Source: Desulforudis sp.
GTDB lineage: Bacteria > Bacillota > Desulfotomaculia > Desulfotomaculales > Desulforudaceae
DNA: 64,000 nt
NCBI GenBank assembly: GCA_003604975.1
Contig: QZIR01000001.1
Location: forward strand, 30,034-94,033
Direction of reading: 5' to 3'
The number at the start of each line of letters is the position of its first letter. The first letter of the stretch is position 1. The position numbers were made by a program, and so were the translations under genes. Shown here piece by piece: positions 1-64,000 of the stretch. The notes under the pieces were generated by a model. It made no database searches, was not told where the DNA came from, and saw only the letters and a program-made list of their open reading frames with translations.

Positions 1-686
1 ACAGTTCTCTCTTCAATGAGTCGGACTTGAGAATCAGTACAGACCTGGCCGCGGTGTCTGCCAAGATTATCGTGAACAGCCGGATCCATACTCAGCAGCG
101 CCTTTTGCTGGACACCACAGTGAGGATGCTGGCCTCGGTTCTCGATGCCCGGGATCCGTACACCCGGGGACACTCAGAGCGGGTCAGCAAACATGCTCTG
201 CTAATTGCAGGAGAGTTGGGCCTAAGCCCGGAGGAACAAGGGGTAATCGAAAGGGCTGCCCTGTTGCACGACATCGGAAAAATTGCTATCCCCGAAGAAG
301 TCCTGTTGGATGCGAACCCATTGGATGCAAAGGCATGGGAGCAGATAAACAAGCACCCTTCACTGGGCGCCAACATCTTGTTTCAATTAGAGCCCAAAAC
401 TTTGATTCGGCAGTTGTGGGCCGGTACCCTATACCACCACGAGCGTTACGACGGGAACGGATACCCGGTCGGGTTGGCAGGGGAGGACATCCCGCTGGTG
501 GCCCGGATTATCGCCGTGGCCAACGCCTTCGACAATTTGGTAAGTCAGCAGCGATTCGGGCCGTCAAAGGGTATCGAAGAGGCTCTGGAAGAAATTGAAC
601 TCTGTGCCGGAACTTACTTCGACCCGAAAGTCGTAGAGGTCTTTGTTAACAGTACCCGGGCCCGCCGAACCGGAGTGGCCCGGTAG
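1..686 (+). CDS. HD-GYP domain protein, probable cyclic-di-GMP phosphodiesterase (5' end outside window)
   Basis: The reading frame is open to the left edge, so the gene starts upstream; the TTG at 27 is only the first in-window start-like codon. The visible part is a complete HD-GYP domain: an HD pair in HDIGKIAIPEE and the signature HHERYDGNGYP, preceded by a helix that would link it to an upstream sensory domain, perhaps GAF. HD-GYP proteins of this type hydrolyse cyclic-di-GMP. It ends shortly before the terminator of the opposite-strand tRNA gene. The catalytic motifs look intact; the signal sensed cannot be judged. Confidence 0.85.
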   Translation, partial: SSLFNESDLRISTDLAAVSAKIIVNSRIHTQQRLLLDTTVRMLASVLDARDPYTRGHSERVSKHALLIAGELGLSPEEQGVIERAALLHDIGKIAIPEEVLLDANPLDAKAWEQINKHPSLGANILFQLEPKTLIRQLWAGTLYHHERYDGNGYPVGLAGEDIPLVARIIAVANAFDNLVSQQRFGPSKGIEEALEEIELCAGTYFDPKVVEVFVNSTRARRTGVAR

Positions 687-771
687 TGACTACTCTGTAC
701 GATCCTCACACAACTAACAGGTCGCCGAGAGCAATACCTTTTTTCCATCAAATTATGCCACGATACTCAGA

Positions 772-810
772 AAAGCAAAACGGCAAGCCACCAATAAGGA
801 AGCTTGCCGT
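772..810 (-). terminator. Rho-independent terminator of the tRNA-Trp gene
   Basis: CGGCAAGC (781-788) pairs with GCTTGCCG (802-809) around a 13-nt loop. Read on the minus strand the hairpin is followed by TTTTGCTTTT. It lies 15 nt beyond the 3' end of the tRNA, so it should end that transcript. Confidence 0.75.
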
Positions 811-824
811 ACTCGATGTCAATA

Positions 825-900
825 TGGCGGGGGAAGAAGGATTTGAACCCTCGTTGACGGTTTTGGAGACCGCTGTTCTACCTGGCTGAACTATTCCCCC
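825..900 (-). tRNA. tRNA-Trp (anticodon CCA)
   Basis: The minus strand folds as a cloverleaf: acceptor GGGGGAA (894-900) pairs with TTCCCCC (829-835), the anticodon stem GCGGT/ACCGT encloses the loop CTCCAAA, and the T arm carries GGTTCAAATCC. The anticodon CCA reads UGG. The discriminator base G and the terminal CCA (825-827) are encoded. It has its own promoter and terminator and lies in a window that also holds trpS, two trpB paralogues and the trp operon. Confidence 0.95.
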
Positions 901-915
901 GTGAGAACACTTAAT

Positions 916-944
916 ATTATAAGGAGTTTGTCAGACCACGTCAA
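916..944 (-). promoter_or_regulatory. Sigma-A promoter of tRNA-Trp
   Basis: On the minus strand TTGACG (939-944) is followed after exactly 17 nt by a perfect TATAAT (916-921). The tRNA 5' end is 15 nt further on. Confidence 0.85.
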
Positions 945-981
945 CTACGCATACTTTCCTTTTTTTCCGAATTCCCGGTCC

Positions 982-1010
982 GTATACCGTGCCCATTAAT
1001 AAACATAATA
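982..1010 (+). promoter_or_regulatory. Putative sigma-F/sigma-G (forespore) promoter of dacF
   Basis: GTATA (982-986) and CATAATA (1004-1010), 17 nt apart, match the forespore consensus GHATR...CATNHTA, whose usual spacing is 18. In Bacillus subtilis dacF is read from a forespore promoter, which supports the inference. Confidence 0.5.
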
Positions 1011-1044
1011 AGGATGAGCAAAACAGACCGGGAGGAAGATAGAT

Positions 1045-2205
1045 ATGTCTAAACACCGTTCCCATATTATCGCGATTCTGGTTACCTGTCTCCTGCTGAC
1101 TGCCTGTCTTGTCCCTGCGGCCTTTGCGGAACCGGAAGCGAAAGCCGGGCTGGATACGAAGGCCGAATCTGCTGTATTGATGGATCCGATATCGGGACGC
1201 CTCTTGTATGAAAAAGACCCGGATACGCCCCGGCCGATCGCCAGTGTCACCAAGATCATGACCATGCTGCTGGCGGTTGAGGCCTTAAACGATGGTAAAC
1301 TAAGTCTCGACGACGTCGTGGCGACCAGTGAATATGCGGCCAGTATGGGAGGCTCCCAGATCTACCTGGAACCTGGCGAGGAATTCCCCTTCCGCGAGAT
1401 GCTGATTTCCATCGCCACCAGTTCGGCGAACGACGCCAGTGTTGCCGTAGCGGAACACCTCGCCGGCTCGGTGGAGGCGTTCGTGGATCTGATGAACGAA
1501 CGCGCCAAAGAGCTCGGCTGCAAGAACACCAACTATGTCAACCCGACCGGACTTCCGGTCGAGGGACACCACTCGTCGGCCCGGGACCAGGCCCTGATCT
1601 TGCGTGAAGCGATCAAGTATCCGGTGTTTATGGAAGTATCGGGGATGAAGGAGTACGACCTGCGCGGCGGAGAATTCAAGCTTTGGAACACAAACAAGCT
1701 ATTGTGGTGGTATCGAGGGGCGGATGCCGGAAAAACCGGGTGGACCAATGAAGCCAAGCACTGCCTGGCCTCCAGCGCCCAGCGGGATAACCTGCGCCTG
1801 ATCTCGGTTGTGTTGGCCTGCCCTGAACCGAAAACTCATTTCCAGGAATCCATGAAGCTGTTCAACTGGGGCTTTGCCCGCTTTGAAGCGGTGAAGCTCG
1901 CCGACAAGGGACAGACCATTAAGACGGTGCCGGTGGAGAAGGGCAACCACCAGGAAGCCGACCTGATTACTAGTGCCCTAGTGGCCGTGGTGGTACCCAA
2001 GGGTGAAAACAAGGGGATCAGCTTCCACCTCGAACTCCCCGAACAGCTGGTCGCACCGATTGAGGCGGGAACGGCTGTGGGTTCCTACGTCGTGACCAAT
2101 CAAGGGGAGGAGATCCTCCGTGTGGACCTGGTCAGCGACCGGCAAGTGGAGCGCCTCACCCTGTGGCAGGAAATCCTGCGGGTCGGTGACGTGGTGCTGA
2201 ATTAG
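1045..2205 (+). CDS. dacF: D-alanyl-D-alanine carboxypeptidase DacF (penicillin-binding protein)
   Basis: The 386-aa protein is a class S11 D,D-carboxypeptidase, which removes the terminal D-Ala of peptidoglycan stem peptides outside the membrane. The three active-site motifs are present: SVTK (67-70), SAN (127-129) and KTG (230-232). The N-terminus is a signal peptide; it has an AFA cleavage site near residue 28 and a lipobox-like LTAC near 21, so the mature form is uncertain. The ATG follows the Shine-Dalgarno GGAGGAAG. It lies directly before spoIIAA-spoIIAB-sigF, the dacF order of Bacillus, pointing to a role in spore cortex or germ-cell wall formation. A terminator and a second promoter separate it from spoIIAA. 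Confidence 0.92.
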   Translation: MSKHRSHIIAILVTCLLLTACLVPAAFAEPEAKAGLDTKAESAVLMDPISGRLLYEKDPDTPRPIASVTKIMTMLLAVEALNDGKLSLDDVVATSEYAASMGGSQIYLEPGEEFPFREMLISIATSSANDASVAVAEHLAGSVEAFVDLMNERAKELGCKNTNYVNPTGLPVEGHHSSARDQALILREAIKYPVFMEVSGMKEYDLRGGEFKLWNTNKLLWWYRGADAGKTGWTNEAKHCLASSAQRDNLRLISVVLACPEPKTHFQESMKLFNWGFARFEAVKLADKGQTIKTVPVEKGNHQEADLITSALVAVVVPKGENKGISFHLELPEQLVAPIEAGTAVGSYVVTNQGEEILRVDLVSDRQVERLTLWQEILRVGDVVLN

Positions 2206-2287
2206 GAGAGCACAGGTTGGACGCAAGCGTACTTGGGAGTTGCAGTACTCTCCCAGGCTTGTTTCCATAAAATACGGAAACGGTTGG

Positions 2288-2312
2288 GGGGCGGGTGACC
2301 GCCCCTTTTCTT
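2288..2312 (+). terminator. Terminator after dacF
   Basis: GGGGCGG (2288-2294) pairs with CCGCCCC (2299-2305) across a GTGA (GNRA-type) tetraloop, followed by TTTTCTTT. It should limit read-through from dacF into spoIIAA and so separate late from early sporulation transcription. Confidence 0.75.
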
Positions 2313-2336
2313 TACGAGATCTATTGGAAAGATTTT

Positions 2337-2366
2337 GCAGGAATTGGCCGTTTGTTCGTAGAAGTA
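2337..2366 (+). promoter_or_regulatory. Putative sigma-H promoter of the spoIIA operon
   Basis: GCAGGAATT (2337-2345) fits the sigma-H -35 consensus RNAGGAWWW. After 12 nt, GTAGAAGTA (2358-2366) fits the -10 consensus RNNGAATWW with one mismatch. The position, 55 nt before the spoIIAA start, matches the known sigma-H control of spoIIA in Bacillus. Confidence 0.6.
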
Positions 2367-2420
2367 CACAAGGCAACGCGAACAACAGTCTGTTTTATTC
2401 GGGGGAGGGAGATCAGGGTT

Positions 2421-2774
2421 ATGACGCCGGAAATCGATGTCCTGGACAGCACCTTGGTTGCCAGGCTCCAGGGTGAATTGGATATGCAGGTGACCGATGC
2501 CTTGCGGAGTGCGCTCGACCAGGCCCTGAACGCATCGGGAGCCAAAAACATGCTCTTTGATCTGAGGCTGGTCTCATTCATCGACAGCTCCGGTTTGGGC
2601 GTGATTCTCGGCCGCTACCGGCGCATTGCCGACAAGGGGGGGCGGTTGGCCTTTGTCAACGTGGAACCGCCCGTCCGCCGAGTGCTTGAGCTCTCCGGAG
2701 TCCTTCGCATCAGTACGGAGTTCCAGGATGAACAGCAGGCAATTGCCGATCTGGCACAAGGAGGGTTGGCCTGA
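2421..2774 (+). CDS. spoIIAA: Anti-sigma-F factor antagonist SpoIIAA
   Basis: This is a 117-aa STAS-domain protein. When dephosphorylated it binds SpoIIAB and frees sigma-F in the forespore. The phosphorylation motif DSSGLG is present, with Ser57 matching the Ser58 of Bacillus. The frame is open further upstream, but the ATG at 2421 follows the Shine-Dalgarno GGGGGAGGGA and gives the usual family length, so the longer version is not chosen. The stop overlaps the spoIIAB start (ATGA), consistent with translational coupling of these stoichiometric partners. Confidence 0.95.
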   Translation: MTPEIDVLDSTLVARLQGELDMQVTDALRSALDQALNASGAKNMLFDLRLVSFIDSSGLGVILGRYRRIADKGGRLAFVNVEPPVRRVLELSGVLRISTEFQDEQQAIADLAQGGLA

Positions 2775-3220
2775 TGGAATTTGACAACTTCCTGCGCATT
2801 GAGTTCTTTAGCCGGCCCGAGAACGTCGGCCTGGCCCGGGTTACCCTGGCCGCCTTTGCCGCCCAGCTGGACTACACGATTACGGAGATTGACGATCTGA
2901 AGGGTGCGGTTTCGGAGGCCGTTTCAAACGCGATCATCCACGGCTACGGGAATGATCCCGATCACGTGGTGAAAATCGTCGCTTATCTGCGTGAAGGCGA
3001 ACTGGAGATCGTCGTTGAGGACCGCGGTTACGGTATTCCCAATATTGACGAGGCCCTGCGACCCGGCGTCTCCACCGTGCCGGAGCGCCTTGGTCTGGGC
3101 TTTTCCTTCATTAAATCCTTCGTAGATCGCCTGGAGATCATCTCCGACCCGGGGAAGGGCACCAGGGTGATAATGTTTAAACGACCCGGATCGCAGAGTA
3201 GCGATGCGCGCACGAATTGA
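2774..3220 (+). CDS. spoIIAB: Anti-sigma-F factor and serine kinase SpoIIAB
   Basis: The 148-aa protein has the GHKL ATPase fold: an N-box around AVSEAVSNAIIHGYG, a G1 box VEDRGYGIP and a glycine-rich ERLGLGFSF segment. SpoIIAB holds sigma-F inactive and phosphorylates SpoIIAA. It is translationally coupled to spoIIAA and its end overlaps the sigF start by 17 nt. Length and motifs are typical. Confidence 0.95.
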   Translation: MEFDNFLRIEFFSRPENVGLARVTLAAFAAQLDYTITEIDDLKGAVSEAVSNAIIHGYGNDPDHVVKIVAYLREGELEIVVEDRGYGIPNIDEALRPGVSTVPERLGLGFSFIKSFVDRLEIISDPGKGTRVIMFKRPGSQSSDARTN

Positions 3221-3980
3221 TATCAACATCCCGAACCACCCGCTCCTGAAAGACAAGGAAACCCGGCACCTGATCCGCGCCGCCCAACAGGGCGACGTTA
3301 AGGCCCGTGAGACCCTGATCAACGCCAACCTCAAGCTGGTCTGCAACGTGATCCGCCGTTTCGAGGGGCGCGGATACGATATTGACGACCTATTTCAGAT
3401 TGGGTGCATCGGCCTGATTAAGGCGATCGACAAGTTTGACCTCTCCTTTAAGGTGAAGTTCTCCACCTACGCGGTACCGATGATCATCGGGGAGATCCGC
3501 CGGTTTCTGCGCGACGATACGCCGATCCGGGTCAGCCGCTCGTTGAAGGAACTGGCCTGGCGCCTGCAGACCACCAGGGAACGCCTGCAGGCCGAGCTCG
3601 ATCGCGAACCGACCATCGGCGAGATCTCGGGAGCCCTCGGTGTACCCCGGGAAGAACTCGTCGCAGCCCTTGAAGCCGCTCAAAGTCCGGCTTCGCTCTT
3701 CGACGTCCTGCATCAGGAAGAGGGCGACGCCATCTACATTATGGACCAGTTGCGGAACAAAGAGCAGAGTGAATCGACCTGGATTGAGAGCATCGCCCTC
3801 CGGGAACTGCTGGAAAACCTGCCGGAACGCGACCAGAAAATTATAATGTGGCGCTTCTTTGACGACAAGACGCAGGCCGACGTGGCCCGCACCCTGGGGT
3901 TGTCCCAGGTTCAGGTCTCCCGCCTGGAAAGGGATGCGCTGAAGAAACTACGGACGATGGCCGGTGAAAAGGAAAACTAG
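3204..3980 (+). CDS. sigF: RNA polymerase sigma-F factor
   Basis: The 258-aa protein has sigma-70 region 2 (DIDDLFQIGCIGLIKAIDKF and KFSTYAVPMIIGEIRR), region 3 and a C-terminal helix-turn-helix (TQADVARTLGLSQVQVSRLE). It is the first forespore-specific sigma factor and is controlled by the two genes immediately upstream. The start codon lies inside spoIIAB, a coupling typical of this operon. Likely targets in this window are genes behind the GHATR-type promoters noted at dacF, the dodecin gene and gerW. Confidence 0.95.
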   Translation: MRARIDINIPNHPLLKDKETRHLIRAAQQGDVKARETLINANLKLVCNVIRRFEGRGYDIDDLFQIGCIGLIKAIDKFDLSFKVKFSTYAVPMIIGEIRRFLRDDTPIRVSRSLKELAWRLQTTRERLQAELDREPTIGEISGALGVPREELVAALEAAQSPASLFDVLHQEEGDAIYIMDQLRNKEQSESTWIESIALRELLENLPERDQKIIMWRFFDDKTQADVARTLGLSQVQVSRLERDALKKLRTMAGEKEN

Positions 3981-4032
3981 GGAGGGGTTTTGAGGGATGG
4001 AATAGATGATCAGGCTGCAGCGCCGGGCTTTT

Positions 4033-4063
4033 GCATAAAAACCGTCCTGGGAAAGACATAATA
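4033..4063 (+). promoter_or_regulatory. Putative forespore (sigma-G/F) promoter before the dodecin gene
   Basis: GCATA (4033-4037) and CATAATA (4057-4063) both match GHATR and CATNHTA exactly. Their 19-nt spacing is one more than usual. The dodecin start lies 33 nt downstream. Confidence 0.45.
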
Positions 4064-4095
4064 GACTTGGTAAAACAAAGTGGAGGAGGGTTTTG

Positions 4096-4290
4096 ATGCA
4101 GATTAAAGTAGAGGAGTTCATCGGCGAGTCTAACCAGAGCTGGCAGGACGCCGTCACCGCCGCGGTTTCCGAAGCCTCGAAGACTCTCGGCAACGTCACC
4201 GGCGTCGAGGTCGTGAACTTTACGGCCAGGGTTGAAAATGGAAAAGTGGTAGGGTATAAGGCCGACTGCAAAGTCGCCGCAGTGAAGTAA
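4096..4290 (+). CDS. Dodecin family flavin-binding protein
   Basis: The 64-aa protein has the dodecin pattern: SNQSWQDAVTAAVSEASKTL, then NVTGVEVVNFTARVENGKV. Dodecins assemble into hollow dodecamers that bind flavin or coenzyme A and are thought to buffer free flavin. A TTG lies directly before the ATG at 4096; the Shine-Dalgarno GGAGGAGGG (4082-4090) suits either. It sits between sigF and spoVAF behind a possible forespore promoter and is followed by a terminator. A role in spores is inference from position only. Confidence 0.85.
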   Translation: MQIKVEEFIGESNQSWQDAVTAAVSEASKTLGNVTGVEVVNFTARVENGKVVGYKADCKVAAVK

Positions 4291-4311
4291 GGGCACCGTC
4301 CGGTGCCCTTA
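4288..4311 (+). terminator. Hairpin terminator after the dodecin gene
   Basis: TAAGGGCACCG pairs perfectly with CGGTGCCCTTA (11 bp, two central bases unpaired). The stop codon of the dodecin gene is part of the stem. The following sequence is only moderately T-rich. Confidence 0.7.
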
Positions 4312-4352
4312 TCCCTTCCTTCCAAAGACTATTTGATCCTCCTCCCGCTCCG

Positions 4353-4382
4353 GTATTAAATCACCGGCTTGCAGACATAATT
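4353..4382 (+). promoter_or_regulatory. Weak candidate sigma-G promoter before spoVAF
   Basis: GTATT and CATAATT, 18 nt apart, each differ from the sigma-G consensus at one position. SpoVAF is a forespore product in Bacillus, which gives the match some weight. Confidence 0.3.
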
Positions 4383-4482
4383 TAAACAGTCCCGTACACC
4401 TCGTTATCTTTAATGCCATATCCGTCCACTTTGCCATCCTTTAGCTTTATGCCAAGGGGTCTAAGGAGATGTAATTGAGACC

Positions 4483-6048
4483 TTGCGCGACCAGGGAATC
4501 CCGTTGAGCAAGAAACTCTCGGCCAACCTGCAGGAGTTGGATAAGGCCCTTGCCACGGATACCAATTTTGACATCATCGTACGCAAGATCGAGTTTGCCG
4601 GGCGGGAGGCCGCGCTGATTTTCGTTGACGGCCTGGTCAACGACAACAGCATGATCGAAATCCTGCGCGGGCTGGCGCGTGCGGAAAAGGCCGACATCCG
4701 GTTCAACACCTTCCACAAGGTCTTCCACCGCTTCATCCACTATACCGAGGTTAAAGAAGTCGACGCCTACGAAGAGATTGTCAACCAGGTTCTCTCCGGC
4801 CAGTTAGCGATGCTCATCGACGGCGAGGATCACGCGATCATGATCGATGTGCGTACCTACCCGGCCCGGGGTCCCGAAGAGCCGGATCTGGAAAAGGTGG
4901 TACGGGGCTCCCGCGACGGCTTCACGGAGACCCTGGTCTTCAACACCGCCCTGATCCGCCGGCGGCTGCGCGACCCCAAGCTCCGCATCGAGATTCTGAC
5001 CGTCGGCACCCGTACCAAGAGTGACATCGTGGTCTGCTACATCGAGGATATCGCCAACCCCGAACTGGTGGACAGTGTCAAGCAGAAAATCCGGGAAGTC
5101 AAGATTGACGGGGTGACCATGGCCGAGAAGTCCCTGGAGGAACTGATCACCCCCGGTAGCGCCTGGAACCCTTACCCCAGGGTGCGCTTTACGGAGCGTC
5201 CGGACGTGGCGGCTGCCCACCTGTTGGAAGGGCACGTGATCGTAATGGTGGATACCTCACCGAGTGCCATTGTCCTGCCGGCCACCTTCTTTCACCACCT
5301 CCAGCACGCCGAGGAATTCCGGCAGAACCCGGCCTCCGGCCTGTTCATCCGGTGGGTACGGTTCTTCGGGGTGTTCGTGTCAATATTCATCCTACCGCTC
5401 TGGCTGCTGGTCTCTCTAGAACCACAGCTGCTTCCCGAGCCGCTGGCCTTTATCGGTCCGGAGGAGGTGGGCCGGGTTCCTCTCTTTGCCCAGTTTGTGC
5501 TGGCGGAGATCGCGGTCGAAATGATCCGCCTGGCCACCATCCATACCCCGTCGCCGATCGCGACCGCCATGGGCATCATCGCCGCCATCCTGATCGGCGA
5601 TATCGCAATCCAGATTGGGCTGTTTGTGCCGGAAGTGATCCTGTACACGGCCATCGCTGCCATCGGGACCTTTATGACGCCGAGCCAGGAGCTGGCCATG
5701 GCGAACCGGCTTGTCCGGCTCTTTCTGCTGGTCCTGGTCGGGCTCTTCCAGCTCCCGGGCCTGGTTTTCGGTGTGCTGTTCGTTCTGGGCTATCTGGCCG
5801 CCACGCGCTCCTTCGGGGTGCCGTACCTCTGGCCGCTCATCCCCTTTAACTGGGGTGCTATGAAGACCATCCTGGAGCGCCCGCCGGTGGCTATCTCCAT
5901 GCACCGCCCGTCCGTACTCAAACCCCGCGACGCCCGGCGTCGCCCGGCACTGGGGGCAGCCCGCAAGCCTACCGCCCCGGGTGACAGGGACAGGGACAAG
6001 GGGAGATTCCGTAGACGCCGGCGAAATAGCAGCGAAAAAGACGATTAG
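4483..6048 (+). CDS. spoVAF: Stage V sporulation protein AF (GerA-type membrane protein)
   Basis: The protein (about 521 aa) belongs to the GerA/SpoVAF family: a long hydrophilic N-terminal domain, then several membrane segments from about residue 285 to 450, and a basic C-terminal tail rich in Arg and Lys. SpoVAF resembles germinant-receptor A subunits and is encoded just downstream of sigF in the spoVA region of Bacillus, as here; it is thought to act in spore germination at the inner spore membrane. No other spoVA gene is next to it. The start is uncertain: TTG 4483 lies 14 nt after the Shine-Dalgarno AAGGAG (4463-4468), whereas an in-frame ATT at 4474 lies at a better distance; there is an in-frame stop at 4462. 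Confidence 0.88.
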   Translation: MRDQGIPLSKKLSANLQELDKALATDTNFDIIVRKIEFAGREAALIFVDGLVNDNSMIEILRGLARAEKADIRFNTFHKVFHRFIHYTEVKEVDAYEEIVNQVLSGQLAMLIDGEDHAIMIDVRTYPARGPEEPDLEKVVRGSRDGFTETLVFNTALIRRRLRDPKLRIEILTVGTRTKSDIVVCYIEDIANPELVDSVKQKIREVKIDGVTMAEKSLEELITPGSAWNPYPRVRFTERPDVAAAHLLEGHVIVMVDTSPSAIVLPATFFHHLQHAEEFRQNPASGLFIRWVRFFGVFVSIFILPLWLLVSLEPQLLPEPLAFIGPEEVGRVPLFAQFVLAEIAVEMIRLATIHTPSPIATAMGIIAAILIGDIAIQIGLFVPEVILYTAIAAIGTFMTPSQELAMANRLVRLFLLVLVGLFQLPGLVFGVLFVLGYLAATRSFGVPYLWPLIPFNWGAMKTILERPPVAISMHRPSVLKPRDARRRPALGAARKPTAPGDRDRDKGRFRRRRRNSSEKDD

Positions 6049-6087
6049 TAAACCGCATGCGATGCTAGAAGGTACCCTAATCAAGCC

Positions 6088-6116
6088 TTGCGGAACAATG
6101 GGATACTTAGTAAAAT
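6088..6116 (+). promoter_or_regulatory. Sigma-A promoter before trpB2
   Basis: TTGCGG (6088-6093) and TAAAAT (6111-6116) are 17 nt apart, about 47 nt before the trpB2 start. No leader hairpin or GAG-repeat array is seen here, unlike at the trp operon. Confidence 0.6.
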
Positions 6117-6162
6117 GGTTTCAAGTCTCATAAAATGCTTGTCGAAGAGAGGAGAAGAGTGA

Positions 6163-7518
6163 ATGTCCGAGACCAAGATCCTGCTAACCGAAGAAGAGAT
6201 GCCTACAGCCTGGTACAACATCCAGGCGGACATGCCCAACCCCTTGAAGCCCCCGCTGCACCCGGGAACCCGCCAGCCGGTTGGACCGCAAGACCTCCAG
6301 CCGATCTTCCCGATGGAACTGATTAAGCAGGAAGTTACCACGGAACGGTGGGTGGAGATCCCTGAAGAGGTCAGAGAGATCCTGCGCATTTGGAGACCGT
6401 CCCCGCTGATCCGGGCGACCCGCCTGGAAAAGGCGCTGGACACCCCCGCACGGATTTACTTCAAGAATGAAGGCGTGAGTCCGGCCGGCAGCCACAAGCT
6501 GAATACTGCCGTGCCGCAGGCTTACTACAATAAGCAGGCGGGTATCAAGAGGCTGGCCACCGAGACCGGGGCCGGCCAGTGGGGAAGCGCCCTTTCGATG
6601 GCCTGCAACTTCTTTGGCATGGAATGCACCGTCTACATGGTGAAGGTAAGCTATCACCAGAAGCCTTACCGCCGGTCCCTGATGCAGATTTTCGGCGGCG
6701 AGGTAATCGCCAGCCCGAGCAACCGTACTAATTCCGGTCGCCAGGTACTGGAGGTCCATCCGGACTCCCAGGGCAGCCTGGGTATTGCCATCAGTGAGGC
6801 GGTCGAGGATGCCGCTACCCGTGAAGATACCAACTACGCCCTGGGCAGTGTGCTCAACCACGTACTTCTGCACCAGACCATCATCGGCATGGAAACCAAG
6901 ACTCAGCTCGCCAAGGCTGGAGAACAGGCAGATGTAGTCATCGGTTGCTGCGGCGGGGGGAGCAACTTCGGCGGCTTTGCCTTCCCGTTCCTGCAGGACC
7001 GTTTTGCGGGTACCGCCAATCCGAAGTTCATCGCCGTGGAGCCGACCAGCTGCCCGACCCTGACCAGGGGCAAGCTGGCCTACGACTTCGGCGACGTAGC
7101 CGGTCTGACTCCGCTGATCTACATGTACACGCTCGGCTCCAGCTTTATGCCCCCGGGCATCCACGCCGGTGGCCTGCGTTACCACGGCGATGCGCCGCTC
7201 CTCTGCCACATGGTCGCGGAAGGCTACATTGAGCCGAGGGGTGTAAACCAGACCAAGGTCTTTGAATCGGCCCTGATGTTTGCCCGGAGCGAGGGTATCG
7301 TACCGGCTCCGGAATCCGCGCACGCCATCGCCTGCGCGATCGATGAGGCGATTGCCTGCCGAGAAGCCGGAGAGGCGAAGACGATTGTCTTCAACCTGAG
7401 TGGACACGGCCACTTCGATCTGGCCGCTTACGACGTGTTCCTGGGTAACCAGATGGAAGACTACCCCCTCCCCGAGGAGGAACTGAAGAAGGCCCTAGCT
7501 TCCCTTCCCAACGTGTAA
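6163..7518 (+). CDS. Tryptophan synthase beta-like protein, TrpB2 type
   Basis: The 451-aa PLP enzyme is longer than standard TrpB and has the TrpB2 N-terminal region ([20 protein letters not shown]). The PLP lysine is K112 in GSHKLNTA and the phosphate-binding loop is [10 protein letters not shown]. TrpB2 proteins condense indole or activated serine derivatives to tryptophan, usually without TrpA; the true substrate varies and is not settled. A canonical trpB is present in the trp operon at 25.1 kb, so this is a second paralogue. It has its own promoter and lies between spoVAF and lysA. Indole salvage is a plausible role but is inferred. Confidence 0.88.
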
Positions 7519-7551
7519 CGTCATCTGGAAGGGACTTATGCGGAGGTTTTG

Positions 7552-8871
7552 ATGCGGTTTACAGGAACGATGAAGGTCAACGCAAAGGGGAACCTGGAAA
7601 TTGGCGGCTGCGATACCGTTGATCTGGCCCAGAATTTTGGGACGCCCCTTTACATAATGGACGAAGCTTATTTTCGCGCGAACTGCCGCGCCTATTACGG
7701 AGCTTTTAACAAACACGGGGCGGACGCAGTCTATGCCGGTAAATCGCTCTTAACCCTCTCCATATGCCGGATAGTTGATGAAGAGGGCCTGAGCCTGGAT
7801 GTGGTTTCCGGAGGGGAGCTCTACACCGCGATCCAGTCCGGGTTCCCGATGTCGCGGGTCTATTTCCACGGGAACAACAAGTCCGCGGATGAAATCCGGA
7901 TGGCGCTGGCTGCCGGTGTCCACCGTTTTGTCATGGACAGCTTTGACGAGATCGACCTGCTGGATACCCTGGCGCAGGAGGTGCGACTAATCGCAAACGT
8001 GCTGCTGCGCCTTACCCCCGGGATCGAGGCCCACACCCACGAGTACGTTCGGACCGGGCAGATCGATTCCAAGTTTGGCTTTGTGGTCCCCAACGGCCAG
8101 GCGCGGGATGCCGTCAACACGGTTCTTTCCCGTGAAAACCTGCAGCTTCGAGGGCTGCACTGCCATATCGGCTCCCAGATCTTTGAACTGAAGCCCTTCG
8201 GGGACGCCGCTGAGATCCTGCTCAGTATCGCCCGGCAGGCCCGGGATGAGAACGGCTGGGTATGTGAGGAGCTTAATCTCGGCGGGGGGCTGGGCATCCA
8301 CTACGCGGAGGGCGACGATCCGCCGTCCATCGCGGACCTGGCGGGGACGGTCATCAGAACTGTCCAGGATACCGCGGCACGCTTTTCCGTGCCCGCTCCG
8401 AAGGTATTGGTCGAACCCGGACGGTCTATTTCCGGGCCGGCCGGGACGACCCTCTATACCGTCGGTTCGGTGAAAACCATACCTGATGTGCGGACCTACG
8501 TGGCCGTGGACGGTGGTATGGGCGACAACCCGCGCCCGGCGCTCTACGGTTCCGTGTACGAGGCCTGCCTCGCCAACCGCCCCCTGGAGGAGCGTACGGC
8601 CAAGGTGTCGATCGCGGGCCGGTACTGCGAATCCGGGGACATGCTGATCTGGGATGCCAAACTGCCGCTCCCGCGGGTGGGAGACCTTCTGGCGGTGGGT
8701 GTAACCGGTGCCTACAACTACGCGATGGCTATGAACTACAACCGTTTTCCCCGCCCGGCCATGGTCCTGGTCCGTGACGGCGAAGCGGAGTTGATTGTAC
8801 GTCGGGAGAGCTATGCGGACCTGATCCGGAATGACGTAATCCCGGGCAGGCTACGCAAGCAGCACGATTAG
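7552..8871 (+). CDS. lysA: Diaminopimelate decarboxylase
   Basis: The 439-aa protein is a fold-III PLP decarboxylase that converts meso-diaminopimelate to lysine. The PLP lysine is K64 in YAGKSLL; HCHIGSQI, LNLGGGLGIHY, EPGRSI, CESGDML and the closing GAYNYAMAMNYNRFPRP are all present. Start ATG 7552 follows GGAGG; a TTG lies directly before it. It ends 23 nt before a GC-rich hairpin. Length and motifs are typical. Confidence 0.95.
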   Translation: MRFTGTMKVNAKGNLEIGGCDTVDLAQNFGTPLYIMDEAYFRANCRAYYGAFNKHGADAVYAGKSLLTLSICRIVDEEGLSLDVVSGGELYTAIQSGFPMSRVYFHGNNKSADEIRMALAAGVHRFVMDSFDEIDLLDTLAQEVRLIANVLLRLTPGIEAHTHEYVRTGQIDSKFGFVVPNGQARDAVNTVLSRENLQLRGLHCHIGSQIFELKPFGDAAEILLSIARQARDENGWVCEELNLGGGLGIHYAEGDDPPSIADLAGTVIRTVQDTAARFSVPAPKVLVEPGRSISGPAGTTLYTVGSVKTIPDVRTYVAVDGGMGDNPRPALYGSVYEACLANRPLEERTAKVSIAGRYCESGDMLIWDAKLPLPRVGDLLAVGVTGAYNYAMAMNYNRFPRPAMVLVRDGEAELIVRRESYADLIRNDVIPGRLRKQHD

Positions 8872-8893
8872 AAAGATTCGGGTACAACTGGCG

Positions 8894-8913
8894 AGGCGCC
8901 CGCGGGCGCCTTT
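8894..8913 (+). terminator. Hairpin terminator after lysA
   Basis: GGCGCC and GGCGCC form a compact stem around CGCG, extended by A-T and followed by TTT. The T run is short, so termination may be partial. Confidence 0.55.
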
Positions 8914-8953
8914 CACTTGATAAGCCAATCTGTAACCTGATGGTGATACGACC

Positions 8954-11587
8954 GTGAAGGTGATAACCACACACACGAATACAGACTTCGACGGGCTGGC
9001 GGCACTGGTTGCCGCCCAGAAACTTTACCCGGATGCCGAGCTGGTACTTCCGGGTAAACTGGCGCGCAATGTCGAGGAGTTTGTGGCGCTGCACCGCGAC
9101 GTGCTCGAGTTGAAGAAGCCGAACGAGGTTGATCTGGATCAGGTGGACTTGCTGGTTGTGGTGGACACCAGGTCACCCAAGCGCATCGGCAAAGTGGCGC
9201 AGGTCCTGAACAACCGCCGCATTCAGATCCATCTTTTTGATCATCACCCGGATACCGAGGGGGATCTCACAGGCAGCCATACGGTTGTGGAACACGTGGG
9301 GTCGACCACCACGTTGATCGTCGAGGAGATCAAGCGCCGGTTCATCACCCTTACCCCCTTTGAAGCGACGGTGCTGGCCCTTGGGATCTATGAGGATACC
9401 GGCTGTATGGTATTCCCGAGCACCACGGAACGGGACGCCGAGGCGGTAGCCTATCTGCTCGCCCAGGGCGCCAACCTGGGTGTTGTGGCCGACTTTCTCG
9501 GGCGCCCGTTAACCGATGAGCAGAAATCCTTGCTTCGTAATCTGCTGATGTCTGCCGAACGCCACGTGATCAACGGCGCCCGGATTCTCGTGGCGGTCTC
9601 CCGTACGGACGAATTCGTCGGGGGCCTGGCCCTGCTGACCCATAAACTGGCCGAGATTGAGCAGATGGACGCCGTCTTCTGTGTGGTGTTTATGGAAGAC
9701 CGCATCCATATCGTCAGCCGGAGCACCCTGCCCGAGGTCAATACGCGGGAGATCCTGGCGTTCTTCGGGGGCGGGGGACACCATGCTGCTGCTTCCGCTA
9801 CGGTAAAGGGTACCGCGTTGGAAGAGGTCACGGCCTCCCTGCTGTCCGTAATTAAAGAAAAGGTCTTGCCCCCGTTAGCTGCCGCAGACATCATGACCAC
9901 ACCGGTGAAGAGTGTGCGACCGGAGACCCGGGTCGACGAAGCAAACCGGATCATGCTCCGCTACGGGCACACCGGCCTCCCGGTGGTGGCTGATTCCGGC
10001 CTGGCCGGCGTAATCTCCCGCCGTGACGTGGAGAAGGCCCACAAGCACCAGCTGGGTCACGCCCCGGTCAAGGCCTTCATGAGCAGGCACGTGCATACTG
10101 TTTCCCCGTCCACTCCGGTCACGGAAGTCCAGGCCACGATGATCGAAAAAAACATCGGCCGCCTGCTGGTGGTGGACAACGGGGACCTCCTCGGTATCGT
10201 GTCTCGGACCGACGTGCTGCGCACCCTGCATCCCAAGTTCAAACCCCGTTTTTCGACCCTCTATGTGCAGCCCCGGAGTACCGCGATCCCGTACTTCGAC
10301 AACGCCGCCGAGGTCCTCAAGCGGAAGGTACCGGAACTCATCATCGGAACCCTGACCACCGCCGGCAGGGTGGGGTCGGAATCCGGGTGCACCGTGTACA
10401 TTGCGGGTGAAATGGTGCGGGACACCGCACTGGGGATCCCCAATACCAACCTGGAACTGGTGGTGGAGGGAGACGGTCAGGACTACACTGACAACTTGGC
10501 CGCCGCGCTGGAGGGAAGACGCTGGGATCCGGGAACCGAGAACCAGAGCTTCGTGATTACGCGTGACGGTCTGAGGCTTTTGATTACCAGTGCCCAGTCT
10601 GAATTTGTGGAATACGGGATGCTTGCGCCGGACACGATCAACTCGCCGCTCAGACATGCGCTGTATCGCAAGGACTTCACCATCAACGCGTTGGCCGTGG
10701 CCCTGAACCCGGACCGCTTCGGCGAGATCATCGATTATTTCAGCGGGCGCGATGACCTGCAGTTCGGCCTGATCCGGGCGCTGCACAGCCTGAGTTTTGT
10801 GGAAAACCCGCTGCGTATCTTTCACGCGGTCTGGATGGAGAAACGGCACCAGTTCACGATCGAGCAGCAGACCCTGAAGCTGATCAGGGAAGCGGTCGAC
10901 GACCGGCTGTTGTTGAAACTGCCGCGCGAGCAGGTCTTTGCCGAGTTAAGACTCCTCCTGGAGTCGGAAGCCGCGCCCAAGATGCTGGCCCGGTTGGCTC
11001 AGCTGAACGTTTGGCCATTGCTGTTCCCAACGGTAACTTACTGGGAGGTCCAGCCCGTATTGGCGGGTATACCCCAGGCCATCGAGGAGATCAAGAAATG
11101 GGACATCCCGGAACCGGCCGAACCCTGGCTGTGTTACCTGATGACCATCCTTTATTTTACTAATCTGGTGATGGCCGAGGAATACTGTACCAGTCACCGG
11201 CTGGAGCGACGCCAGACTAATAAGATCATGAACGGTATCGTCAAGTGGAAGGGCGTCGTGGCTCGGCTGTCCGCCAACGGGGACACGGACCTCAAGCAGG
11301 TGGCCCGCTACCTCCTGGGAATGCCCCGTGAAGCCTACCCGCTGGTGCTTCTGATGCTGGATGAAGCGGACTGGAAGCAGCGGTTCTATGCCGTCCTGCA
11401 CATTTTGCAGGAACATAAACCGCATATTACTGGTAAAGATATAAAAAGCCTCGGCTGCCAACCTGGACCATATTTACCCCAGGCGATGAACGCGGTCTGG
11501 ATGGCCCGGTTGGAAGGGTTACCCGCAGACAGGGAAGCCGAGCTTGAGGTCGCCCGGAAGTTCATCCGGGACTGGGAAGGGGAATAA
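8954..11587 (+). CDS. DHH phosphoesterase-CBS-tRNA nucleotidyltransferase-like fusion with degenerate catalytic motif
   Basis: The 877-aa protein has three parts: a DHH/DHHA1 phosphoesterase (HTNTDFDGLAA at the start, DHHPD, GGGGHHAAAS near 275), a pair of CBS domains (about 310-425), and a poly(A) polymerase/CCA-adding enzyme domain (from about 455). The same arrangement is known from other bacteria, including the Aquifex A-adding enzyme. Here the nucleotidyltransferase signature is damaged: the usual GGxVRD reads GEMVRD (485-490) and the metal-binding DxD reads NLE (499-501), while the later RKDFTINALAV motif is intact. The DHH motifs look normal. Catalysis of nucleotide addition is therefore doubtful; RNA binding, or phosphoesterase activity tuned by the CBS pair, may be what remains. 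Start GTG 8954. Confidence 0.85.
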   Translation: MKVITTHTNTDFDGLAALVAAQKLYPDAELVLPGKLARNVEEFVALHRDVLELKKPNEVDLDQVDLLVVVDTRSPKRIGKVAQVLNNRRIQIHLFDHHPDTEGDLTGSHTVVEHVGSTTTLIVEEIKRRFITLTPFEATVLALGIYEDTGCMVFPSTTERDAEAVAYLLAQGANLGVVADFLGRPLTDEQKSLLRNLLMSAERHVINGARILVAVSRTDEFVGGLALLTHKLAEIEQMDAVFCVVFMEDRIHIVSRSTLPEVNTREILAFFGGGGHHAAASATVKGTALEEVTASLLSVIKEKVLPPLAAADIMTTPVKSVRPETRVDEANRIMLRYGHTGLPVVADSGLAGVISRRDVEKAHKHQLGHAPVKAFMSRHVHTVSPSTPVTEVQATMIEKNIGRLLVVDNGDLLGIVSRTDVLRTLHPKFKPRFSTLYVQPRSTAIPYFDNAAEVLKRKVPELIIGTLTTAGRVGSESGCTVYIAGEMVRDTALGIPNTNLELVVEGDGQDYTDNLAAALEGRRWDPGTENQSFVITRDGLRLLITSAQSEFVEYGMLAPDTINSPLRHALYRKDFTINALAVALNPDRFGEIIDYFSGRDDLQFGLIRALHSLSFVENPLRIFHAVWMEKRHQFTIEQQTLKLIREAVDDRLLLKLPREQVFAELRLLLESEAAPKMLARLAQLNVWPLLFPTVTYWEVQPVLAGIPQAIEEIKKWDIPEPAEPWLCYLMTILYFTNLVMAEEYCTSHRLERRQTNKIMNGIVKWKGVVARLSANGDTDLKQVARYLLGMPREAYPLVLLMLDEADWKQRFYAVLHILQEHKPHITGKDIKSLGCQPGPYLPQAMNAVWMARLEGLPADREAELEVARKFIRDWEGE

Positions 11588-11591
11588 CAGG

Positions 11592-12206
11592 TTGTTTGAT
11601 ATCGCCAGTATCCTGGACCGGCTCGTGTACTGGATGCCCGCGGTACTCGTGGGTCTGACCTTTCACGAGTTCGCCCACGGTTTTGTGGCGGAGAAACTCG
11701 GTGACAAGACGGCCCGGCACGCCGGCCGCCTGACCTTGAACCCGATAGCCCATATCGATCCGGTGGGGATGCTGCTGTTGTTTGTCGCGGGTTTCGGGTG
11801 GGCCAAGCCGGTACCCGTGAATCCTTATAATATTCGGGGGGATCGCCTGAAGGGCCTGATGCTGGTCTCTTTGGCCGGTCCGGCCTCGAATGTGCTGGTG
11901 GCGCTGGCTGGCACCGTCGTCCTGGGGATTGTGGGTTTTAACTCGGTAATTACCCCGTTCCTGACCCCGGTCATCCTGGTGAACCTGATCCTGGCATTTT
12001 TTAACCTGTTACCGGTGCCGCCGCTGGACGGATCGAAAATCCTGGCCGGGCTTTTCCCGGGCGCCCGGGGTCTTTTAGAGAGCCTGGAGCAGTACGGCCT
12101 GATTATCCTGCTGGTACTGGTTTTCAGCGGGGCTATCGGGGCCTTATTCCGGGCCGTGATCTTCCCGGTCTACGCTTTTCTGGTTCAGACGGCCATCGGC
12201 TTCTAG
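11592..12206 (+). CDS. Site-2 protease family (M50) membrane metalloprotease
   Basis: The 204-aa protein is a small FtsRip-like M50 peptidase. It has the zinc motif HEFAH (25-29) in the first membrane helix and the second metal site in NLLPVPPLDGSKI. About five hydrophobic segments are visible. TTG 11592 follows AAGGGGA and lies 4 nt after the upstream stop, so it is probably co-transcribed with the DHH-CBS gene. Members of this short subfamily are common beside trpS, scpAB or spmAB in spore-formers; their substrates are unknown. Confidence 0.88.
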   Translation: MFDIASILDRLVYWMPAVLVGLTFHEFAHGFVAEKLGDKTARHAGRLTLNPIAHIDPVGMLLLFVAGFGWAKPVPVNPYNIRGDRLKGLMLVSLAGPASNVLVALAGTVVLGIVGFNSVITPFLTPVILVNLILAFFNLLPVPPLDGSKILAGLFPGARGLLESLEQYGLIILLVLVFSGAIGALFRAVIFPVYAFLVQTAIGF

Positions 12207-12248
12207 AATAGGTGTTGCATTTGCATTGAGGGAAAGGATGAATGATTC

Positions 12249-13223
12249 TTGCGTATTGTAAGTGGAATGCGCCCCAGCGGGAGACTGCACATCGGACACT
12301 TAAGCGTTCTCGGGAACTGGATCAGGCTGCAGGCCGAACACGAGTGTTTCTTTTTCGTAGCCGACTGGCATGCCCTGACCACTTCCTTTGATAATACAGA
12401 GGCCATCCGTGAAAACACGCGGGAGATGGTGGTCGACTGGCTGGCGGTCGGTCTCTCCCCGGAGCGGTCGACCATTTTTGTTCAGTCCCATATCCCGGCC
12501 CATGCCGAACTGCACCTGGCCTTTTCCATGGTGACGCCGCTTTCCTGGTTGGAAAGGGTTCCGACATACAAGGACCAGGTACAGCAGCTCGGGGCGCAGG
12601 GGAAGGACATCTCCACGTACGGTTTTCTGGGCTACCCGCTTTTGCAGTCGGCCGACATCCTGGTGTACCGGGCTGACGCCGTACCGGTCGGGCAGGACCA
12701 GCTGCCGCACCTGGAACTGTGCCGCGAGGTCGCGCGCCGTTTTAACCACATGTATACGTCCGTGTTTCCGGAGCCGAAGGCCCTGCTGGCCAAGAGCTCA
12801 CTCCTTCCCGGGGTGGACGGCCGCAAGATGAGCAAGAGCTACGGGAACGAGATCAGCCTCAGCGGGGAGCAGGGCGCCGTAGAGGAGAAAGTCCGGATGA
12901 TGATTACCGATCCGGCGCGCATCCGTAAGAACGACCCCGGGCATCCCGAGGTCTGTAACGTGTTCACCTTCCACTCAGCCTACAGCCTGGATGAGGTGCC
13001 CGAGATCGAGGCCGATTGCCGGGCGGGCAAGATCGGGTGCGTGGCCTGTAAGAAACGCCTCGCCGTGGCCCTAAACTCCATGCTCGATCCGGTCCGGGCC
13101 CGCCGGGAACAGATCCTTGGCGACCGCGATTACGTGGACGGGGTGCTGGAAGAGGGGCGCAAGAAGGCGGCGGCCGAAGCGGCGAAAACAATGGAAATGG
13201 TGAGGGAGGCGCTACGCATCTGA
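12249..13223 (+). CDS. trpS: Tryptophanyl-tRNA synthetase
   Basis: The 324-aa class Ic synthetase charges tRNA-Trp. The HIGH motif is GRLHIGHL near residue 16 and the KMSKS motif is GRKMSKSYG. Length is typical of bacterial TrpRS. Start TTG 12249 follows AAAGGA. No T-box leader lies upstream, and no array of GAG triplets. Its tRNA substrate is encoded at the left of the window. Confidence 0.95.
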   Translation: MRIVSGMRPSGRLHIGHLSVLGNWIRLQAEHECFFFVADWHALTTSFDNTEAIRENTREMVVDWLAVGLSPERSTIFVQSHIPAHAELHLAFSMVTPLSWLERVPTYKDQVQQLGAQGKDISTYGFLGYPLLQSADILVYRADAVPVGQDQLPHLELCREVARRFNHMYTSVFPEPKALLAKSSLLPGVDGRKMSKSYGNEISLSGEQGAVEEKVRMMITDPARIRKNDPGHPEVCNVFTFHSAYSLDEVPEIEADCRAGKIGCVACKKRLAVALNSMLDPVRARREQILGDRDYVDGVLEEGRKKAAAEAAKTMEMVREALRI

Positions 13224-13245
13224 TCCGGAGGGAAGATAACCAACC

Positions 13246-13827
13246 ATGATCATCATCCTGGTCATCATCGGCATTCTTATGATATTCGGGCTGATTCTCC
13301 TCTCGTCCGTACAGTTGCGTTGCCGCTATGAACGGAGAGGGGATGACGACCAGCTTAGCCTGCAGATCACCTGGCTGCGCTATCTGACCTATACCCTGGA
13401 CATCCCCCTGGTGGACCTCAAGGCACGCCTGCAAAAGGATACCGTACTTCGGGCGGAGGTGGAAGGCGAGCGGAAAGATCTGCCGCTTTCCTTGGATATG
13501 CTCGAGACAGGCCTGGAGCGCCTAATCCGGTTTCACGCCACCTTGAAGTACGTCACGGCCCAGACCCGGATCAAGAAACTGGAGTGGGTAAGTGAATTCG
13601 GGCTGGCCAATGCTTCGAGCACGGGGCTGTTGACCGGGCTGGCCTGGTCGGTCAAGGGGATCGTACTGTCCGCGGTTTCAGCCTATTCCCGTCTGGAGAC
13701 CACCCCGTGCATCAGCGTGCGTCCCAACTTCCAGAAACCGTTGTTCCACACCCTGGTGGACTGTATCTTCTCCATTCGCATCGGCCACATCATGCTCGGC
13801 GGCTTGAAGTCCGTCCGTCTCCGGTAA
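13246..13827 (+). CDS. DUF2953 protein (YtfI-like)
   Basis: The 193-aa protein starts with one hydrophobic segment (residues 1-22), then a soluble domain of the DUF2953 type; it resembles B. subtilis YtfI. Its function is unknown. The pairing with the ytfJ/gerW gene downstream is the Bacillus arrangement and suggests a sporulation or spore-coat link, but the two are separated here by 163 nt holding a separate promoter. Confidence 0.75.
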   Translation: MIIILVIIGILMIFGLILLSSVQLRCRYERRGDDDQLSLQITWLRYLTYTLDIPLVDLKARLQKDTVLRAEVEGERKDLPLSLDMLETGLERLIRFHATLKYVTAQTRIKKLEWVSEFGLANASSTGLLTGLAWSVKGIVLSAVSAYSRLETTPCISVRPNFQKPLFHTLVDCIFSIRIGHIMLGGLKSVRLR

Positions 13828-13913
13828 CTTCCAAAACACTGCTTATACACCACGCGAGGCGGATCCGGGGTTTACCACCCGGCGACTTGCAGAGCTTCGG
13901 GAAACCTGGCGCT

Positions 13914-13943
13914 GTATATTCGGAATCCCTGCTGGCCATATTA
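13914..13943 (+). promoter_or_regulatory. Sigma-G/F (forespore) promoter of gerW
   Basis: GTATA (13914-13918) and CATATTA (13937-13943) match the forespore consensus GHATR-N18-CATNHTA at every position, with exactly 18 nt between them. The gerW start is 47 nt downstream. In Bacillus ytfJ is a forespore gene. Confidence 0.7.
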
Positions 13944-13990
13944 GGAGGAGTTAAACCGGACATTTTTGTTCAATGCAGGGAGGAATTACG

Positions 13991-14383
13991 GTGGGTATGG
14001 AGCAGCACCCGATTGAGGGTTTAATGAAAACCGCAATGGAAAGCATCAAGGACATTGTAGACGTCAATACCGTGGTCGGGGATCCGGTAGAAACGCCGGA
14101 CGGCACGATCATCATTCCGATATCCAGGGTGGCTCTGGGCTTCGCCGCCGGGGGCGGAGAGTTTGAGGTCAACCGGGGCGGGGACGAGAGCATCTATCCC
14201 TTCGGCGGGGGCAGCGGCGCAGGTGTCTCGGTGGCCCCGCTCGGCTTCCTGGTCGTCGGCCAGGGGCAGGTCCGGCTCTTACCCGTAGACACCAATATGG
14301 TAGCGGACCGCCTGATTGACCTGGCGCCAACGGTCTTGGAGAAAATCGAACAGATCATCAAGCGACGCGAGGTAGTCCAGTAG
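13991..14383 (+). CDS. ytfJ: Sporulation protein YtfJ/GerW
   Basis: The 130-aa protein has the conserved GerW sequence: HPIEGLMKTAMESIKDIVDV, GDPVETPDGTIIIPIS and the glycine-rich GFAAGGGEF. GerW is needed for normal spore germination in Bacillus and is made in the forespore. GTG 13991 is chosen because the Shine-Dalgarno GGGAGGAA ends 6 nt before it and the family starts here; an ATG at 13973 lies upstream of that site. A terminator follows. Confidence 0.92.
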   Translation: MGMEQHPIEGLMKTAMESIKDIVDVNTVVGDPVETPDGTIIIPISRVALGFAAGGGEFEVNRGGDESIYPFGGGSGAGVSVAPLGFLVVGQGQVRLLPVDTNMVADRLIDLAPTVLEKIEQIIKRREVVQ

Positions 14384-14406
14384 GGGGGCGACCCCCTCTT
14401 TTGTTT
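14382..14406 (+). terminator. Terminator after ytfJ
   Basis: AGGGGG and CCCCCT pair across a GCGA tetraloop (14382-14397), followed by CTTTTGTTTT. Confidence 0.8.
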
Positions 14407-14495
14407 TGGGGTCTGCACTGTGGTAAAATGGAAGCCGGGACTGTGACGGGCCTATGCCGCCAGTTTACGGGATTACATGGCTATGGTGAATTCTG

Positions 14496-16352
14496 ATGAT
14501 ACTTACCTTTGTGATTCTGGGAATTGCGAGCATCCTCTTTATGACCGGGCGGTTTCGCCCGGATTTAGTTGGTTTGGGGGCTCTTTTGGCCTTGGTGCTG
14601 AGCGGTATCCTGACCACGCAGGAGGCGCTCGTCAGCTTCTCCAATCCTGTGGTGATTATGATTGCGGGCCTGTTTGTGGTCGGGGGCGGGATATTCCGGA
14701 CCGGCCTCGCCGCAATGGCCGCCAACCAGTTGATCAGGGTGGGACGCAACAGCCAGCTCAAACTGTTGGTACTCGTGATGGCTGTGGTTGCTCTGCTGAG
14801 CGCCTTCATGAGCAATACCGGTACCGTCGCCGTGTTGATGCCCGTGATCATCGCCCTGGCCCTGAGCATGCGTAAGAGTCCCGGCGCTTTTCTAATCCCG
14901 CTGGCCTTTGCCAGCAGTCTGGGCGGCGTGCTTACCCTGATCGGTACCCCGCCGAACCTGATTGTCAGCCAGGCCCTGGCCGACAACGGATATGCCCGTC
15001 TGGCGTTTTTCGACTTTACTCCGGTGGGTCTGGCCGCTCTCTTCACCGGGATTATCTTTATGGTGGTGGTCGGGAGAAAACTGCTTCCCGACGAGGTTGA
15101 GGAGACGAGCATCTCCCTGCCGGACGGCCGGACGACCTTGCAGAAGGTGGCCAGCCACTACCGGTTGTTGGGCAGTCTCCACCGGGTTCGTGTCCCCGAG
15201 AACTCGCCTATGGTCGGTCGGACCCTGCGTGAGCTGCGGCTGCCCGGTGAATTCCAGGTCAGTGTTGTGGACATTAAGCGCCGGGTGTCTGAACCTTTAA
15301 AGATCCTGCCCCTGACCTCACGCGAGATGGCCAGCCCGGATACGGAGATCCGGGAACTGGACGTCCTCTATCTGCAGGGATCGGCGGAACGGGTGCAAAA
15401 GCTGGCGGCCAAGTACGGCCTGATTGTACAGGAGAACGGCGAAAAGGCTCTGCCCAAGGGCGACGACCAGCTGGTGTCCCGGGTTCTGGGTGTGGCCGAG
15501 GTCTTGTTGCGACCCCATTCCCGGTTCATCGACCAGACGCTGGTGGGGTTGAACTTCCGCAAGAAATACAAGCTGAACGTCCTGGGCATCAGCCGCCGGG
15601 GCGACTATTCCCTAACCGATATCGCTAATCAGAAGCTACAGTTTGGGGACGCCCTGCTGGTGCAGGGGTCCTGGCGCCATATCGAGGCTCTGGCGCGGGA
15701 CAACGAAGATGTGGTGGTCCTCGGTCAGCCTAAGGAAGAAGCCAGCATGGCCGCGGCCCAGGGGAAGGCTCCCATTGCGGCGGCGATCATGCTGGGGATG
15801 CTGGTGATGATGACCCTCGAGATCGTACCGGTGGTGATCGCCGTCCTGATTGCCGCCTTCCTGATGGTAGTCACCGGCTGTTTGCGTAACGTGGACGATG
15901 CCTACAGCCGAATCAACTGGGAGAGCGTGATCCTGATTGCCTCCATGATGCCGATGGCGACAGCCCTGGAGAAGACCGGCGGCGTCCAGTTTGTCTCCGA
16001 AAGCCTGGTCACCACGCTCGGGGGATACGGCCCGATGGCTTTCCTGGCCGGGTTCTACTTACTGACCACGTTGTTCAGTCAGTTCATCAGCAACACCGCG
16101 ACCACCGTGTTGTTCGCGCCCATTGCCATTACCGCCGCGATCAACATGGGGGTAAGCCCCTATCCGCTTTTGCTCTCGGTATCGGTGGCGGCCAGCATGG
16201 CCTTCATGACGCCCGTGGCCTCACCGGTGAACGCCCTGGTGATGACGGCGGGAGGGTACAAATTCAGCGACTTCGTCAAGGTCGGAGTGCCCCTGTCCCT
16301 GGTGGTTGGCGTGGTGATGGTGGTGGTGATCCCACTCTTCTTCCCATTCTAG
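14496..16352 (+). CDS. SLC13-family anion permease with two TrkA-C (RCK-C) domains
   Basis: The 618-aa membrane protein has two blocks of transmembrane helices (about 1-190 and 425-618). Each carries the DASS signature region (SNTGTVAVLMPV; SNTATTVLFAPIAI). Between them are two cytoplasmic RCK-C/TrkA-C domains (about 210-290 and 325-400). This layout is that of the divalent anion:sodium symporters that include sulfate permeases; sulfate, or a dicarboxylate, is the likely cargo and cannot be chosen from sequence. It is flanked by terminator and repeat, so it is probably a single-gene unit. The stop codon is part of a CTAG that begins a repeat fragment. Confidence 0.88.
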   Translation: MILTFVILGIASILFMTGRFRPDLVGLGALLALVLSGILTTQEALVSFSNPVVIMIAGLFVVGGGIFRTGLAAMAANQLIRVGRNSQLKLLVLVMAVVALLSAFMSNTGTVAVLMPVIIALALSMRKSPGAFLIPLAFASSLGGVLTLIGTPPNLIVSQALADNGYARLAFFDFTPVGLAALFTGIIFMVVVGRKLLPDEVEETSISLPDGRTTLQKVASHYRLLGSLHRVRVPENSPMVGRTLRELRLPGEFQVSVVDIKRRVSEPLKILPLTSREMASPDTEIRELDVLYLQGSAERVQKLAAKYGLIVQENGEKALPKGDDQLVSRVLGVAEVLLRPHSRFIDQTLVGLNFRKKYKLNVLGISRRGDYSLTDIANQKLQFGDALLVQGSWRHIEALARDNEDVVVLGQPKEEASMAAAQGKAPIAAAIMLGMLVMMTLEIVPVVIAVLIAAFLMVVTGCLRNVDDAYSRINWESVILIASMMPMATALEKTGGVQFVSESLVTTLGGYGPMAFLAGFYLLTTLFSQFISNTATTVLFAPIAITAAINMGVSPYPLLLSVSVAASMAFMTPVASPVNALVMTAGGYKFSDFVKVGVPLSLVVGVVMVVVIPLFFPF

Positions 16353-16402
16353 AAGTGACCGCCGCTTTAAGAGAAGTGGGCTCACTTCCAACTTCTCACT
16401 TC
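16349..16402 (-). repeat. Repeat fragment D: purine-rich unit plus 3' end of the MITE-like element
   Basis: Read on the minus strand this contains GTGAGAAGTTGGAAGTG and then GCGGCGGTC, ending at a CTAG (16349-16352) that includes the stop codon of the SLC13 gene. The same two blocks occur together at 37442-37505. The 5' part of the element is missing here. Confidence 0.6.
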
Positions 16403-16484
16403 TCATACGCCTGTCCGTTTGGGAGTAATACCGTTATCTTCCTTTTCATAAGTTTTAGCGAAGCCTGTGATGGGGGAGATGCGG

Positions 16485-17084
16485 ATGGTTAATTACATCT
16501 GGCTGGGCATGATTCTAATGGGTGTCGTTACCGCAGCGTGGAACGGCCAGATTGAGGTGGTCACGAAGGCCGCTCTCGAGGGCGCCCAGACGGCGGTGAC
16601 CACGGCGTTTAGCCTGATTGCGATTATGGCCTTCTGGCTGGGCATAATGAAGATTGCAGAGGAAGCCGGTCTGGTCAGGGTCCTGGCCTTCCTGGTCCGG
16701 CCCCTGATTCGCCTCTTGTTTCCCAGCGTACCGAGGGATCATCCGGCGGTTGGGGCGATCGTGATGAACCTCAGCGCAAACATGCTGGGTCTGGGCAACG
16801 CGGCAACTCCGATGGGGCTAATCGCCATGAATGAGTTGCAGAAGCTGAATTCCAGGCCGGACACGGCTTCGGAGGCGATGTGCACCTTCCTGGCCCTGAA
16901 CACGGCCTGCATTACCGTGATCCCGTCCACGATCATCGGGATCCGGGCCTTTTACGGTTCGGCGGACCCGGCAATGGTGGTGGGCACCACCCTGTTTGCG
17001 ACGACCTGCGGCATGGCTGCGGCGATCCTGGCGGACCAGTTCTTCCGCCGTCTTTACAGACTGCGGGGTGGCGGTTTATGCTAG
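16485..17084 (+). CDS. spmA: Spore maturation protein A
   Basis: The 199-aa membrane protein belongs to the nucleoside-recognition/Gate domain family and matches SpmA, which with SpmB helps dehydrate the spore core. GAIVMNLSANMLGLGNAATPMG is the conserved segment around residues 95-116. ATG 16485 follows GGGGGAG; earlier in-frame GTG and ATG codons have poorer sites. It overlaps spmB by 7 nt. Confidence 0.93.
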   Translation: MVNYIWLGMILMGVVTAAWNGQIEVVTKAALEGAQTAVTTAFSLIAIMAFWLGIMKIAEEAGLVRVLAFLVRPLIRLLFPSVPRDHPAVGAIVMNLSANMLGLGNAATPMGLIAMNELQKLNSRPDTASEAMCTFLALNTACITVIPSTIIGIRAFYGSADPAMVVGTTLFATTCGMAAAILADQFFRRLYRLRGGGLC

Positions 17085-17620
17085 AGGCGGTATCGACCGT
17101 TTCCAAGTGGGCGATTCCGGTCTTCCTGGCGCTGGTACTGGTGATCGGGACCCTGCGGCGGGTGGAGGTGTTTGAGAGCTTCGTCGCGGGCGCTGAACAG
17201 GGCTTCGGCCTCGCGGTGAAGATCATTCCCTTCCTGGTGGCCATGATCGTGGCGATTAGCATCTTCCGCGCTTCGGGGGCGATGGACATCCTGGTGACCG
17301 TTGTTTCGCCGGTGTTCAACCTGATCGGCGCCCCTGCTGAGGTGTTGCCGCACGCCGTAATGCGACCGCTTTCCGGGGGGGCGGCCCTGGGTATCGCCTC
17401 GGAGTTGATTAAGGAGCACGGGCCGGACAGCCTGATCGGCATACTTGTTTCCACGATGCAGGGTTCAACTGATACCACCTTCTACATCCTGACCCTGTAT
17501 TTCGGTTCGGTAGGGATCCGGAAGTACCGGTACGCTATAGCGTCCGGTCTCACCGCCGACTTAACCACGCTGTTTGCTTCGATCTTCATCGTGACCCTGC
17601 TCTATGCCCATCTGTCCTAA
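17078..17620 (+). CDS. spmB: Spore maturation protein B
   Basis: The 180-aa membrane protein matches SpmB, partner of SpmA. Conserved features are VKIIPFLVAMIVAI and the GPDSLIGILVSTMQGSTDTT region. The ATG lies inside the end of spmA, giving translational coupling. rluB follows 18 nt later, the same spmA-spmB-rluB order as in Bacillus. Confidence 0.93.
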   Translation: MLEAVSTVSKWAIPVFLALVLVIGTLRRVEVFESFVAGAEQGFGLAVKIIPFLVAMIVAISIFRASGAMDILVTVVSPVFNLIGAPAEVLPHAVMRPLSGGAALGIASELIKEHGPDSLIGILVSTMQGSTDTTFYILTLYFGSVGIRKYRYAIASGLTADLTTLFASIFIVTLLYAHLS

Positions 17621-17638
17621 ATCCTGGAGGTGCACTAT

Positions 17639-18439
17639 TTGCCGGTTGAACGCTTACAGAAAATCCTAGCCCGGGCCGGATTGGCTTCGAGGCGCCACAG
17701 TGAGGAGATCATCCTGGCTGGAAGGGTATCCGTTAACGGGAAGATCGTCCGGGAACTCGGCGTCAAGGCCGACCCGTCCAGGGACGACATCCGCGTGGAC
17801 GGTAAGCCGGTGCGTTCCGAAGACAAGGTTTACCTGCTGTTGTACAAGCCCCGGGGCTACGTCACCACCACCAGCGATCCGCAGAGCCGGCGTAAGGTGA
17901 CCGACCTCTTAGGCGGGCTGTCCCAGCGGGTCTTCCCGGTGGGGCGCCTGGACTACGACTCTGAAGGCCTGCTGCTCCTGACTAATGACGGAAACCTTTC
18001 CTATGTCCTTACGCATCCCAAGTTCCACCTGCCCAAGACCTACCAGATCCAGGTGGAGGGTATTCCGGGCGCGGACGTGCTGGAACGCTTCCGTAGCGGC
18101 ATCGACCTGGACGACGGTCCGACCGCGGCGGCCAGGGTGCGTGTGTTGCGCAGCCAGGAGGCTAAGACCCTCGTAGAGATGACGATTTTCGAGGGCAAGA
18201 ACCGCCTAATCCGGCGGATGTGGGAAGCCGTGGGCCACCCGGTCATCCGCCTGAAACGCACGCGCTTTGCGAACCTCACCCTCCGCGGCCTACGTCCCGG
18301 TGCACACCGCGAACTGACTTCCGCCGAGCTCGCCCAACTGCGGGGTATTGTTGAAAATCGCCGGGTACAGAAGGACTTTCACCTGCCGGGTAGAATAGCT
18401 AGTGGTGACAAGATACGGCAGGAGGGAACTCCCAAGTGA
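17639..18439 (+). CDS. rluB: 23S rRNA pseudouridine synthase RluB-type
   Basis: The 266-aa protein has an N-terminal S4 RNA-binding domain (ERLQKILARAGLASRRHSEE) and the RsuA/RluB/E/F catalytic motif GRLDYDSEGLLLLTNDG, whose first Asp is the catalytic residue. TTG 17639 is chosen because the Shine-Dalgarno GGAGG (17626-17630) overlaps the earlier GTG. The stop overlaps the start of the next gene. Confidence 0.92.
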   Translation: MPVERLQKILARAGLASRRHSEEIILAGRVSVNGKIVRELGVKADPSRDDIRVDGKPVRSEDKVYLLLYKPRGYVTTTSDPQSRRKVTDLLGGLSQRVFPVGRLDYDSEGLLLLTNDGNLSYVLTHPKFHLPKTYQIQVEGIPGADVLERFRSGIDLDDGPTAAARVRVLRSQEAKTLVEMTIFEGKNRLIRRMWEAVGHPVIRLKRTRFANLTLRGLRPGAHRELTSAELAQLRGIVENRRVQKDFHLPGRIASGDKIRQEGTPK

Positions 18440-18894
18440 GAAGCGAAGCAGAAGGAGTCACATCTGAGAACGGGGTTAGGGCCAGGGTCAGATTTGATTT
18501 CAAGGGTGTTTCCCGTCGGGGACGGTTTTTATTGGGTTCCAAGCCTACAGACAGGGTGGCGGAAGAGTCCCGGGAACAGCACGTGGCCTTGTTCCGCAAC
18601 GTGCCCGTACAGGGCATCCGCATTGAAGATATTGACATGGGCGGCCAGATCTACACCGTTTTTGACGAATCCAGTGGTGCGGAGGTGGCCTTTGCGCCTG
18701 TCGAAATCACGCTCTCGTCCGACAACCTGGAGGACATCATCCGATTCGTCTCCCGGGAGGAGTTCAGGCGGATTGAGGTTCTTTCGCCTCCGAGCCTGTT
18801 AATGTCCCGCATCGACATTGAAAGGCTGATCTTCAAGGTACATGAAGAAATGAAACACGTCAGGGAATGGATCGAACGTAAGTATGTCCGGTAA
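18436..18894 (+). CDS. Conserved-looking protein of unknown function
   Basis: The 152-aa soluble protein was not recognised. It starts with GTG overlapping the rluB stop and has a good Shine-Dalgarno (GGAGG at 18421-18425). It shows no membrane segment or cysteine motif. The N-terminal part is basic and beta-rich by appearance; the C-terminal 50 residues look helical (MSRIDIERLIFKVHEEMKHV). Codon use and coupling argue that it is real. Its position between rluB and aroH gives no clear hint. Confidence 0.7.
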   Translation: MRSEAEGVTSENGVRARVRFDFKGVSRRGRFLLGSKPTDRVAEESREQHVALFRNVPVQGIRIEDIDMGGQIYTVFDESSGAEVAFAPVEITLSSDNLEDIIRFVSREEFRRIEVLSPPSLLMSRIDIERLIFKVHEEMKHVREWIERKYVR

Positions 18895-18918
18895 GCATCG
18901 ATGGAGGAGGCGTGGCAT

Positions 18919-19284
18919 TTGAGCCCAGTACGGGGGATCAGGGGCGCGACTACGGTTAGCGCCAATGCACACCAGGCGATTTTTGAAGCCACCACGGAAC
19001 TGCTGCTTTCCATTGTGGCCAGTAATGGTCTCGCCAGTTCTGATGTGGCGAGTGTCTTTCTGACCATGACCCCTGATCTGAATGCTCAGTTCCCGGCCCT
19101 TGCCGCCCGGGAGATTGGGTGGAAGGACGTTCCGCTCCTGTGTGCCGTGGAAATCAATGTCCCGGACGCCCTTCCGATGTGCATCCGCGTTCTTCTTCAC
19201 GTCAACACCGATAAGACGCAGCGCGAAATCAGGCACGTTTACTTGCGTGGAGCACATAATCTTCGTCCAGACCTGGCTGACTAG
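18919..19284 (+). CDS. aroH: Monofunctional chorismate mutase, AroH type
   Basis: The 121-aa protein is the trimeric AroH-class mutase that turns chorismate into prephenate for Tyr and Phe. Residues equivalent to Bacillus Arg7 (VRGIRGATTV), Glu78 (AVEIN), Arg90 (CIRVLL) and Tyr108 (RHVYL) are present. TTG 18919 is 8 nt after GGAGGAGG; the ATG at 18901 precedes that site. It stands ahead of the trp-aro supra-operon, separated from it by an HD-GYP gene. Confidence 0.93.
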   Translation: MSPVRGIRGATTVSANAHQAIFEATTELLLSIVASNGLASSDVASVFLTMTPDLNAQFPALAAREIGWKDVPLLCAVEINVPDALPMCIRVLLHVNTDKTQREIRHVYLRGAHNLRPDLAD

Positions 19285-19303
19285 GCAGTGAGGTAACTGT
19301 TCA

Positions 19304-20401
19304 ATGCGGAGTATTCCGACCCGTCTATTGAAACCCGGTATGCGATTAGCCAAAAAAGTATACGGATCGAACGGTGAGGTCTACCTGAACGCGGGGGTTG
19401 AGCTTACCTCCCGGTATGTCGGTCGCCTTCAGGAACTCGGGTTTTTGCACGTACATATCGAAGACAAGTTTCTCGATGGTATCGAGGTAAAAGACGTCAT
19501 TGCCGATGAAACCAGAGCTCAGGCCGTACGGCAGGTAAAAAACCTGCTGCAGTCTGCTTCATCCCCAAGTGCCCGGGTACTGATTCATCAACCTGATTTG
19601 ACCAGAACGGTGGACGACATCATCGATCAACTCCTGGACAACACCTTCTCCATGCTGAACCTCACCGAAATCCGCGCCGAGGGAGAATACCTGTTTCACC
19701 ATTCGGTCAGAGTAGCGGTGATCTCCCTGATGACCGGGATGACGTTGGGGTACGGGCGAGATCGGCTCTTTGACCTCGGAATGGGAGCGCTGTTGCACGA
19801 TGTTGGAAAGGTGAAAGTCCCTAAAGAGATCCTAGACAAGCCGGACGGGCTGACCCAGGAAGAGTTTGCCGAGGTCAAAAAACACACCGTTTACGGGCGG
19901 GATATGCTCCGGAACCACCCGGAGGCCGCCGAAGTTGCCTACGCCCATCACGAACGCTACAATGGTGAGGGATACCCCCGTGGTCTGGAAAGGCATGACA
20001 TACATATTTTTGCTCAGTTAACCGGTCTGGCCGATGTGTTCGACGCCCTCACTTCCGACCGCTCTTACCGGCGGGCCCAACCGCCCTGCAACGCCCTGGA
20101 ACTGCTTTCCGGATCCGGGAACTGGTGGTTTGAGGGACGGCTGGTTCAGGCCTTTATGCACAATATCGCCGCCTATCCAACCGGAACGCTCCTCGAACTC
20201 AATTCGGGTGAGGTCGGAATCGTGATCGACACCCCGAAAGGACATCCCTTCTTCCCGAATGTACGTGTCCTATTGGGTCCGAACAGGGCCAAAGTCACCC
20301 CTTACGATTTGTCCACCCTTCAAAATAACCTCTGGGTGACCCGTGCTATGGCTGAGGACGAGGGTCACCAATTCCTGACTGAACTTTCGCTGGTTAATTA
20401 G
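19304..20401 (+). CDS. HD-GYP domain protein, probable cyclic-di-GMP phosphodiesterase
   Basis: The 365-aa soluble protein has an N-terminal domain of the DUF3391-like type, then an HD-GYP domain: HHSVRVAV, LLHDVGKVKVP, HHERYNGEGYP and DVFDALTSDRSYR. The C-terminal 90 residues look like a small beta domain (GTLLELNSGEVGIVIDTPKG) common in this subfamily. It probably hydrolyses cyclic-di-GMP. It is the last gene before the trp leader; its stop is two bases before the predicted trp -35 box. Confidence 0.88.
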   Translation: MRSIPTRLLKPGMRLAKKVYGSNGEVYLNAGVELTSRYVGRLQELGFLHVHIEDKFLDGIEVKDVIADETRAQAVRQVKNLLQSASSPSARVLIHQPDLTRTVDDIIDQLLDNTFSMLNLTEIRAEGEYLFHHSVRVAVISLMTGMTLGYGRDRLFDLGMGALLHDVGKVKVPKEILDKPDGLTQEEFAEVKKHTVYGRDMLRNHPEAAEVAYAHHERYNGEGYPRGLERHDIHIFAQLTGLADVFDALTSDRSYRRAQPPCNALELLSGSGNWWFEGRLVQAFMHNIAAYPTGTLLELNSGEVGIVIDTPKGHPFFPNVRVLLGPNRAKVTPYDLSTLQNNLWVTRAMAEDEGHQFLTELSLVN

Positions 20402-20403
20402 AC

Positions 20404-20432
20404 TTGACAACTCTCCTTGCTCTGTGTTAGCT
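20404..20432 (+). promoter_or_regulatory. Candidate promoter of the trp operon
   Basis: TTGACA (20404-20409) is a perfect -35 box. The best -10 at 17 nt is TTAGCT (20427-20432), which is poor. Transcription from here would start near 20440, just upstream of the first GAG/TAG triplets. Confidence 0.45.
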
Positions 20433-20449
20433 TTGATTTCAGATCAGTT

Positions 20450-20535
20450 TAGCTTTAGTCGGGAGTCAGAATGAGATTGACAATTGAATATCAGCATAGT
20501 TGAGTTGAGCTGAGCAGAGCAGAGTTCGAGCGGAG
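20450..20535 (+). promoter_or_regulatory. TRAP (MtrB) binding site: array of (G/U)AG triplets in the trp leader
   Basis: Twelve GAG or TAG triplets start at 20450, 20456, 20463, 20473, 20497, 20502, 20507, 20512, 20517, 20522, 20528 and 20533. The last eight are spaced 2-3 nt apart, exactly the spacing bound by the 11-subunit tryptophan-activated protein TRAP. The array overlaps the 5' strand of a possible antiterminator. The gene for TRAP itself is not in this window. Confidence 0.8.
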
Positions 20536-20569
20536 CTGGGCAAAGATTTTTGACCGGTACTCATGCTGA
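20491..20569 (+). promoter_or_regulatory. Antiterminator of the trp leader
   Basis: TCAGCAT (20491-20497) is complementary to ATGCTGA (20563-20569), and GAGT (20502-20505) to ACTC (20559-20562), with a 4-nt bulge: 11 bp in all. This uses 20559-20569, which is also the upper half of the terminator stem, so the two structures exclude each other. TRAP bound at 20497-20504 would block this pairing. Confidence 0.65.
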
Positions 20570-20583
20570 GCGCCGGTTTTTTT
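20553..20583 (+). terminator. Attenuation terminator of the trp operon
   Basis: ACCGG (20553-20557) pairs with CCGGT (20573-20577); above one G-T wobble and one mismatch, CTCA pairs with TGAG around a TGC loop. A run of seven T ends the hairpin. It lies 19 nt before the trpE start codon. Confidence 0.85.
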
Positions 20584-20602
20584 GTTGGGATGGTGAAATC
20601 GA

Positions 20603-22084
20603 GTGTACACCCCTTCCGAAGGCCAGTACTTGGCCATGGCCGAAACCTACAACCTGATACCGGTGCACCGCGAGGTCCTGGTGGACACGGAAACCCCGAT
20701 CTCGATCTTCCTGAAGCTCCTGGACCGGAAACCCTGCTTTTTGCTTGAAAGCGTGGAGGGGGGAGAGGCCCTCGGGCGGTACTCCTTCATCGGTCTCAAC
20801 CCATCCTGGATTTACACCCACCAGGCCGGAGTCGGTACCGTCAACGGGGTGGACTTGCCGGAGGGGCGTCCGGCCCTGTCAGGATCCCCTCTGGATTCCC
20901 TGCGCAAACTCGTTGGCCGGTACCGCATTCCACCCGAACACGGTTTGCCGCGGTTCTTCGGCGGGGCCGTAGGCTACTTCGGCTACGATTTTGTACGTAC
21001 ACTCGAGGACCTCCCGGACAAAACCTGTACTGATGTTCCCGACTGTGCCTTTGTCTTTCCGAAGGTCGTCCTGATCTTTGATCACGTACGGCACAGTCTC
21101 AGGCTGGTAGCCAACTCTACGGTGGCGTCGAGTCCGGTGGAGAGTTACCGGGAAGCTGTGGGCGATATTGAAGAGATCCTGGCGTTGATCCAGGCACGGC
21201 CGGGTGATCCCAACCATAACTCGGACAGGACCGCCGCGGAACAGCCTTTGTTAAGGTCGAACCTCAGCCGGGAAGAGTTCAAAGATCGGGTGGTCCGGGC
21301 CAAGGAATACATCCGCCAGGGGGACATCCTGCAGGTGGTTCTTTCCCGGCGTTTTACGGTTCCCTGTACCGGAACCGGCCTGGATGTTTACCGGCGGCTG
21401 CGCTTCCTCAATCCATCCCCGTACCTCTACTACCTGGATTTTGGCGATACTCTGGTGGTCGGCGCCTCGCCCGAAATGCTGGTACGCGTTGAAGATGGAA
21501 AGGCCTATACGCGCCCGATCGCCGGGACCCGCCGGCGGGGCACGGATCCCCGGGAAGACGCCTGGCTGGCAGAGGACTTGCTTGGCGATGAAAAGGAGCG
21601 GGCGGAACACGTGATGCTGGTTGACTTGGGACGGAACGACCTTTCCCGGGTTTGCGTCGCGGGATCGGTGGAAGTGACCCAGTTTATGAATGTAGAGCGT
21701 TACTCCCACGTGATGCACCTTACTTCCCAGGTGGAAGGCCGCCTCCAGGATGGCCATGATGCGCTTTCCGCGTTAGCCGCCGCCTTCCCGGCGGGCACGG
21801 TGAGCGGAGCACCCAAGGTCCGGGCCATGGAGATCATTGACGAGTTGGAGAGCGGCTGCCGCGGGATTTACGCCGGGGCTGCCGGTTATATCGGCTTGAA
21901 CGGCAACCTGGATACCTGCATCGCCATCCGTACGGTCGTGATCCGGGACGGCGAAGCGATCATCCAGGCCGGCGCGGGCATTGTGGCCGACTCTGACCCG
22001 GAGCGGGAAGCGGAAGAGGTCAGGCACAAGGCCGCCGTTTTGATCAAGGCCGTAAGGGGGACTGAACTTGCTGTTGATGATTGA
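20603..22084 (+). CDS. trpE: Anthranilate synthase component I
   Basis: The 493-aa enzyme makes anthranilate from chorismate with ammonia from TrpG. The tryptophan feedback site LLES is at 47-50. The chorismate-binding half contains the usual [19 protein letters not shown] and [11 protein letters not shown] motifs. GTG 20603 is preferred over the ATG at 20633 because the upstream YTPSEGQYL segment is family-like. It is the first gene of trpEGDCFBA, under the attenuator at 20450-20583. It overlaps trpG by 17 nt. Confidence 0.95.
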
Positions 22085-22649
22085 TAACTACGATTCGTTT
22101 ACCTATAACCTCGTCCACTACCTGTACGAGTTGGGCGAAGAGGTGCAGGTGGCCAGGAATGACCGCCTGAACCTCGCTGATATTGAGTCCATGCGGCCGG
22201 ATTTCATTGTCCTGTCACCGGGACCCTGCACACCTGATGAGGCCGGGATTTGCCTGGACGTGGTGCGCCGTTTCGCGGGGGAAATCCCGATCCTGGGGGT
22301 CTGCCTCGGGCACCAGGTCATCGGGCAGGCCTTCGGCGGCCGGGTGGTCCTGGCGGAACGTCTGATGCACGGTAAGACTTCCCCGATCAGGCACGATGCC
22401 CGTTCCATCTTCCAAAACATCCCCTCTCCTTTTACGGCCAATCGCTACCACTCCCTGGTCGTGGATCCTGACCAGTTGCCGGACTGTCTTGAGATTAGCG
22501 CCTCCACCCCGGATGGGGTGGTGATGGGGATCAGACACCGCCAGTTGGCCGTGGAGGGCGTGCAGTTTCACCCGGAGTCGATCCTGACCGAGTATGGCCG
22601 GGACTTGCTGGCCAACTTCATTTCTGCATACAGGAGGGAGCCGTCTTGA
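22068..22649 (+). CDS. trpG: Anthranilate synthase component II (glutamine amidotransferase)
   Basis: The 193-aa class I amidotransferase supplies ammonia to TrpE. The nucleophile is Cys79 in GVCLGHQ and the His-Glu pair is in [11 protein letters not shown] 22068 is 7 nt after AAGGGGG; ATG 22077 is an alternative. It may also serve p-aminobenzoate synthesis, as in Bacillus where one subunit serves both; that is an inference. It overlaps both neighbours. Confidence 0.94.
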
Positions 22650-23668
22650 TTCAGCAGGCAATTGAGAACGCGGTATCCGGAAACCATCTTTCAAGCGTGG
22701 CCGCCGAAGAGGTTATGACCGAGATCATGTCCGGTGAGGCCACCCCCGCGCAGGTTGGCGCCTTCCTGACCGCGCTGCGCCTGAAGGGGGAGACCGAGGA
22801 CGAGCTAGCCGGATTCGTCCGGGCCATGCGCCGGAAGGCCACTCCGGTGCGGTGTGGGCATCCACTTCTGCTGGACACCTGTGGTACCGGCGGCGACGGT
22901 GCTTACACCTTTAATATCTCCACCACGGTCGCCTTCGTGGTCGCGGCTGCCGGAGTCCCGGTGGCCAAACACGGTAACGTTTCGGTGTCGAGCAAGTGCG
23001 GCAGCGCGGATCTGTTGCGGGAGGCCGGGGCAAACCTGGAGCTAACCCCGGAGCAGATCGGCCACTGCCTGGACGAGGTCGGGATTGCCTTTCTGTTTGC
23101 CCCGCGACTGCATAGCGCCATGCGCTTTGTTGCCGCGCCCAGGCGGGAGATCGGTATCCGGACGGTCTTCAACATCCTCGGGCCCCTGACTAACCCGGCG
23201 AATCCCCAGGTCCAGGTCATCGGGGTTTACAACCCTCGGGTGGGTGAACTGGTGGCGCGGACCCTGTGCCAGTTGGAAATGCGCCGGGCCTTTGTGGTGC
23301 ACGGGGCCGGGGGCCTGGACGAGTTGTCCCTGGCCGGTCCGAACACCGTCTGGGACATCCGGGCTGGAGCGATTGTCCGCGAGAACATCGACCCGGCCGA
23401 TCTCGGACTGGAGTATGTACCGGTAGAGACGCTGGTCGGGGGCTCTCCGGAGGAAAACCTGGCCATCACCCGGCGTGTCCTGGAAGGGGAAAAGGGAGTG
23501 CCGCGGAACGCGGTCGCTCTGAATGCCGCGCTCGCTCTGGTGGCGGCTGGAACCGTCGGGAACCTCGCCGAGGGCTTCAGGCTCTCCCTTGAGGTGTTGG
23601 ATTCCGGGGCTGCGCAGAGAAAGTTCGAGTTGTTCATCGACTTCACCAGGAAACAGGCCGATGCTTGA
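22646..23668 (+). CDS. trpD: Anthranilate phosphoribosyltransferase
   Basis: The 340-aa enzyme joins anthranilate to PRPP. The glycine-rich PRPP loop is [17 protein letters not shown], followed by [17 protein letters not shown] and the [11 protein letters not shown] segment. TTG 22646 overlaps the trpG stop and follows GGAGGGAG. It is an operon member by overlap with trpC. Confidence 0.95.
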
Positions 23669-24440
23669 GAGAATCGTGGCCCGAAGGAAAGAGGCAATCA
23701 GAGATTTAGACGCCGGTCTGGATACCGCCGGGGCACTCTGCCGGATAATGACAATGCCGCCACCGCTCAGCCTCTCGCGCTCCATTCTCGCTGAGCCCGG
23801 TGTTTCCCTGATCGCCGAGGTCAAGAAGGCATCTCCCTCGGCGGGGCCAATCCGACCGGGCTGCGTCCCGGCGGATGTGGCACGCATCTACGAGACCAAT
23901 GGAGCCAGGGCCGTGTCGGTGTTAACGGAACCGGAGTTCTTCGACGGTGATCCGGAGTACCTGAGCCAGGTCCGGGAGGCGGTCTCGTTGCCCGTGTTGT
24001 GCAAGGACTTCATCCTCTCTCCCGGGCAGGTCTACCAGGCGCGACTCTTGGGCGCTGACGCCGTCCTGCTGATCATGCGCATCCTCGATGATGAACAGTA
24101 CCGGGTGCTGTCTGCGCTCGCCGGGGACCTGGGAATGGAATGCCTCACCGAGGTTCACGATGAGGCCGAACTAGACCGGGCGATCCGGAGCGAGGCCCGG
24201 CTGATCGGCATAAACAACCGCAATCTGCGCAACTTAGAGACTGACCTTGATGTGACCGCACGGCTGGTCGGATCCATACCCTCCGGCCGGGTGGTGGTTG
24301 CGGCCAGCGGAGTTAAAACCCGTGAAAATATGGCGTACATGCATTCCCTGGGCGTCGATGCGGTGCTGGTCGGCACCTCGCTGATGCGGGCGCCCGATAT
24401 CGGCGCCAAGGTGCGGGAACTGGTTGGTGCAGGCCGATGA
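23661..24440 (+). CDS. trpC: Indole-3-glycerol phosphate synthase
   Basis: The 259-aa TIM-barrel protein closes the indole ring. SLIAEVKKASPSAG carries the conserved lysine and phosphate-binding residues; LCKDFILSPGQVYQARLLGADAVLL and GINNRNLRNLETD follow. ATG 23661 lies inside the end of trpD (8-nt overlap). TrpC and TrpF are separate genes here, as in Bacillus, not fused. Confidence 0.95.
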   Translation: MLERIVARRKEAIRDLDAGLDTAGALCRIMTMPPPLSLSRSILAEPGVSLIAEVKKASPSAGPIRPGCVPADVARIYETNGARAVSVLTEPEFFDGDPEYLSQVREAVSLPVLCKDFILSPGQVYQARLLGADAVLLIMRILDDEQYRVLSALAGDLGMECLTEVHDEAELDRAIRSEARLIGINNRNLRNLETDLDVTARLVGSIPSGRVVVAASGVKTRENMAYMHSLGVDAVLVGTSLMRAPDIGAKVRELVGAGR

Positions 24441-25048
24441 GGCTGTGGGTGAAGATCTGCGGCTTAACCGACCAAAAAACGGCGCTGGCCGCTTCCGATG
24501 CGGGCGCCGACGCGCTAGGTTTTGTGTTCGCCCCAAGCTCCAGACAGGTGACGCCTGAGGTCGTACGGAAGATCGTCCATGCGCTTCCGCCGACGGTAAC
24601 CGCTGTCGGGGTGTTTATGAACCAGCCGCTGGAGTATGTGCTGGACACGGCAGTGCGGTGCCACCTGAGGGCGGTTCAGTTGCACGGTTCCGAGAGCCCC
24701 GGGTACTGCCGGGAGATCAGGCTTCCGGTGATCAAGTCCTTCCCGCTGAGCCCGCCTTACCGGGTTAAAGACCCAGGGCCTTACAACCCCTGGGCGGTAC
24801 TGCTCGATTCAGCCGGACCGGGCGGAGCGGGGGGTACGGGGAAAACACTTGACTGGCAACAGTTAAGACAGCTGGATTACGGTCTGCCGGTGGTCCTGGC
24901 CGGAGGATTGAACCCACAGAATGTGGCTGAAGCCGTGGACACGGTGAGGCCTTTTGGGGTGGACGTCTCTTCGGGTGTGGAAACGGGCGGGTGCAAGGAT
25001 ATTGAGAAGATCCGCGCCTTCATTTTCAACGCGAGAAATCCAGGTTAG
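24437..25048 (+). CDS. trpF: Phosphoribosylanthranilate isomerase
   Basis: The 203-aa TIM-barrel isomerase has KICGLTDQKTALAASDAGADALGFVF at its N-terminus, with the active-site cysteine in KICG. The C-terminal phosphate-binding part is VLAGGLNPQNVAEAV and GVDVSSGVE. It starts at an ATGA overlap with trpC. Confidence 0.95.
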   Translation: MRLWVKICGLTDQKTALAASDAGADALGFVFAPSSRQVTPEVVRKIVHALPPTVTAVGVFMNQPLEYVLDTAVRCHLRAVQLHGSESPGYCREIRLPVIKSFPLSPPYRVKDPGPYNPWAVLLDSAGPGGAGGTGKTLDWQQLRQLDYGLPVVLAGGLNPQNVAEAVDTVRPFGVDVSSGVETGGCKDIEKIRAFIFNARNPG

Positions 25049-25107
25049 AATGTGGCAAACCCAGACCCTTGCAGAACACGATTTCACTTCACAGGGAGGA
25101 ATGACTT

Positions 25108-26298
25108 ATGCTCCCCGATGCCAACGGGTACTACGGCGCGTACGGCGGGCGGTTCGTGCCCGAGACCCTGATGCCTGCGCTGGCCGAGCTGACTGCGGCT
25201 TACGAAGCGGTCAAGGCCGACGCCCGGTTCCAGGAAGAACTGGCCGCTCTTTTAAAGGACTATGTGGGCCGGCCGAGCCCGCTCTACCGGGCCCGTAATT
25301 TTGCCCGCCACTGCGGGAACGCCCGGGTGTACCTCAAGCGCGAGGATCTCAACCACACTGGCGCCCACAAGATCAACAACACCCTGGGGCAGGCCCTGCT
25401 TGCGGTTCGGATGGGGAAGTCCCGGGTGATCGCGGAGACCGGCGCCGGTCAGCATGGGGTGGCTACCGCTACGGCGGCCGCGCTGTTCGGCCTCAGCTGT
25501 ACTGTGTACATGGGTGAAGAGGATGTGGCGCGGCAGGAACTGAACGTGTTCCGGATGCACATCCTGGGCGCCGAGGTGATTCCGGTGGGGTCGGGGAGCC
25601 GCACCCTGAAAGACGCCATGAACGAGGCTATCCGAAATTGGGTGGCCACGGTTGACGATACCTTCTACATTATCGGATCGGTGGCCGGGCCGCATCCCTA
25701 CCCGATGATGGTGAGGGACTTTCAGGCCGTGATCGGGGAGGAAACCAGGGTTCAGGTTCTGGAGGCCGAGGGCCGGCTCCCGGACTATGTATTTGCCTGC
25801 GTCGGTGGCGGGAGCAACGCCATGGGTATGTTCAAGACCTTTATCCCGGAGAAGGACGTTAAGCTGGTGGCCGTGGAAGCCGGCGGGCGGGGCCTGGACA
25901 TGGGTGAACACGCCGCGACACTGAATTTTGGCCGTCCCGGTGTCCTTCACGGTTCACACAGCTACGTGCTCCAGGATGAACACGGCCAGGTCGCGCCGGT
26001 TCATTCCGTCTCCGCCGGCCTGGACTACCCCGGCGTTGGTCCGGAACTGGCCCACCTGAGAGACTCCGGTCGCCTGACCTCAACCCTGGCGACGGACCGT
26101 GAAGCTCTTGAGGCTTTCCAACTGGTGTGTCGCACCGAGGGGATCATTCCGGCCCTGGAAAGCGCCCACGCCTTTGCCGGGGCCCTCAAGCTGGCGGACC
26201 GGCTGAACCCCGCCCGGGTCGTGGTAATCAATCTTTCGGGGCGTGGTGACAAGGACGTGGAGTCGGTATCGAAAATACTCAGGGGGGTGATCGCTTGA
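25108..26298 (+). CDS. trpB: Tryptophan synthase beta chain (TrpB1)
   Basis: The 396-aa enzyme condenses indole and serine. The PLP lysine is K88 in GAHKINN, with GAGQHG and the phosphate loop GGGSNAMG. It is the standard TrpA-dependent form, distinct from the TrpB2 at 6.2 kb. The 59-nt gap after trpF is the widest within trpEGDCFBA but shows no terminator. ATG 25108 follows AGGGAGGA. Confidence 0.95.
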
Positions 26299-27092
26299 GC
26301 AGGATTGCCGCCGCCTTCGCGGAACCGTCCGGAGAACACCGAAAAACCCTTATCCCTTTCATTTCCGCCGGGGATCCGAGTCTCAAAGCAACCGAAAGAT
26401 TTGTTCTGGAGCTGGCCGAGGCCGGGGCCGGCGTTATTGAGTTGGGTGTTCCCTTCTCCGATCCGGTGGCCGATGGTCCGACCATCCAGCGTTCGACGCT
26501 CCGTGCCCTTGCCGCGGGTACCACGCTGGCGGATATCCTGGCCCTGGTGGCCCGCCTTAGGAAGAAGACCGAAGCGGCCCTGGTCCTGATGAGCTATTAC
26601 AACCCGATCCTCCAGTACGGGACGGACCGGTTTATCCTCGATGCGGTGTCGGTCGGGGTGGACGGGGTGATCATTCCCGACCTGCCTCTCGAAGAGGCCA
26701 GGGTTTTCGTAGACCGGGCGCGACCCGCCGGTCTGGATTTCATCCCCCTGGTGGCGCCGACCTCAACCCCGGAGCGGATCAGGCAGATCTGTTCCATTGC
26801 CGCCGGATTCGTCTACTGTGTCACCGTGAAGGGAGTGACGGGGAGCAGGCAGGGCCTCCCGGCCGACCTTGACCGGTTAGTCGGCGAGATCCGCAAACAC
26901 ACCGGGCTGCCGGTGGCCCTGGGCTTCGGCATCTCTACGGCGGCCCAGGCCCGTAAGTTTGCCCACTTTTGCGACGGTGTGATTGTCGGCAGCGCGATTG
27001 TGGAACTGATTGCCAGTGCTCCGCCGGATGAAGCTTCCGCCCTGATCGGGGACTTTGCCCGGGAACTTTACGAGAGCATAAGCACAAAATAG
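26295..27092 (+). CDS. trpA: Tryptophan synthase alpha chain
   Basis: The 265-aa TIM-barrel protein cleaves indole-3-glycerol phosphate. The catalytic Glu and Asp lie in [16 protein letters not shown] (about 46-61); the phosphate site [10 protein letters not shown] is present. TTG 26295 overlaps the trpB stop. A 109-nt gap with no obvious terminator separates it from hisC. Confidence 0.95.
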
Positions 27093-27201
27093 TTGCACAC
27101 CCACGGCGTCAGTGTTAACATTTTGTTTAAAATTACTGTAAGTTCCACGGGGTGGGAAATATAGGCGATGCGTAATACTATAGAAAAGAGGTTCGGCGGT
27201 A

Positions 27202-28296
27202 ATGAAAGCTCTGGCGCGCCCCAACATCCACGATCTGGCGGTATATAAGCCTGGCAAGCCTATTAAGGAAGTCCAGCGGGAGCTCGGACTGGAAGAAGTC
27301 GTAAAACTGGCTTCCAACGAGAACCCGCTCGGCCCCTCGTTGCTTGCCCTAAAGGCCTTAGAGGCGGCGGTGCCCGACGTCTATCTGTATCCGGACGGGA
27401 GCTCCTACCGGCTCAAACAGACTCTTTCCGAGTATTACGGCGGTCTTGATCCCGACCAGATCCTTTTTGCCAACGGTTCGAATGAACTGGTGCAGCAATT
27501 GTCGCTGGCCTTTCTTAATCCCGGTGATGAGGTTGTCGCCCCGCGCCCCAGTTTTCCCAGGTACGAGCCCCTGGCGCGGATGATGAACGCCCGGGCGGTC
27601 GAGGTGGACCTGACCGATTTCCGGTTAGACCTGGAGGCCTTGGGGCGTGCCGTTACCGAACGGACCAAACTGGTCTACATCTGTAATCCAAACAATCCAA
27701 CCGGGACCATCGTCACCAAATCGGAAGTCGACGCGTTCCTGGGCGGCCTTCCCGCGGACTGCCTGGCAGTCTTCGACGAGGCCTATTTTGAGTATGTTGA
27801 CGACCCCGCTTATCCAGATGGTCTGGAGTATCTCCGCAACGGGAACCGGCAGGTAGTGGTGCTGCGGACCTTTTCCAAGTGCTTCGGGTTAGCTGGGCTG
27901 CGGATTGGCTATGCGCTGGCGGATCCGGAAATCATCGCCTTCCTGGAACGTGTCCGGGAGCCGTTCAACGTGAACGCCCTGGCCCAGGCGGCGGCTGAGG
28001 CTGCTCTGCGGGACGGGGCACACAAGCAGAGAGTAGTGGAGCTGAACCGCAGGGAGAAACAGTTCCTGTACCGGGAGTTTGACCGGCTGGGTATTGAATA
28101 TATTCCGTCTGAGGCCAACTTTATCCTCTTTAACGCCCGGCGTGACGAGCAGGAAGTCTTCCAGGCGATGCTCCGGCAGGGTGTGATCATCCGGGGCGGC
28201 TTCGGCTACCGGACCTGGCTCCGGGTCACGGTTGGTACCCGGGAGCAAAACGAGAAGTTTATTCACACATTACAAAGTGTACTAACGGAGGGTTAG
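27202..28296 (+). CDS. hisC: Histidinol-phosphate / aromatic aminotransferase
   Basis: The 364-aa class II PLP aminotransferase has SNENPLGPS near the N-terminus, NPNNPTGT, DEAYFEY and the PLP lysine in FSKCFGLAGLRIGY. No other his gene is nearby. In the trp-hisC-tyrA-aroA order of Bacillus the enzyme also transaminates prephenate products for Tyr and Phe, which fits here. The 109-nt gap before it may hold a weak promoter; none was convincing. Confidence 0.93.
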   Translation: MKALARPNIHDLAVYKPGKPIKEVQRELGLEEVVKLASNENPLGPSLLALKALEAAVPDVYLYPDGSSYRLKQTLSEYYGGLDPDQILFANGSNELVQQLSLAFLNPGDEVVAPRPSFPRYEPLARMMNARAVEVDLTDFRLDLEALGRAVTERTKLVYICNPNNPTGTIVTKSEVDAFLGGLPADCLAVFDEAYFEYVDDPAYPDGLEYLRNGNRQVVVLRTFSKCFGLAGLRIGYALADPEIIAFLERVREPFNVNALAQAAAEAALRDGAHKQRVVELNRREKQFLYREFDRLGIEYIPSEANFILFNARRDEQEVFQAMLRQGVIIRGGFGYRTWLRVTVGTREQNEKFIHTLQSVLTEG

Positions 28297-28299
28297 GCG

Positions 28300-29316
28300 A
28301 TGATTATCATAATGGGACACGGTGCCAAAGAAGATGAGATTAGAGGGGTTGTCATGAGATTAGAAGAGAAAGGGTTTAAGACCCACCTGTCGCAAGGTGT
28401 GGAACGCACCATTATCGGCGCTATCGGCGACAAGACCAGGCTGGGCGGAATGGCCCTGGAGGCCCTCCCCGGAGTTGAGTCCGTGGTCGCCATCCTGCAG
28501 CCGTATAAGATGGCCAGCAGGTCCTTTAAGCAGGAGGACACCGTTATCCGGATCGGGGACGTGGAGATCGGCGGTGGCGCCGTTCAGGTTATGGCCGGTC
28601 CGTGCGCCGTGGAGAGCAAGGAGCAGCTGTTCCAGGCCGCCGAACAGGTAAAGGCCTGCGGCGCCAATCTGCTGCGCGGGGGCGCCTATAAGCCGCGCAC
28701 CTCCCCCTATTCCTTTCAGGGCATGGCGGAGGCCGGCTTGAAGCTCCTGGCCGAGGCGCGGGAAAAATACGGTCTCCTGATCGTAACCGAGGTTATGGAT
28801 AGTCGGACCCTACCTTTGGTGGCGGACTATGCCGATATTATCCAGGTCGGAACACGCAACATGCAGAACTTCTATCTCCTGCGTGAACTGGGTTCGGTCG
28901 ATAAGCCGATTCTTCTCAAACGGGGGCTCTCCTCCACGATCGAGGAATGGCTTATGTCCGCGGAATACATCCTGTCATCCGGAAACCCGAATGTCATCCT
29001 TTGCGAGCGGGGGATCCGTACCTTTGAGAACTACACCCGGAACACGCTCGATATTTCAGCCGTGCCCGTAGTTAAGCACCTGTCCCACCTGCCGGTCATC
29101 GTCGACCCCAGCCACGGCTTGGGCAAGTGGAAGTTTGTGAACCCGATGGCGTGCTCAGCCGTCGCCGCCGGCGCCGACGGACTCCTGATTGAGGTCCACC
29201 CCAACCCGGCCGAAGCGTTGTGCGACGGGGCTCAGTCCCTGACCCCGGAGAACTTCGCGCTTCTGATGAAGAGGCTCGCCCCGGTGGCCGAAGCCGTCGG
29301 TCGCCGCATCGGTTAG
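28300..29316 (+). CDS. aroF: DAHP synthase, type I-beta with N-terminal ferredoxin-like domain
   Basis: The 338-aa enzyme condenses phosphoenolpyruvate and erythrose 4-phosphate, the first step of the shikimate pathway. Residues 1-70 are the ferredoxin-like regulatory domain known from Thermotoga DAHPS, where it mediates Tyr/Phe inhibition. The barrel contains [29 protein letters not shown] and DPSHGLGKW. It starts 4 nt after hisC and is clearly co-transcribed. Confidence 0.94.
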
Positions 29317-29325
29317 GACTGGCTT

Positions 29326-30420
29326 ATGATGCGCAAGGTCGCCATTTTCGGCGTGGGTTTGATCGGCGGTTCACTGGGCATGGGCCTGGTGGCCCGCGGT
29401 CTGGCCCGCCAGGTCACCGGTATCGGGCGCAATGAGGACAACCTCCGGACGGCGGTTAGTCTCAGGGCGATTACCGACTACACAACTGACCCGGTCCGGG
29501 GCGTCGAGGGTGCCGAACTGGTGGTGCTGGCGCTTCCCGTCCGGCTGATCACGGGTGCCTTGCGCGCTGTGGTGGAAGGCCTGGCGCCGGGTACTATTGT
29601 GACTGACGTGGGCAGTACCAAGGTAGAGATCGTACGCGAAGCCGAGGCCCTGGTACCCCCGGAGGTGCATTTTGTCGGCGGTCACCCCATGACCGGGTCG
29701 GAACAGGCCGGTGTACAGGCCGCCGACCGCTACCTCTTTGAGGGAGCCTACTACATCCTTACTCCTACCCAAAACACCGATCATACGGCTCTGTCCAAGA
29801 TGTCTGGTCTTGTGGAAAACCTGGGGGCCCGGGTGATTAAGCTTGATCCCCTGGAACACGACCGGATCGTGGCCGCTGTGAGTCACTTTCCCCACCTGGT
29901 GGCTTCCGCCTTAATGAATACCATTTTCGGACTGGGGGATACGGATCGTACCTTTCCCCTGGCGGCCGGTGGTTTCCGTGACACGACCCGAATTGCTTCC
30001 GGGAACCCGGATGTCTGGCGTGACATCTTTGTCTCCAACCGCCGTCCCCTCCTGGAGATCGTCGCTGGTTTCCGGCGCGAACTGCAGCTGATCGAGGGGA
30101 TTCTGGCCGGGAGTGACGAGGCTGCCCTGGTTGATTGGCTTAAAAAGGCCCGCCAGGCCCGGGAGTTGCTACCGTCCAAGGCTAAGGGCTACATGCAGGA
30201 TCTCTACCATATGAACATCACCATCTCCGACCAGCCCGGGTCGATCGCTGCCTTTGCCGCCACCCTTTACCGGCACGGCATCAATATCTCCGATATTGAG
30301 GTGCTCCGGGTCCGGGAGGGGGAGGGGGGTACCGTCCGCCTGGCGTTTGGTTCCAAGGCCGAACGAGACCAGGCAGCCCGGCTGTTGGGCGAGGACGGGA
30401 TCCCCGTGAACAAGCGTTAG
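29326..30420 (+). CDS. tyrA: Prephenate dehydrogenase with C-terminal ACT domain
   Basis: The 364-aa protein has an NAD-binding GVGLIGGSLG motif at the N-terminus, the catalytic region GGHPMTGSEQAG (conserved His), and a C-terminal ACT domain (from about residue 292, YHMNITISDQPGSIAAFAAT) for feedback control by tyrosine. It oxidatively decarboxylates prephenate to 4-hydroxyphenylpyruvate. It lies 10 nt after aroF and 14 nt before aroA. Confidence 0.94.
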   Translation: MMRKVAIFGVGLIGGSLGMGLVARGLARQVTGIGRNEDNLRTAVSLRAITDYTTDPVRGVEGAELVVLALPVRLITGALRAVVEGLAPGTIVTDVGSTKVEIVREAEALVPPEVHFVGGHPMTGSEQAGVQAADRYLFEGAYYILTPTQNTDHTALSKMSGLVENLGARVIKLDPLEHDRIVAAVSHFPHLVASALMNTIFGLGDTDRTFPLAAGGFRDTTRIASGNPDVWRDIFVSNRRPLLEIVAGFRRELQLIEGILAGSDEAALVDWLKKARQARELLPSKAKGYMQDLYHMNITISDQPGSIAAFAATLYRHGINISDIEVLRVREGEGGTVRLAFGSKAERDQAARLLGEDGIPVNKR

Positions 30421-30433
30421 GAGGACAAACCTG

Positions 30434-31723
30434 TTGGATTTACGGATCACCAGGACATCCGGTTTGGTCGGGACCATTGAGGTGCCCGGCGACAAGTCCA
30501 TCTCGCACCGGGCGGTGATGCTGGGCGCCCTTGCCAACGGGCGGACCAGGGTGACCAACTTCCTGCGTAGTGCCGACTGCCTGGCCACCGCCGGCTGTTT
30601 CAGACAACTGGGGGTGGCCGTTGAGGATCGTGGATCCGAGGTGATCATCGAGGGTAAGGGCCTGCACGGCCTGAAGGAGCCGTCCGACGTCCTCGACGCC
30701 GGCAACTCGGGTACCACGATGCGCCTGATGGCCGGTATCCTGGCCGGTCAGGACTTCTACAGCTGTCTGACCGGAGATGCCTCCCTGCGTTCCCGCCCGA
30801 TGAGCCGGGTGACATTGCCGTTGACCCGGATGGGGGCGACCATCCTGGGCCGTGCGAATGGGTCCCTGGCGCCGCTGGCGATCCGCGGCGGCGGGCTCAA
30901 GTCTATTGAATATCACCTTCCGGTAGCCTCCGCCCAGGTGAAGTCGGCCGTACTTCTGGCCGGACTCTTCGCGGATGCTCCCTCCAAGGTCTGGGAACCC
31001 AAGCCGTCCCGTGACCACACTGAACGGATGCTCGGCTACTTTGGCGCCAAAATCAGCCGCCGGGATAATGAAATCACCGTCTATCCTGAACCGACCCTTA
31101 CAGCCCGGGACGTCTACGTGCCGGGCGATATCTCCTCCGCCGCCTTCTTCATCGTCGGGGCCCTGATCACTCCGGAGAGCGATCTGACCATCCGAAACGT
31201 GGGGGTGAACCCGACACGCACCGGCATCCTGGACGTGCTCACGGCCATGGGTGCCTGTATTGAGGTTTCAAACGCCGGTACCCTGAACGGCGAGCCCACC
31301 GCGGACCTGCGGGTACGTTCAAGCCGCCTGGATGGGACCGAAATCGGGGGATCGGTGATCCCGCGGCTGATTGATGAGGTCCCGGTGCTGGCCGTGGCGG
31401 CAGCCTTTGCCGGGGGTCGCACCGTCATCCGCGATGCCGCCGAACTGAAGGTCAAGGAATCCGACCGACTTTCCACTACCGCAGGTGAACTGCGCCGTTT
31501 CGGGGCAGCGGTCACCGAAACCCCGGACGGACTGATTATTGAAGGGGGGGCACCCCTGAAAGGCGCCTCATGCTTCAGCCATGGTGATCACCGGATTGCT
31601 ATGGCTTTAGCGATCGTTGGCCTCGCCTCTCCAGGGGAGACCGTGATCCGGGACGCCGGGGCGGTCAGTGTCTCCTTCCCCGAATTCGCAGACGTATTAA
31701 ATTCGGTCCGGCTTCAATACTAA
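30434..31723 (+). CDS. aroA: 3-phosphoshikimate 1-carboxyvinyltransferase (EPSP synthase)
   Basis: The 429-aa enzyme joins shikimate 3-phosphate and phosphoenolpyruvate. PGDKSISHRA with the substrate-binding Lys, DAGNSGTTMRL and the C-terminal GDHRIAMALAI are typical. TTG 30434 is 9 nt after AGGAGG. It closes the aromatic supra-operon; cmk follows after 108 nt. Confidence 0.95.
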   Translation: MDLRITRTSGLVGTIEVPGDKSISHRAVMLGALANGRTRVTNFLRSADCLATAGCFRQLGVAVEDRGSEVIIEGKGLHGLKEPSDVLDAGNSGTTMRLMAGILAGQDFYSCLTGDASLRSRPMSRVTLPLTRMGATILGRANGSLAPLAIRGGGLKSIEYHLPVASAQVKSAVLLAGLFADAPSKVWEPKPSRDHTERMLGYFGAKISRRDNEITVYPEPTLTARDVYVPGDISSAAFFIVGALITPESDLTIRNVGVNPTRTGILDVLTAMGACIEVSNAGTLNGEPTADLRVRSSRLDGTEIGGSVIPRLIDEVPVLAVAAAFAGGRTVIRDAAELKVKESDRLSTTAGELRRFGAAVTETPDGLIIEGGAPLKGASCFSHGDHRIAMALAIVGLASPGETVIRDAGAVSVSFPEFADVLNSVRLQY

Positions 31724-31831
31724 TTCTAAGGTTAGGACTTCCAACTCCTGGTTTTATGCAAATAAAAAAGGATATGGACCGAGTTTGTCGAACTTAAGAC
31801 CTGCGATACGTAGTGGAGGGGGCCCTGAACC

Positions 31832-32494
31832 ATTCAAGCGGGAGTCATTGCTATCGATGGACCGGCCGGAGCCGGAAAGAGCACTATTGCCAAGCTGACC
31901 GCCGAACAACTCGGCTATGACTACATCGACACCGGAGCAATGTACCGGGCCATCACCCTTTTGGCGTCCCGCGCCGGCGTGGAACCTGATGACCCGGATC
32001 TTGGCATGCTTGCCCTGAATGCAGACTTTCGTTTCCAGCCCACACCGTCAGGACTGGTTATCTACCTGAATGGAGAAGACGTTACCGCCGCCATTCGTGA
32101 CCCCATAGTATCCGGCAGAGTATCATACTACGCCCGTGAAGCCGCCGTTCGTCAGGCGCTTACCCGAATGCAGCGCGACCTGGCCGCGGGTGGCAACGTC
32201 ATTTTGGAAGGGCGTGACATTGGGACAGTCGTTCTGCCTAAGGCCGACAAGAAGTTTTTCATTACCGCTTCTCCCCGGGAACGGGCTCGGCGCCGGCAGA
32301 TTGACCTCCGTAATCAGGGATTTGAAACTGATATCGATGAACTCGAAAGGCAGATCGCCGAGCGCGATCGCATCGACAGCACACGCGAAATCGCCCCCCT
32401 GAAACCGGCGCCCGATGCCGTAATTGTTGATACAACCGGGAAAACGATTCCGGAAGTGCTCGGGATTATTGTTTCGGAGGTGCGGCAAGGCTGA
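31832..32494 (+). CDS. cmk: Cytidylate kinase, apparently with an ATT start codon
   Basis: The 220-aa enzyme phosphorylates CMP and dCMP. The P-loop GPAGAGKST and DTGAMYRAIT near the N-terminus, plus EGRDIGT, identify it. An in-frame TGA lies at 31826-31828, and no ATG, GTG or TTG exists between it and the ATG at 31940, which lies after the P-loop. The only near-cognate codon at the right place is ATT 31832, nine bases after the Shine-Dalgarno GGAGGGGG (31815-31822). Starting there gives the normal family length and N-terminus. The stop overlaps plsC. A sequencing error is the alternative. Confidence 0.9.
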   Translation: MQAGVIAIDGPAGAGKSTIAKLTAEQLGYDYIDTGAMYRAITLLASRAGVEPDDPDLGMLALNADFRFQPTPSGLVIYLNGEDVTAAIRDPIVSGRVSYYAREAAVRQALTRMQRDLAAGGNVILEGRDIGTVVLPKADKKFFITASPRERARRRQIDLRNQGFETDIDELERQIAERDRIDSTREIAPLKPAPDAVIVDTTGKTIPEVLGIIVSEVRQG

Positions 32495-33081
32495 TGTTTT
32501 ATAGCTTTGCGCGGTTGCTGTGCCGGATCTTTTTGCTGACGGTCAGGCGCTGGAAAGTATATGGCCTGGATAATCTCCCCGCAGCGGGAGGGATTGTCGT
32601 GGCAGCCAACCACACCAGTTACCTGGATCCGATCGCGATTGGCTGCGCGATGCGCCGAAGGGTTTCTTTTATGGGCAAGGCAGAGTTGTTTCGTATCCCG
32701 GTTCTGAAGAGTATTGTCGTGGGGTTGGGCACCTTTCCCGTGCGGCGTGGGGGCGTTGATCGGGAGGCAATACGGACTGCGCTGCGCTACCTGGCCGAAG
32801 GAAAAGCGATCGGTATCTTTCCCGAGGGTACGCGGAGCAAAGACGGCAAGATCCACAAGCCTCAACAAGGTGCCGCCTTGTTGGCCTTAAAAGCCGATGT
32901 GCCCATTGTACCGGTGGCACTCAAGGGTACCTGTGGAGCGTTCCGGAAGGTCAAAGTCGCTTTTGGCGAGCCGCTTAGCTTCCCGGAGTACAGGGGAGTG
33001 AGACCCTCGCGCGAGGTTCTGGAAGCGATCAGTGACCGCATCATGGTGGAAATTGATTCAATGATGCAAAGAATGAGGTGA
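32494..33081 (+). CDS. plsC: 1-acyl-sn-glycerol-3-phosphate acyltransferase
   Basis: The 195-aa membrane-associated enzyme makes phosphatidic acid. It has the acyltransferase motifs NHTSYLD (HX4D) and FPEGTRSKDG, and an N-terminal hydrophobic stretch. It starts at an overlap with the cmk stop and is followed 6 nt later by ispH. The cmk-plsC-ispH/rpsA order is common in Clostridia. Confidence 0.92.
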   Translation: MFYSFARLLCRIFLLTVRRWKVYGLDNLPAAGGIVVAANHTSYLDPIAIGCAMRRRVSFMGKAELFRIPVLKSIVVGLGTFPVRRGGVDREAIRTALRYLAEGKAIGIFPEGTRSKDGKIHKPQQGAALLALKADVPIVPVALKGTCGAFRKVKVAFGEPLSFPEYRGVRPSREVLEAISDRIMVEIDSMMQRMR

Positions 33082-33087
33082 TCCCGG

Positions 33088-35217
33088 TTGGACGTCCGTG
33101 TGGCTGCCAAGGCCGGCTTCTGCTTCGGAGTCCGGAGAGCCATTGACCTGGCTGCGAAGACGGCTGTAGAGAAACAAGGACCGATCTATTCCTTGGGACC
33201 GCTGATTCACAACCCCCAGGTTGTTGAACTGTTAACCCGGGAAGGGATCCACGTCATTGACGCCATTGAGGGCGTCGAACCGGGAACCATCATCATCCGG
33301 TCCCACGGGGTTGGTTCCAGACTCCTGGAGACCGTGCACAAATCAGGATTCAAGGTAGTGGACGCTACCTGCCCGTTCGTCCAGCGTGCCCAGAAACTGG
33401 CGCACGATTTGACGGCGGACGGCTACCAGGTGGTTGTCGTTGGAGACCGGAAGCATCCCGAGGTGCAGGGCATCGTCGGATGGACCGAAGGACAGGCCCT
33501 GGTGGTTGAGGACCCGGTCGAAGCCAGCCAGCTTCCGTCGTTTGATAAAGTCGGTGTTGTTGCCCAGACCACCCAGCCGCACTCCAATTTCGAAGCGGTG
33601 GTCAAAGTGCTTAAGACCAAGATGGGCGAGGTGGCTGTGTCTAATACAATCTGCAACGCAGTCGTTGAACGCCAGAAGGCGGCCCTGGATTTGGCCCGCC
33701 AAGTGGAGATCATGGTGGTCGTGGGTGGCGCGGAAAGCGCCAATACTCAGAAACTGACCAGGCTGTGTGAGCAGACCGGCACCCCTACATACCATATCGA
33801 GACCAGCAACCAGCTGGATTCACAGTGGTTTGAGGGTTTGCGGGTAGCCGGCCTTACCGCTGGCGCGTCCACACCTGATTGGATTATTGAGGAGGTAGAA
33901 AGGCGGATGCGTGAGATGGAGGAAACCACGAACCAGGAAGAAATGGTGAACCAGGAAGAGACCGTAACCCAGGAAGAGGCCGCAAAACCGGAAGAGGCTA
34001 GCCCCGAAGAAGCTGTTGTTGAAGAGAAGGAAGCCGCAGCAGAAGAGACCACGGTTGATGAAGAGACTACGAACGACGAGCAGGAACTGCAGCAGACGCA
34101 GGTTCGCTCTCTCCATAGCGGCGATGTGATAAGGGGTGTTGTGGTTCAGATCAACCAGGACGAGGTGCTGGTCGATGTGGGTTCCAAGTCAGAGGGTGTT
34201 ATCTCGTTGCGTGAGTTGTCCTGCTGTGATGTCACCTCCCCAACCGATGTTGTTCAGGTGGGTACTGAAATCGATGTCTGGGTGGTTAAGGCAGAGGACA
34301 ATGAGGGAAGGATCATTCTCTCAAAGAACCGGGCTGATGCCGTAAAGGCCTGGGAGCATCTGGATGAAGCCTTCAAGAGCGAACGGGTTGTAACCGGTAA
34401 AGTACGTGAAGTGGTCAAGGGTGGTCTGCTGGTTGACCTCGGGGTACGGGCTTTTATGCCTGCTTCCCAGGTGGAAAGAGGGTTTGTCGAAGACCTCGGC
34501 CAGTACGTCGGGCTTGAACTGCCGGCCAAGATCATCGAGCTTAACCGCGGCCGGAAGAAAGTGATCCTTTCGCGTAAGGCTTTACTCGAAGAGGAGTACG
34601 CCGGAAAGAGGACCGAGACCCTGGCGACCATCCAGGAAGGCGACCTGGTAAAGGGTTCTGTCCGCCGGCTGACCCAGTTCGGCGCCTTTGTCGATATCGG
34701 TGGCGTGGACGGTCTACTGCACATCTCTGAGATTTCGTGGCACCGGATCAATCATCCTTCGGAAGCCCTGAAGGTTGGGGACGAGATCGATGTACTGATC
34801 CTGCGGGTTGACCGTGAGAATGAGAAGGTTTCCTTAAGCCTGAAGCAGATCCTGCCCAATCCCTGGGACAACATTGAGAACCGTTATCCGGTTGGCCAGA
34901 TTGTGCCGGCGAAGGTCGTTCGCCTGGTCCCCTTCGGTGCCTTCGTCCAGTTGGAACCTGGCGTAGAAGGGCTGGTGCACATTTCCCACCTAGCCAACTA
35001 CCACGTCGCCAAACCCGAGGACGTCATCCAGGAAGGCCAGGGGATTAACGTCAAGATCCTGAGCGTAGATCAGGAAGGGAAGCGCATCCGGCTCTCCCTG
35101 CGCGAGGCGGGACCGGCTCCCGAACCGCAGGCCAATGAAACGGAAGGGCAGACCGTAGAAGATACGGGTAATGTGACCTTGGGCGACCAGTTCGGTCACC
35201 TGTTTAAAGACAAATAG
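33088..35217 (+). CDS. ispH: IspH-ribosomal protein S1 fusion (HMBPP reductase / S1)
   Basis: The 709-aa protein joins two functions. Residues 1-275 are 4-hydroxy-3-methylbut-2-enyl diphosphate reductase, the last step of the MEP isoprenoid pathway, with the three [4Fe-4S] cysteines C12, C95 and C189. Residues 277-335 are a strongly acidic linker with degenerate NQEE/TQEE/PEE units. Then come four S1 RNA-binding domains (about 343-411, 430-497, 513-582, 597-668). IspH-RpsA fusions are known in Clostridia; why they are fused is unclear. TTG 33088 follows GAGGTGA. A terminator ends the unit. Confidence 0.95.
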   Translation: MDVRVAAKAGFCFGVRRAIDLAAKTAVEKQGPIYSLGPLIHNPQVVELLTREGIHVIDAIEGVEPGTIIIRSHGVGSRLLETVHKSGFKVVDATCPFVQRAQKLAHDLTADGYQVVVVGDRKHPEVQGIVGWTEGQALVVEDPVEASQLPSFDKVGVVAQTTQPHSNFEAVVKVLKTKMGEVAVSNTICNAVVERQKAALDLARQVEIMVVVGGAESANTQKLTRLCEQTGTPTYHIETSNQLDSQWFEGLRVAGLTAGASTPDWIIEEVERRMREMEETTNQEEMVNQEETVTQEEAAKPEEASPEEAVVEEKEAAAEETTVDEETTNDEQELQQTQVRSLHSGDVIRGVVVQINQDEVLVDVGSKSEGVISLRELSCCDVTSPTDVVQVGTEIDVWVVKAEDNEGRIILSKNRADAVKAWEHLDEAFKSERVVTGKVREVVKGGLLVDLGVRAFMPASQVERGFVEDLGQYVGLELPAKIIELNRGRKKVILSRKALLEEEYAGKRTETLATIQEGDLVKGSVRRLTQFGAFVDIGGVDGLLHISEISWHRINHPSEALKVGDEIDVLILRVDRENEKVSLSLKQILPNPWDNIENRYPVGQIVPAKVVRLVPFGAFVQLEPGVEGLVHISHLANYHVAKPEDVIQEGQGINVKILSVDQEGKRIRLSLREAGPAPEPQANETEGQTVEDTGNVTLGDQFGHLFKDK

Positions 35218-35251
35218 TATCATCCGACAAAATTAGCCATAAGCCTTCACT

Positions 35252-35283
35252 GAACGCCTCCCTTGCGGGGCGTTCTTCTTATT
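35252..35283 (+). terminator. Terminator after ispH-rpsA
   Basis: GAACGCC and GGCGTTC pair, extended by a CC/GG pair around a small loop (35252-35275), followed by TTCTTATT. It separates the cmk-ispH unit from the DUF1614-spoIIP pair. Confidence 0.75.
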
Positions 35284-35381
35284 AAGACATCGGTCAGGCG
35301 CTTTTCCGGGTTCTTCAACTGCATATTTTGACCCGCGCCGGGCAAGCTAAAATTTAGCATTTGACCAAAGGAGTAGGTGGC

Positions 35382-36095
35382 ATGGCTAATTTACCAATTG
35401 GACTGATCGCCCTAATCATTGTCTCTGTACTGATCTACCTTGGGCTTCTGCACCGCGTCCTGGATCGGATGCGCCTTACGGATAGGGCCGCCCTGATCAT
35501 CCTGGCCCTGATCCTGGTTGGTGGGTTCATTGACCTGCCGCTCCGCGTGGCCAACCTTACGCTAGCCATCAATATTGGTGGCGCCTTGGTGCCGATTGGA
35601 CTGGCGATTTACCTGATCGCCAAGGCCGACCTGATGCAGGAAAAGGCGCGGGCCATAGTCGGGGCCCTGATCACCGGGGCCGTGGTCTACGGTGTCGGAA
35701 CCTTCCTGTTTACCGGGTTGCGTGAACCAGCCGGCCGGTTCGCGGTGGTGGACATCATCTACGTCTACCCGGTTGTGGCTGCCCTGATCGCCTATACGGT
35801 CGGTCGCTCCCGCCGCGCAGCCTGGGTTGCCGCCACCCTGGGCGTCCTGTTTGCCGATGTCATTCACGGTGTCCGTCTGGCGACCACCGGCCTGACCGGG
35901 GTGGTTAACTTTGGCGGCGCCGGGGCCTTTGACGTTGTGATCCTGGCCGGTATCCTGGCAGTGTTGCTCGCCGAGATCGTAGGGGAGATCCGGGAACGCC
36001 TCCAGGGCGGACCTTCTTCGGAACACCGTGACAAGGCTACCCTGGCCACCCTGAAAACACCCGGTGAAAAGGGGGAAAACCGTGATGAGAGATAA
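35382..36095 (+). CDS. DUF1614 membrane protein
   Basis: The 237-aa protein has about seven hydrophobic segments and matches the DUF1614 family of unknown function. ATG 35382 lies 8 nt after AAAGGAG; an upstream in-frame TTG at 35361 precedes that site. The hydrophilic tail (from about 205) overlaps the next gene. Pairing with spoIIP hints at a sporulation link, but this is only position. Confidence 0.75.
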   Translation: MANLPIGLIALIIVSVLIYLGLLHRVLDRMRLTDRAALIILALILVGGFIDLPLRVANLTLAINIGGALVPIGLAIYLIAKADLMQEKARAIVGALITGAVVYGVGTFLFTGLREPAGRFAVVDIIYVYPVVAALIAYTVGRSRRAAWVAATLGVLFADVIHGVRLATTGLTGVVNFGGAGAFDVVILAGILAVLLAEIVGEIRERLQGGPSSEHRDKATLATLKTPGEKGENRDER

Positions 36096-37272
36096 GGCTC
36101 GGATTGCCGTCCTGCTGGCGGGATGCTTTTTGGTGGCAGGCCTGCTGCTTGCCAGTTACAATCCCGATGGAACCCTGGCCGCCTGGACCAGGTCAGCACT
36201 CGGCAGGGAGTGTGTCGATCACGAGGTTGGGCACTACGTGACGATTCTTGACGAAGACGGCAACCTGGTAACCAAGACCAGCCGTTCCGTGTATGCCGGA
36301 GACGAGGTCATTACCAGGCACGGAAAGCACTTTAAGGTGACTAGGGTCGATAACGATGTGGCCCAGGCAAAGCTCCTCGGTATAGACCGCGATCTCCTGG
36401 CCTACAACGAATACTTCCGTAACTATGAGCTGCCTGCGGCCACCGGCGCTCAGGGACAGCCGGGCCGGGTCGCGGTCTACCATTCCCACGGCATGGAGTC
36501 CTATGTCCCGACGGACGGCTCGGCGTTCCAACCGAACGGTGGGATTATCCAGGTTGGCGCCGCCTTTGCTGACCGCTTGCGGAACAACCAGGTTACCGCC
36601 ATCCACAACCAGACCCCGCACGGTCCGCACGACGCGCAGGCTTACGTGCGCTCGCGCAAGACGGCGGTCCAGCTTCTCCGCGAGAACCCCATTGCCCTGT
36701 TCGACGTGCACCGGGACGGGGTTCCGGATCCGGAGTTCTATCGCGAGGAGGCACCTAAACAAGGTACAAGCCAGTTAAGACTTGTCATCGGGCGTCAGAA
36801 CCCGAAGCGGGACGCAAACATGGATCTGGCCAGACGCCTGATGTCTTACGCCAACCAGCAGAACCCGGGTCTGGTCAAAGAGATCTTTATGGCCCGGGGC
36901 AACTACAACCAGGACCTGATCTCTACGGCCCTGCTTGTGGAGGCTGGTACCCATACGGTGACCAGGCAGGAAGCGGAAGGAGGCATTGCCCTCCTCGCTG
37001 ACGCGGTACCCGTCGTGCTCGGGATCGGAGCCGGGGCGGGGGCTGCCGACCAGGTCCGTCCTGCTGCCGGTGCGGCCGGATGGCGGACCGTTTTCATCAT
37101 CGCGGCCGTGACCATTATCGGTGTCGCCGCTTTCGTGATTGTGAGCGCCGGCGGGGTACCCCAGGCCCGGGATAAGGTTCGTGAGTTCTTCACCAAGGAG
37201 TTCAACTTCTTTGGGCAGAAGGTCCGGGTTGACGAGGGCACCAGACGCCGTACCGACGAAGATGATCGGTAG
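36085..37272 (+). CDS. spoIIP: Stage II sporulation protein P (SpoIIP)-like amidase/endopeptidase
   Basis: The 395-aa protein has an N-terminal membrane segment and the SpoIIP domain: YHSHGMESYVPTDG, FDVHRDGVPDPEFY and LLVEAGTHTVTRQEAEGG. SpoIIP cuts peptidoglycan during engulfment of the forespore. Unusually, a second hydrophobic segment follows the domain (about 342-362, TVFIIAAVTIIGVAAFVIV) with a charged tail. The ATG at 36085 (or GTG 36082) follows AAGGGGG and overlaps the DUF1614 gene by 11 nt. Confidence 0.85.
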   Translation: MRDKARIAVLLAGCFLVAGLLLASYNPDGTLAAWTRSALGRECVDHEVGHYVTILDEDGNLVTKTSRSVYAGDEVITRHGKHFKVTRVDNDVAQAKLLGIDRDLLAYNEYFRNYELPAATGAQGQPGRVAVYHSHGMESYVPTDGSAFQPNGGIIQVGAAFADRLRNNQVTAIHNQTPHGPHDAQAYVRSRKTAVQLLRENPIALFDVHRDGVPDPEFYREEAPKQGTSQLRLVIGRQNPKRDANMDLARRLMSYANQQNPGLVKEIFMARGNYNQDLISTALLVEAGTHTVTRQEAEGGIALLADAVPVVLGIGAGAGAADQVRPAAGAAGWRTVFIIAAVTIIGVAAFVIVSAGGVPQARDKVREFFTKEFNFFGQKVRVDEGTRRRTDEDDR

Positions 37273-37355
37273 GTGAGACCAGGTCCCTCCTTAGAGACGA
37301 TAGTTCAGCTACAGATGGTTCGATAAGTGCGAAGTGGGAAGGCTATCGCTCACTT

Positions 37356-37512
37356 CTAAAGAGAGTGTTGCAAGACTTCGAAAGAAATGGCTGGCTGGAG
37401 CCAAGCGGCACAGCCTGGAAAGAACCCGGAGACCGCGAAAATGAGAGGTGAGAGGTGAGAAGTTGGAAGTGATCCCACCTCCCACTTCACTTAATGCGGC
37501 GGTCGCCTAAAG
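37356..37512 (+). repeat. MITE-like element copy A, flanked by CTAAAG direct repeats
   Basis: The 5' part (37361-37441, beginning GAGAGTGTTGCAAGAC) matches copies B and C. The 3' end GCGGCGGTCGCC (37496-37507) is also shared. Between them the element body is replaced by a purine-rich unit with GTGAGAAGTTGGAAGTG (37450s-37470s), seen again at 16.36 kb. CTAAAG occurs at both ends (37356-37361 and 37507-37512), as a target duplication would. Confidence 0.65.
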
Positions 37513-37524
37513 GGAGTTGGGTGT

Positions 37525-37974
37525 TTGATCGTCATCTACCATTGCTACGGAGGAACCCATTCCTCCGTATTGGCTGCTGCTGTCCATACTGGTTACCTTG
37601 CGCCGGGGGGTCTCCCATCCAAAGAGGAGATCGAGGAACTGCCACACTTTGACGGGCGGGACGGGAAGGACATTGGGAAACTGTGCCACTATGGGAGGGA
37701 TGAAAATGGGAATGAAGTCTATATTGTTGGTCGGAAGTCCTTTTCCGAAACCCCGGAATTTGTTTTCCGCAGTCTTCAGAAGCTTTACGGAAGTGATAAG
37801 GCCTATAAACTGGTTAACAGCGCCCGGACCCTGAACTGGCAGATGAAGCTTGGGGGCTATATCTCAAGGGGCTTGGGTATCAAACACGTGGGGCTGCCGA
37901 TTGAGCTCTGGGGCGCCCGAAAGGCCTATCCTCGGGTAGTGTCCCTGGTCGAGCGCATCAAGAAAGAGGTGTAG
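37525..37974 (+). CDS. DUF3189 protein
   Basis: The 149-aa protein begins MIVIYHCYGGTHSSVLAAAVHTG, the typical DUF3189 N-terminus with a conserved His-Cys pair. The family is limited largely to spore-forming Clostridia and its function is unknown. TTG 37525 follows AAGGGAG. A divergent paralogue follows directly. Confidence 0.78.
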   Translation: MIVIYHCYGGTHSSVLAAAVHTGYLAPGGLPSKEEIEELPHFDGRDGKDIGKLCHYGRDENGNEVYIVGRKSFSETPEFVFRSLQKLYGSDKAYKLVNSARTLNWQMKLGGYISRGLGIKHVGLPIELWGARKAYPRVVSLVERIKKEV

Positions 37975-37978
37975 CGGT

Positions 37979-38386
37979 ATACCGAAGAAGATCATCTATG
38001 TGGACGAGACTCCGCTGGCCGGTCTGAGCGCCTATCTCCACACCAGGCGGACTGAACAGGGGAAGGTGGATTACAGGGTGAGACTGCCCTTTCTGGATCT
38101 GCCGGAGCACTTGGTGGATGCCGGGAAAGACCGGGACGGGAACGAGGTCTACGGGCTTTGGACCCGTGCCGAACCCATCCTGGTCAGGCGTCTGGTCGAG
38201 GCCTTCCTGTCCTTAAACAATGTTCCGGCGGATGATTACGAGATTCGCCGGGTGTCCCACCGTGGCCGTCTGGCCCTGATTTCATTCTTCTTCAGACACG
38301 GCCTTTACATCGTTGCCCGAAAACTGTTGGCCCGGTGGGAAGGATTGACGCTCAGGCACTTGACCCCGGCGCCGGGGATTGACTGA
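37979..38386 (+). CDS. Second, divergent DUF3189-like protein; start codon unusual (ATA?)
   Basis: The frame reads PKKIIYVDETPLAGLSAYLHT, which lines up with IVIYHCYGGTHSSVLAAAVHT of the gene before it, so the first strand of the fold lies upstream of the first standard start (GTG 38000). Between the in-frame stop at 37937 and GTG 38000 there is no ATG, GTG or TTG. ATA 37979 lies 8-9 nt after AAAGAGGTG and would give 135 aa. The HCYGGTH residues of the first copy are replaced by VDETPLA, so any activity resting on that His-Cys pair is lost. Function unknown. Confidence 0.65.
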   Translation: MPKKIIYVDETPLAGLSAYLHTRRTEQGKVDYRVRLPFLDLPEHLVDAGKDRDGNEVYGLWTRAEPILVRRLVEAFLSLNNVPADDYEIRRVSHRGRLALISFFFRHGLYIVARKLLARWEGLTLRHLTPAPGID

Positions 38387-38471
38387 TGCTGGTAACTGGT
38401 ACATAATTGCAATGTGCAGGAATTACCCATTCTAACCAACTAAGCATCAGAGGGGTTTGGCCAGGTCGGTG

Positions 38472-38494
38472 AACGGCAAACCGGAGCCGTTTTA
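38472..38494 (+). terminator. Weak hairpin terminator
   Basis: AACGGC (38472-38477) and GCCGTT (38486-38491) pair around 8 nt, followed by TTTAAA. It lies in the 157-nt gap between the DUF3189 pair and the DUF512 gene. Confidence 0.4.
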
Positions 38495-38543
38495 AAGGCT
38501 TTTGAGGCTGTCAGTGAGTGGATGTTGAAAGTGAGAAGGCCGG

Positions 38544-39842
38544 ATGCACGATAACGGGCTCAAAATCTCGCGAGTTGTTCCCGGTGGAATCGCCGATCAG
38601 CTCGGCATCACCAGCGGTGACGTCGTCACCCGGATCAACGACATCCCGGTACGGGACATCCTGGACTATCGTTTTCTGGCCACCGGTGAGTACCTGGAAC
38701 TGCACATGACTACCGGTGATGGTCAGTACGTCTTCGAGATCGAGAAAGAATACGACGAGCGACTCGGGATCGAATTTGAAACCCCCTTTCCTGGATTGCG
38801 GAAGTGTGGCAACCGCTGCCTCTTTTGCTTTGTCGACCAGATGCCCCCGGGAATGCGCCCGTCGCTCTACATCAAGGATGACGACTACCGGCTCTCTTTT
38901 TGGGACGGGAACTTCATTACCCTGACCAATCTCCGTGACGCCGAACGGAAGCGTATTGTGGCGCAGCGCCTGAGTCCTCTGTTCATCTCTGTGCACACCA
39001 CAAACCCGGCCCTGCGCCGGCGGATGATGGGAAACCGGATGGCTGGTGAAATACTAGAACAACTGGAGTTTTTGGCCGACAACGCGATCGAGTTTCACAC
39101 CCAGATCGTGCTCTGTCCCGGCCTGAACGACGGTGATGAGCTGGAGCGTACGCTCACGGACCTGGGTGGACTGTTGCCGTCAGTACTCTCAATTGCCGTG
39201 GTGCCGGTCGGACGGACACGCTACCGCGATCAGCTCTATCCGTTACGTGCCTTTACGCCGGAAGAGGCCGGCGGCGTGATCCGGCGCGTGGAAAAGTGGC
39301 AGGAAAGGTTCACACGGGTGACCGGTGTCCCCTTGGTGTATGCCGGTGACGAGTTCTATATCCAGGCCGGTATCGAGGTGCCCCCGGCCGACCTTTACGC
39401 CGGGTTCACACAGTTGGAGAACGGTGTGGGGCTGGTGCGGATGTTTCTGGACGAATGGGACCAGATCCGCCAGACTTTGCCCGGGGCGTGCAAGCCCCTA
39501 AAGGTGACGGTTATAACGGGCCGGATCGCCAGCGGCGTTCTGACCCGGGTAACCGGTATCCTGGATCAGCTCCCGGGACTTGACGTAACCCTAGTCCCGG
39601 TTGAGAACCGGTTTTTCGGCAAGGATGTTACAGCCGCCGGGTTACTTACGGGCACTGATATCCTGGCCGCACTAGAGGACCGGAACCCTGGTGACCTGGT
39701 GGTGGTACCCGCCGCTACGCTGAAGGACAACACCGTCTTTCTCGATGACCTCAGTCTAGAGGAACTGGGTCAACGGTTGGGTGTAAAGGTAGCTGCCGCA
39801 GCCGGTCCTCGTAAGCTGCTGCAAACCATATTTGACGAATAA
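38544..39842 (+). CDS. DUF512 protein: PDZ-like, radical SAM-type cysteine motif
   Basis: The 432-aa protein has a PDZ-like N-terminus (ISRVVPGGIADQLGITSGDVV), then a CGNRCLFC cysteine triad as in radical SAM enzymes with FVDQMPPGMRPSLYIKDDDYRLSF after it, and a C-terminal DUF512 domain. The family is widespread in Firmicutes and its reaction is unknown. It sits directly before der, a common Clostridial order that suggests a link with ribosome or tRNA biology; that is inference. Confidence 0.85.
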   Translation: MHDNGLKISRVVPGGIADQLGITSGDVVTRINDIPVRDILDYRFLATGEYLELHMTTGDGQYVFEIEKEYDERLGIEFETPFPGLRKCGNRCLFCFVDQMPPGMRPSLYIKDDDYRLSFWDGNFITLTNLRDAERKRIVAQRLSPLFISVHTTNPALRRRMMGNRMAGEILEQLEFLADNAIEFHTQIVLCPGLNDGDELERTLTDLGGLLPSVLSIAVVPVGRTRYRDQLYPLRAFTPEEAGGVIRRVEKWQERFTRVTGVPLVYAGDEFYIQAGIEVPPADLYAGFTQLENGVGLVRMFLDEWDQIRQTLPGACKPLKVTVITGRIASGVLTRVTGILDQLPGLDVTLVPVENRFFGKDVTAAGLLTGTDILAALEDRNPGDLVVVPAATLKDNTVFLDDLSLEELGQRLGVKVAAAAGPRKLLQTIFDE

Positions 39843-39856
39843 CGTGGAGGTTTCCT

Positions 39857-41182
39857 ATGGCCAGATTACCACTGGTGGCTATTGTCGGTCGGCCCAACGT
39901 TGGCAAATCGACCTTTTTTAACCGCATCCTCGGCTCGCGCACCGCCGTCGTGGAGCCCCAGGCGGGGGTTACTCGAGACCGACTTTACCGGGAAGCGGAC
40001 TGGTCCGGTATCCCATTTACGATCATTGATACCGGCGGTATCGGGACCGGCGGTCCCGAGAACATGGTCCAACCGGTAGCCAACCAAGCTCGCAAGGCGA
40101 TGGAGGAGGCCGACGTCATTCTCTTTATCGTGGACGGTAAGGCTGGAATAGTCCCCGAGGACGAGGAAGTGGCCTCGCTCATCCGGCGGATGGAAAAGCC
40201 GGTGATCCTCGTTGTTAACAAGGTCGACAACTTTGAAGGCCCGCTGCCCACATCGGATTTCTATGCCCTCGGACTGGGTGAGCCTTTCCCGATCTCGGCC
40301 TCTCTGGGACTTAACGTCGGAGACTTGCTGGATCTGGTGATCTCCCACTTCCCGTCCGGTGAGAAGCCGGAGCTTAAGCCTTCCATTAAGATGGCCCTTA
40401 TTGGCCGGCCAAACGTGGGCAAGTCTTCGCTGGTGAACGCCATCTGCGGTGAGGAACGGGTGATTGTCAGCGATATGCCCGGAACCACCAGGGATGCCAT
40501 CGACACCGTGTTCACCCGCGGAGACACGGAGTACACCCTCGTGGATACGGCGGGGATGCGCCGGCGTGTCAAGGTTTACGAACCCATCGAACACTACAGC
40601 GTGGTCAGGGCGAAGCAGGCGTTGAAACGGGCTGACGTGGCGCTGCTGGTGGTGGACGCGACGGAGGGGATCACGACCCAGGACCAGCGTATTGCCGGCC
40701 TCGCGGAAGAAGCCGGAAAGGCGACGATCATCCTGGTCAACAAGTGGGACCTGGTAGACAAGAACTCGACGACCGTCAACGAATACACCAAAGACATCAG
40801 GGATGAGTTATCCTTCATCGGATATGCTCCCATTGTCTTTGTTTCAGCCCTGACCGGGCAGCGCGTAACCCGCATCCTGGACGAGGTCGATAAGGTGTAT
40901 CTGGAGTACACCAAGGAGATTCCCACCGCCCAGTTGAACAAAATTATCCATGAGTCGGTGATGCTGACTCCGCCTCCTACCGTCAAGGGGCGGCGGCTGA
41001 AGGTCTTCTACACTACCCAGGTTATCGCCGGACCGCCGACCTTTTTGCTCTTTGTAAACGATCCGGGTCTGGTTGCCGACAACTACCGCCGCTACTTGGT
41101 GAACCAGTTGCGCCGGTACTACGGATTCACGGGTACACCCGTGCGTTTTGCGGTCCGTCGGCGCGAAGGGAGGTCGTCGTAA
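39857..41182 (+). CDS. der: Ribosome-associated GTPase Der (EngA)
   Basis: The 441-aa protein has two tandem GTPase domains and a C-terminal KH-like domain. Domain 1 shows GRPNVGKST, DTGG and NKVD; domain 2 shows GRPNVGKSS, DTAGMRR and NKWD. Der is needed for assembly of the 50S ribosomal subunit. Start ATG 39857 follows GTGGAGG. plsY begins 3 nt after its stop. Confidence 0.96.
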   Translation: MARLPLVAIVGRPNVGKSTFFNRILGSRTAVVEPQAGVTRDRLYREADWSGIPFTIIDTGGIGTGGPENMVQPVANQARKAMEEADVILFIVDGKAGIVPEDEEVASLIRRMEKPVILVVNKVDNFEGPLPTSDFYALGLGEPFPISASLGLNVGDLLDLVISHFPSGEKPELKPSIKMALIGRPNVGKSSLVNAICGEERVIVSDMPGTTRDAIDTVFTRGDTEYTLVDTAGMRRRVKVYEPIEHYSVVRAKQALKRADVALLVVDATEGITTQDQRIAGLAEEAGKATIILVNKWDLVDKNSTTVNEYTKDIRDELSFIGYAPIVFVSALTGQRVTRILDEVDKVYLEYTKEIPTAQLNKIIHESVMLTPPPTVKGRRLKVFYTTQVIAGPPTFLLFVNDPGLVADNYRRYLVNQLRRYYGFTGTPVRFAVRRREGRSS

Positions 41183-41184
41183 GC

Positions 41185-41772
41185 ATGGAATTAGCCCTAC
41201 TCATTCTCGTCAGTTACCTCATCGGTTCGATACCGACCGGGTTTCTGATTGGTAAGCTGGTTAAGGGTATCGATATCCGTACTCAAGGCAGTGGGAACAT
41301 TGGGGCGACCAACGTCTGGCGCTCCCTCGGTCCCGCTCCGGCACTAGTGGCCCTGGTGGGGGACGTTGCCAAAGGCATTGTCGCTTTACTGCTTGGGCGC
41401 TACTACGGACCCCCCGGATTCGAACTCATAACTGCCGGCGCGGCCCTGCTCGGCCATGGCTGGTCCGTTTTCCTGCGCTTCCAGGGCGGCAAAATGATCG
41501 CCACGATGCTCGGCATCCTGATCATGCTGCCTCCCGTGGGACTGGGGGCGGCCGCCGTGGTCTGGTTAAGTACGGTGGGGCTCACCCGTTACGTGTCGCT
41601 TGCTTCCATGCTGGCCGTCGTAGCCGTACCGGTCGCCTTTGCCGTGACCGGGGCCGGTATGAACCTGGTTGTCTTCGGGACTCTCGTGGCTCTGGTCGTC
41701 ATTTACAAGCACCGTTCCAACATTGCCCGTTTACTGACAGGGACGGAACACCGGTTCAGTCTTCGAAAGTAG
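41185..41772 (+). CDS. plsY: Glycerol-3-phosphate acyltransferase PlsY
   Basis: The 195-aa membrane protein uses acyl-phosphate to acylate glycerol 3-phosphate. The motifs GSIPTGFLIGK, GSGNIGATNVWRSLG and FLRFQGGKM are in the usual order. der-plsY-gpsA is a frequent Firmicute order; here purL and purQ lie between plsY and gpsA. Confidence 0.94.
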   Translation: MELALLILVSYLIGSIPTGFLIGKLVKGIDIRTQGSGNIGATNVWRSLGPAPALVALVGDVAKGIVALLLGRYYGPPGFELITAGAALLGHGWSVFLRFQGGKMIATMLGILIMLPPVGLGAAAVVWLSTVGLTRYVSLASMLAVVAVPVAFAVTGAGMNLVVFGTLVALVVIYKHRSNIARLLTGTEHRFSLRK

Positions 41773-41818
41773 ATTGCCGGCCTGCGGCGTGGTAAAATGG
41801 CATGGGAGGGAGTAAGCT

Positions 41819-44656
41819 TTGTCCATACAGGAAATACGGGTCTGCATTAAACCAGGATTGCCTGACGCACGCGGCGAGGAAGTATTAGCCGAGGTGCGGA
41901 GTGCGCTCCCCATCGCCACCCTGGAGCAGGTACGCACGGCAAAGGTTTACCGCTTTGAAGGGATTTCCCCCGAAGAGGCCGGGACCCTGGCCGAAAACCT
42001 GCTTGCCGAATCGGTGTTCCAGACATACACGGTTAACCAACCGATCATCACGGACGCGGACTGGTTAATTGAAGTTGCCTACAAGCCAGGTGTGATGAAC
42101 CCCGAGGCCGCGTCCTTGGTCAAAGCGGCCGGCGACCTGGGCCTAAACACACTCACGGCTGCCGACTCAAGCTGGGAATACGCCTTTTACGGCCGTCTTT
42201 CAACTAACGAGCTTGATCTGATCACGAGAAGGCTTCTTGTTAACGATACCGTTCAGCACATTGTGACCAGGCCCCCCGAGACCCTGGTGATCAGCGGTGA
42301 ATCCAACCCCACCCGGATCATCCCGATCCGGGAGATGGACGACGGGGAACTCTTGGCACTGAGCAAGGACAGGCTCTTCCTCAGCCTGGAGGAGATGCGT
42401 CTGATCCAACAGTATTTCCGCGACACCGGTCGCGATCCGACCGATTGCGAGATTGAAATTCTCGCCCAGACCTGGTCGGAGCACTGTGTACACAAGACCT
42501 TCAAGGCCCGGGTCGTGGTGAACGGGGTCGAGAAGAAACCCTTCCTAAAACGGCTTCAGGAAGCTACCGAACAGATTAATCACCCCCTGGTGCTCTCCGC
42601 TTTCGTGGACAACTCGGGGGTGATGGACTTCTATGATGGGTGGGCGGTGTGCGGCAAGGTGGAAACCCACAACTCCCCCTCCGCCATTGAACCTTACGGT
42701 GGCGCGGCCACGGGCAGCGGTGGCGTTTTTCGCGACGTCATGGGTACCGGGCAGGGGGCGAAGGTGATCGCCTCCACCGATATGTTTTGCTTTGGACCCC
42801 CCGACCTTCCGTGGGAGGATATCCCGCCCGGATGTTTGCATCCCAGGTACCTGCTGCGGCGGGTAGTCGCCGGTGTGCGCGATTACGGGAACCGGATGGG
42901 TATCCCGACGAACAACGGGTCGCTGCATTTTCATCGTGATTTCCGGGCCAAGCCCACGGTCATTGTCGGTTCGTACGGCCTCTTGCCCCGGGACAAGGCG
43001 ACCAAGGGAGAACCCCGGGAAGGGGACCTGATTATTGCCATCGGCGGTCGTACCGGACGCGACGGTATTCACGGCGCCACCTTTTCCAGCGCGGCGATGA
43101 CTGAACGTACCATCTCGGTAAACGCCCAGGCGGTCCAGATTGGGCATCCGATCGAAGAGAAACGGATGCATGATGTAATCCTGATGGCCCGGGACGAGGG
43201 CCTGATCCAGGCGATTACCGACTGCGGCGCCGGGGGTTTTGCGTCCGCGGTGGGTGAGATGGGCGCTGATATCGGGGCATTGATCGCTCTCGACCGGGTG
43301 CCTCTGAAGTACAGTGGGCTGGCCCCGTGGGAGATCCTGCTCTCGGAAAGCCAGGAGCGCATGGTCGTGGCCGTGGCGCCCCAGCACGAAAGGGAATTCA
43401 TCGACCTTTGCACCCGCTATAACGTGGAGGCCACTGTTTTAGGAACGTTTACCGGTGACGGCCGCTTCCGGGCCATGTTTGACGGCCGGAAAGTGATGGA
43501 CCTCGGAATGGATTTCCTGCACGACGGACTGCCGCAAAGGGTGATGCCGGCCCGTTGGGAGCCCAAGGCGCAGGCGGAGCCTCCTTCCGCCGTGGTTGAC
43601 GACTGGATGGGTATGTTTAGCGGCGTCCTTGGCCATCTGAACGTCTGTTCCAAGGAGCCGATCGTGCGTGTCTACGACCATGGGGTACAGGGATCCAACG
43701 CCCTGCCGCCCTTTAATGGGGTGGACGGTGATGCCCCGAACGACTCTGCGGTGCTCACTCCCCTGCTCGGCAAACCGTACGGGATGGTTATCGGGCACGG
43801 ATTAAACCCGGTACTGAACCGGATTGACCCATACTGGGGAACCCTCTGGGCTGCCACCGAGGCCGTCTCCAACCTGGTGGCCGTGGGAGCCAATCCGGAC
43901 GAGATAATGCTGATCGACAACTTTATCTGGCCCGTGCCCGACGAAGAGATGATGGGGGCCCTGGACCGGGCCGTGGATGCCTGTACCGACTTTTCGGTCC
44001 GGATGGGAATGCCCTTTATTTCTGGCAAGGATAGCCTTTCCAGCACGTACCGCACCAGTGACGGTCAGGTGATTCAAATCCCGCCGGTGGTCTGTGTATC
44101 TGCTTTCGGGCGTATCGCCGATGTCCGGCGTACGGTTTCTTCGGACTTCAAGGGTGCCGGCACCCGGCTGCTGCTCCTGGGTCAACGCGACCTTGCCGGG
44201 ATGGGCGGATCCACCTTCTATGACCTGCTCGGATATCTGGGGCAGCGTTCGCCACAGGTGGATCTGGATGTCCTGCGCCGGGTCTTTGCCGCCCTTTACA
44301 GACAGATTCAGGCCGGACGGGTTCTGTCCTGCCACGACATCAGCGAGGGTGGTCTGGGGGCGGCCCTGGCCGAAATGAGCTTTGGCGGGGCCGTCGGTGC
44401 GAAAATCGCGATCCCGTCTGATGTGCTTCCGGAACAGTTCCTGTTCAACGAAACGCCGGGCTGTTTTGTCCTGGAAGTGGACAGTGCCCTGCGGGGGGAC
44501 GACCTCTTCCCTGAGGTTCCCTGGCTGGAACTGGGCCAGACTACCCCCCGACCGGTCTTGAACGCGGTTTCGGGTGGGCGTGAATTATTTAACATTGCTC
44601 TGGCCGACCTGAAGCAGAGCTGGCAGAAGCCGATGAATGGGGTGTTTGGGGAATGA
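41819..44656 (+). CDS. purL: Phosphoribosylformylglycinamidine synthase with two N-terminal PurS-like domains
   Basis: The 945-aa protein makes FGAM in purine synthesis, using ammonia from PurQ. The PurL core begins near residue 165 and contains AQTWSEHCVHKTF, KVETHNSPSAIEPYGGAATG and later SGKDSLSSTY. Before it lie two similar PurS-like units: about 4-80 (IRVCIKPGLPDARGEEV) and about 83-155 (IEVAYKPGVMNPEAASL). PurS is usually a separate small protein in Firmicutes, acting as a dimer; a tandem fusion could supply both halves. TTG 41819 follows GGGAGGGAG. It overlaps purQ by 4 nt. Confidence 0.93.
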   Translation: MSIQEIRVCIKPGLPDARGEEVLAEVRSALPIATLEQVRTAKVYRFEGISPEEAGTLAENLLAESVFQTYTVNQPIITDADWLIEVAYKPGVMNPEAASLVKAAGDLGLNTLTAADSSWEYAFYGRLSTNELDLITRRLLVNDTVQHIVTRPPETLVISGESNPTRIIPIREMDDGELLALSKDRLFLSLEEMRLIQQYFRDTGRDPTDCEIEILAQTWSEHCVHKTFKARVVVNGVEKKPFLKRLQEATEQINHPLVLSAFVDNSGVMDFYDGWAVCGKVETHNSPSAIEPYGGAATGSGGVFRDVMGTGQGAKVIASTDMFCFGPPDLPWEDIPPGCLHPRYLLRRVVAGVRDYGNRMGIPTNNGSLHFHRDFRAKPTVIVGSYGLLPRDKATKGEPREGDLIIAIGGRTGRDGIHGATFSSAAMTERTISVNAQAVQIGHPIEEKRMHDVILMARDEGLIQAITDCGAGGFASAVGEMGADIGALIALDRVPLKYSGLAPWEILLSESQERMVVAVAPQHEREFIDLCTRYNVEATVLGTFTGDGRFRAMFDGRKVMDLGMDFLHDGLPQRVMPARWEPKAQAEPPSAVVDDWMGMFSGVLGHLNVCSKEPIVRVYDHGVQGSNALPPFNGVDGDAPNDSAVLTPLLGKPYGMVIGHGLNPVLNRIDPYWGTLWAATEAVSNLVAVGANPDEIMLIDNFIWPVPDEEMMGALDRAVDACTDFSVRMGMPFISGKDSLSSTYRTSDGQVIQIPPVVCVSAFGRIADVRRTVSSDFKGAGTRLLLLGQRDLAGMGGSTFYDLLGYLGQRSPQVDLDVLRRVFAALYRQIQAGRVLSCHDISEGGLGAALAEMSFGGAVGAKIAIPSDVLPEQFLFNETPGCFVLEVDSALRGDDLFPEVPWLELGQTTPRPVLNAVSGGRELFNIALADLKQSWQKPMNGVFGE

Positions 44657-45429
44657 AACCACGGGTCTGTATTCTGCGTACGGACGGTACCAACTGCGAC
44701 CAGGAAGCCGCTTACGCCTTCGAAAAGTGCGGCGCCGTCACGGAACTGGTGCACGTGAACCAGCTCCGGGACCGGGATGTAAAGCTTCAAGACTTTCAGA
44801 TAATGGTCATTCCCGGCGGCTTTTCCTACGGGGACGACGTGCACTCCGGCAAGGTGTTGGCCGTTGAGTTGATTTCTCTTTTCCGGGAGGAACTCTCGGA
44901 CTTCGTATCGCGGAACAAGCTGGTGCTGGGCATCTGCAACGGGTTTCAGGTGCTGGTTCGTACCGGGCTTTTACCGGACGCCGATCCCGGGAAGATTAAA
45001 GTCACCCTGATGGATAACGACAGCGGCCGGTTCGAATGCCGTTGGGTGAATATGCGGGTTCAGAAGAGCCCCTGTGTCTTTACCGAAGGTATGGAGGGCG
45101 CTACCGTGTCCTACCAGGCGGCGCATGGCGAAGGAAAGTTCTTCGCGGAACCGGACGTGCTAAAGGACCTGGAGGCGCGGGGACTGGTCGTCCTGCGCTA
45201 CGTGGACCGGTTCGGGAGCGAGACAATGTCCTACCCCCAGAACCCGAACGGCTCCCTGAACGCCATTGCCGGGTTGTGTGATCCGTCCGGACGGATCTTT
45301 GGGCTGATGCCGCACCCTGAACGATACGTAGACCATACCCAGCACCCGCTCTGGAGACGAAAGAACGGGGCTGACCCAGACGGCCTGTTTGTGTTTAAAA
45401 ATGCGGTCCGCTATGCGGCCAACATCTGA
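44653..45429 (+). CDS. purQ: Phosphoribosylformylglycinamidine synthase glutaminase subunit
   Basis: The 258-aa class I amidotransferase delivers ammonia to PurL. The nucleophile is in GICNGFQVL, the oxyanion region in IPGGFSYGDD, and the His-Glu part in GLMPHPERY. It is coupled to purL. Its stop codon (45427-45429) is part of the TGATAAG that flanks repeat copy B. Confidence 0.95.
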   Translation: MKPRVCILRTDGTNCDQEAAYAFEKCGAVTELVHVNQLRDRDVKLQDFQIMVIPGGFSYGDDVHSGKVLAVELISLFREELSDFVSRNKLVLGICNGFQVLVRTGLLPDADPGKIKVTLMDNDSGRFECRWVNMRVQKSPCVFTEGMEGATVSYQAAHGEGKFFAEPDVLKDLEARGLVVLRYVDRFGSETMSYPQNPNGSLNAIAGLCDPSGRIFGLMPHPERYVDHTQHPLWRRKNGADPDGLFVFKNAVRYAANI

Positions 45430-45566
45430 TAAGAGTGTTGCAAAACCCCAAGACTTCGCAAGAATGACTGGCTAGAGCCAAGCGGTAACAAGCTGGAAAG
45501 ACTCGGAGACCGTGAAAAACAAGCATGACAAAGCCAGGCGAAGTTTTGCAGCGGTCTCCTGATAAG
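45427..45566 (+). repeat. MITE-like element copy B (internally deleted), flanked by TGATAAG direct repeats
   Basis: The unit runs from AGAGTGTTGCAAAAC to TTTTGCAGCGGTCTCC. The inner ends TGCAAAA and TTTTGCA are inverted repeats. TGATAAG occurs on both sides (45427-45433, 45560-45566). Compared with copy C about 70 bp are missing, exactly between two AGCATG motifs that in C lie 72 bp apart; B keeps one (45522-45527). It lies between the purQ stop and the gpsA Shine-Dalgarno site. Confidence 0.7.
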
Positions 45567-45577
45567 GAGTAACCACG

Positions 45578-46624
45578 ATGGCGATTACTACCGTAGTCGG
45601 CGCCGGGAGCTGGGGAACCGCCCTCGCCCAGGTACTGGTTCAGAACGGCCGATCCGTCAGACTGTGGGCGCGCCGGGGCGAGCTGATCCGCGACATCATT
45701 GAGCAGGGCGAGAACAGGCGGTATCTGCCCGGTGTCAAACTTGACCCGGAGATTGAGGTGCTCTCGAACCTGCCCGTAGCCCTGCGTGGGTCGAACCTGG
45801 TTGTCTTTGCCATTCCTTCACAGTCCTTTCGGGGAGTGCTGCGGGAGGCACTCCCGTATCTGGCCTCCGGAGCGGTCATTGTCAATGTGGCGAAGGGCAT
45901 TGAAGAACGCACGCAGTTACGGCTTTCCGACGTCTATAGGCAAGAGAGGGCGGATGCAGATAAGAGCCTCTATGCCGCTTTGTCCGGGCCCAGCCACGCG
46001 GAGGAAGTGGGCCTGGGCTTGCCCACGGCGATCGTCGCTTCGTCTCCGCATCCCGGAACCGCCGAGGTGGTCCAGGACGCCTTCATGTCTCCCAACCTAC
46101 GGGTTTACACCAACCCGGACCTGACTGGGGTTGAGCTTGGAGGGGCCTTGAAGAACATCATTGCCCTGGGTACCGGGATCGCCGACGGGTTGGGTTTCGG
46201 GGACAACACCAAGGCTGCCCTGATGACCCGGGGACTGGCGGAAATTACCCGGCTGGGTGTGCATCTCGGCGCCGATCCGCTGACCTTTGGGGGTCTGGCT
46301 GGAGTCGGCGACCTGATTGTGACCTGTACCAGTATGCACAGTCGTAACCGCCGGGCGGGCATCGCCATCGGCAAGGGTCTGTCGGTGGCGGATGCGGAAC
46401 AGTCGGTAAACATGGTGGTGGAAGGCGTGCGTACCACCCGGGCCGCCCACGAGCTGGCCAGGAAGCTCGATGTGGTGATGCCGATTACCACGGAAATCTA
46501 CCGCGTTTTGTTTGAGGGTGTCTCACCCAGGGAGGCGGTCGGTAACCTGATGACCCGCAGCCGGACCAGGGAGATTGAGGAAGTGGCCCGGATAACCGTG
46601 TCGTGGATGCACCGTGATCGCTAG
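45578..46624 (+). CDS. gpsA: Glycerol-3-phosphate dehydrogenase [NAD(P)+]
   Basis: The 348-aa enzyme makes sn-glycerol 3-phosphate for phospholipids. The NAD-binding [10 protein letters not shown] is at the N-terminus; SGPSHAEEV and the catalytic-lysine region [15 protein letters not shown] follow. It is enclosed by repeat copies B and C in opposite orientation, and its TAG stop is part of the CTAG flanking copy C. The Shine-Dalgarno AAGGAG comes from the right-hand flank of copy B. Confidence 0.95.
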
Positions 46625-46823
46625 GAGACCGCTGCAAAACGGCGCCTGGCTTTGTCATGCTCGTCTCCCAGTGCTCACGTACGTTTCACAGTACGCTCCG
46701 CCCCTGTGCGACTTCGCCTTCCGCGCCATGCTTGTTTTTCGTGGCCTCCGGGTTATTTCAGCTATGCCGCTTGGCTCTAGCCAGCTATTTCTTCGGAAGC
46801 TTTGGGTTGCAACACTCTTCTAG
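46621..46823 (-). repeat. MITE-like element copy C (longest), flanked by CTAG direct repeats
   Basis: On the minus strand it begins AGAGTGTTGCAACCCAAAG and ends TTTTGCAGCGGTCTC. CTAG lies on both sides (46621-46624, including the gpsA stop, and 46820-46823). It carries about 70 bp absent from copy B. No convincing coding frame is present. It is inverted relative to copy B, so gpsA lies between inverted copies. Confidence 0.7.
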
Positions 46824-46840
46824 AGGCGGAGTTTAGGATC

Positions 46841-47176
46841 ATGTTAGTTAATGTCACCCGCCAAACCACCCTGGCCGAAAGGATTACTCTGGCTGACACC
46901 TTTGTCTCGAGGCTGGCCGGACTGATGGGCCGATCGCAGCTTCCCAATGGGGAAGGACTGGTGATCTCCCCCTGCAGTTCGGTTCATACTTTCTTCATGC
47001 GCTTTGCGATCGACGTGATCTTCATCGACCGTGAATACCGCGTTATCCGCACCATCCCGGCGATGAGACCCTTCCGCTTCAGCCCATATGTCCGCTCCGC
47101 GCGGCAGGTTGTTGAGCTTCCCACGGGAACGATCGAACGCTCCCAGACCAGGGTAGGCGACATCCTGCGCTGGTGA
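46841..47176 (+). CDS. DUF192 protein
   Basis: The 111-aa protein has the DUF192 pattern: SRLAGLMGR near the start, then HTFFMRFAIDVIFIDREYRV and RQVVELPTGTIE. The family is small, often secreted, and of unknown function; no signal peptide is seen here. It starts 17 nt after repeat copy C, whose insertion may have replaced its original promoter. Confidence 0.82.
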   Translation: MLVNVTRQTTLAERITLADTFVSRLAGLMGRSQLPNGEGLVISPCSSVHTFFMRFAIDVIFIDREYRVIRTIPAMRPFRFSPYVRSARQVVELPTGTIERSQTRVGDILRW

Positions 47177-47295
47177 CCTCTCAGAACCGCAATGAGTCAA
47201 ACGGCGGCAGAAATTGATGAACAAGAAGGGATTGACCGTCCAGTCATGGAAGAATACTAGAACCAGTACAGTGTAAGGCTTGGAGGCTGGTTGAT

Positions 47296-47820
47296 GTGAC
47301 TGATGAGATCCTGAGACTGATGGCGGAGCGCCGTTCCATTAGGCGCTTCAAGCCCGACCCCATCCCCAGAGAAATTATCGAAAACCTGATTGACGCCGCC
47401 CGTTGGGCGCCAAGTGCCGGTAATCTGCAGCCTTGGCACTTCTACGTTGTGGTGCGGCAGGACCGGCGGCGGTGTCTGGCCAACGCTGCCCTGAACCAGG
47501 ACTTTCTGGCCGAGGCTCCCGTATGCATCCTGGTGTGCGCGGAGCCAGGCCGGTCGGCCTCCCATTACGGAGACCGGGGGCGGGAGCTTTACTGCCTGCA
47601 GGACACGGCCGCCGCGGTCCAGAATATCCTGGTGTTAGCCACTGCGTATGGCCTTGGTACCTGCTGGGTCGGGGCCTTTGACGAGTACAGGTTGAAATCC
47701 TGCATGGGTTTGCCCGAGGACCAGAGACCGGTGGCCATGATCGCGTTGGGCTACCCCGCCGTGGAAAATCAGTCCCGACCGAACCGGCGCGGACTAGACG
47801 AGATCAGAACATACATATAG
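47296..47820 (+). CDS. Nitroreductase family protein
   Basis: The 174-aa flavoprotein has the FMN-binding RRSIRRFKPDPIP at the N-terminus, ARWAPSAGNLQPWHF, and DTAAAVQNILVLATAYGLGTCWVGAF. These enzymes reduce nitro compounds or quinones with NAD(P)H; the substrate is not predictable. GTG 47296 follows GGAGG. It has no cluster partner apart from the nearby dehydrogenase. Confidence 0.88.
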   Translation: MTDEILRLMAERRSIRRFKPDPIPREIIENLIDAARWAPSAGNLQPWHFYVVVRQDRRRCLANAALNQDFLAEAPVCILVCAEPGRSASHYGDRGRELYCLQDTAAAVQNILVLATAYGLGTCWVGAFDEYRLKSCMGLPEDQRPVAMIALGYPAVENQSRPNRRGLDEIRTYI

Positions 47821-47856
47821 ACGTTTTTAGAATTGATTTGTATGGGAGGAGAAGCC

Positions 47857-48999
47857 TTGCTTTTTGACATGCTGACCCCCGGACGTATTCTGTTTGGCCC
47901 CGGAACCACCTTCAGGATACCCACTGAAGTAGGCCGCCTCGGAAAAAGGGTGCTTTTGGTTTCCGGCCAAAACACCCTTCAGCTGCCCGAGAACCGCGAG
48001 AGGGTGTTAAATCCCCTAACTTCTTCTGGTCTCCAACTCCACCACTACCGGGTTGATCCCGAGCCGTCGGCCGAAGCAGTGGACCGCGGCCGCGAACTAG
48101 CGCGGAGCCAGGATGTGGAACTGGTCCTTGGGATTGGCGGGGGGAGTGCCCTGGATACGGCCAAGAGCATCGCAGGGCTGTACCACAGTGGAGAACCAAC
48201 CGCCGCTTTTCTCCGCGGGAAGGAGATTGACGTTGACCCGATCCCCTGGGTGGCCGTCCCGACCACAGCCGGAAGTGGTTCCGAAGTGACCAGCAACGCG
48301 GTGCTTATCGACCGCGAAACCGGGAAGAAGTCCAGCTTCCGTCACGAGCGTTGGATGGCCCGGGTGGCGGTCGTTGATCCGATCCTGACGATGTCAATGT
48401 CCCGGGAGCTTACAGCCTGGACCGGGTTAGACGCCCTGACCCACGCCATCGAAGCCTATACCTCCCGTTGGGTGGTTTCTCCGGCGGCGGCACTAGCCGC
48501 GGAGGCGGTCCGCCTGATTGTGCAGAACTTCTTCACGGCCTACACGGGGGGCAAGAAAGAGGCCCGGGAGAAAATGGCCCTGGGTAGCCTCATGGCCGGC
48601 CTGGCCCTTAACTCGGCTGGAGCCGGTGTGGTCCACGCCTTGGCCCATCCCGTCGGCAGTCGCTACAATCTGCCCCACGGGCTGGTTTGCGGTGTCCTGC
48701 TGCCTCACGCCTTGCAGTATAACCTGCCGATCACGGTGGACGCCTACGCCGAACTGGGGTACCGGTCGGCCGTCGTACGCCGGGATGCCTCCGTGGAGGA
48801 GTCGGCGGACAAGTTTATGCTCTATGTTCGCAAGCTGGTTGAGAAGCTCGGCGTTCCTGCCAAACTGGGCGACCTGGGCCTGAAGCATGACGATATCCTA
48901 AATCTGGTCGAAGCAGCGAAATCCAGCAGTTCGTTGTCCGCCAATGCCCGGAAGGCCACGCTTGATGACCTGAGAGCCATGCTTGAGCGGAATCTCTAG
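47857..48999 (+). CDS. Iron-containing alcohol dehydrogenase
   Basis: The 380-aa protein is of the group III Fe-ADH type, with the cofactor motif GGGSALDTAKSIAGL, TTAGSGSEVTSNAV, and metal ligands in GLDALTHAIEAYTS and HALAHPVGSRYNLPHG. The alcohol or aldehyde used cannot be told. TTG 47857 lies 6 nt after GGGAGGAG; an earlier in-frame TTG precedes that site. Its stop codon is part of a CTAG next to repeat fragment E. Confidence 0.9.
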   Translation: MLFDMLTPGRILFGPGTTFRIPTEVGRLGKRVLLVSGQNTLQLPENRERVLNPLTSSGLQLHHYRVDPEPSAEAVDRGRELARSQDVELVLGIGGGSALDTAKSIAGLYHSGEPTAAFLRGKEIDVDPIPWVAVPTTAGSGSEVTSNAVLIDRETGKKSSFRHERWMARVAVVDPILTMSMSRELTAWTGLDALTHAIEAYTSRWVVSPAAALAAEAVRLIVQNFFTAYTGGKKEAREKMALGSLMAGLALNSAGAGVVHALAHPVGSRYNLPHGLVCGVLLPHALQYNLPITVDAYAELGYRSAVVRRDASVEESADKFMLYVRKLVEKLGVPAKLGDLGLKHDDILNLVEAAKSSSSLSANARKATLDDLRAMLERNL

Positions 49000-49036
49000 A
49001 GACCGCCCTTAAGGGATGTGTGAGGTGGGATGTGAG
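48996..49036 (-). repeat. Repeat fragment E: 3' end of the MITE-like element
   Basis: Read on the minus strand it ends GGGCGGTCT followed by CTAG (48996-48999), the same terminus as copies B and C, again at a stop codon. The rest is a purine-rich stretch on the plus strand (GTGAGGTGGGATGTGAGG). The 5' part is absent. Confidence 0.5.
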
Positions 49037-49155
49037 GGGTCTCTCGGTGGTCGAAAAAGAAACCTGAGTCGAAGTCCTCTGCATCGGTAAGACTGATTAC
49101 TGATGACTGATCACGGGCGACCGGTAACGCCGTGTGGCGAGGGGGAGGCAGCAAT

Positions 49156-49839
49156 TTGATTCCGATTCGGGATACGATCAGGGCCCGGAACTTCCCGGTG
49201 GTGACGGTATCGATTATTGTGGTGACCATCCTGGTGTTTATCTATGAACTCAGTCTTACTCCCGCCGAGTTGGACCGGTTCACCGCTACCTACGGGGTGG
49301 TTCCGGCCCTGCAGGTCCGGATGTTTTTGCAAGCTCCGCTAGCCCTGGAAACCTGGATCCCGATGGTGGGCACGATCTTTCTGCACGGCGGATGGATGCA
49401 CATCTTCGGAAATATGCTCTACCTCTGGGTGTTTGGGGACAACGTCGAGGACATCCTGGGGAGAGCCCGTTTCCTGGCGTTTTACCTGCTGGCGGGTTTT
49501 GCCGGGAGCTTGGGCCATATTGTGACCAACCCCGACTCCCTGATCCCGACTATTGGGGCGAGCGGGGCGGTGGCTGGTGTCCTTGGAGCCTACTTCCTGA
49601 CCTTCCCGCGTTCGAGAGTCCTGGCTTTGGTGCCGCTTCTGTTTATCATCACCTTTGTCGAGATCCCGGCGGTGATCTTCCTTTTCCTGTGGTTTGCGCT
49701 TCAGCTCCTCAGCGGCCTGGCCGCCTTCGCCGGGGATACCGCGATGGTCGCATGGTGGGCCCACGTTGGGGGTTTTGCGGCAGGAATGGTCATGGTCAAA
49801 TTACTGTGCCCGAATCGCGCTGCAGTCCGTCGTCGATGA
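49156..49839 (+). CDS. Rhomboid family intramembrane serine protease
   Basis: The 227-aa protein has six or seven membrane segments. The catalytic Ser136 is in GASGAVAG and His203 in WWAHVGGFAAG; the HGGWMHIFGNM loop (78-88) is typical. TTG 49156 follows GGGGGAGG. Its last 44 bases overlap, tail to tail, the EcsC gene on the other strand. Confidence 0.92.
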   Translation: MIPIRDTIRARNFPVVTVSIIVVTILVFIYELSLTPAELDRFTATYGVVPALQVRMFLQAPLALETWIPMVGTIFLHGGWMHIFGNMLYLWVFGDNVEDILGRARFLAFYLLAGFAGSLGHIVTNPDSLIPTIGASGAVAGVLGAYFLTFPRSRVLALVPLLFIITFVEIPAVIFLFLWFALQLLSGLAAFAGDTAMVAWWAHVGGFAAGMVMVKLLCPNRAAVRRR

Positions 49840-50458
49840 TGCGATACTCGGCTTCTAGGGTCCGTCCCGGCCAATCCATTTCTCCGGGCTTCTCATAATG
49901 CGTGAGCATCCGCCGCCCGATCCCCCGGGCAAAGAAGTAGCTAATCAGACCGGCCAGCCCGATTCCCGCCAAAGGCAGGATCCGGACCACGGCGGAACGC
50001 TGGCTGGCTTTAAGACCCATCAGCATCAGCGGGCGGCTCATCCCACCAGCCGCAGCCTGCCGTGTAAGGGTGTTCGACAGGGTCTTGGCTGCCCGCTTCC
50101 CGACGGACTGTACGCCGGCCGCCAGCCCGAAGACATGCAGGGCTTCCTGCTGAACCCGACCCGACAGCGGATCATGGCCGTAAAGGGTGGACAGCTCGAG
50201 CACCAACCGAGACAAGAGAATCCCGAGTACGGTGATATCGACCAGAATGCCGGAGAAGATGGCGATAACGGTGCCCATTCCCGGAACCACGGCCGGGACG
50301 GCGGTGAATGCGCCGGCAAAGGCACACAACCTAGCCTTGTCGTTAATCAACCGGTCTGCCAATTCGCGTTCCTTCAGTTCCGGATACCGTTTCCGGTAAT
50401 ACTCAATACGCTCCCTGGCGGACCTGGCGGCGTGTGCGCTGTACGGGTTGTAGCGCAT
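49796..50458 (-). CDS. EcsC family protein
   Basis: The 220-aa protein has the EcsC-like hydrophobic core (FAGAFTAVPAVVPGMGTVIAIFSGILVDI) and two or three hydrophobic segments. EcsC proteins are peripheral to membranes and of unknown function. It is read toward the rhomboid gene, and the two 3' ends overlap by 44 nt. Confidence 0.75.
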   Translation of the reverse strand: MRYNPYSAHAARSARERIEYYRKRYPELKERELADRLINDKARLCAFAGAFTAVPAVVPGMGTVIAIFSGILVDITVLGILLSRLVLELSTLYGHDPLSGRVQQEALHVFGLAAGVQSVGKRAAKTLSNTLTRQAAAGGMSRPLMLMGLKASQRSAVVRILPLAGIGLAGLISYFFARGIGRRMLTHYEKPGEMDWPGRTLEAEYRIIDDGLQRDSGTVI

Positions 50459-50522
50459 AGAGACCTCCCATTAAAACCATAGTGTGATCTTCATGATATC
50501 AGAAGTGTAACCGGTTTCGCAA

Positions 50523-50556
50523 AAGCGAAAACGGGGAAGATATCTTCCCCGTTCGC
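50523..50556 (-). terminator. Terminator of the CBM25-like gene
   Basis: ACGGGGAAGAT pairs perfectly with ATCTTCCCCGT (50531-50552). On the minus strand it is followed by TTTTCGCTTTTGCG. It ends the transcript of the gene at 50595-50912. Confidence 0.75.
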
Positions 50557-50594
50557 AAAAAGACCATTCTCACTTCCCACATCTCACATCCCAC

Positions 50595-50912
50595 TTAGTA
50601 CCGGATGTCGGTTGACCAGTTCCAGCCGTTGTTCGTGTCCCAGTTATTGGCGCTGTCCTTAAAGCAAAAGTTGCACTCCGAAGCACCCTTCATGGACACG
50701 GAATGGTTAAAGGCGCCGTTTGGTTCCCGCCGCATTTCCTCGGTGCAAGTATTGTTCCACCCGTCAAACCCGTAGTGGAGGTAAACCTTGTCTGCACCCG
50801 ACTGCTTCAGGAGTCCGTCATAGGTAACGGTGGCGTGACGATCCTTCAAGCTGGGTGAAGGCACCACGTCCACACGCTGGTCAAGATAATTCCGACCCTG
50901 GGCAACGTACAT
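50595..50912 (-). CDS. Small stand-alone carbohydrate-binding module protein (CBM25-like)
   Basis: The 105-aa protein is essentially one starch-binding-type module: VYLHYGFDGWNNTCTEEMR, then FCFKDSANNWDTNNGWNWS, the pattern of CBM25 with its aromatic residues. The start is ATG at 50910-50912, nine bases after a strong AAGGAGG; the frame is open a little further upstream. No signal peptide or catalytic domain is present, so it may bind an internal glucan such as glycogen; that is inference. It has its own terminator. Confidence 0.72.
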   Translation of the reverse strand: MYVAQGRNYLDQRVDVVPSPSLKDRHATVTYDGLLKQSGADKVYLHYGFDGWNNTCTEEMRREPNGAFNHSVSMKGASECNFCFKDSANNWDTNNGWNWSTDIRY

Positions 50913-51121
50913 AGTCCAAAACCTCCTTGTGATTTCTTTTGTCAACTTTGACGTCGTATTTAGAATTTGCCCGCCGAACTCAAACCATTCCTGAAGATGA
51001 TGTTAAGTATTCCACTAATGTCCATGATCACATATTAATTCAATACGGGTCAGGCAGGATGATTTAACGTAGACGTCCAATAGTTAGAACGGCGGCTATA
51101 ATACGGAATGTCAGGTGTTTA

Positions 51122-52720
51122 ATGAAGATGAAGTTGGGCCTCCACACCAAGATGGCACTGCTTTCTTTCGCTTCGGTATTGTTGGCCATTGTGGTCGGGG
51201 GCGGACTGGTCGTAGAGCGCATCACGACCCAAATCGAAAAAGAAATGGGAATGCGGGCCCTGGCCATCGCCCGGACGCTGGCGCAGATGGAGGAGATCCA
51301 GCTCAACGTCGGGTGTGAGGGCGGGGAAAAGGTGATCCAACCCCTGGCCGAACGCATCAGGACGGCCACCGGGGTCGCGTACGTCGTGATCCTGGATAAC
51401 GCCGGAGTACGTTATTCGCATCCGCTCGAGGAACACATCGGAAAGCCGTTTTCCGGCAGCGATTATCACCCGGCGGTGCAGGAAGGCGAGGAGTATCTCT
51501 CAGCCGCAGAAGGCATTCTCGGGCCATCGATTCGCGCTTTTGTGCCGATTAAGACCAACGAGGGGACCAAACAGGTCGGGGCCGTGGTCGTCGGAATCCT
51601 GACTCCCACTGTACATTCCGTATTACAGACCATCAGAATCCAGCTCTATTTTGCTTTGAGCCTGAGTTTGCTGTTGGGCCTTCTGGGTTCGCTGTTCCTG
51701 GCCCGGGTGATCAAGAAGGAAATGTTCGACCTGGAACCGGATGAGATCGCCCGGCTTCTAGAGGAAAGGCACGCCATTCTGGAGTCGATCGGTGACGGTA
51801 TTATTGCTACGGACAAGGACATGCACATTACCCTGATCAACCGGGTGGCTCTAGACCTTACCGGGGTCACCCCGGTCGTCCTCGGTCGGTCGATTGAGGA
51901 GGTCCTGCCGCAGAGCCGGTTACCGGATGTGGTTTCTACGGGTCAACCCGTGTTAAACAATGAGCTTGTGGTCAACAACGTGGTACTGGTGGTCAACCAT
52001 CTGCCGGTCTACGCTCGCGGTCGAATTGCCGGTGTGGTCTCGACCTTCCGGGACAAAACGGAGGTTCGGCGTCTGGCCGAGGAGTTGACAGGGGTCAAGC
52101 GGTTTATTGAGGCTCTGCGGGTGCGTAACCACGAGTATCGGAATACGCTGCACACTATCGCCGGCTTGATCCAGCTGGAGCATTACCAGGAGGCCCTGGA
52201 CTATGTATTTACGGAAACCGCAGAACAGCAGGAGATCAGCAGCTTCCTTGGGAAGCGGGTTCAGGATTACGGTGTGGCCGGGGTCATTCTGGGTAAGTAC
52301 AGCCGGGCTAAGGAGCTGAAGATTGATCTAACCATAGACCGCAACAGCCGGTTAACGCGGCTCCCGCAGCGCATCGACACCAGCGGGATGGTCATCATTA
52401 TCGGGAACTTGTTGGAAAACGCCTTTGAGGCCGTGCGCGAGATGGAGCCCGGGCGTCAAAAGGTCTGCATCGGCATCTTTGAAGAAGAGGGTCTCCTGCG
52501 CCTGGTGATCCGGGACCAGGGACCCGGCATTCCAGCCGACTTACGTGACCAGATTTTCGTGCCCGGTTTCAGTACCAAGGACGGGCAAAACCACGGACTC
52601 GGCCTATCGCTGGTTAAACAGTACGTCCAGCTTGCGGACGGGGACATCGTGGTAAATTCCTCAAGCGAGGACGGCGCCGAGTTTGTGATCACAATTCCGT
52701 TAGATGGTGAATGTGAATGA
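51122..52720 (+). CDS. DcuS/CitA-type sensor histidine kinase
   Basis: The 532-aa protein has two membrane segments (about 11-31 and 178-200) enclosing an extracellular sensor domain of the Cache/PAS type, then a cytoplasmic PAS domain (about 220-320), the SPOB-type histidine segment RVRNHEYRNTLHTI, and an ATPase domain (NLLENAFEA, DQGPGIP, GLGLSLV). This family senses C4-dicarboxylates or citrate. It overlaps its regulator by 4 nt and precedes dicarboxylate-type transport and fumarate genes. Confidence 0.92.
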   Translation: MKMKLGLHTKMALLSFASVLLAIVVGGGLVVERITTQIEKEMGMRALAIARTLAQMEEIQLNVGCEGGEKVIQPLAERIRTATGVAYVVILDNAGVRYSHPLEEHIGKPFSGSDYHPAVQEGEEYLSAAEGILGPSIRAFVPIKTNEGTKQVGAVVVGILTPTVHSVLQTIRIQLYFALSLSLLLGLLGSLFLARVIKKEMFDLEPDEIARLLEERHAILESIGDGIIATDKDMHITLINRVALDLTGVTPVVLGRSIEEVLPQSRLPDVVSTGQPVLNNELVVNNVVLVVNHLPVYARGRIAGVVSTFRDKTEVRRLAEELTGVKRFIEALRVRNHEYRNTLHTIAGLIQLEHYQEALDYVFTETAEQQEISSFLGKRVQDYGVAGVILGKYSRAKELKIDLTIDRNSRLTRLPQRIDTSGMVIIIGNLLENAFEAVREMEPGRQKVCIGIFEEEGLLRLVIRDQGPGIPADLRDQIFVPGFSTKDGQNHGLGLSLVKQYVQLADGDIVVNSSSEDGAEFVITIPLDGECE

Positions 52721-53403
52721 GGATTTCCCTTCTGATTGTCGAGGATGACCCGATGGTTGCCGACATCAACAAACGTTTTGTGGAATCCATCCACGGGTTT
52801 ACCGTCATTGCCTCCGTGGCTACCGGAATCGAGGCCATTAACGCGGTCAGGGACCTCAAACCGGACCTTACCCTCCTGGACGTCTATCTTCCCGACCTGA
52901 ACGGTGTTGAGGTTTTGCAGGAAATCCGCCGTCAAAACCTACCCACAGACGTCATTCTGATCACGGCGGCTCAGGACACCTCTACCATCCAGGACGTTTT
53001 CCGCTATGGAGCCATCGATTATATCATCAAGCCCTTTAAGCTGGCCCGCCTGGTATCCGCCCTCAAATCTTACGAGACCCTGCACCGGAGTTTTCACCAT
53101 CAGTCTTCACTAGATCAGGAGACACTTGACCGCCTGACCCTCGTTAAACCCCCGGAGGACAATCCCGGACGCCTACCCAAGGGGCTGCACGAAGTAACGC
53201 TGAAACAGGTGATGCTTTACCTGATTCAGCAGGACCGGGCACTTTCGGCCGAGGAAGTTGCGTCGGGTGTAGGGTTGGCGCGGGTCACCGCTCGCCGCTA
53301 CCTGGAATACCTGGAGAAAACGGGTAAGGCCATGTTAGAGCTGAAATACGGCTCAGTAGGTCGTCCGGTGAATCGCTATCGTCATGCTGACCAAAAAGAT
53401 TAA
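52717..53403 (+). CDS. DcuR/CitB-type response regulator
   Basis: The 228-aa protein has a receiver domain with phospho-acceptor Asp55 (LLDVYLPD) and the conserved IKPF lysine, and a C-terminal helix-turn-helix (SAEEVASGVGLARVTARRYLEYLE). It pairs with the kinase before it. Likely targets are the transporter and fumarate operons downstream; a palindrome at 53447-53462 is a candidate site. Confidence 0.92.
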   Translation: MRISLLIVEDDPMVADINKRFVESIHGFTVIASVATGIEAINAVRDLKPDLTLLDVYLPDLNGVEVLQEIRRQNLPTDVILITAAQDTSTIQDVFRYGAIDYIIKPFKLARLVSALKSYETLHRSFHHQSSLDQETLDRLTLVKPPEDNPGRLPKGLHEVTLKQVMLYLIQQDRALSAEEVASGVGLARVTARRYLEYLEKTGKAMLELKYGSVGRPVNRYRHADQKD

Positions 53404-53446
53404 AATGACCTTAATTTACTAAACGTTGTGCGCCTTGGACCTTTTA

Positions 53447-53462
53447 TTTAGAATTTTCTAAA
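53447..53462. promoter_or_regulatory. Palindrome, candidate operator for the two-component system
   Basis: TTTAGAATTTTCTAAA is a 7-2-7 perfect inverted repeat in the gap between the response regulator and the DctP-like gene. AT-rich sites of this type suit DcuR/CitB regulators, but nothing here identifies the binding protein. Confidence 0.35.
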
Positions 53463-53530
53463 AGTGTAGGCATTAATGATTGATTAGTGTATACAGAATA
53501 ATTGAGTCTTCCCAAATTAGGAGGGCTATT

Positions 53531-54598
53531 TTGCGCGTTAGAGTTCTAATGATGATCGTGTCAATTGCCATTGCTGTTATTATTGGCGGTTGTCGCGATC
53601 GTGCGTATGACGGGGAACAGGTGGTTCCCGGCGAGAAGATTGTGATCCGGTTTTCCCACGTCACGGCTGAGTCTTCACCTAAGGGCCTGGCAGCTCAGCG
53701 ATTTGCAGACCTGGTTAAATACCGTTCCAAGAACCGGGTGGAAGTGCAGGTTTTCGCTGATTCATCCCTGTATAAGGATGGGGAGGAGGTTGAGGCGCTG
53801 CTGGCTGGTAACGTGGAGATGATCGCCCCCGCAACGTCCAAATTGGCCGGGTTGGTTCCGGAGTGGCAGGTTATTGACCTTCCTTACCTGTTTTCATCAA
53901 GTGAACAGTTGCATCAGTTTCTGGACAGCCCTTACGGTGCCGAGCTGTATTCCCGCCTTGAGGAGCACGGGGTCAAGCCACTGGCCTTCTGGGACAATGG
54001 ATTCAAGCAGCTGACTTCAAGTTCCAGACCGTTGATTCGACCGACAGACTGTACAGGTCTACGTTTCCGGGTAATGATTAACAATCCCGTACTGGTGTCC
54101 CAGTTTAACCTGCTGGGGGCTGAGCCCGTTCCGTTGCTTTTCAGTGAGGTCTCCGGTGCGCTGGAGACGGCTGAGGTCGACGGACAGGAAAACACCATTT
54201 CCAACATATTCTCAAAACGGCTGTATGCACACCAACCGTACATTACTATCTCAGACCACGGGTATCTCGGCTATGTGGTGCTGGCTAACAAAGACTTCTG
54301 GGCTGAGCTTCCCGAAGAGGTGCGGGTACTCCTGGAAACCACTTTGTCCGAGGTGACCCTGTGGGAGCACCGGGAGGCTTCCCGGATTAATGCCGAGAAC
54401 TTAGCCTCTCTTTCCGAGGAATCCGGGATTCAGATTCATTACCAATCGGCTGAGGAACGTGTCCTATGGTTCGAAGTCTGGGCTCCGGCCTACAGTCTTT
54501 TGAAACACCAAATTGGAACCGAACTGGTTGACGCAGCTGTAGCGGCAGCCGCTGAAGGAGGTGGCGAGGGAATAGTTCCGAAGAGAACAGGATTCTAA
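53531..54598 (+). CDS. DctP-family substrate-binding lipoprotein
   Basis: The 355-aa protein is of the TRAP-transporter DctP family. It has a lipoprotein signal (lipobox IIGGC), then IRFSHVTAESSPKGLAAQRFADLV, and the GLRFRVM segment whose Arg binds the substrate carboxylate. TTG 53531 follows AGGAGGG. No DctQ/DctM genes follow: the next gene is a receptor of the unrelated TAXI type. It may deliver ligand to the adjacent kinase, or to a permease elsewhere; both are inference. Confidence 0.88.
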   Translation: MRVRVLMMIVSIAIAVIIGGCRDRAYDGEQVVPGEKIVIRFSHVTAESSPKGLAAQRFADLVKYRSKNRVEVQVFADSSLYKDGEEVEALLAGNVEMIAPATSKLAGLVPEWQVIDLPYLFSSSEQLHQFLDSPYGAELYSRLEEHGVKPLAFWDNGFKQLTSSSRPLIRPTDCTGLRFRVMINNPVLVSQFNLLGAEPVPLLFSEVSGALETAEVDGQENTISNIFSKRLYAHQPYITISDHGYLGYVVLANKDFWAELPEEVRVLLETTLSEVTLWEHREASRINAENLASLSEESGIQIHYQSAEERVLWFEVWAPAYSLLKHQIGTELVDAAVAAAAEGGGEGIVPKRTGF

Positions 54599-54635
54599 AA
54601 AAATAAAATAAAATTGGGGAGGTTAAGGTTTTAAA

Positions 54636-55679
54636 ATGAAAAGACGTACCTGGATGATGTTAGCAACCCTGTTGTTGATCGGCATATTCAGTTTCGCCGT
54701 CTTTGGTTGCGGCGGCGGCGGAGGTACCGATACCGGCCCGGCAGCTCCGAGTGAAGATCCCAAGGCGGCCTGGCCCAAGTCACTGACTATCGGCGCCGCT
54801 TCGATCGGCGGCACCTACTACGTGTACGCCGGCGGCTGGTCGAGTGTTATTGAAAAGGCCACAGGCATCCCGGCTGCTGTGGAAGTAACCGGTGGCCCGA
54901 ACCACAATATGCAGCTCGTACACAACGGCGACCTCGACCTAGGAATGATCACCATGGGTCCGGCTTGGGAAGGCTACCACGGTGAGGGAGACTGGACCGG
55001 TGGCGTAAAGATGACCAACGTTCGGGCCATTTTCCCGATGTACAACACCTACTCTCAGTGGTGGGCCTTTAAGGACTCCGGAATCACCAGCATCAACGAC
55101 CTGAGCGGAAAGACTGTGGGCGTCGGCCCGGCCGGTGGCACTGCCGGTACCTACCACCCGCGTTTCCTTGAGCTCCTGGGCATCAATGCCACCCCGCGTC
55201 AGGCCGGCTTGAGCGACCTGGTGTCACAGCACCTCGACAAGCAGCTTAACGCGAACAGTTTTGCGGCCGGTATTCCGGTAGCCGGCATCCTGGAAACGGC
55301 TGCCCAGCGTCCGATTGTGATGTTCGGCATCGACGGTGAGGCCCGCGACAAGATCTGCCAGGAGTGGCCGTTCTGGTCTCCGACCGTGATCCCGGCGTCC
55401 GCGTATGAATTCCTGACCGAGGATGTTGAGACCGTCGGTATGTGGAACATGGCTATCGCCGCCAAGGATCTGCCCGACAGCCTGGTTTACGAGATCGTAA
55501 AGGGCGTATTTGAGAACCACGATATGATGCTGACCGCTCACCAGGCTGCCGAGGAAACCATTGCTGAAAACGCGGCCAAGAACGACTGGCTGCTGATGCA
55601 CCCGGGTGCCATCAAGTACTATGAAGAAATCGGCGTTGAGCTTCCGGACGCAGTGTATCCGCCCGAATACCAGAAGTAG
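54636..55679 (+). CDS. TAXI-family TRAP transporter solute receptor
   Basis: The 347-aa lipoprotein (lipobox VFGC, then a Gly run) has the TAXI fold: SLTIGAASIGGTYYVYAGGWSSVIEK, GMITMGPAWEGYHG and KTVGVGPAGGTAGTYHPRFLELLG. TAXI receptors bind dicarboxylates or amino acids such as glutamate and pass them to a fused TRAP permease, which is the next large gene. Strong hairpins separate the two. Confidence 0.92.
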   Translation: MKRRTWMMLATLLLIGIFSFAVFGCGGGGGTDTGPAAPSEDPKAAWPKSLTIGAASIGGTYYVYAGGWSSVIEKATGIPAAVEVTGGPNHNMQLVHNGDLDLGMITMGPAWEGYHGEGDWTGGVKMTNVRAIFPMYNTYSQWWAFKDSGITSINDLSGKTVGVGPAGGTAGTYHPRFLELLGINATPRQAGLSDLVSQHLDKQLNANSFAAGIPVAGILETAAQRPIVMFGIDGEARDKICQEWPFWSPTVIPASAYEFLTEDVETVGMWNMAIAAKDLPDSLVYEIVKGVFENHDMMLTAHQAAEETIAENAAKNDWLLMHPGAIKYYEEIGVELPDAVYPPEYQK

Positions 55680-55691
55680 GAGCTGAGGTGT

Positions 55692-55737
55692 GTCTTTCAC
55701 CCCCCCGAATCGGGGGGTGAAAGACTCCCTTTCTTGT
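55692..55737 (+). terminator. Strong hairpin between receptor and permease genes
   Basis: GTCTTTCACCCCCC and GGGGGGTGAAAGAC form a 14-bp perfect stem around 6 nt (55692-55725), followed by TCCCTTTCTT. It should end most transcripts after the receptor gene. Confidence 0.75.
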
Positions 55738-55765
55738 GGTAGCATAGATAAATAGCGGTCAAGTT

Positions 55766-55799
55766 GCTCTCACCGCCCGGATGTCGGTGGGAGCTTCTT
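55766..55799 (+). terminator. Second hairpin before the TRAP permease
   Basis: GCTCTCACCG (55766-55775) and CGGTGGGAGC (55785-55794) pair over 10 bp with one wobble, followed by TTCTT. Acting with the previous hairpin it could further reduce permease expression. Confidence 0.5.
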
Positions 55800-55825
55800 G
55801 CTGAAACCTGCGAAAGGAGTTCACT

Positions 55826-57814
55826 ATGACCCCAGAGAACAGGAAAGGGCCAGATTCTGAGCCGATAAACCAGTCATCGCCACAAGACATTACCAACCGC
55901 ATCGACTTTGATAAGGCTGAGGCGGCGGAATCGAGCAGTCATCGCCCCCTGACCGGGAGGATTGCCCGGTTGGTGTCGGTATGGGCGATCTTTGCCGCCG
56001 TTTTTCATATTGCTGTGCTTGTGTTCTACCCCTTGGATCCGTGGGTCTTTCGTACCTGTCATCTCGTTCTACTTGGAGTCCTCGGTTTTCTCCTGATTCC
56101 AGGCTGGCAAAAGGCCCGTGGCAAGGTTCACTGGTCTGACTGGATCTTCATTGCCGGGCTTCTTTACGCCGGATGGTATATTATTGACAACCTGAAGCTG
56201 TTGATCTTCAGGGTCGGGGTAGTACCAACCCCTAACGACGTGATCGTGGCCGTGATCGTGGTCATCGTGGTTCTGGAGTTGACCAGACGGGCCAGCGGTA
56301 ACGCCCTACCGATTCTGTGTATGGTCTTCATCTCCTACGCCTTTATCGGGCCGTATTTGCCCGGCGTGCTCCAGCATAAGGGCTACTCTTTTGAACGGTT
56401 CTTCACTTATATCTTCAGCCTGGATGGCATATTCAGCGTACCCTTGGCGATTTCGTCCAAGTACATCATCCTTTTCATCATCTTCAGCGCTTTTCTGCAG
56501 GTATCCGGGGTCGGCCGCTATTTCGTCAAGTGGGCCTTTTCGATCAGCGGTCACGCGCGTGGCGGCCCGGCCAAGGTGGCGGTTATCTCCAGCGCGCTCA
56601 TGGGAACCATGAACGGTACTTCCGCCGGAAACGCTGTGGCGACCGGCAGTTTCACGATCCCCCTGATGCGCAAGGTTGGCTATTCACCGAAGTTTGCCGC
56701 CGCCACGGAAGCCGTGGCCTCGACCGGCGGCCAGATTATGCCTCCGATCATGGGCGCCGGAGTGTTCATTATGTCTGAGTTGACGGGTATTCCGTATCAG
56801 CAGATTATGCTTGCTGGCGTTGTACCGGCCTTGCTGTATTTTGCCTCGATCTACTTTATGGTTGACCTCGAGGCCGTAAAATTGAGACTAATGGGGTTCC
56901 CGCGTCACATGCTCCCGCCGTTTTGGGACGTTATGCGCCAGGGTTATCTGTTCATCCCGATCTTAGTGCTTTTCTCCCTATTACTGCTCGGATACTCCGT
57001 GGTTATGGCCGGGTTCTGGGGCATCCTTTCCAGCTTCCTGATCAGTTGGGTATCCCGTGAGACCCGGATGGGACCGAGTAAGACCCTGTTAGCCCTGGAA
57101 ACCGGGGCCCGGGCGGCTATTCAGCTGATGGCCGTGTGTGCGGCGGCCGGGATTATCATGGGTGTTATCGCCCTCACCGGAATCGGCCTCAAGTTTGCCT
57201 CGCTGATCCTGGGGATTGCGGGCACGAGCACCTTCCTGGCTCTCCTTTTCTCGATGCTGATTGCGATTCTCCTCGGTATGGGTATGCCTACTACGGCCGC
57301 CTATGCCGTGGCCGCTTCGGTAGTGGCCCCCGGCTTGATCCGGATGGGCATCGATCCGCTGATGGCCCATTTCTTCGTGTTTTACTTTGCCTGTGTCTCG
57401 GCGATCACCCCTCCGGTGGCTCTGGCTGCTTACGCGGCCTCGGGTATCAGTGGATCCGACCCGATGCGCACGAGTTATACCTCCTTCAGGCTGGGTATTG
57501 CCGCTTACATTGTCCCGTTCATGTTCTTCTATGCTCCAGAGATGTTGTTGCAGGGTCCGACGCTGCTGATCATCAGCAGTACCGCCACCGCTCTGATTGG
57601 CATTTACGGCCTGGCCTGCTCAATGCAGGGGTGGTACTTCGGTAGACTTCAGCTGCTTTTCCGGGCGATCCTGTTCGTGGCCGCCATTAGCCTCGTGCAT
57701 CCGAATATGTTCTTTGACGTTGTTGGTCTGGGTGCCATGGCGATGCTTCTGGTCTTACAGAAGGCCCGTAAATCCGGTCCTGGCCAGGAGGAACCTGTAC
57801 CCGCAGGCGCCTAG
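55826..57814 (+). CDS. TRAP transporter permease, fused small and large membrane subunits
   Basis: The 662-aa protein combines the DctQ-like (first four or so helices) and DctM-like domains, as usual for TAXI systems. FISYAFIGPYLPGVLQHKG, GTMNGTSAGNAVATGSFTIP and GMGMPTTAAYAVAASVVAPG are conserved DctM-region segments. It imports its substrate with sodium or protons, using the receptor upstream. The N-terminal 35 residues are hydrophilic. Confidence 0.93.
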   Translation: MTPENRKGPDSEPINQSSPQDITNRIDFDKAEAAESSSHRPLTGRIARLVSVWAIFAAVFHIAVLVFYPLDPWVFRTCHLVLLGVLGFLLIPGWQKARGKVHWSDWIFIAGLLYAGWYIIDNLKLLIFRVGVVPTPNDVIVAVIVVIVVLELTRRASGNALPILCMVFISYAFIGPYLPGVLQHKGYSFERFFTYIFSLDGIFSVPLAISSKYIILFIIFSAFLQVSGVGRYFVKWAFSISGHARGGPAKVAVISSALMGTMNGTSAGNAVATGSFTIPLMRKVGYSPKFAAATEAVASTGGQIMPPIMGAGVFIMSELTGIPYQQIMLAGVVPALLYFASIYFMVDLEAVKLRLMGFPRHMLPPFWDVMRQGYLFIPILVLFSLLLLGYSVVMAGFWGILSSFLISWVSRETRMGPSKTLLALETGARAAIQLMAVCAAAGIIMGVIALTGIGLKFASLILGIAGTSTFLALLFSMLIAILLGMGMPTTAAYAVAASVVAPGLIRMGIDPLMAHFFVFYFACVSAITPPVALAAYAASGISGSDPMRTSYTSFRLGIAAYIVPFMFFYAPEMLLQGPTLLIISSTATALIGIYGLACSMQGWYFGRLQLLFRAILFVAAISLVHPNMFFDVVGLGAMAMLLVLQKARKSGPGQEEPVPAGA

Positions 57815-57902
57815 CAGTAGGAGCCTGCTTTCGGGATATCTTGTAGGAATCGCCATCCGGCGTGTCAAATTTGTTGGATGACCAAGCAAGACCTTCTTAA
57901 CA

Positions 57903-57932
57903 GGCTTCCGGTTGTGCTTGCAACCGGAAGCC
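57903..57932 (+). terminator. Hairpin between the TRAP permease and fumarase
   Basis: GGCTTCCGGTTG and CAACCGGAAGCC form a 12-bp perfect stem around TGCTTG. The following GAGTTTAG lacks a T run, so it may be a partial terminator or a 5' mRNA-stabilising stem for the fum-frd transcript. Confidence 0.5.
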
Positions 57933-57960
57933 GAGTTTAGAGGAGAGGGTGATCGGGTTT

Positions 57961-58803
57961 TTGCGCACCATTGACTTTAGGACGATTGTAGAGACCACGT
58001 CCCGTCTCTGTCAGGAGGCTAACTTTGAGCTTGAGCACGATGTCCATGCCGCCTTGGAACTTGCCGCGAAGCAGGAGGAATCACCGGCCGGGCGGGACAT
58101 CATCACCCAACTTTTGGACAATGCCGCTATTGCCGCGCGGGACCGGATCCCCATCTGCCAGGATACCGGGATTGTCGTTGTCTTTGTGGAGTGTGGACAG
58201 GACCTGCGGATTACGGGTGGCGATCTTGCCGGAGCCATTACCGAGGGGGTCAGGGACGGCTATACCCGGGGCTACTTGCGCAAGTCGGTAGTCGGTGATC
58301 CCATCAGGCGCCAGAACACCGGTGACAATACGCCTCCCATCATCTATTTCAAACCGGTTCCGGGCAGTGCGCTCAAGATTTCCGTTCTACCCAAGGGCGC
58401 CGGGAGCGAGAACATGAGTGCCTTGCGCATGCTCAAACCCGCTCAGGGTTTGGCTGGCATCAAAGAGTTTGTTCTGGAAACCGTGGAAAAGGCGGGACCT
58501 AATGCCTGTCCGCCGCTGACCGTGGGTGTTGGGATCGGGGGCACGATGGAAAAGGCCGCTTTGTTGGCCAAAGAGGCCCTGCTGCGGGAAGTTGGTGCCC
58601 GGCACGGGGATCCTGAGATCGCCGCTTTGGAGGACGAGCTTACCGTCATGATCAATCGCACCGGGTTTGGCCCGGCTGGCCTCGGCGGGCGGATCACCAC
58701 CCTCGGGGTCCATATCGAGGTCTACCCGACGCACATCGCCATGCTGCCCGTGGCCGTTAACCTGAACTGCCACGCGGTTAGACACAAGACGGCGATCCTG
58801 TAA
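57961..58803 (+). CDS. fumA: Fumarate hydratase class I, alpha subunit
   Basis: The 280-aa protein is the [4Fe-4S] N-terminal part of a two-subunit class I fumarase, interconverting fumarate and malate. Cluster cysteines are in [18 protein letters not shown] and [13 protein letters not shown] 57961 is preferred because the Shine-Dalgarno region GGAGAGGGTGATC overlaps the earlier GTG at 57949. The beta subunit gene follows. Confidence 0.93.
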
Positions 58804-58870
58804 GGCACTATTTGCACGTCGTAGCCTTACTGTTATAGGATAGCCGGATCTGGGTTTTTGGGAGGGAATT

Positions 58871-59446
58871 ATGGAACCTGTTAGAATTACGACCCCGCTG
58901 ACTGGCGAGGCCGTTGCGGGGCTCCGTGCCGGACAGCGGGTCCTGATCACCGGGCGCATCCTCACCGCCCGGGACGCAGCCCACAAGAAGCTGATTGAGC
59001 TGCTCGACCAGGGGGCCGACCTTCCGGTGGATATCACCAACCAGATCATATATTACGTCGGCCCCTCCCCGCCAAGGCCCGGTCAGGTGGTTGGGGCGGC
59101 CGGTCCCACGACGGCCGGCAGGATGGACTTCTACGCTCCGCAACTGATCGCCCTCGGCCTCAAAGGGATGATCGGAAAGGGTTTTCGCAGTACCGCTGTA
59201 ACTGAGGCGATGCAGAAGCATGGCGCCGTCTACTTCGCCGCGGTGGGAGGTGCCGGCGCTCTGCTGGCCCAACGCATCCGGGCGGTACGGGTGTTGGCCT
59301 ACCCGGAGCTCGGTCCTGAAGCCATTTACGAATTTGAAGTTGAGGACTTTCCGGTTATCGTGGCCAACGATATGTATGGGGGCGACCTGTACCGGGAAGG
59401 CCGTAGACAATATGCCTTGGATAAGGGAGAAGACGCTTATGCTTGA
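58871..59446 (+). CDS. fumB: Fumarate hydratase class I, beta subunit
   Basis: The 191-aa protein is the C-terminal part of class I fumarase: GRILTARDAAHKKL, YYVGPSPPRPGQVVGAAGPTT and GKGFRSTAVTEAM. ATG 58871 follows GGGAGGGAA. Its end overlaps the cytochrome b gene by 8 nt, coupling fumarase to fumarate reductase. Confidence 0.94.
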   Translation: MEPVRITTPLTGEAVAGLRAGQRVLITGRILTARDAAHKKLIELLDQGADLPVDITNQIIYYVGPSPPRPGQVVGAAGPTTAGRMDFYAPQLIALGLKGMIGKGFRSTAVTEAMQKHGAVYFAAVGGAGALLAQRIRAVRVLAYPELGPEAIYEFEVEDFPVIVANDMYGGDLYREGRRQYALDKGEDAYA

Positions 59447-60083
59447 CACCGGCATTTCACCACAGCGATCAATAGGCCGCAACCCGAGGATGGACCTGTA
59501 CCTCGACTTGGCCCAGTTAATCAGTGGATTTTTGTTAGTCGGATTCCTGTGGACACACATGGTCTTTGTGGCCACAATTATCATTGGCGTGAACACCTTT
59601 AACAGTCTGGCCCAGTTTCTGGACGACTACTACCTGTCCTACGTAGGTATCCCCTTCATCGGCCTGGTTGCCCTGATCCACGTCATCGTGGTTTGCCGCC
59701 GTATCCCCAACCGCTACCAGGACTACTGGCGCCACGCGCGCACGATTATGCACTTTGATACCTGGACCTGGATTTTCCAGGTGGTTACTGCGCTCGGAAT
59801 TGCGTTCCTGGCTGGCATCCACGTCTTTCTGGTGATCATGGGGTGGCCCATTGAGGCCGACACCAGCGCGGCCCGGATGCACGCCTTCTGGTGGTTTTAC
59901 CTGGTGCTCCTGATCCTCGGCGAATACCACGCCGGGTTTGGCATCTACCGCCAGTTCGTCAAATGGGGTTGGATCAAGAGGAAAACGATCGGTTTTGCCC
60001 TGAAAAGCATTACCGTTATTATCGTGGCTCTCGGGCTGGCTGCCCTGTGGGTCTTTGTCCAGTTAGGAGGTGCCCTGCGATGA
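59439..60083 (+). CDS. frdC: Fumarate reductase/succinate dehydrogenase cytochrome b subunit
   Basis: The 214-aa membrane protein has five hydrophobic helices and several membrane histidines (LWTHMVFV, ALIHVIVVC, AGIHVFLVI, RMHAFWW, GEYHAGFGIYR), as in the single-subunit di-haem anchor of Wolinella and Bacillus enzymes. It links the quinone pool to FrdAB. ATG 59439 follows AAGGGAGA; much longer in-frame versions lie wholly within fumB and are not used. Confidence 0.92.
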   Translation: MLDTGISPQRSIGRNPRMDLYLDLAQLISGFLLVGFLWTHMVFVATIIIGVNTFNSLAQFLDDYYLSYVGIPFIGLVALIHVIVVCRRIPNRYQDYWRHARTIMHFDTWTWIFQVVTALGIAFLAGIHVFLVIMGWPIEADTSAARMHAFWWFYLVLLILGEYHAGFGIYRQFVKWGWIKRKTIGFALKSITVIIVALGLAALWVFVQLGGALR

Positions 60084-61897
60084 GCAGCTATCACACCCAC
60101 ATCACCGACGTATTGATCATTGGCGCCGGACTGGCCGGGGAGCGGGCGGCGATCGAGGCTTCGTCTCACGGTTTGAACACCATCATTCTCAGCCTGGTTC
60201 CGCCCAGAAGATCCCACAGCACTGCCGCCCAGGGCGGTATGCAGGCTTCACTGGGTAATTCCGCAATGGGTAAGGGGGATTCCTCCGACATCCACTTTGC
60301 CGATACCGTCAAAGGCTCAGACTGGGGCTGTGAACAGGACGTGGCCCGCCTGTTCTGTGAAACCGTCCCTATTGCCGTGCGCCAGATGGCCTACTGGGGT
60401 GTTCCCTGGAGCCGGGTTGTGGCCGGTACGAAAACGCTTCCCGACGGTCGGGTGATTGAAGACACCAAGGACAAAGAAGGCCTCATCACCGGTCGCAATT
60501 TCGGTGGCACGGCCAAGTGGCGCACCTGTTACACAGCCGACGGTACCGGGCACACGATGCAATACACCATAGACAGCATCGTCGTCAAACTGGGGATTAC
60601 CGTGCACGACCGGATGGAAGCGATCTCCCTGATCCACGATGGAGAGAAGTGTCTGGGAGTGGTCGCCCGCTGCCTGCGTACCGGTAAGCTGAATGTATAC
60701 ATTGCCAAGGCCACGGTGATCGCCACCGGTGGCTACGGGCGTCTCTACGGTGCCTCAACCAACGCCGTGATCTGTGAGGGTACCGGAATGGCTCTCGCCA
60801 TTGACACAGGTCAGGTACCGCTGGGCAATATGGAAGCCGTCCAGTTTCACCCCACCGGAATGGTCCCGGTCTGGATCTTAATCACCGAGGGCGCCCGCGG
60901 TGACGGGGGTTACCTCCTGGACAAGAACCACCACCGCTTTATGCCCGATTACGAGCCCGCCAAGAAGGACCTGGCTTCGCGGGACGTCGTGTCGCGGCGG
61001 ATGATTCAACATATGCGAAAGGGCCTGGGTGTGGACAGTCCCTACGGGCCGTATCTGTGGCTCGATATTCGCCACCTGGGCGCCAAACACATCAATACGA
61101 ACCTGCGCGAAATCGCAAACATCTGCCGGAACTTCGCCGGTGTCGATCCAATCAAGGAGCTGATCCCGGTCCGGCCCACCCAGCACTACAGCATGGGCGG
61201 TGTCCGCACCAATATCGACGGCGCCGCTTACGGCTTAAAAGGCCTATTTGCGGTAGGCGAGGCCTCCTGCTGGGATCTGCACGGTTTCAATCGTCTCGGT
61301 GGAAACTCACTTGCGGAGACGGTGGTTATGGGGATGGTGGTTGGCAAGAGGATTGCCGAGTACGCCCTGGGGGCGACGTTGGAATACTCGTACGCCCTTG
61401 TCGAGGAGAAAGCAAAACAGCAGCAGGAGCGGATTGACAGTCTTATCGCCTGCAGGCACGGAAGAGAAGACGTTTTCAAGATCCGGCAGGAGATGGAAGA
61501 GACCCTGATGGACTATGTGGGCATTTTCCGTACCGGTCCGGCCCTTCAGACCGCTGTTGACCGGCTCCAGGTGCTGCACGAACGGTCTAAACACATCGGA
61601 TTACGTACCAGCGGCGTCGGGGCCAATCCGGAGATCACTGCCGCGCTCCGCTTACCCGGCATGATCAGGCTGGCGCTTACGATTTCCTACGGCGCCCTGC
61701 AGCGTACCGAAAGCCGCGGCAGTCACGCCCGGGAAGACTTCCCGAAACGCGATGACGCCAATTGGCTCAAGCGGACCCTGGCCTACTGGCCGGATGGAGC
61801 CGTGTTGCCGGAACTGAAATACGAGCCGGTGACGATCACCGAGTTACCGCCGGGAGACCGCGGTTATGGTGAGTCTTCAGCATCATCAAAGAACTAG
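60080..61897 (+). CDS. frdA: Fumarate reductase/succinate dehydrogenase flavoprotein subunit
   Basis: The 605-aa FAD protein has the dinucleotide motif IIGAGLAGERAAIEA, the covalent-FAD histidine in RSHSTAAQGGM, FHPTGMVP, the active-site region TEGARGDGGYLL, and RPTQHYSMGG. It starts at an ATGA overlap with frdC and follows AGGAGG. The direction, succinate oxidation or fumarate reduction, cannot be told from sequence; the single cytochrome anchor fits either. Confidence 0.95.
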   Translation: MSSYHTHITDVLIIGAGLAGERAAIEASSHGLNTIILSLVPPRRSHSTAAQGGMQASLGNSAMGKGDSSDIHFADTVKGSDWGCEQDVARLFCETVPIAVRQMAYWGVPWSRVVAGTKTLPDGRVIEDTKDKEGLITGRNFGGTAKWRTCYTADGTGHTMQYTIDSIVVKLGITVHDRMEAISLIHDGEKCLGVVARCLRTGKLNVYIAKATVIATGGYGRLYGASTNAVICEGTGMALAIDTGQVPLGNMEAVQFHPTGMVPVWILITEGARGDGGYLLDKNHHRFMPDYEPAKKDLASRDVVSRRMIQHMRKGLGVDSPYGPYLWLDIRHLGAKHINTNLREIANICRNFAGVDPIKELIPVRPTQHYSMGGVRTNIDGAAYGLKGLFAVGEASCWDLHGFNRLGGNSLAETVVMGMVVGKRIAEYALGATLEYSYALVEEKAKQQQERIDSLIACRHGREDVFKIRQEMEETLMDYVGIFRTGPALQTAVDRLQVLHERSKHIGLRTSGVGANPEITAALRLPGMIRLALTISYGALQRTESRGSHAREDFPKRDDANWLKRTLAYWPDGAVLPELKYEPVTITELPPGDRGYGESSASSKN

Positions 61898-61976
61898 CGC
61901 CGGAACAGGGATTAACCCAGCACCCGGCAGAGCGATTTATAATATCGGGATTTCTTAGAAGGAGCGGAACAGTACT

Positions 61977-62705
61977 ATGAAAAATCGTACCCTAACCTTC
62001 AGTATTTTTAGATACAACCCGGCCACACCCGAAATCAAACCGCACATGCAGTCGTACCAGCTGGATGAAACAACGGGGATGACCGTGTTTGTAGCCCTGA
62101 ACAGGATCAGAGAAGAGCAGGACCCGTCCCTGATGTTTGATTTCGTATGCCGGGCGGCCATTTGCGGTTCGTGCGCGATGCTGATCAACGGTAAGCCGAG
62201 GCTGGCTTGCAAGACCCTCACCAGAGACTACGGTTCAAAGATCACCCTGATGCCGTTGCCGGTGTTCAAGCTGATCGGTGACCTGTCGGTGGACACCGGG
62301 ACCTGGTTCCGACACCTGTCCATTAAAACCAGGGCTTGGATTCATACCAACAAGGAGTTCGATCCGAAGGCCCTGGAGGAGCGGATGGATAATGCCACCG
62401 CCCTGGAGATCTATGAACCGGAGCGGTGCATCGAGTGCGGGTGCTGCATTGCCGGTTGTGCCACGGCCAACATCAGAGAAGACTTCCTCGGAGCGGCCGG
62501 TCTGAACCGGGTGGCCCGCTTTATGGTCGATCCGCGCGACCATCGTACCGAACAGGAGTATTTTGAAGTGGTGGGTTCTGACGAGGGCGTGTTCGGATGC
62601 TACGGCCTGATGGCCTGTGACGACAATTGCCCGACGCAGCTGCCCCTGCAGTGGCAGTTGGCTTTCGTCCGGCGTAAGATGGCCGTCGCCGGTCTGAAGC
62701 GGTAA
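61977..62705 (+). CDS. frdB: Fumarate reductase/succinate dehydrogenase iron-sulfur subunit
   Basis: The 242-aa protein carries a [2Fe-2S] plant-type centre (CRAAICGSCAM with a distant LAC), and a C-terminal ferredoxin-like domain with CIECGCCIAGC and CYGLMACDDNCP. It passes electrons between FrdA and FrdC. It ends the fumA-fumB-frdC-frdA-frdB unit and is followed by a clear terminator. Confidence 0.95.
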   Translation: MKNRTLTFSIFRYNPATPEIKPHMQSYQLDETTGMTVFVALNRIREEQDPSLMFDFVCRAAICGSCAMLINGKPRLACKTLTRDYGSKITLMPLPVFKLIGDLSVDTGTWFRHLSIKTRAWIHTNKEFDPKALEERMDNATALEIYEPERCIECGCCIAGCATANIREDFLGAAGLNRVARFMVDPRDHRTEQEYFEVVGSDEGVFGCYGLMACDDNCPTQLPLQWQLAFVRRKMAVAGLKR

Positions 62706-62750
62706 CCCTTGTAAGCCCTAAAACCAAATCTTAAGACAGACCCTGCTGAG

Positions 62751-62772
62751 CCCGACGGTGAGTCGGGTTTTT
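62751..62772 (+). terminator. Terminator of the fum-frd operon
   Basis: CCCGAC (62751-62756) and GTCGGG (62762-62767) pair around GGTGA, followed by five T. Confidence 0.85.
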
Positions 62773-62788
62773 GTGATTCTAGTCACAA
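62771..62788. promoter_or_regulatory. CRP/FNR/HcpR-like palindrome
   Basis: TTGTGATTCTAGTCACAA has perfect TTGTGA/TCACAA half-sites six bases apart, the pattern bound by CRP-family regulators, including HcpR of sulfate reducers. It overlaps the T run of the frd terminator and lies about 140 bp before the -35 box of the DUF2292 promoter, further than usual for activation. Confidence 0.4.
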
Positions 62789-62925
62789 CCCCCCGCCTTG
62801 GGGGCCAACCCCTCCGGTGCGGAAACGGGCAATCTCGCCTAAATCTCGTAATGCATAATGACAACTTTAACCTACCAATAACCAAAAAAGGGACACCCCC
62901 CGAAGGTTTCAGGTCTCAAAAATCC

Positions 62926-62953
62926 TTGACAATTTTAAAGAAACTCTGATAAT
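62926..62953 (+). promoter_or_regulatory. Sigma-A promoter of the DUF2292 unit
   Basis: TTGACA (62926-62931) and GATAAT (62948-62953) are 16 nt apart. Transcription would start near 62960, giving a leader of about 250 nt. Between the frd terminator and this promoter (62790-62925) no gene is seen, only a C/G-run hairpin near 62789-62805. Confidence 0.75.
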
Positions 62954-62959
62954 CTAGCA

Positions 62960-63208
62960 TTAGAACCCCATCCCAGCCAAGGGGAGGTGATACAAACAGT
63001 AGTGTCAACACTTTTTCCTGGTGCTGAGGTCGATAGCAGCCCATCCACAGTTGGACTTGAGAGTTTTTGAACAAGCGCAGCACTTTTCCGTAATGCCGCT
63101 TCACCGGTATTGCGGAGTACCTAGTCGGTTAACGAGTTATCGCTGCCCCTTTTAGGAAAGCACCTTGCTTTAAATCTTTGTTGGAGAACGATCGGGAAGG
63201 GGATAACT
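62960..63208 (+). ncRNA. Long leader RNA with hairpins, function unknown
   Basis: The 5' leader of the DUF2292 gene has a 10-bp hairpin with wobble pairs, CCGTAATGCC (63090-63099) and GGTATTGCGG (63108-63117), and a possible stem GCTG/CAGC near 63023-63041. A Shine-Dalgarno-like GGGGAGGTGAT at 62981-62991 precedes no good frame. It was compared by eye with common riboswitch cores (SAM, T-box, THF, fluoride, cobalamin) without a match. Confidence 0.35.
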
Positions 63209-63211
63209 GTG

Positions 63212-63427
63212 ATGGACGTCAAAACTACCTTGACCAGCAAGGAAAAACAATTCCTTGGATTTATTCGTGATCTAGGCTGGGGAGAGGTAAAGGTTCTCGT
63301 TCAAAACGGGGAGCCGGTACTGATCTACGAGTCGATCAAGACCGTCCGGCTGGACGACGAGGATGTACAGCTTCCCAAGCAGCATAGGAACCGGAGACCG
63401 AAATCGACGGTTGAAGTTGTAAAGTAG
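63212..63427 (+). CDS. DUF2292 (YezD-like) small protein
   Basis: The 71-aa protein has the DUF2292 core IRDLGWGEVKVLVQNGEPVLIYESIKTVRL. The family is linked by gene neighbourhood to sulfur assimilation in other bacteria; its role is unknown. ATG 63212 follows AAGGGGA. The tail is basic. A hairpin separates it from the TauE-like gene. Confidence 0.8.
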   Translation: MDVKTTLTSKEKQFLGFIRDLGWGEVKVLVQNGEPVLIYESIKTVRLDDEDVQLPKQHRNRRPKSTVEVVK

Positions 63428-63454
63428 AATAAGAGGCCAAATTGAAAAACAATA

Positions 63455-63505
63455 GGCCAGCTGCTGTTAGCGCGTTAGTTAGCGGTTTGCTGGCCCTTAT
63501 TTGTC
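63455..63505 (+). terminator. Hairpin after the DUF2292 gene
   Basis: GGCCAGC (63456-63462) pairs with GCTGGCC (63489-63495), with a smaller inner stem of CTGTTAGC-type repeats, followed by CTTATTTG. Moderately convincing. Confidence 0.5.
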
Positions 63506-63609
63506 ATCAGATTGGCCGGGGAGGGATCACCGACAGTAGAGTGTCAATCCATCCAAGGTAAAGGAACTATTAATATTTAGATTTAAACCTGTTTGAGGAG
63601 GTGTAGCGA

Positions 63610-64000
63610 TTGGGATCCACTAGCAAGAAGATCGGACCAGGCCGGATAATCTACGAGGCCATGATGGAGGGCAGCAGATGGTACGGCAACTGGTCGCTTG
63701 AAAACAGCAATATCATCCTATATCAACGCCGGAAACTGCTTTTCTTCTGCCTGTTCCCGGTTTTGCTGCTGGCCGGTCTGGAAATTGCCGGAGCAGCCGA
63801 ATTGCCACACATTATCGGTGGTAAGAGCGCTTACGCGCCGTCCTTCGCCACGATCGAAATGTTTATCGTCTCCCTGCTGATCGGGCTTATTGCCGGTCTG
63901 ATCACCGGTTGCATCGGGGCCGGCGGAGGTTTCGTCCTTACCCCCGCCCTAATGAGCGTCGGAGTGAAGGGCATTATGTCCGTAGGTACCGATATGTTCC
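63610..64000 (+). CDS. TauE/SafE (DUF81) family permease, 3' end outside window
   Basis: The frame is open to the window edge (130 aa visible). It starts at TTG 63610, seven bases after GAGGAGGTG. After a hydrophilic N-terminus there is one membrane helix (about 44-60), then FIVSLLIGLIAGLITGCIGAGGGFVLTPALMSVGV, the TauE/SafE signature with its glycine-rich loop. Members export sulfite, sulfoacetate or other sulfur anions. The DUF2292 gene upstream agrees with a sulfur role; the substrate is inferred. Confidence 0.8.
   Translation, partial: MGSTSKKIGPGRIIYEAMMEGSRWYGNWSLENSNIILYQRRKLLFFCLFPVLLLAGLEIAGAAELPHIIGGKSAYAPSFATIEMFIVSLLIGLIAGLITGCIGAGGGFVLTPALMSVGVKGIMSVGTDMF

Follow-up and report, generated by a model that had tools for sequence, protein, structure and literature searches.

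Loss of the catalytic carboxylates from the nucleotidyltransferase half of a DHH-CBS fusion protein in Desulforudis and related genomes

The genome of Desulforudis sp. (GenBank assembly GCA_003604975.1) encodes a fusion protein in which a DHH-DHHA1-CBS half is joined to a tRNA nucleotidyltransferase (NT) half with an altered active site. We found the gene in the window, a 64,000-nucleotide stretch of contig QZIR01000001.1 (positions 30,034 to 94,033 of the forward strand), and its features are listed in Table 1. All three catalytic positions of the NT head are changed (D499 to N, D501 to E and D543 to L) and the GG of the first motif reads GE. Judging from these residues, the head should be catalytically dead and the fusion protein should no longer add nucleotides. 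Such losses were found in 18 genomes of the order Desulfotomaculales. We consider it probable that a separate, full CCA enzyme made A-addition by the fusion protein redundant, and that the remaining pseudo-NT stayed on in a DHH phosphoesterase as a part that binds tRNA or has a regulatory role.

Table 1. Features of the fusion gene and a tRNA gene in the window
Feature	Position in window	Strand	Evidence and remarks
DHH-DHHA1-CBS-CBS-nucleotidyltransferase fusion, 877 aa	8954..11587	+	GTG start; translation, Pfam, NCBIfam
DHH phosphoesterase domain, residues 3-145	8960..9388	+	Pfam PF01368; metal motifs intact
DHHA1 domain, residues 223-301	9620..9856	+	Pfam PF02272; GGGGHHAAA present
CBS pair, residues ~310-425	9881..10228	+	Pfam PF00571, two stretches; start of the first from profile and structure-template alignments
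NT head, residues 470-612	10361..10789	+	PF01743, 54.9 bits at 481-608; active site lost
GEMVRD replacing GGxVRD, residues 485-490	10406..10423	+	translation, alignment with relatives
NLE replacing catalytic DxD, residues 499-501	10448..10456	+	translation, alignment
Leu543 replacing third catalytic carboxylate	10580..10582	+	alignment with T. maritima CCA enzyme and relatives
RKDFT, residues 572-576, family form RRDFT, largely kept (R573K)	10667..10681	+	alignment
ENPLR replacing EDxxR, residues 617-621; base-reading Asp to Asn618	10802..10816	+	alignment
PolyA_pol_RNAbd (neck region), residues 634-695	10853..11038	+	Pfam PF12627
Helical body/tail, residues 701-877	11054..11584	+	matches body and tail of CCA enzymes
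tRNA-Trp, CCA encoded	825..900	-	one of 46/46 in this genome

The best curated model for the fusion protein was NF041569 (A-adding tRNA nucleotidyltransferase), with 588 bits over positions 2-871 of 880. The fusion shares with this family the full-length DHH-CBS-NT domain order, the length and the locus of its relatives, and it differs from the family in lacking the three catalytic carboxylates and the EDxxR motif. The cut-off of the model, 1440 bits, was missed by this protein, by five intact relatives (606-881 bits) and by the Desulforudis relative L128 (578 bits). Because intact relatives also fall below it, the cut-off does not separate lost from intact fusions. In the N-terminal half, the DHH metal motifs (D11/D13, D71 and DHH at 96-98) are intact, as is D148 just beyond the Pfam end, and together with the GGGGHH motif of DHHA1 they assign this half to the DHH-DHHA1 phosphoesterases. 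It resembles NrnA/GdpP phosphoesterases in sequence and fold; we know of no NT half in these enzymes. The closest named relative found was from a Desulforudis MAG (90% identical). The locus is orthologous among relatives: in 30 loci that were read, this one included, the neighbours were lysA (26/30), an M50-like gene (30/30) and a trpS-like gene (29/30). None of these neighbours accompanies the four named loci L130-L133 from other groups. We considered whether the gene is a new paralogue beside an intact fusion and ruled this out, since the genome search gave only this fusion, at the conserved locus, and one stand-alone NT. Three further DHH proteins of the genome are presumably RecJ-size, NrnA-like and CBS-pyrophosphatase-like proteins, named from sequence, size and neighbours.

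The initial annotation had described a DHH-CBS-CCA-type fusion with GEMVRD in place of GGxVRD and NLE in place of the DxD. Translation bore out both motif readings, and the DxD loss stands; the type is better given as A-adding, and the loss extends to the third carboxylate and to a whole clade. Its statement that the later RKDFT motif is kept holds for the motif as such, with one change from the family form. In the available part of PMC3925840, Asp55, Asp57 and Asp99 are named as the catalytic residues of the Thermotoga maritima CCA enzyme, and these align with N499, E501 and L543 of the fusion protein. The same part of that paper assigns base reading to the Asp of EDxxR. Beside these changes, R548 of the TAR motif is Gln. 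The earlier expectation that catalysis should stop is supported, and two further losses, of the third carboxylate and the EDxxR Asp, add to those it had named. The three substitutions do not weigh equally. According to the accessible text of PMC3925840, a class I CCA enzyme has Glu59-x-Asp61, and the stand-alone NT of this genome reads EYD at the DxD position. Because Glu is tolerated at such sites, N499 and L543 are the weightier losses and E501 less so. A sequencing error or local frameshift was ruled out, since a same-genus genome (G001) reads GEMVRD and NLK, with none of the three carboxylates, and 16 other members of the clade also bear losses; sites were lost in 8/8 members examined of its own taxonomic family.

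The initial annotation had also stated that the flanking fold is kept, and the predicted structure agrees. The model of residues 440-877 had a mean pLDDT of 87.1, with values below 50 only in the first residues and in a loop at about 549-561. It matched the tRNA-bound T. maritima CCA enzyme (5hc9; Z 35.1, rmsd 7.0, 407 residues aligned), 4wby (Z 30.7, rmsd 3.1, 358 aligned) and 1vfg, an NT with primer tRNA (Z 28.4); we take 1vfg and 4wby to be the Aquifex aeolicus A-adding enzyme. By this predicted structural homology, the C-terminal half has the class II tRNA NT fold of head, neck, body and tail, in common with the T. maritima (3h37, 5hc9) and A. aeolicus enzymes, neither of which, to our knowledge, carries a DHH-CBS half. 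In the full-length model (mean pLDDT 80.1, pTM 0.48), the mutual placement of the two halves is not fixed.

To place the loss among relatives, we searched 113 genomes of the order, and 105 of them gave a fusion match at E <= 1e-100. When pieces were included, fusions were found in 108: 88 retain the three carboxylates, 18 lack one or more of them, and 2 are unreadable; in the other 5 of the 113 no fusion was found, pieces included. Thus all three carboxylates are kept in 0/18 lost fusions versus 88/88 other readable ones. The 18 are spread over families f1, f2, f15 and f17. Residues were counted after 9 fragment rows had been dropped from 111 fusion ORF rows, leaving 18 lost and 84 other fusions. 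GG, D499, D501 and D543 are all kept in 84/84 of the latter. In contrast, the third carboxylate is lost in 18/18 lost fusions, to nine residue types and never to Glu; position 499 is N in 8, E in 4, V in 2, K in 1 and D in 3; and D501 is kept in 1/18 and G486 in 2/18. The DHH metal motifs are intact in all 18. In addition, two NT halves lie in an open frame without DHH-CBS (L060 in G045 and L257 in G098), and G099 has a second, partial fusion copy (L259).

In a DHH-CBS tree of 45 rows (19 rows of interest, with 26 of the 83 other intact rows as outgroup), a branch with support 96/95 separated the 18 lost fusions and that of G012 from all other rows. An earlier tree of 57 rows placed 15 lost fusions and G012 on one side of a branch (support 91/93); both pieces of G045 were left out of that tree and of the independent-pairs test described below. 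The G012 fusion keeps GG, the three Asp residues and EDPIR, and has Gly in place of Arg572 in motif B. A single clade of the 18 without G012 was not rejected (p 0.124), and G012 may be nested in the lost clade or be its sister. On the tree, sites 486, 499, 501 and 543 require a minimum of 7, 7, 7 and 14 changes, respectively. The carboxylate loss is repeated decay along several lines, with no single fixed new motif.

We then compared the retention of the two halves. Of the residues that are invariant in the family, the window protein keeps 59/60 in DHH, 37/38 in CBS, 24/43 in the head, 11/18 in the neck and 9/9 in the body/tail. When an invariant site is counted if 16 or more of the 18 lost fusions retain it, the corresponding numbers are 56/60, 35/38, 18/43, 8/18 and 7/9. 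At a threshold of at least 17 of 18, the body/tail number is 2/9, and the other five of the seven are gaps in G023 and G033, the fusions of which have a shortened C-terminus; the G050 fusion has an in-frame stop (TAG). Because of these three C-terminal defects, retention of the tail is not universal in the lost clade. A full-length NT half without a stop is present in 15/18 lost fusions (12/15 in the first set, plus G060-G062).

Evolutionary rates separate the head from the rest. Because dN/dS is near saturation in many pairs, we also compared amino-acid distances over disjoint pairs; G012, G094, G099, G102 and fragments were left out of these distances, and the p values are approximate, as disjoint pairs still share some history. 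The ratio of head to DHH distance was 1.71 in 9 lost pairs versus 0.82 in 39 intact pairs (p 0.005). For the neck it was 1.24 versus 1.15 (p 0.87), and for the body/tail 1.12 versus 1.63 (p 0.15). For codon-based values, nine fragmentary or short genomes were excluded and DHH identity was limited to 70-97%. In the 44 lost and 373 intact pairs that qualified, dN relative to that of DHH was 1.92 versus 0.95 for the head and 1.86 versus 1.74 for the rest. The head omega was 0.063 for the pair G000/G001 (G000 being the genome of the window), and its median was 0.181 (largest 0.386) in 30 lost pairs with dS <1.5, versus 0.102 in 130 intact pairs; from neck to tail, omega was 0.212 in lost and 0.192 in intact pairs. 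The relaxation is centred on the catalytic head, and the neck, body and tail are no more relaxed than in the active relatives. The dead half is under purifying selection, with dN/dS well below 1.

These values bear on the possibility that the NT half is decaying baggage beside a needed DHH-CBS half, with no role beyond perhaps propping up the fold. The free variation of active-site positions (for example, the nine residue types at 543), the truncated tails of G023 and G033, the stop in G050 and the relaxed head would all fit decay, and a purely structural need for a folded half would yield part of the same selection signal. However, most lost fusions still have the full-length half, omega is well below 1 in both head and tail, and neck, body and tail, measured against DHH, evolve no faster than they do in active enzymes. 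We regard this reading as unlikely. That the dead part is still preserved suggests a second role, such as holding tRNA.

It is very improbable, in our judgement, that the head remains catalytic through a changed metal site, with E501 or acidic residues nearby supporting the reverse reaction or a nucleotidyl transfer that is weaker or of another kind. The NTP pocket does survive in part, as R489 is kept in 17/18 lost fusions and G485, D490, D574, E617 and R621 in 18/18, and related enzymes carry Glu at such positions. However, a changed site that is used should be conserved within the clade, and here it is variable: the third carboxylate is replaced in every member without Glu ever appearing, the first varies as counted above, and G001 retains no carboxylate at all.

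The second NT of the genome (G000:C3:6488), a counterpart that the initial annotation had left to be found, is acidic at each of its three catalytic positions and has a long loop. In the available parts of PMC7014341 and PMC3925840, a flexible loop is described as absent from bacterial CC-adding enzymes and present in CCA- and A-adding ones. The stand-alone NT has the loop expected of a full-CCA enzyme, with a 31-residue segment between the third carboxylate and RRDFT, and by this signature it would add full CCA. It scored below two NCBIfam cut-offs (250 of 290 bits for NF009814 and 233 of 439 for TIGR02692) and is a related protein, not a curated-level match. A search with a profile of 14 sequences did not find a CC-adding partner in the genome. 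Probably the stand-alone enzyme performs tRNA-tail repair in place of the fusion protein. The initial annotation had noted the encoded CCA of tRNA-Trp and had suggested that the organism may depend less on CCA addition. The tRNA observation was confirmed and extends to 46/46 tRNA genes found in the genome, which would suit encoded CCA as the cause of the loss. As a sufficient cause, encoded CCA was nevertheless rejected and is hardly credible, because in G047, the other of the two genomes that these counts cover, CCA is encoded in 51/52 distinct tRNAs (read from 30 loci; 65 matches in that genome) despite an intact fusion and a CC-type partner, and the genome of the window still keeps a complete second NT. 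The presence of that complete CCA-type enzyme is the better explanation of the loss.

Of the 18 lost-fusion genomes, 17 (this one among them) also carry a stand-alone NT whose loop segment has 31 residues; none was detected in the exception, G006, a genome 73% complete. Among the 88 genomes with an intact fusion, the stand-alone is of the short-loop type (13-15 residues) in 37, as in the loop-deleted bacterial CC-adding enzymes and in contrast to the long-loop partner here; no other NT was detected in 38, and the rest have a 31-residue loop (4), other loop lengths (7) or a broken gene (2). The 17 stand-alones of lost-fusion genomes form one family in which a long-branch outsider, G077, is nested; one clade of the 17 without G077 was not rejected (p 0.124). 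The first comparison of this family left out G070, G078 and G084, and the second dropped these and G090 as well as most short-loop rows, of which four, G043, G077 and the 13-residue group were retained. Only two independent pairs were available for the association between loss and stand-alone, one in the same direction and one with no difference. The presence of the partner in the lost clade looks like one event, and therefore the association has little independent replication. In G011, G036, G075 and G076 (family f5), a loop-bearing stand-alone occurs together with an intact fusion, so that it does not by itself force loss of the fusion; these four are possibly an earlier stage of the same replacement. 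G012, placed within or beside the lost clade, acts as an internal control, since no stand-alone NT was detected there and its fusion is intact; it is a draft genome 95% complete, however, and the absence may reflect an assembly gap. A weak match to the CC-adding profile on its contig C38 was discarded, because the ORF, judged by eye, has no NT motifs; we take it to be an HD-type protein.

Other stand-alone NTs of the order show further variation. In 38 of the 113 genomes, including G013 (30 of the 38 are at least 90% complete), the fusion is intact and no other class II NT was detected. Therefore, the fusion alone must serve there, either as a full CCA enzyme or in A-only repair. The stand-alone of G077 (L284) belongs to the full-CCA family of the lost clade (45% identity to that of G008), has lost the flexible loop and stands beside an intact fusion. 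It represents the opposite outcome of the same redundancy, with its placement unsure on a long branch. L091 (G043), L294, L295, L301, L302 and L303 are loop-less stand-alone NTs inside the CCA-type branch and outside the main CC-adding branch, which suggests further independent loop deletions. Unusual loop segments of 20-42 residues were found in L082, L085, L092, L277, L296, L297 and L299. L281, L285 and L292 are stand-alone NT genes in pieces (G070, G078 and G084); the fusions of G070 and G084 are readable and intact.

The sequence of events that we favour would be as follows. In the ancestor of the clade, the fusion protein would have added A (or CCA), as an enzyme of the type known from A. 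aeolicus (A-adding) and T. maritima (CCA-adding). The ancestor would also have gained the stand-alone NT with a full flexible loop, which by its sequence should be able to build and repair whole CCA ends. A-addition by the fusion would then have become redundant, and its carboxylates decayed differently along several lines, as the residue counts show. The fusion would have been retained for the job of its DHH-CBS half, an NrnA/GdpP-type phosphoesterase with its metal motifs. In the likeliest mechanism, the dead half, still CCA-enzyme-like in its predicted fold and under purifying selection, would dock tRNA or a tRNA-like 3' end without nucleotide addition, and the docked RNA would be delivered to, or gated for, the DHH site. 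CBS domains are known for adenine-nucleotide sensing, and the CBS pair may act in this way here. The initial annotation had suggested RNA binding or regulation of the DHH part as what may be the only function left to the domain. This fits the rates, with a relaxed head, a tRNA-binding part that is not relaxed and a conserved DHH, and we infer no more than that such a role is plausible.

A more specific proposal, which we hold as doubtful, is that DHH-CBS-NT proteins are editing machines for tRNA 3'-ends, in which the NT half would read or rebuild the end and trimming would fall to the DHH half. Here only the reader and the trimmer would remain, and the dead domain would sense tRNA 3'-ends and load RNA into a DHH nuclease gated by adenine nucleotides. 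Dead NT domains inside larger proteins are described, in the accessible parts of PMC6240794 and PMC4351405, for human terminal uridylyltransferases and for OASL, which still binds double-stranded RNA. These proteins are eukaryotic, belong to other NT branches and have no phosphoesterase fusion, and they offer an analogy only. The component domain kinds of the fusion protein are all known, and its decayed variant is new as far as the literature was searched; no title or abstract there reports this carboxylate loss or a function of the DHH half in such fusions.

The clade is a natural knock-out, in which the adding part looks dead in 18 genomes, yet every one of them keeps the DHH metal motifs. 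This combination argues for an independent function of the DHH-CBS half, and the clade is a clean system in which to ask what that function is. The results also suggest that, within a single order, split CCA repair has given way to single-enzyme repair and the reverse. Despite their resemblance to the A-adding tRNA nucleotidyltransferase family, the fusion proteins of this clade probably do not add A.
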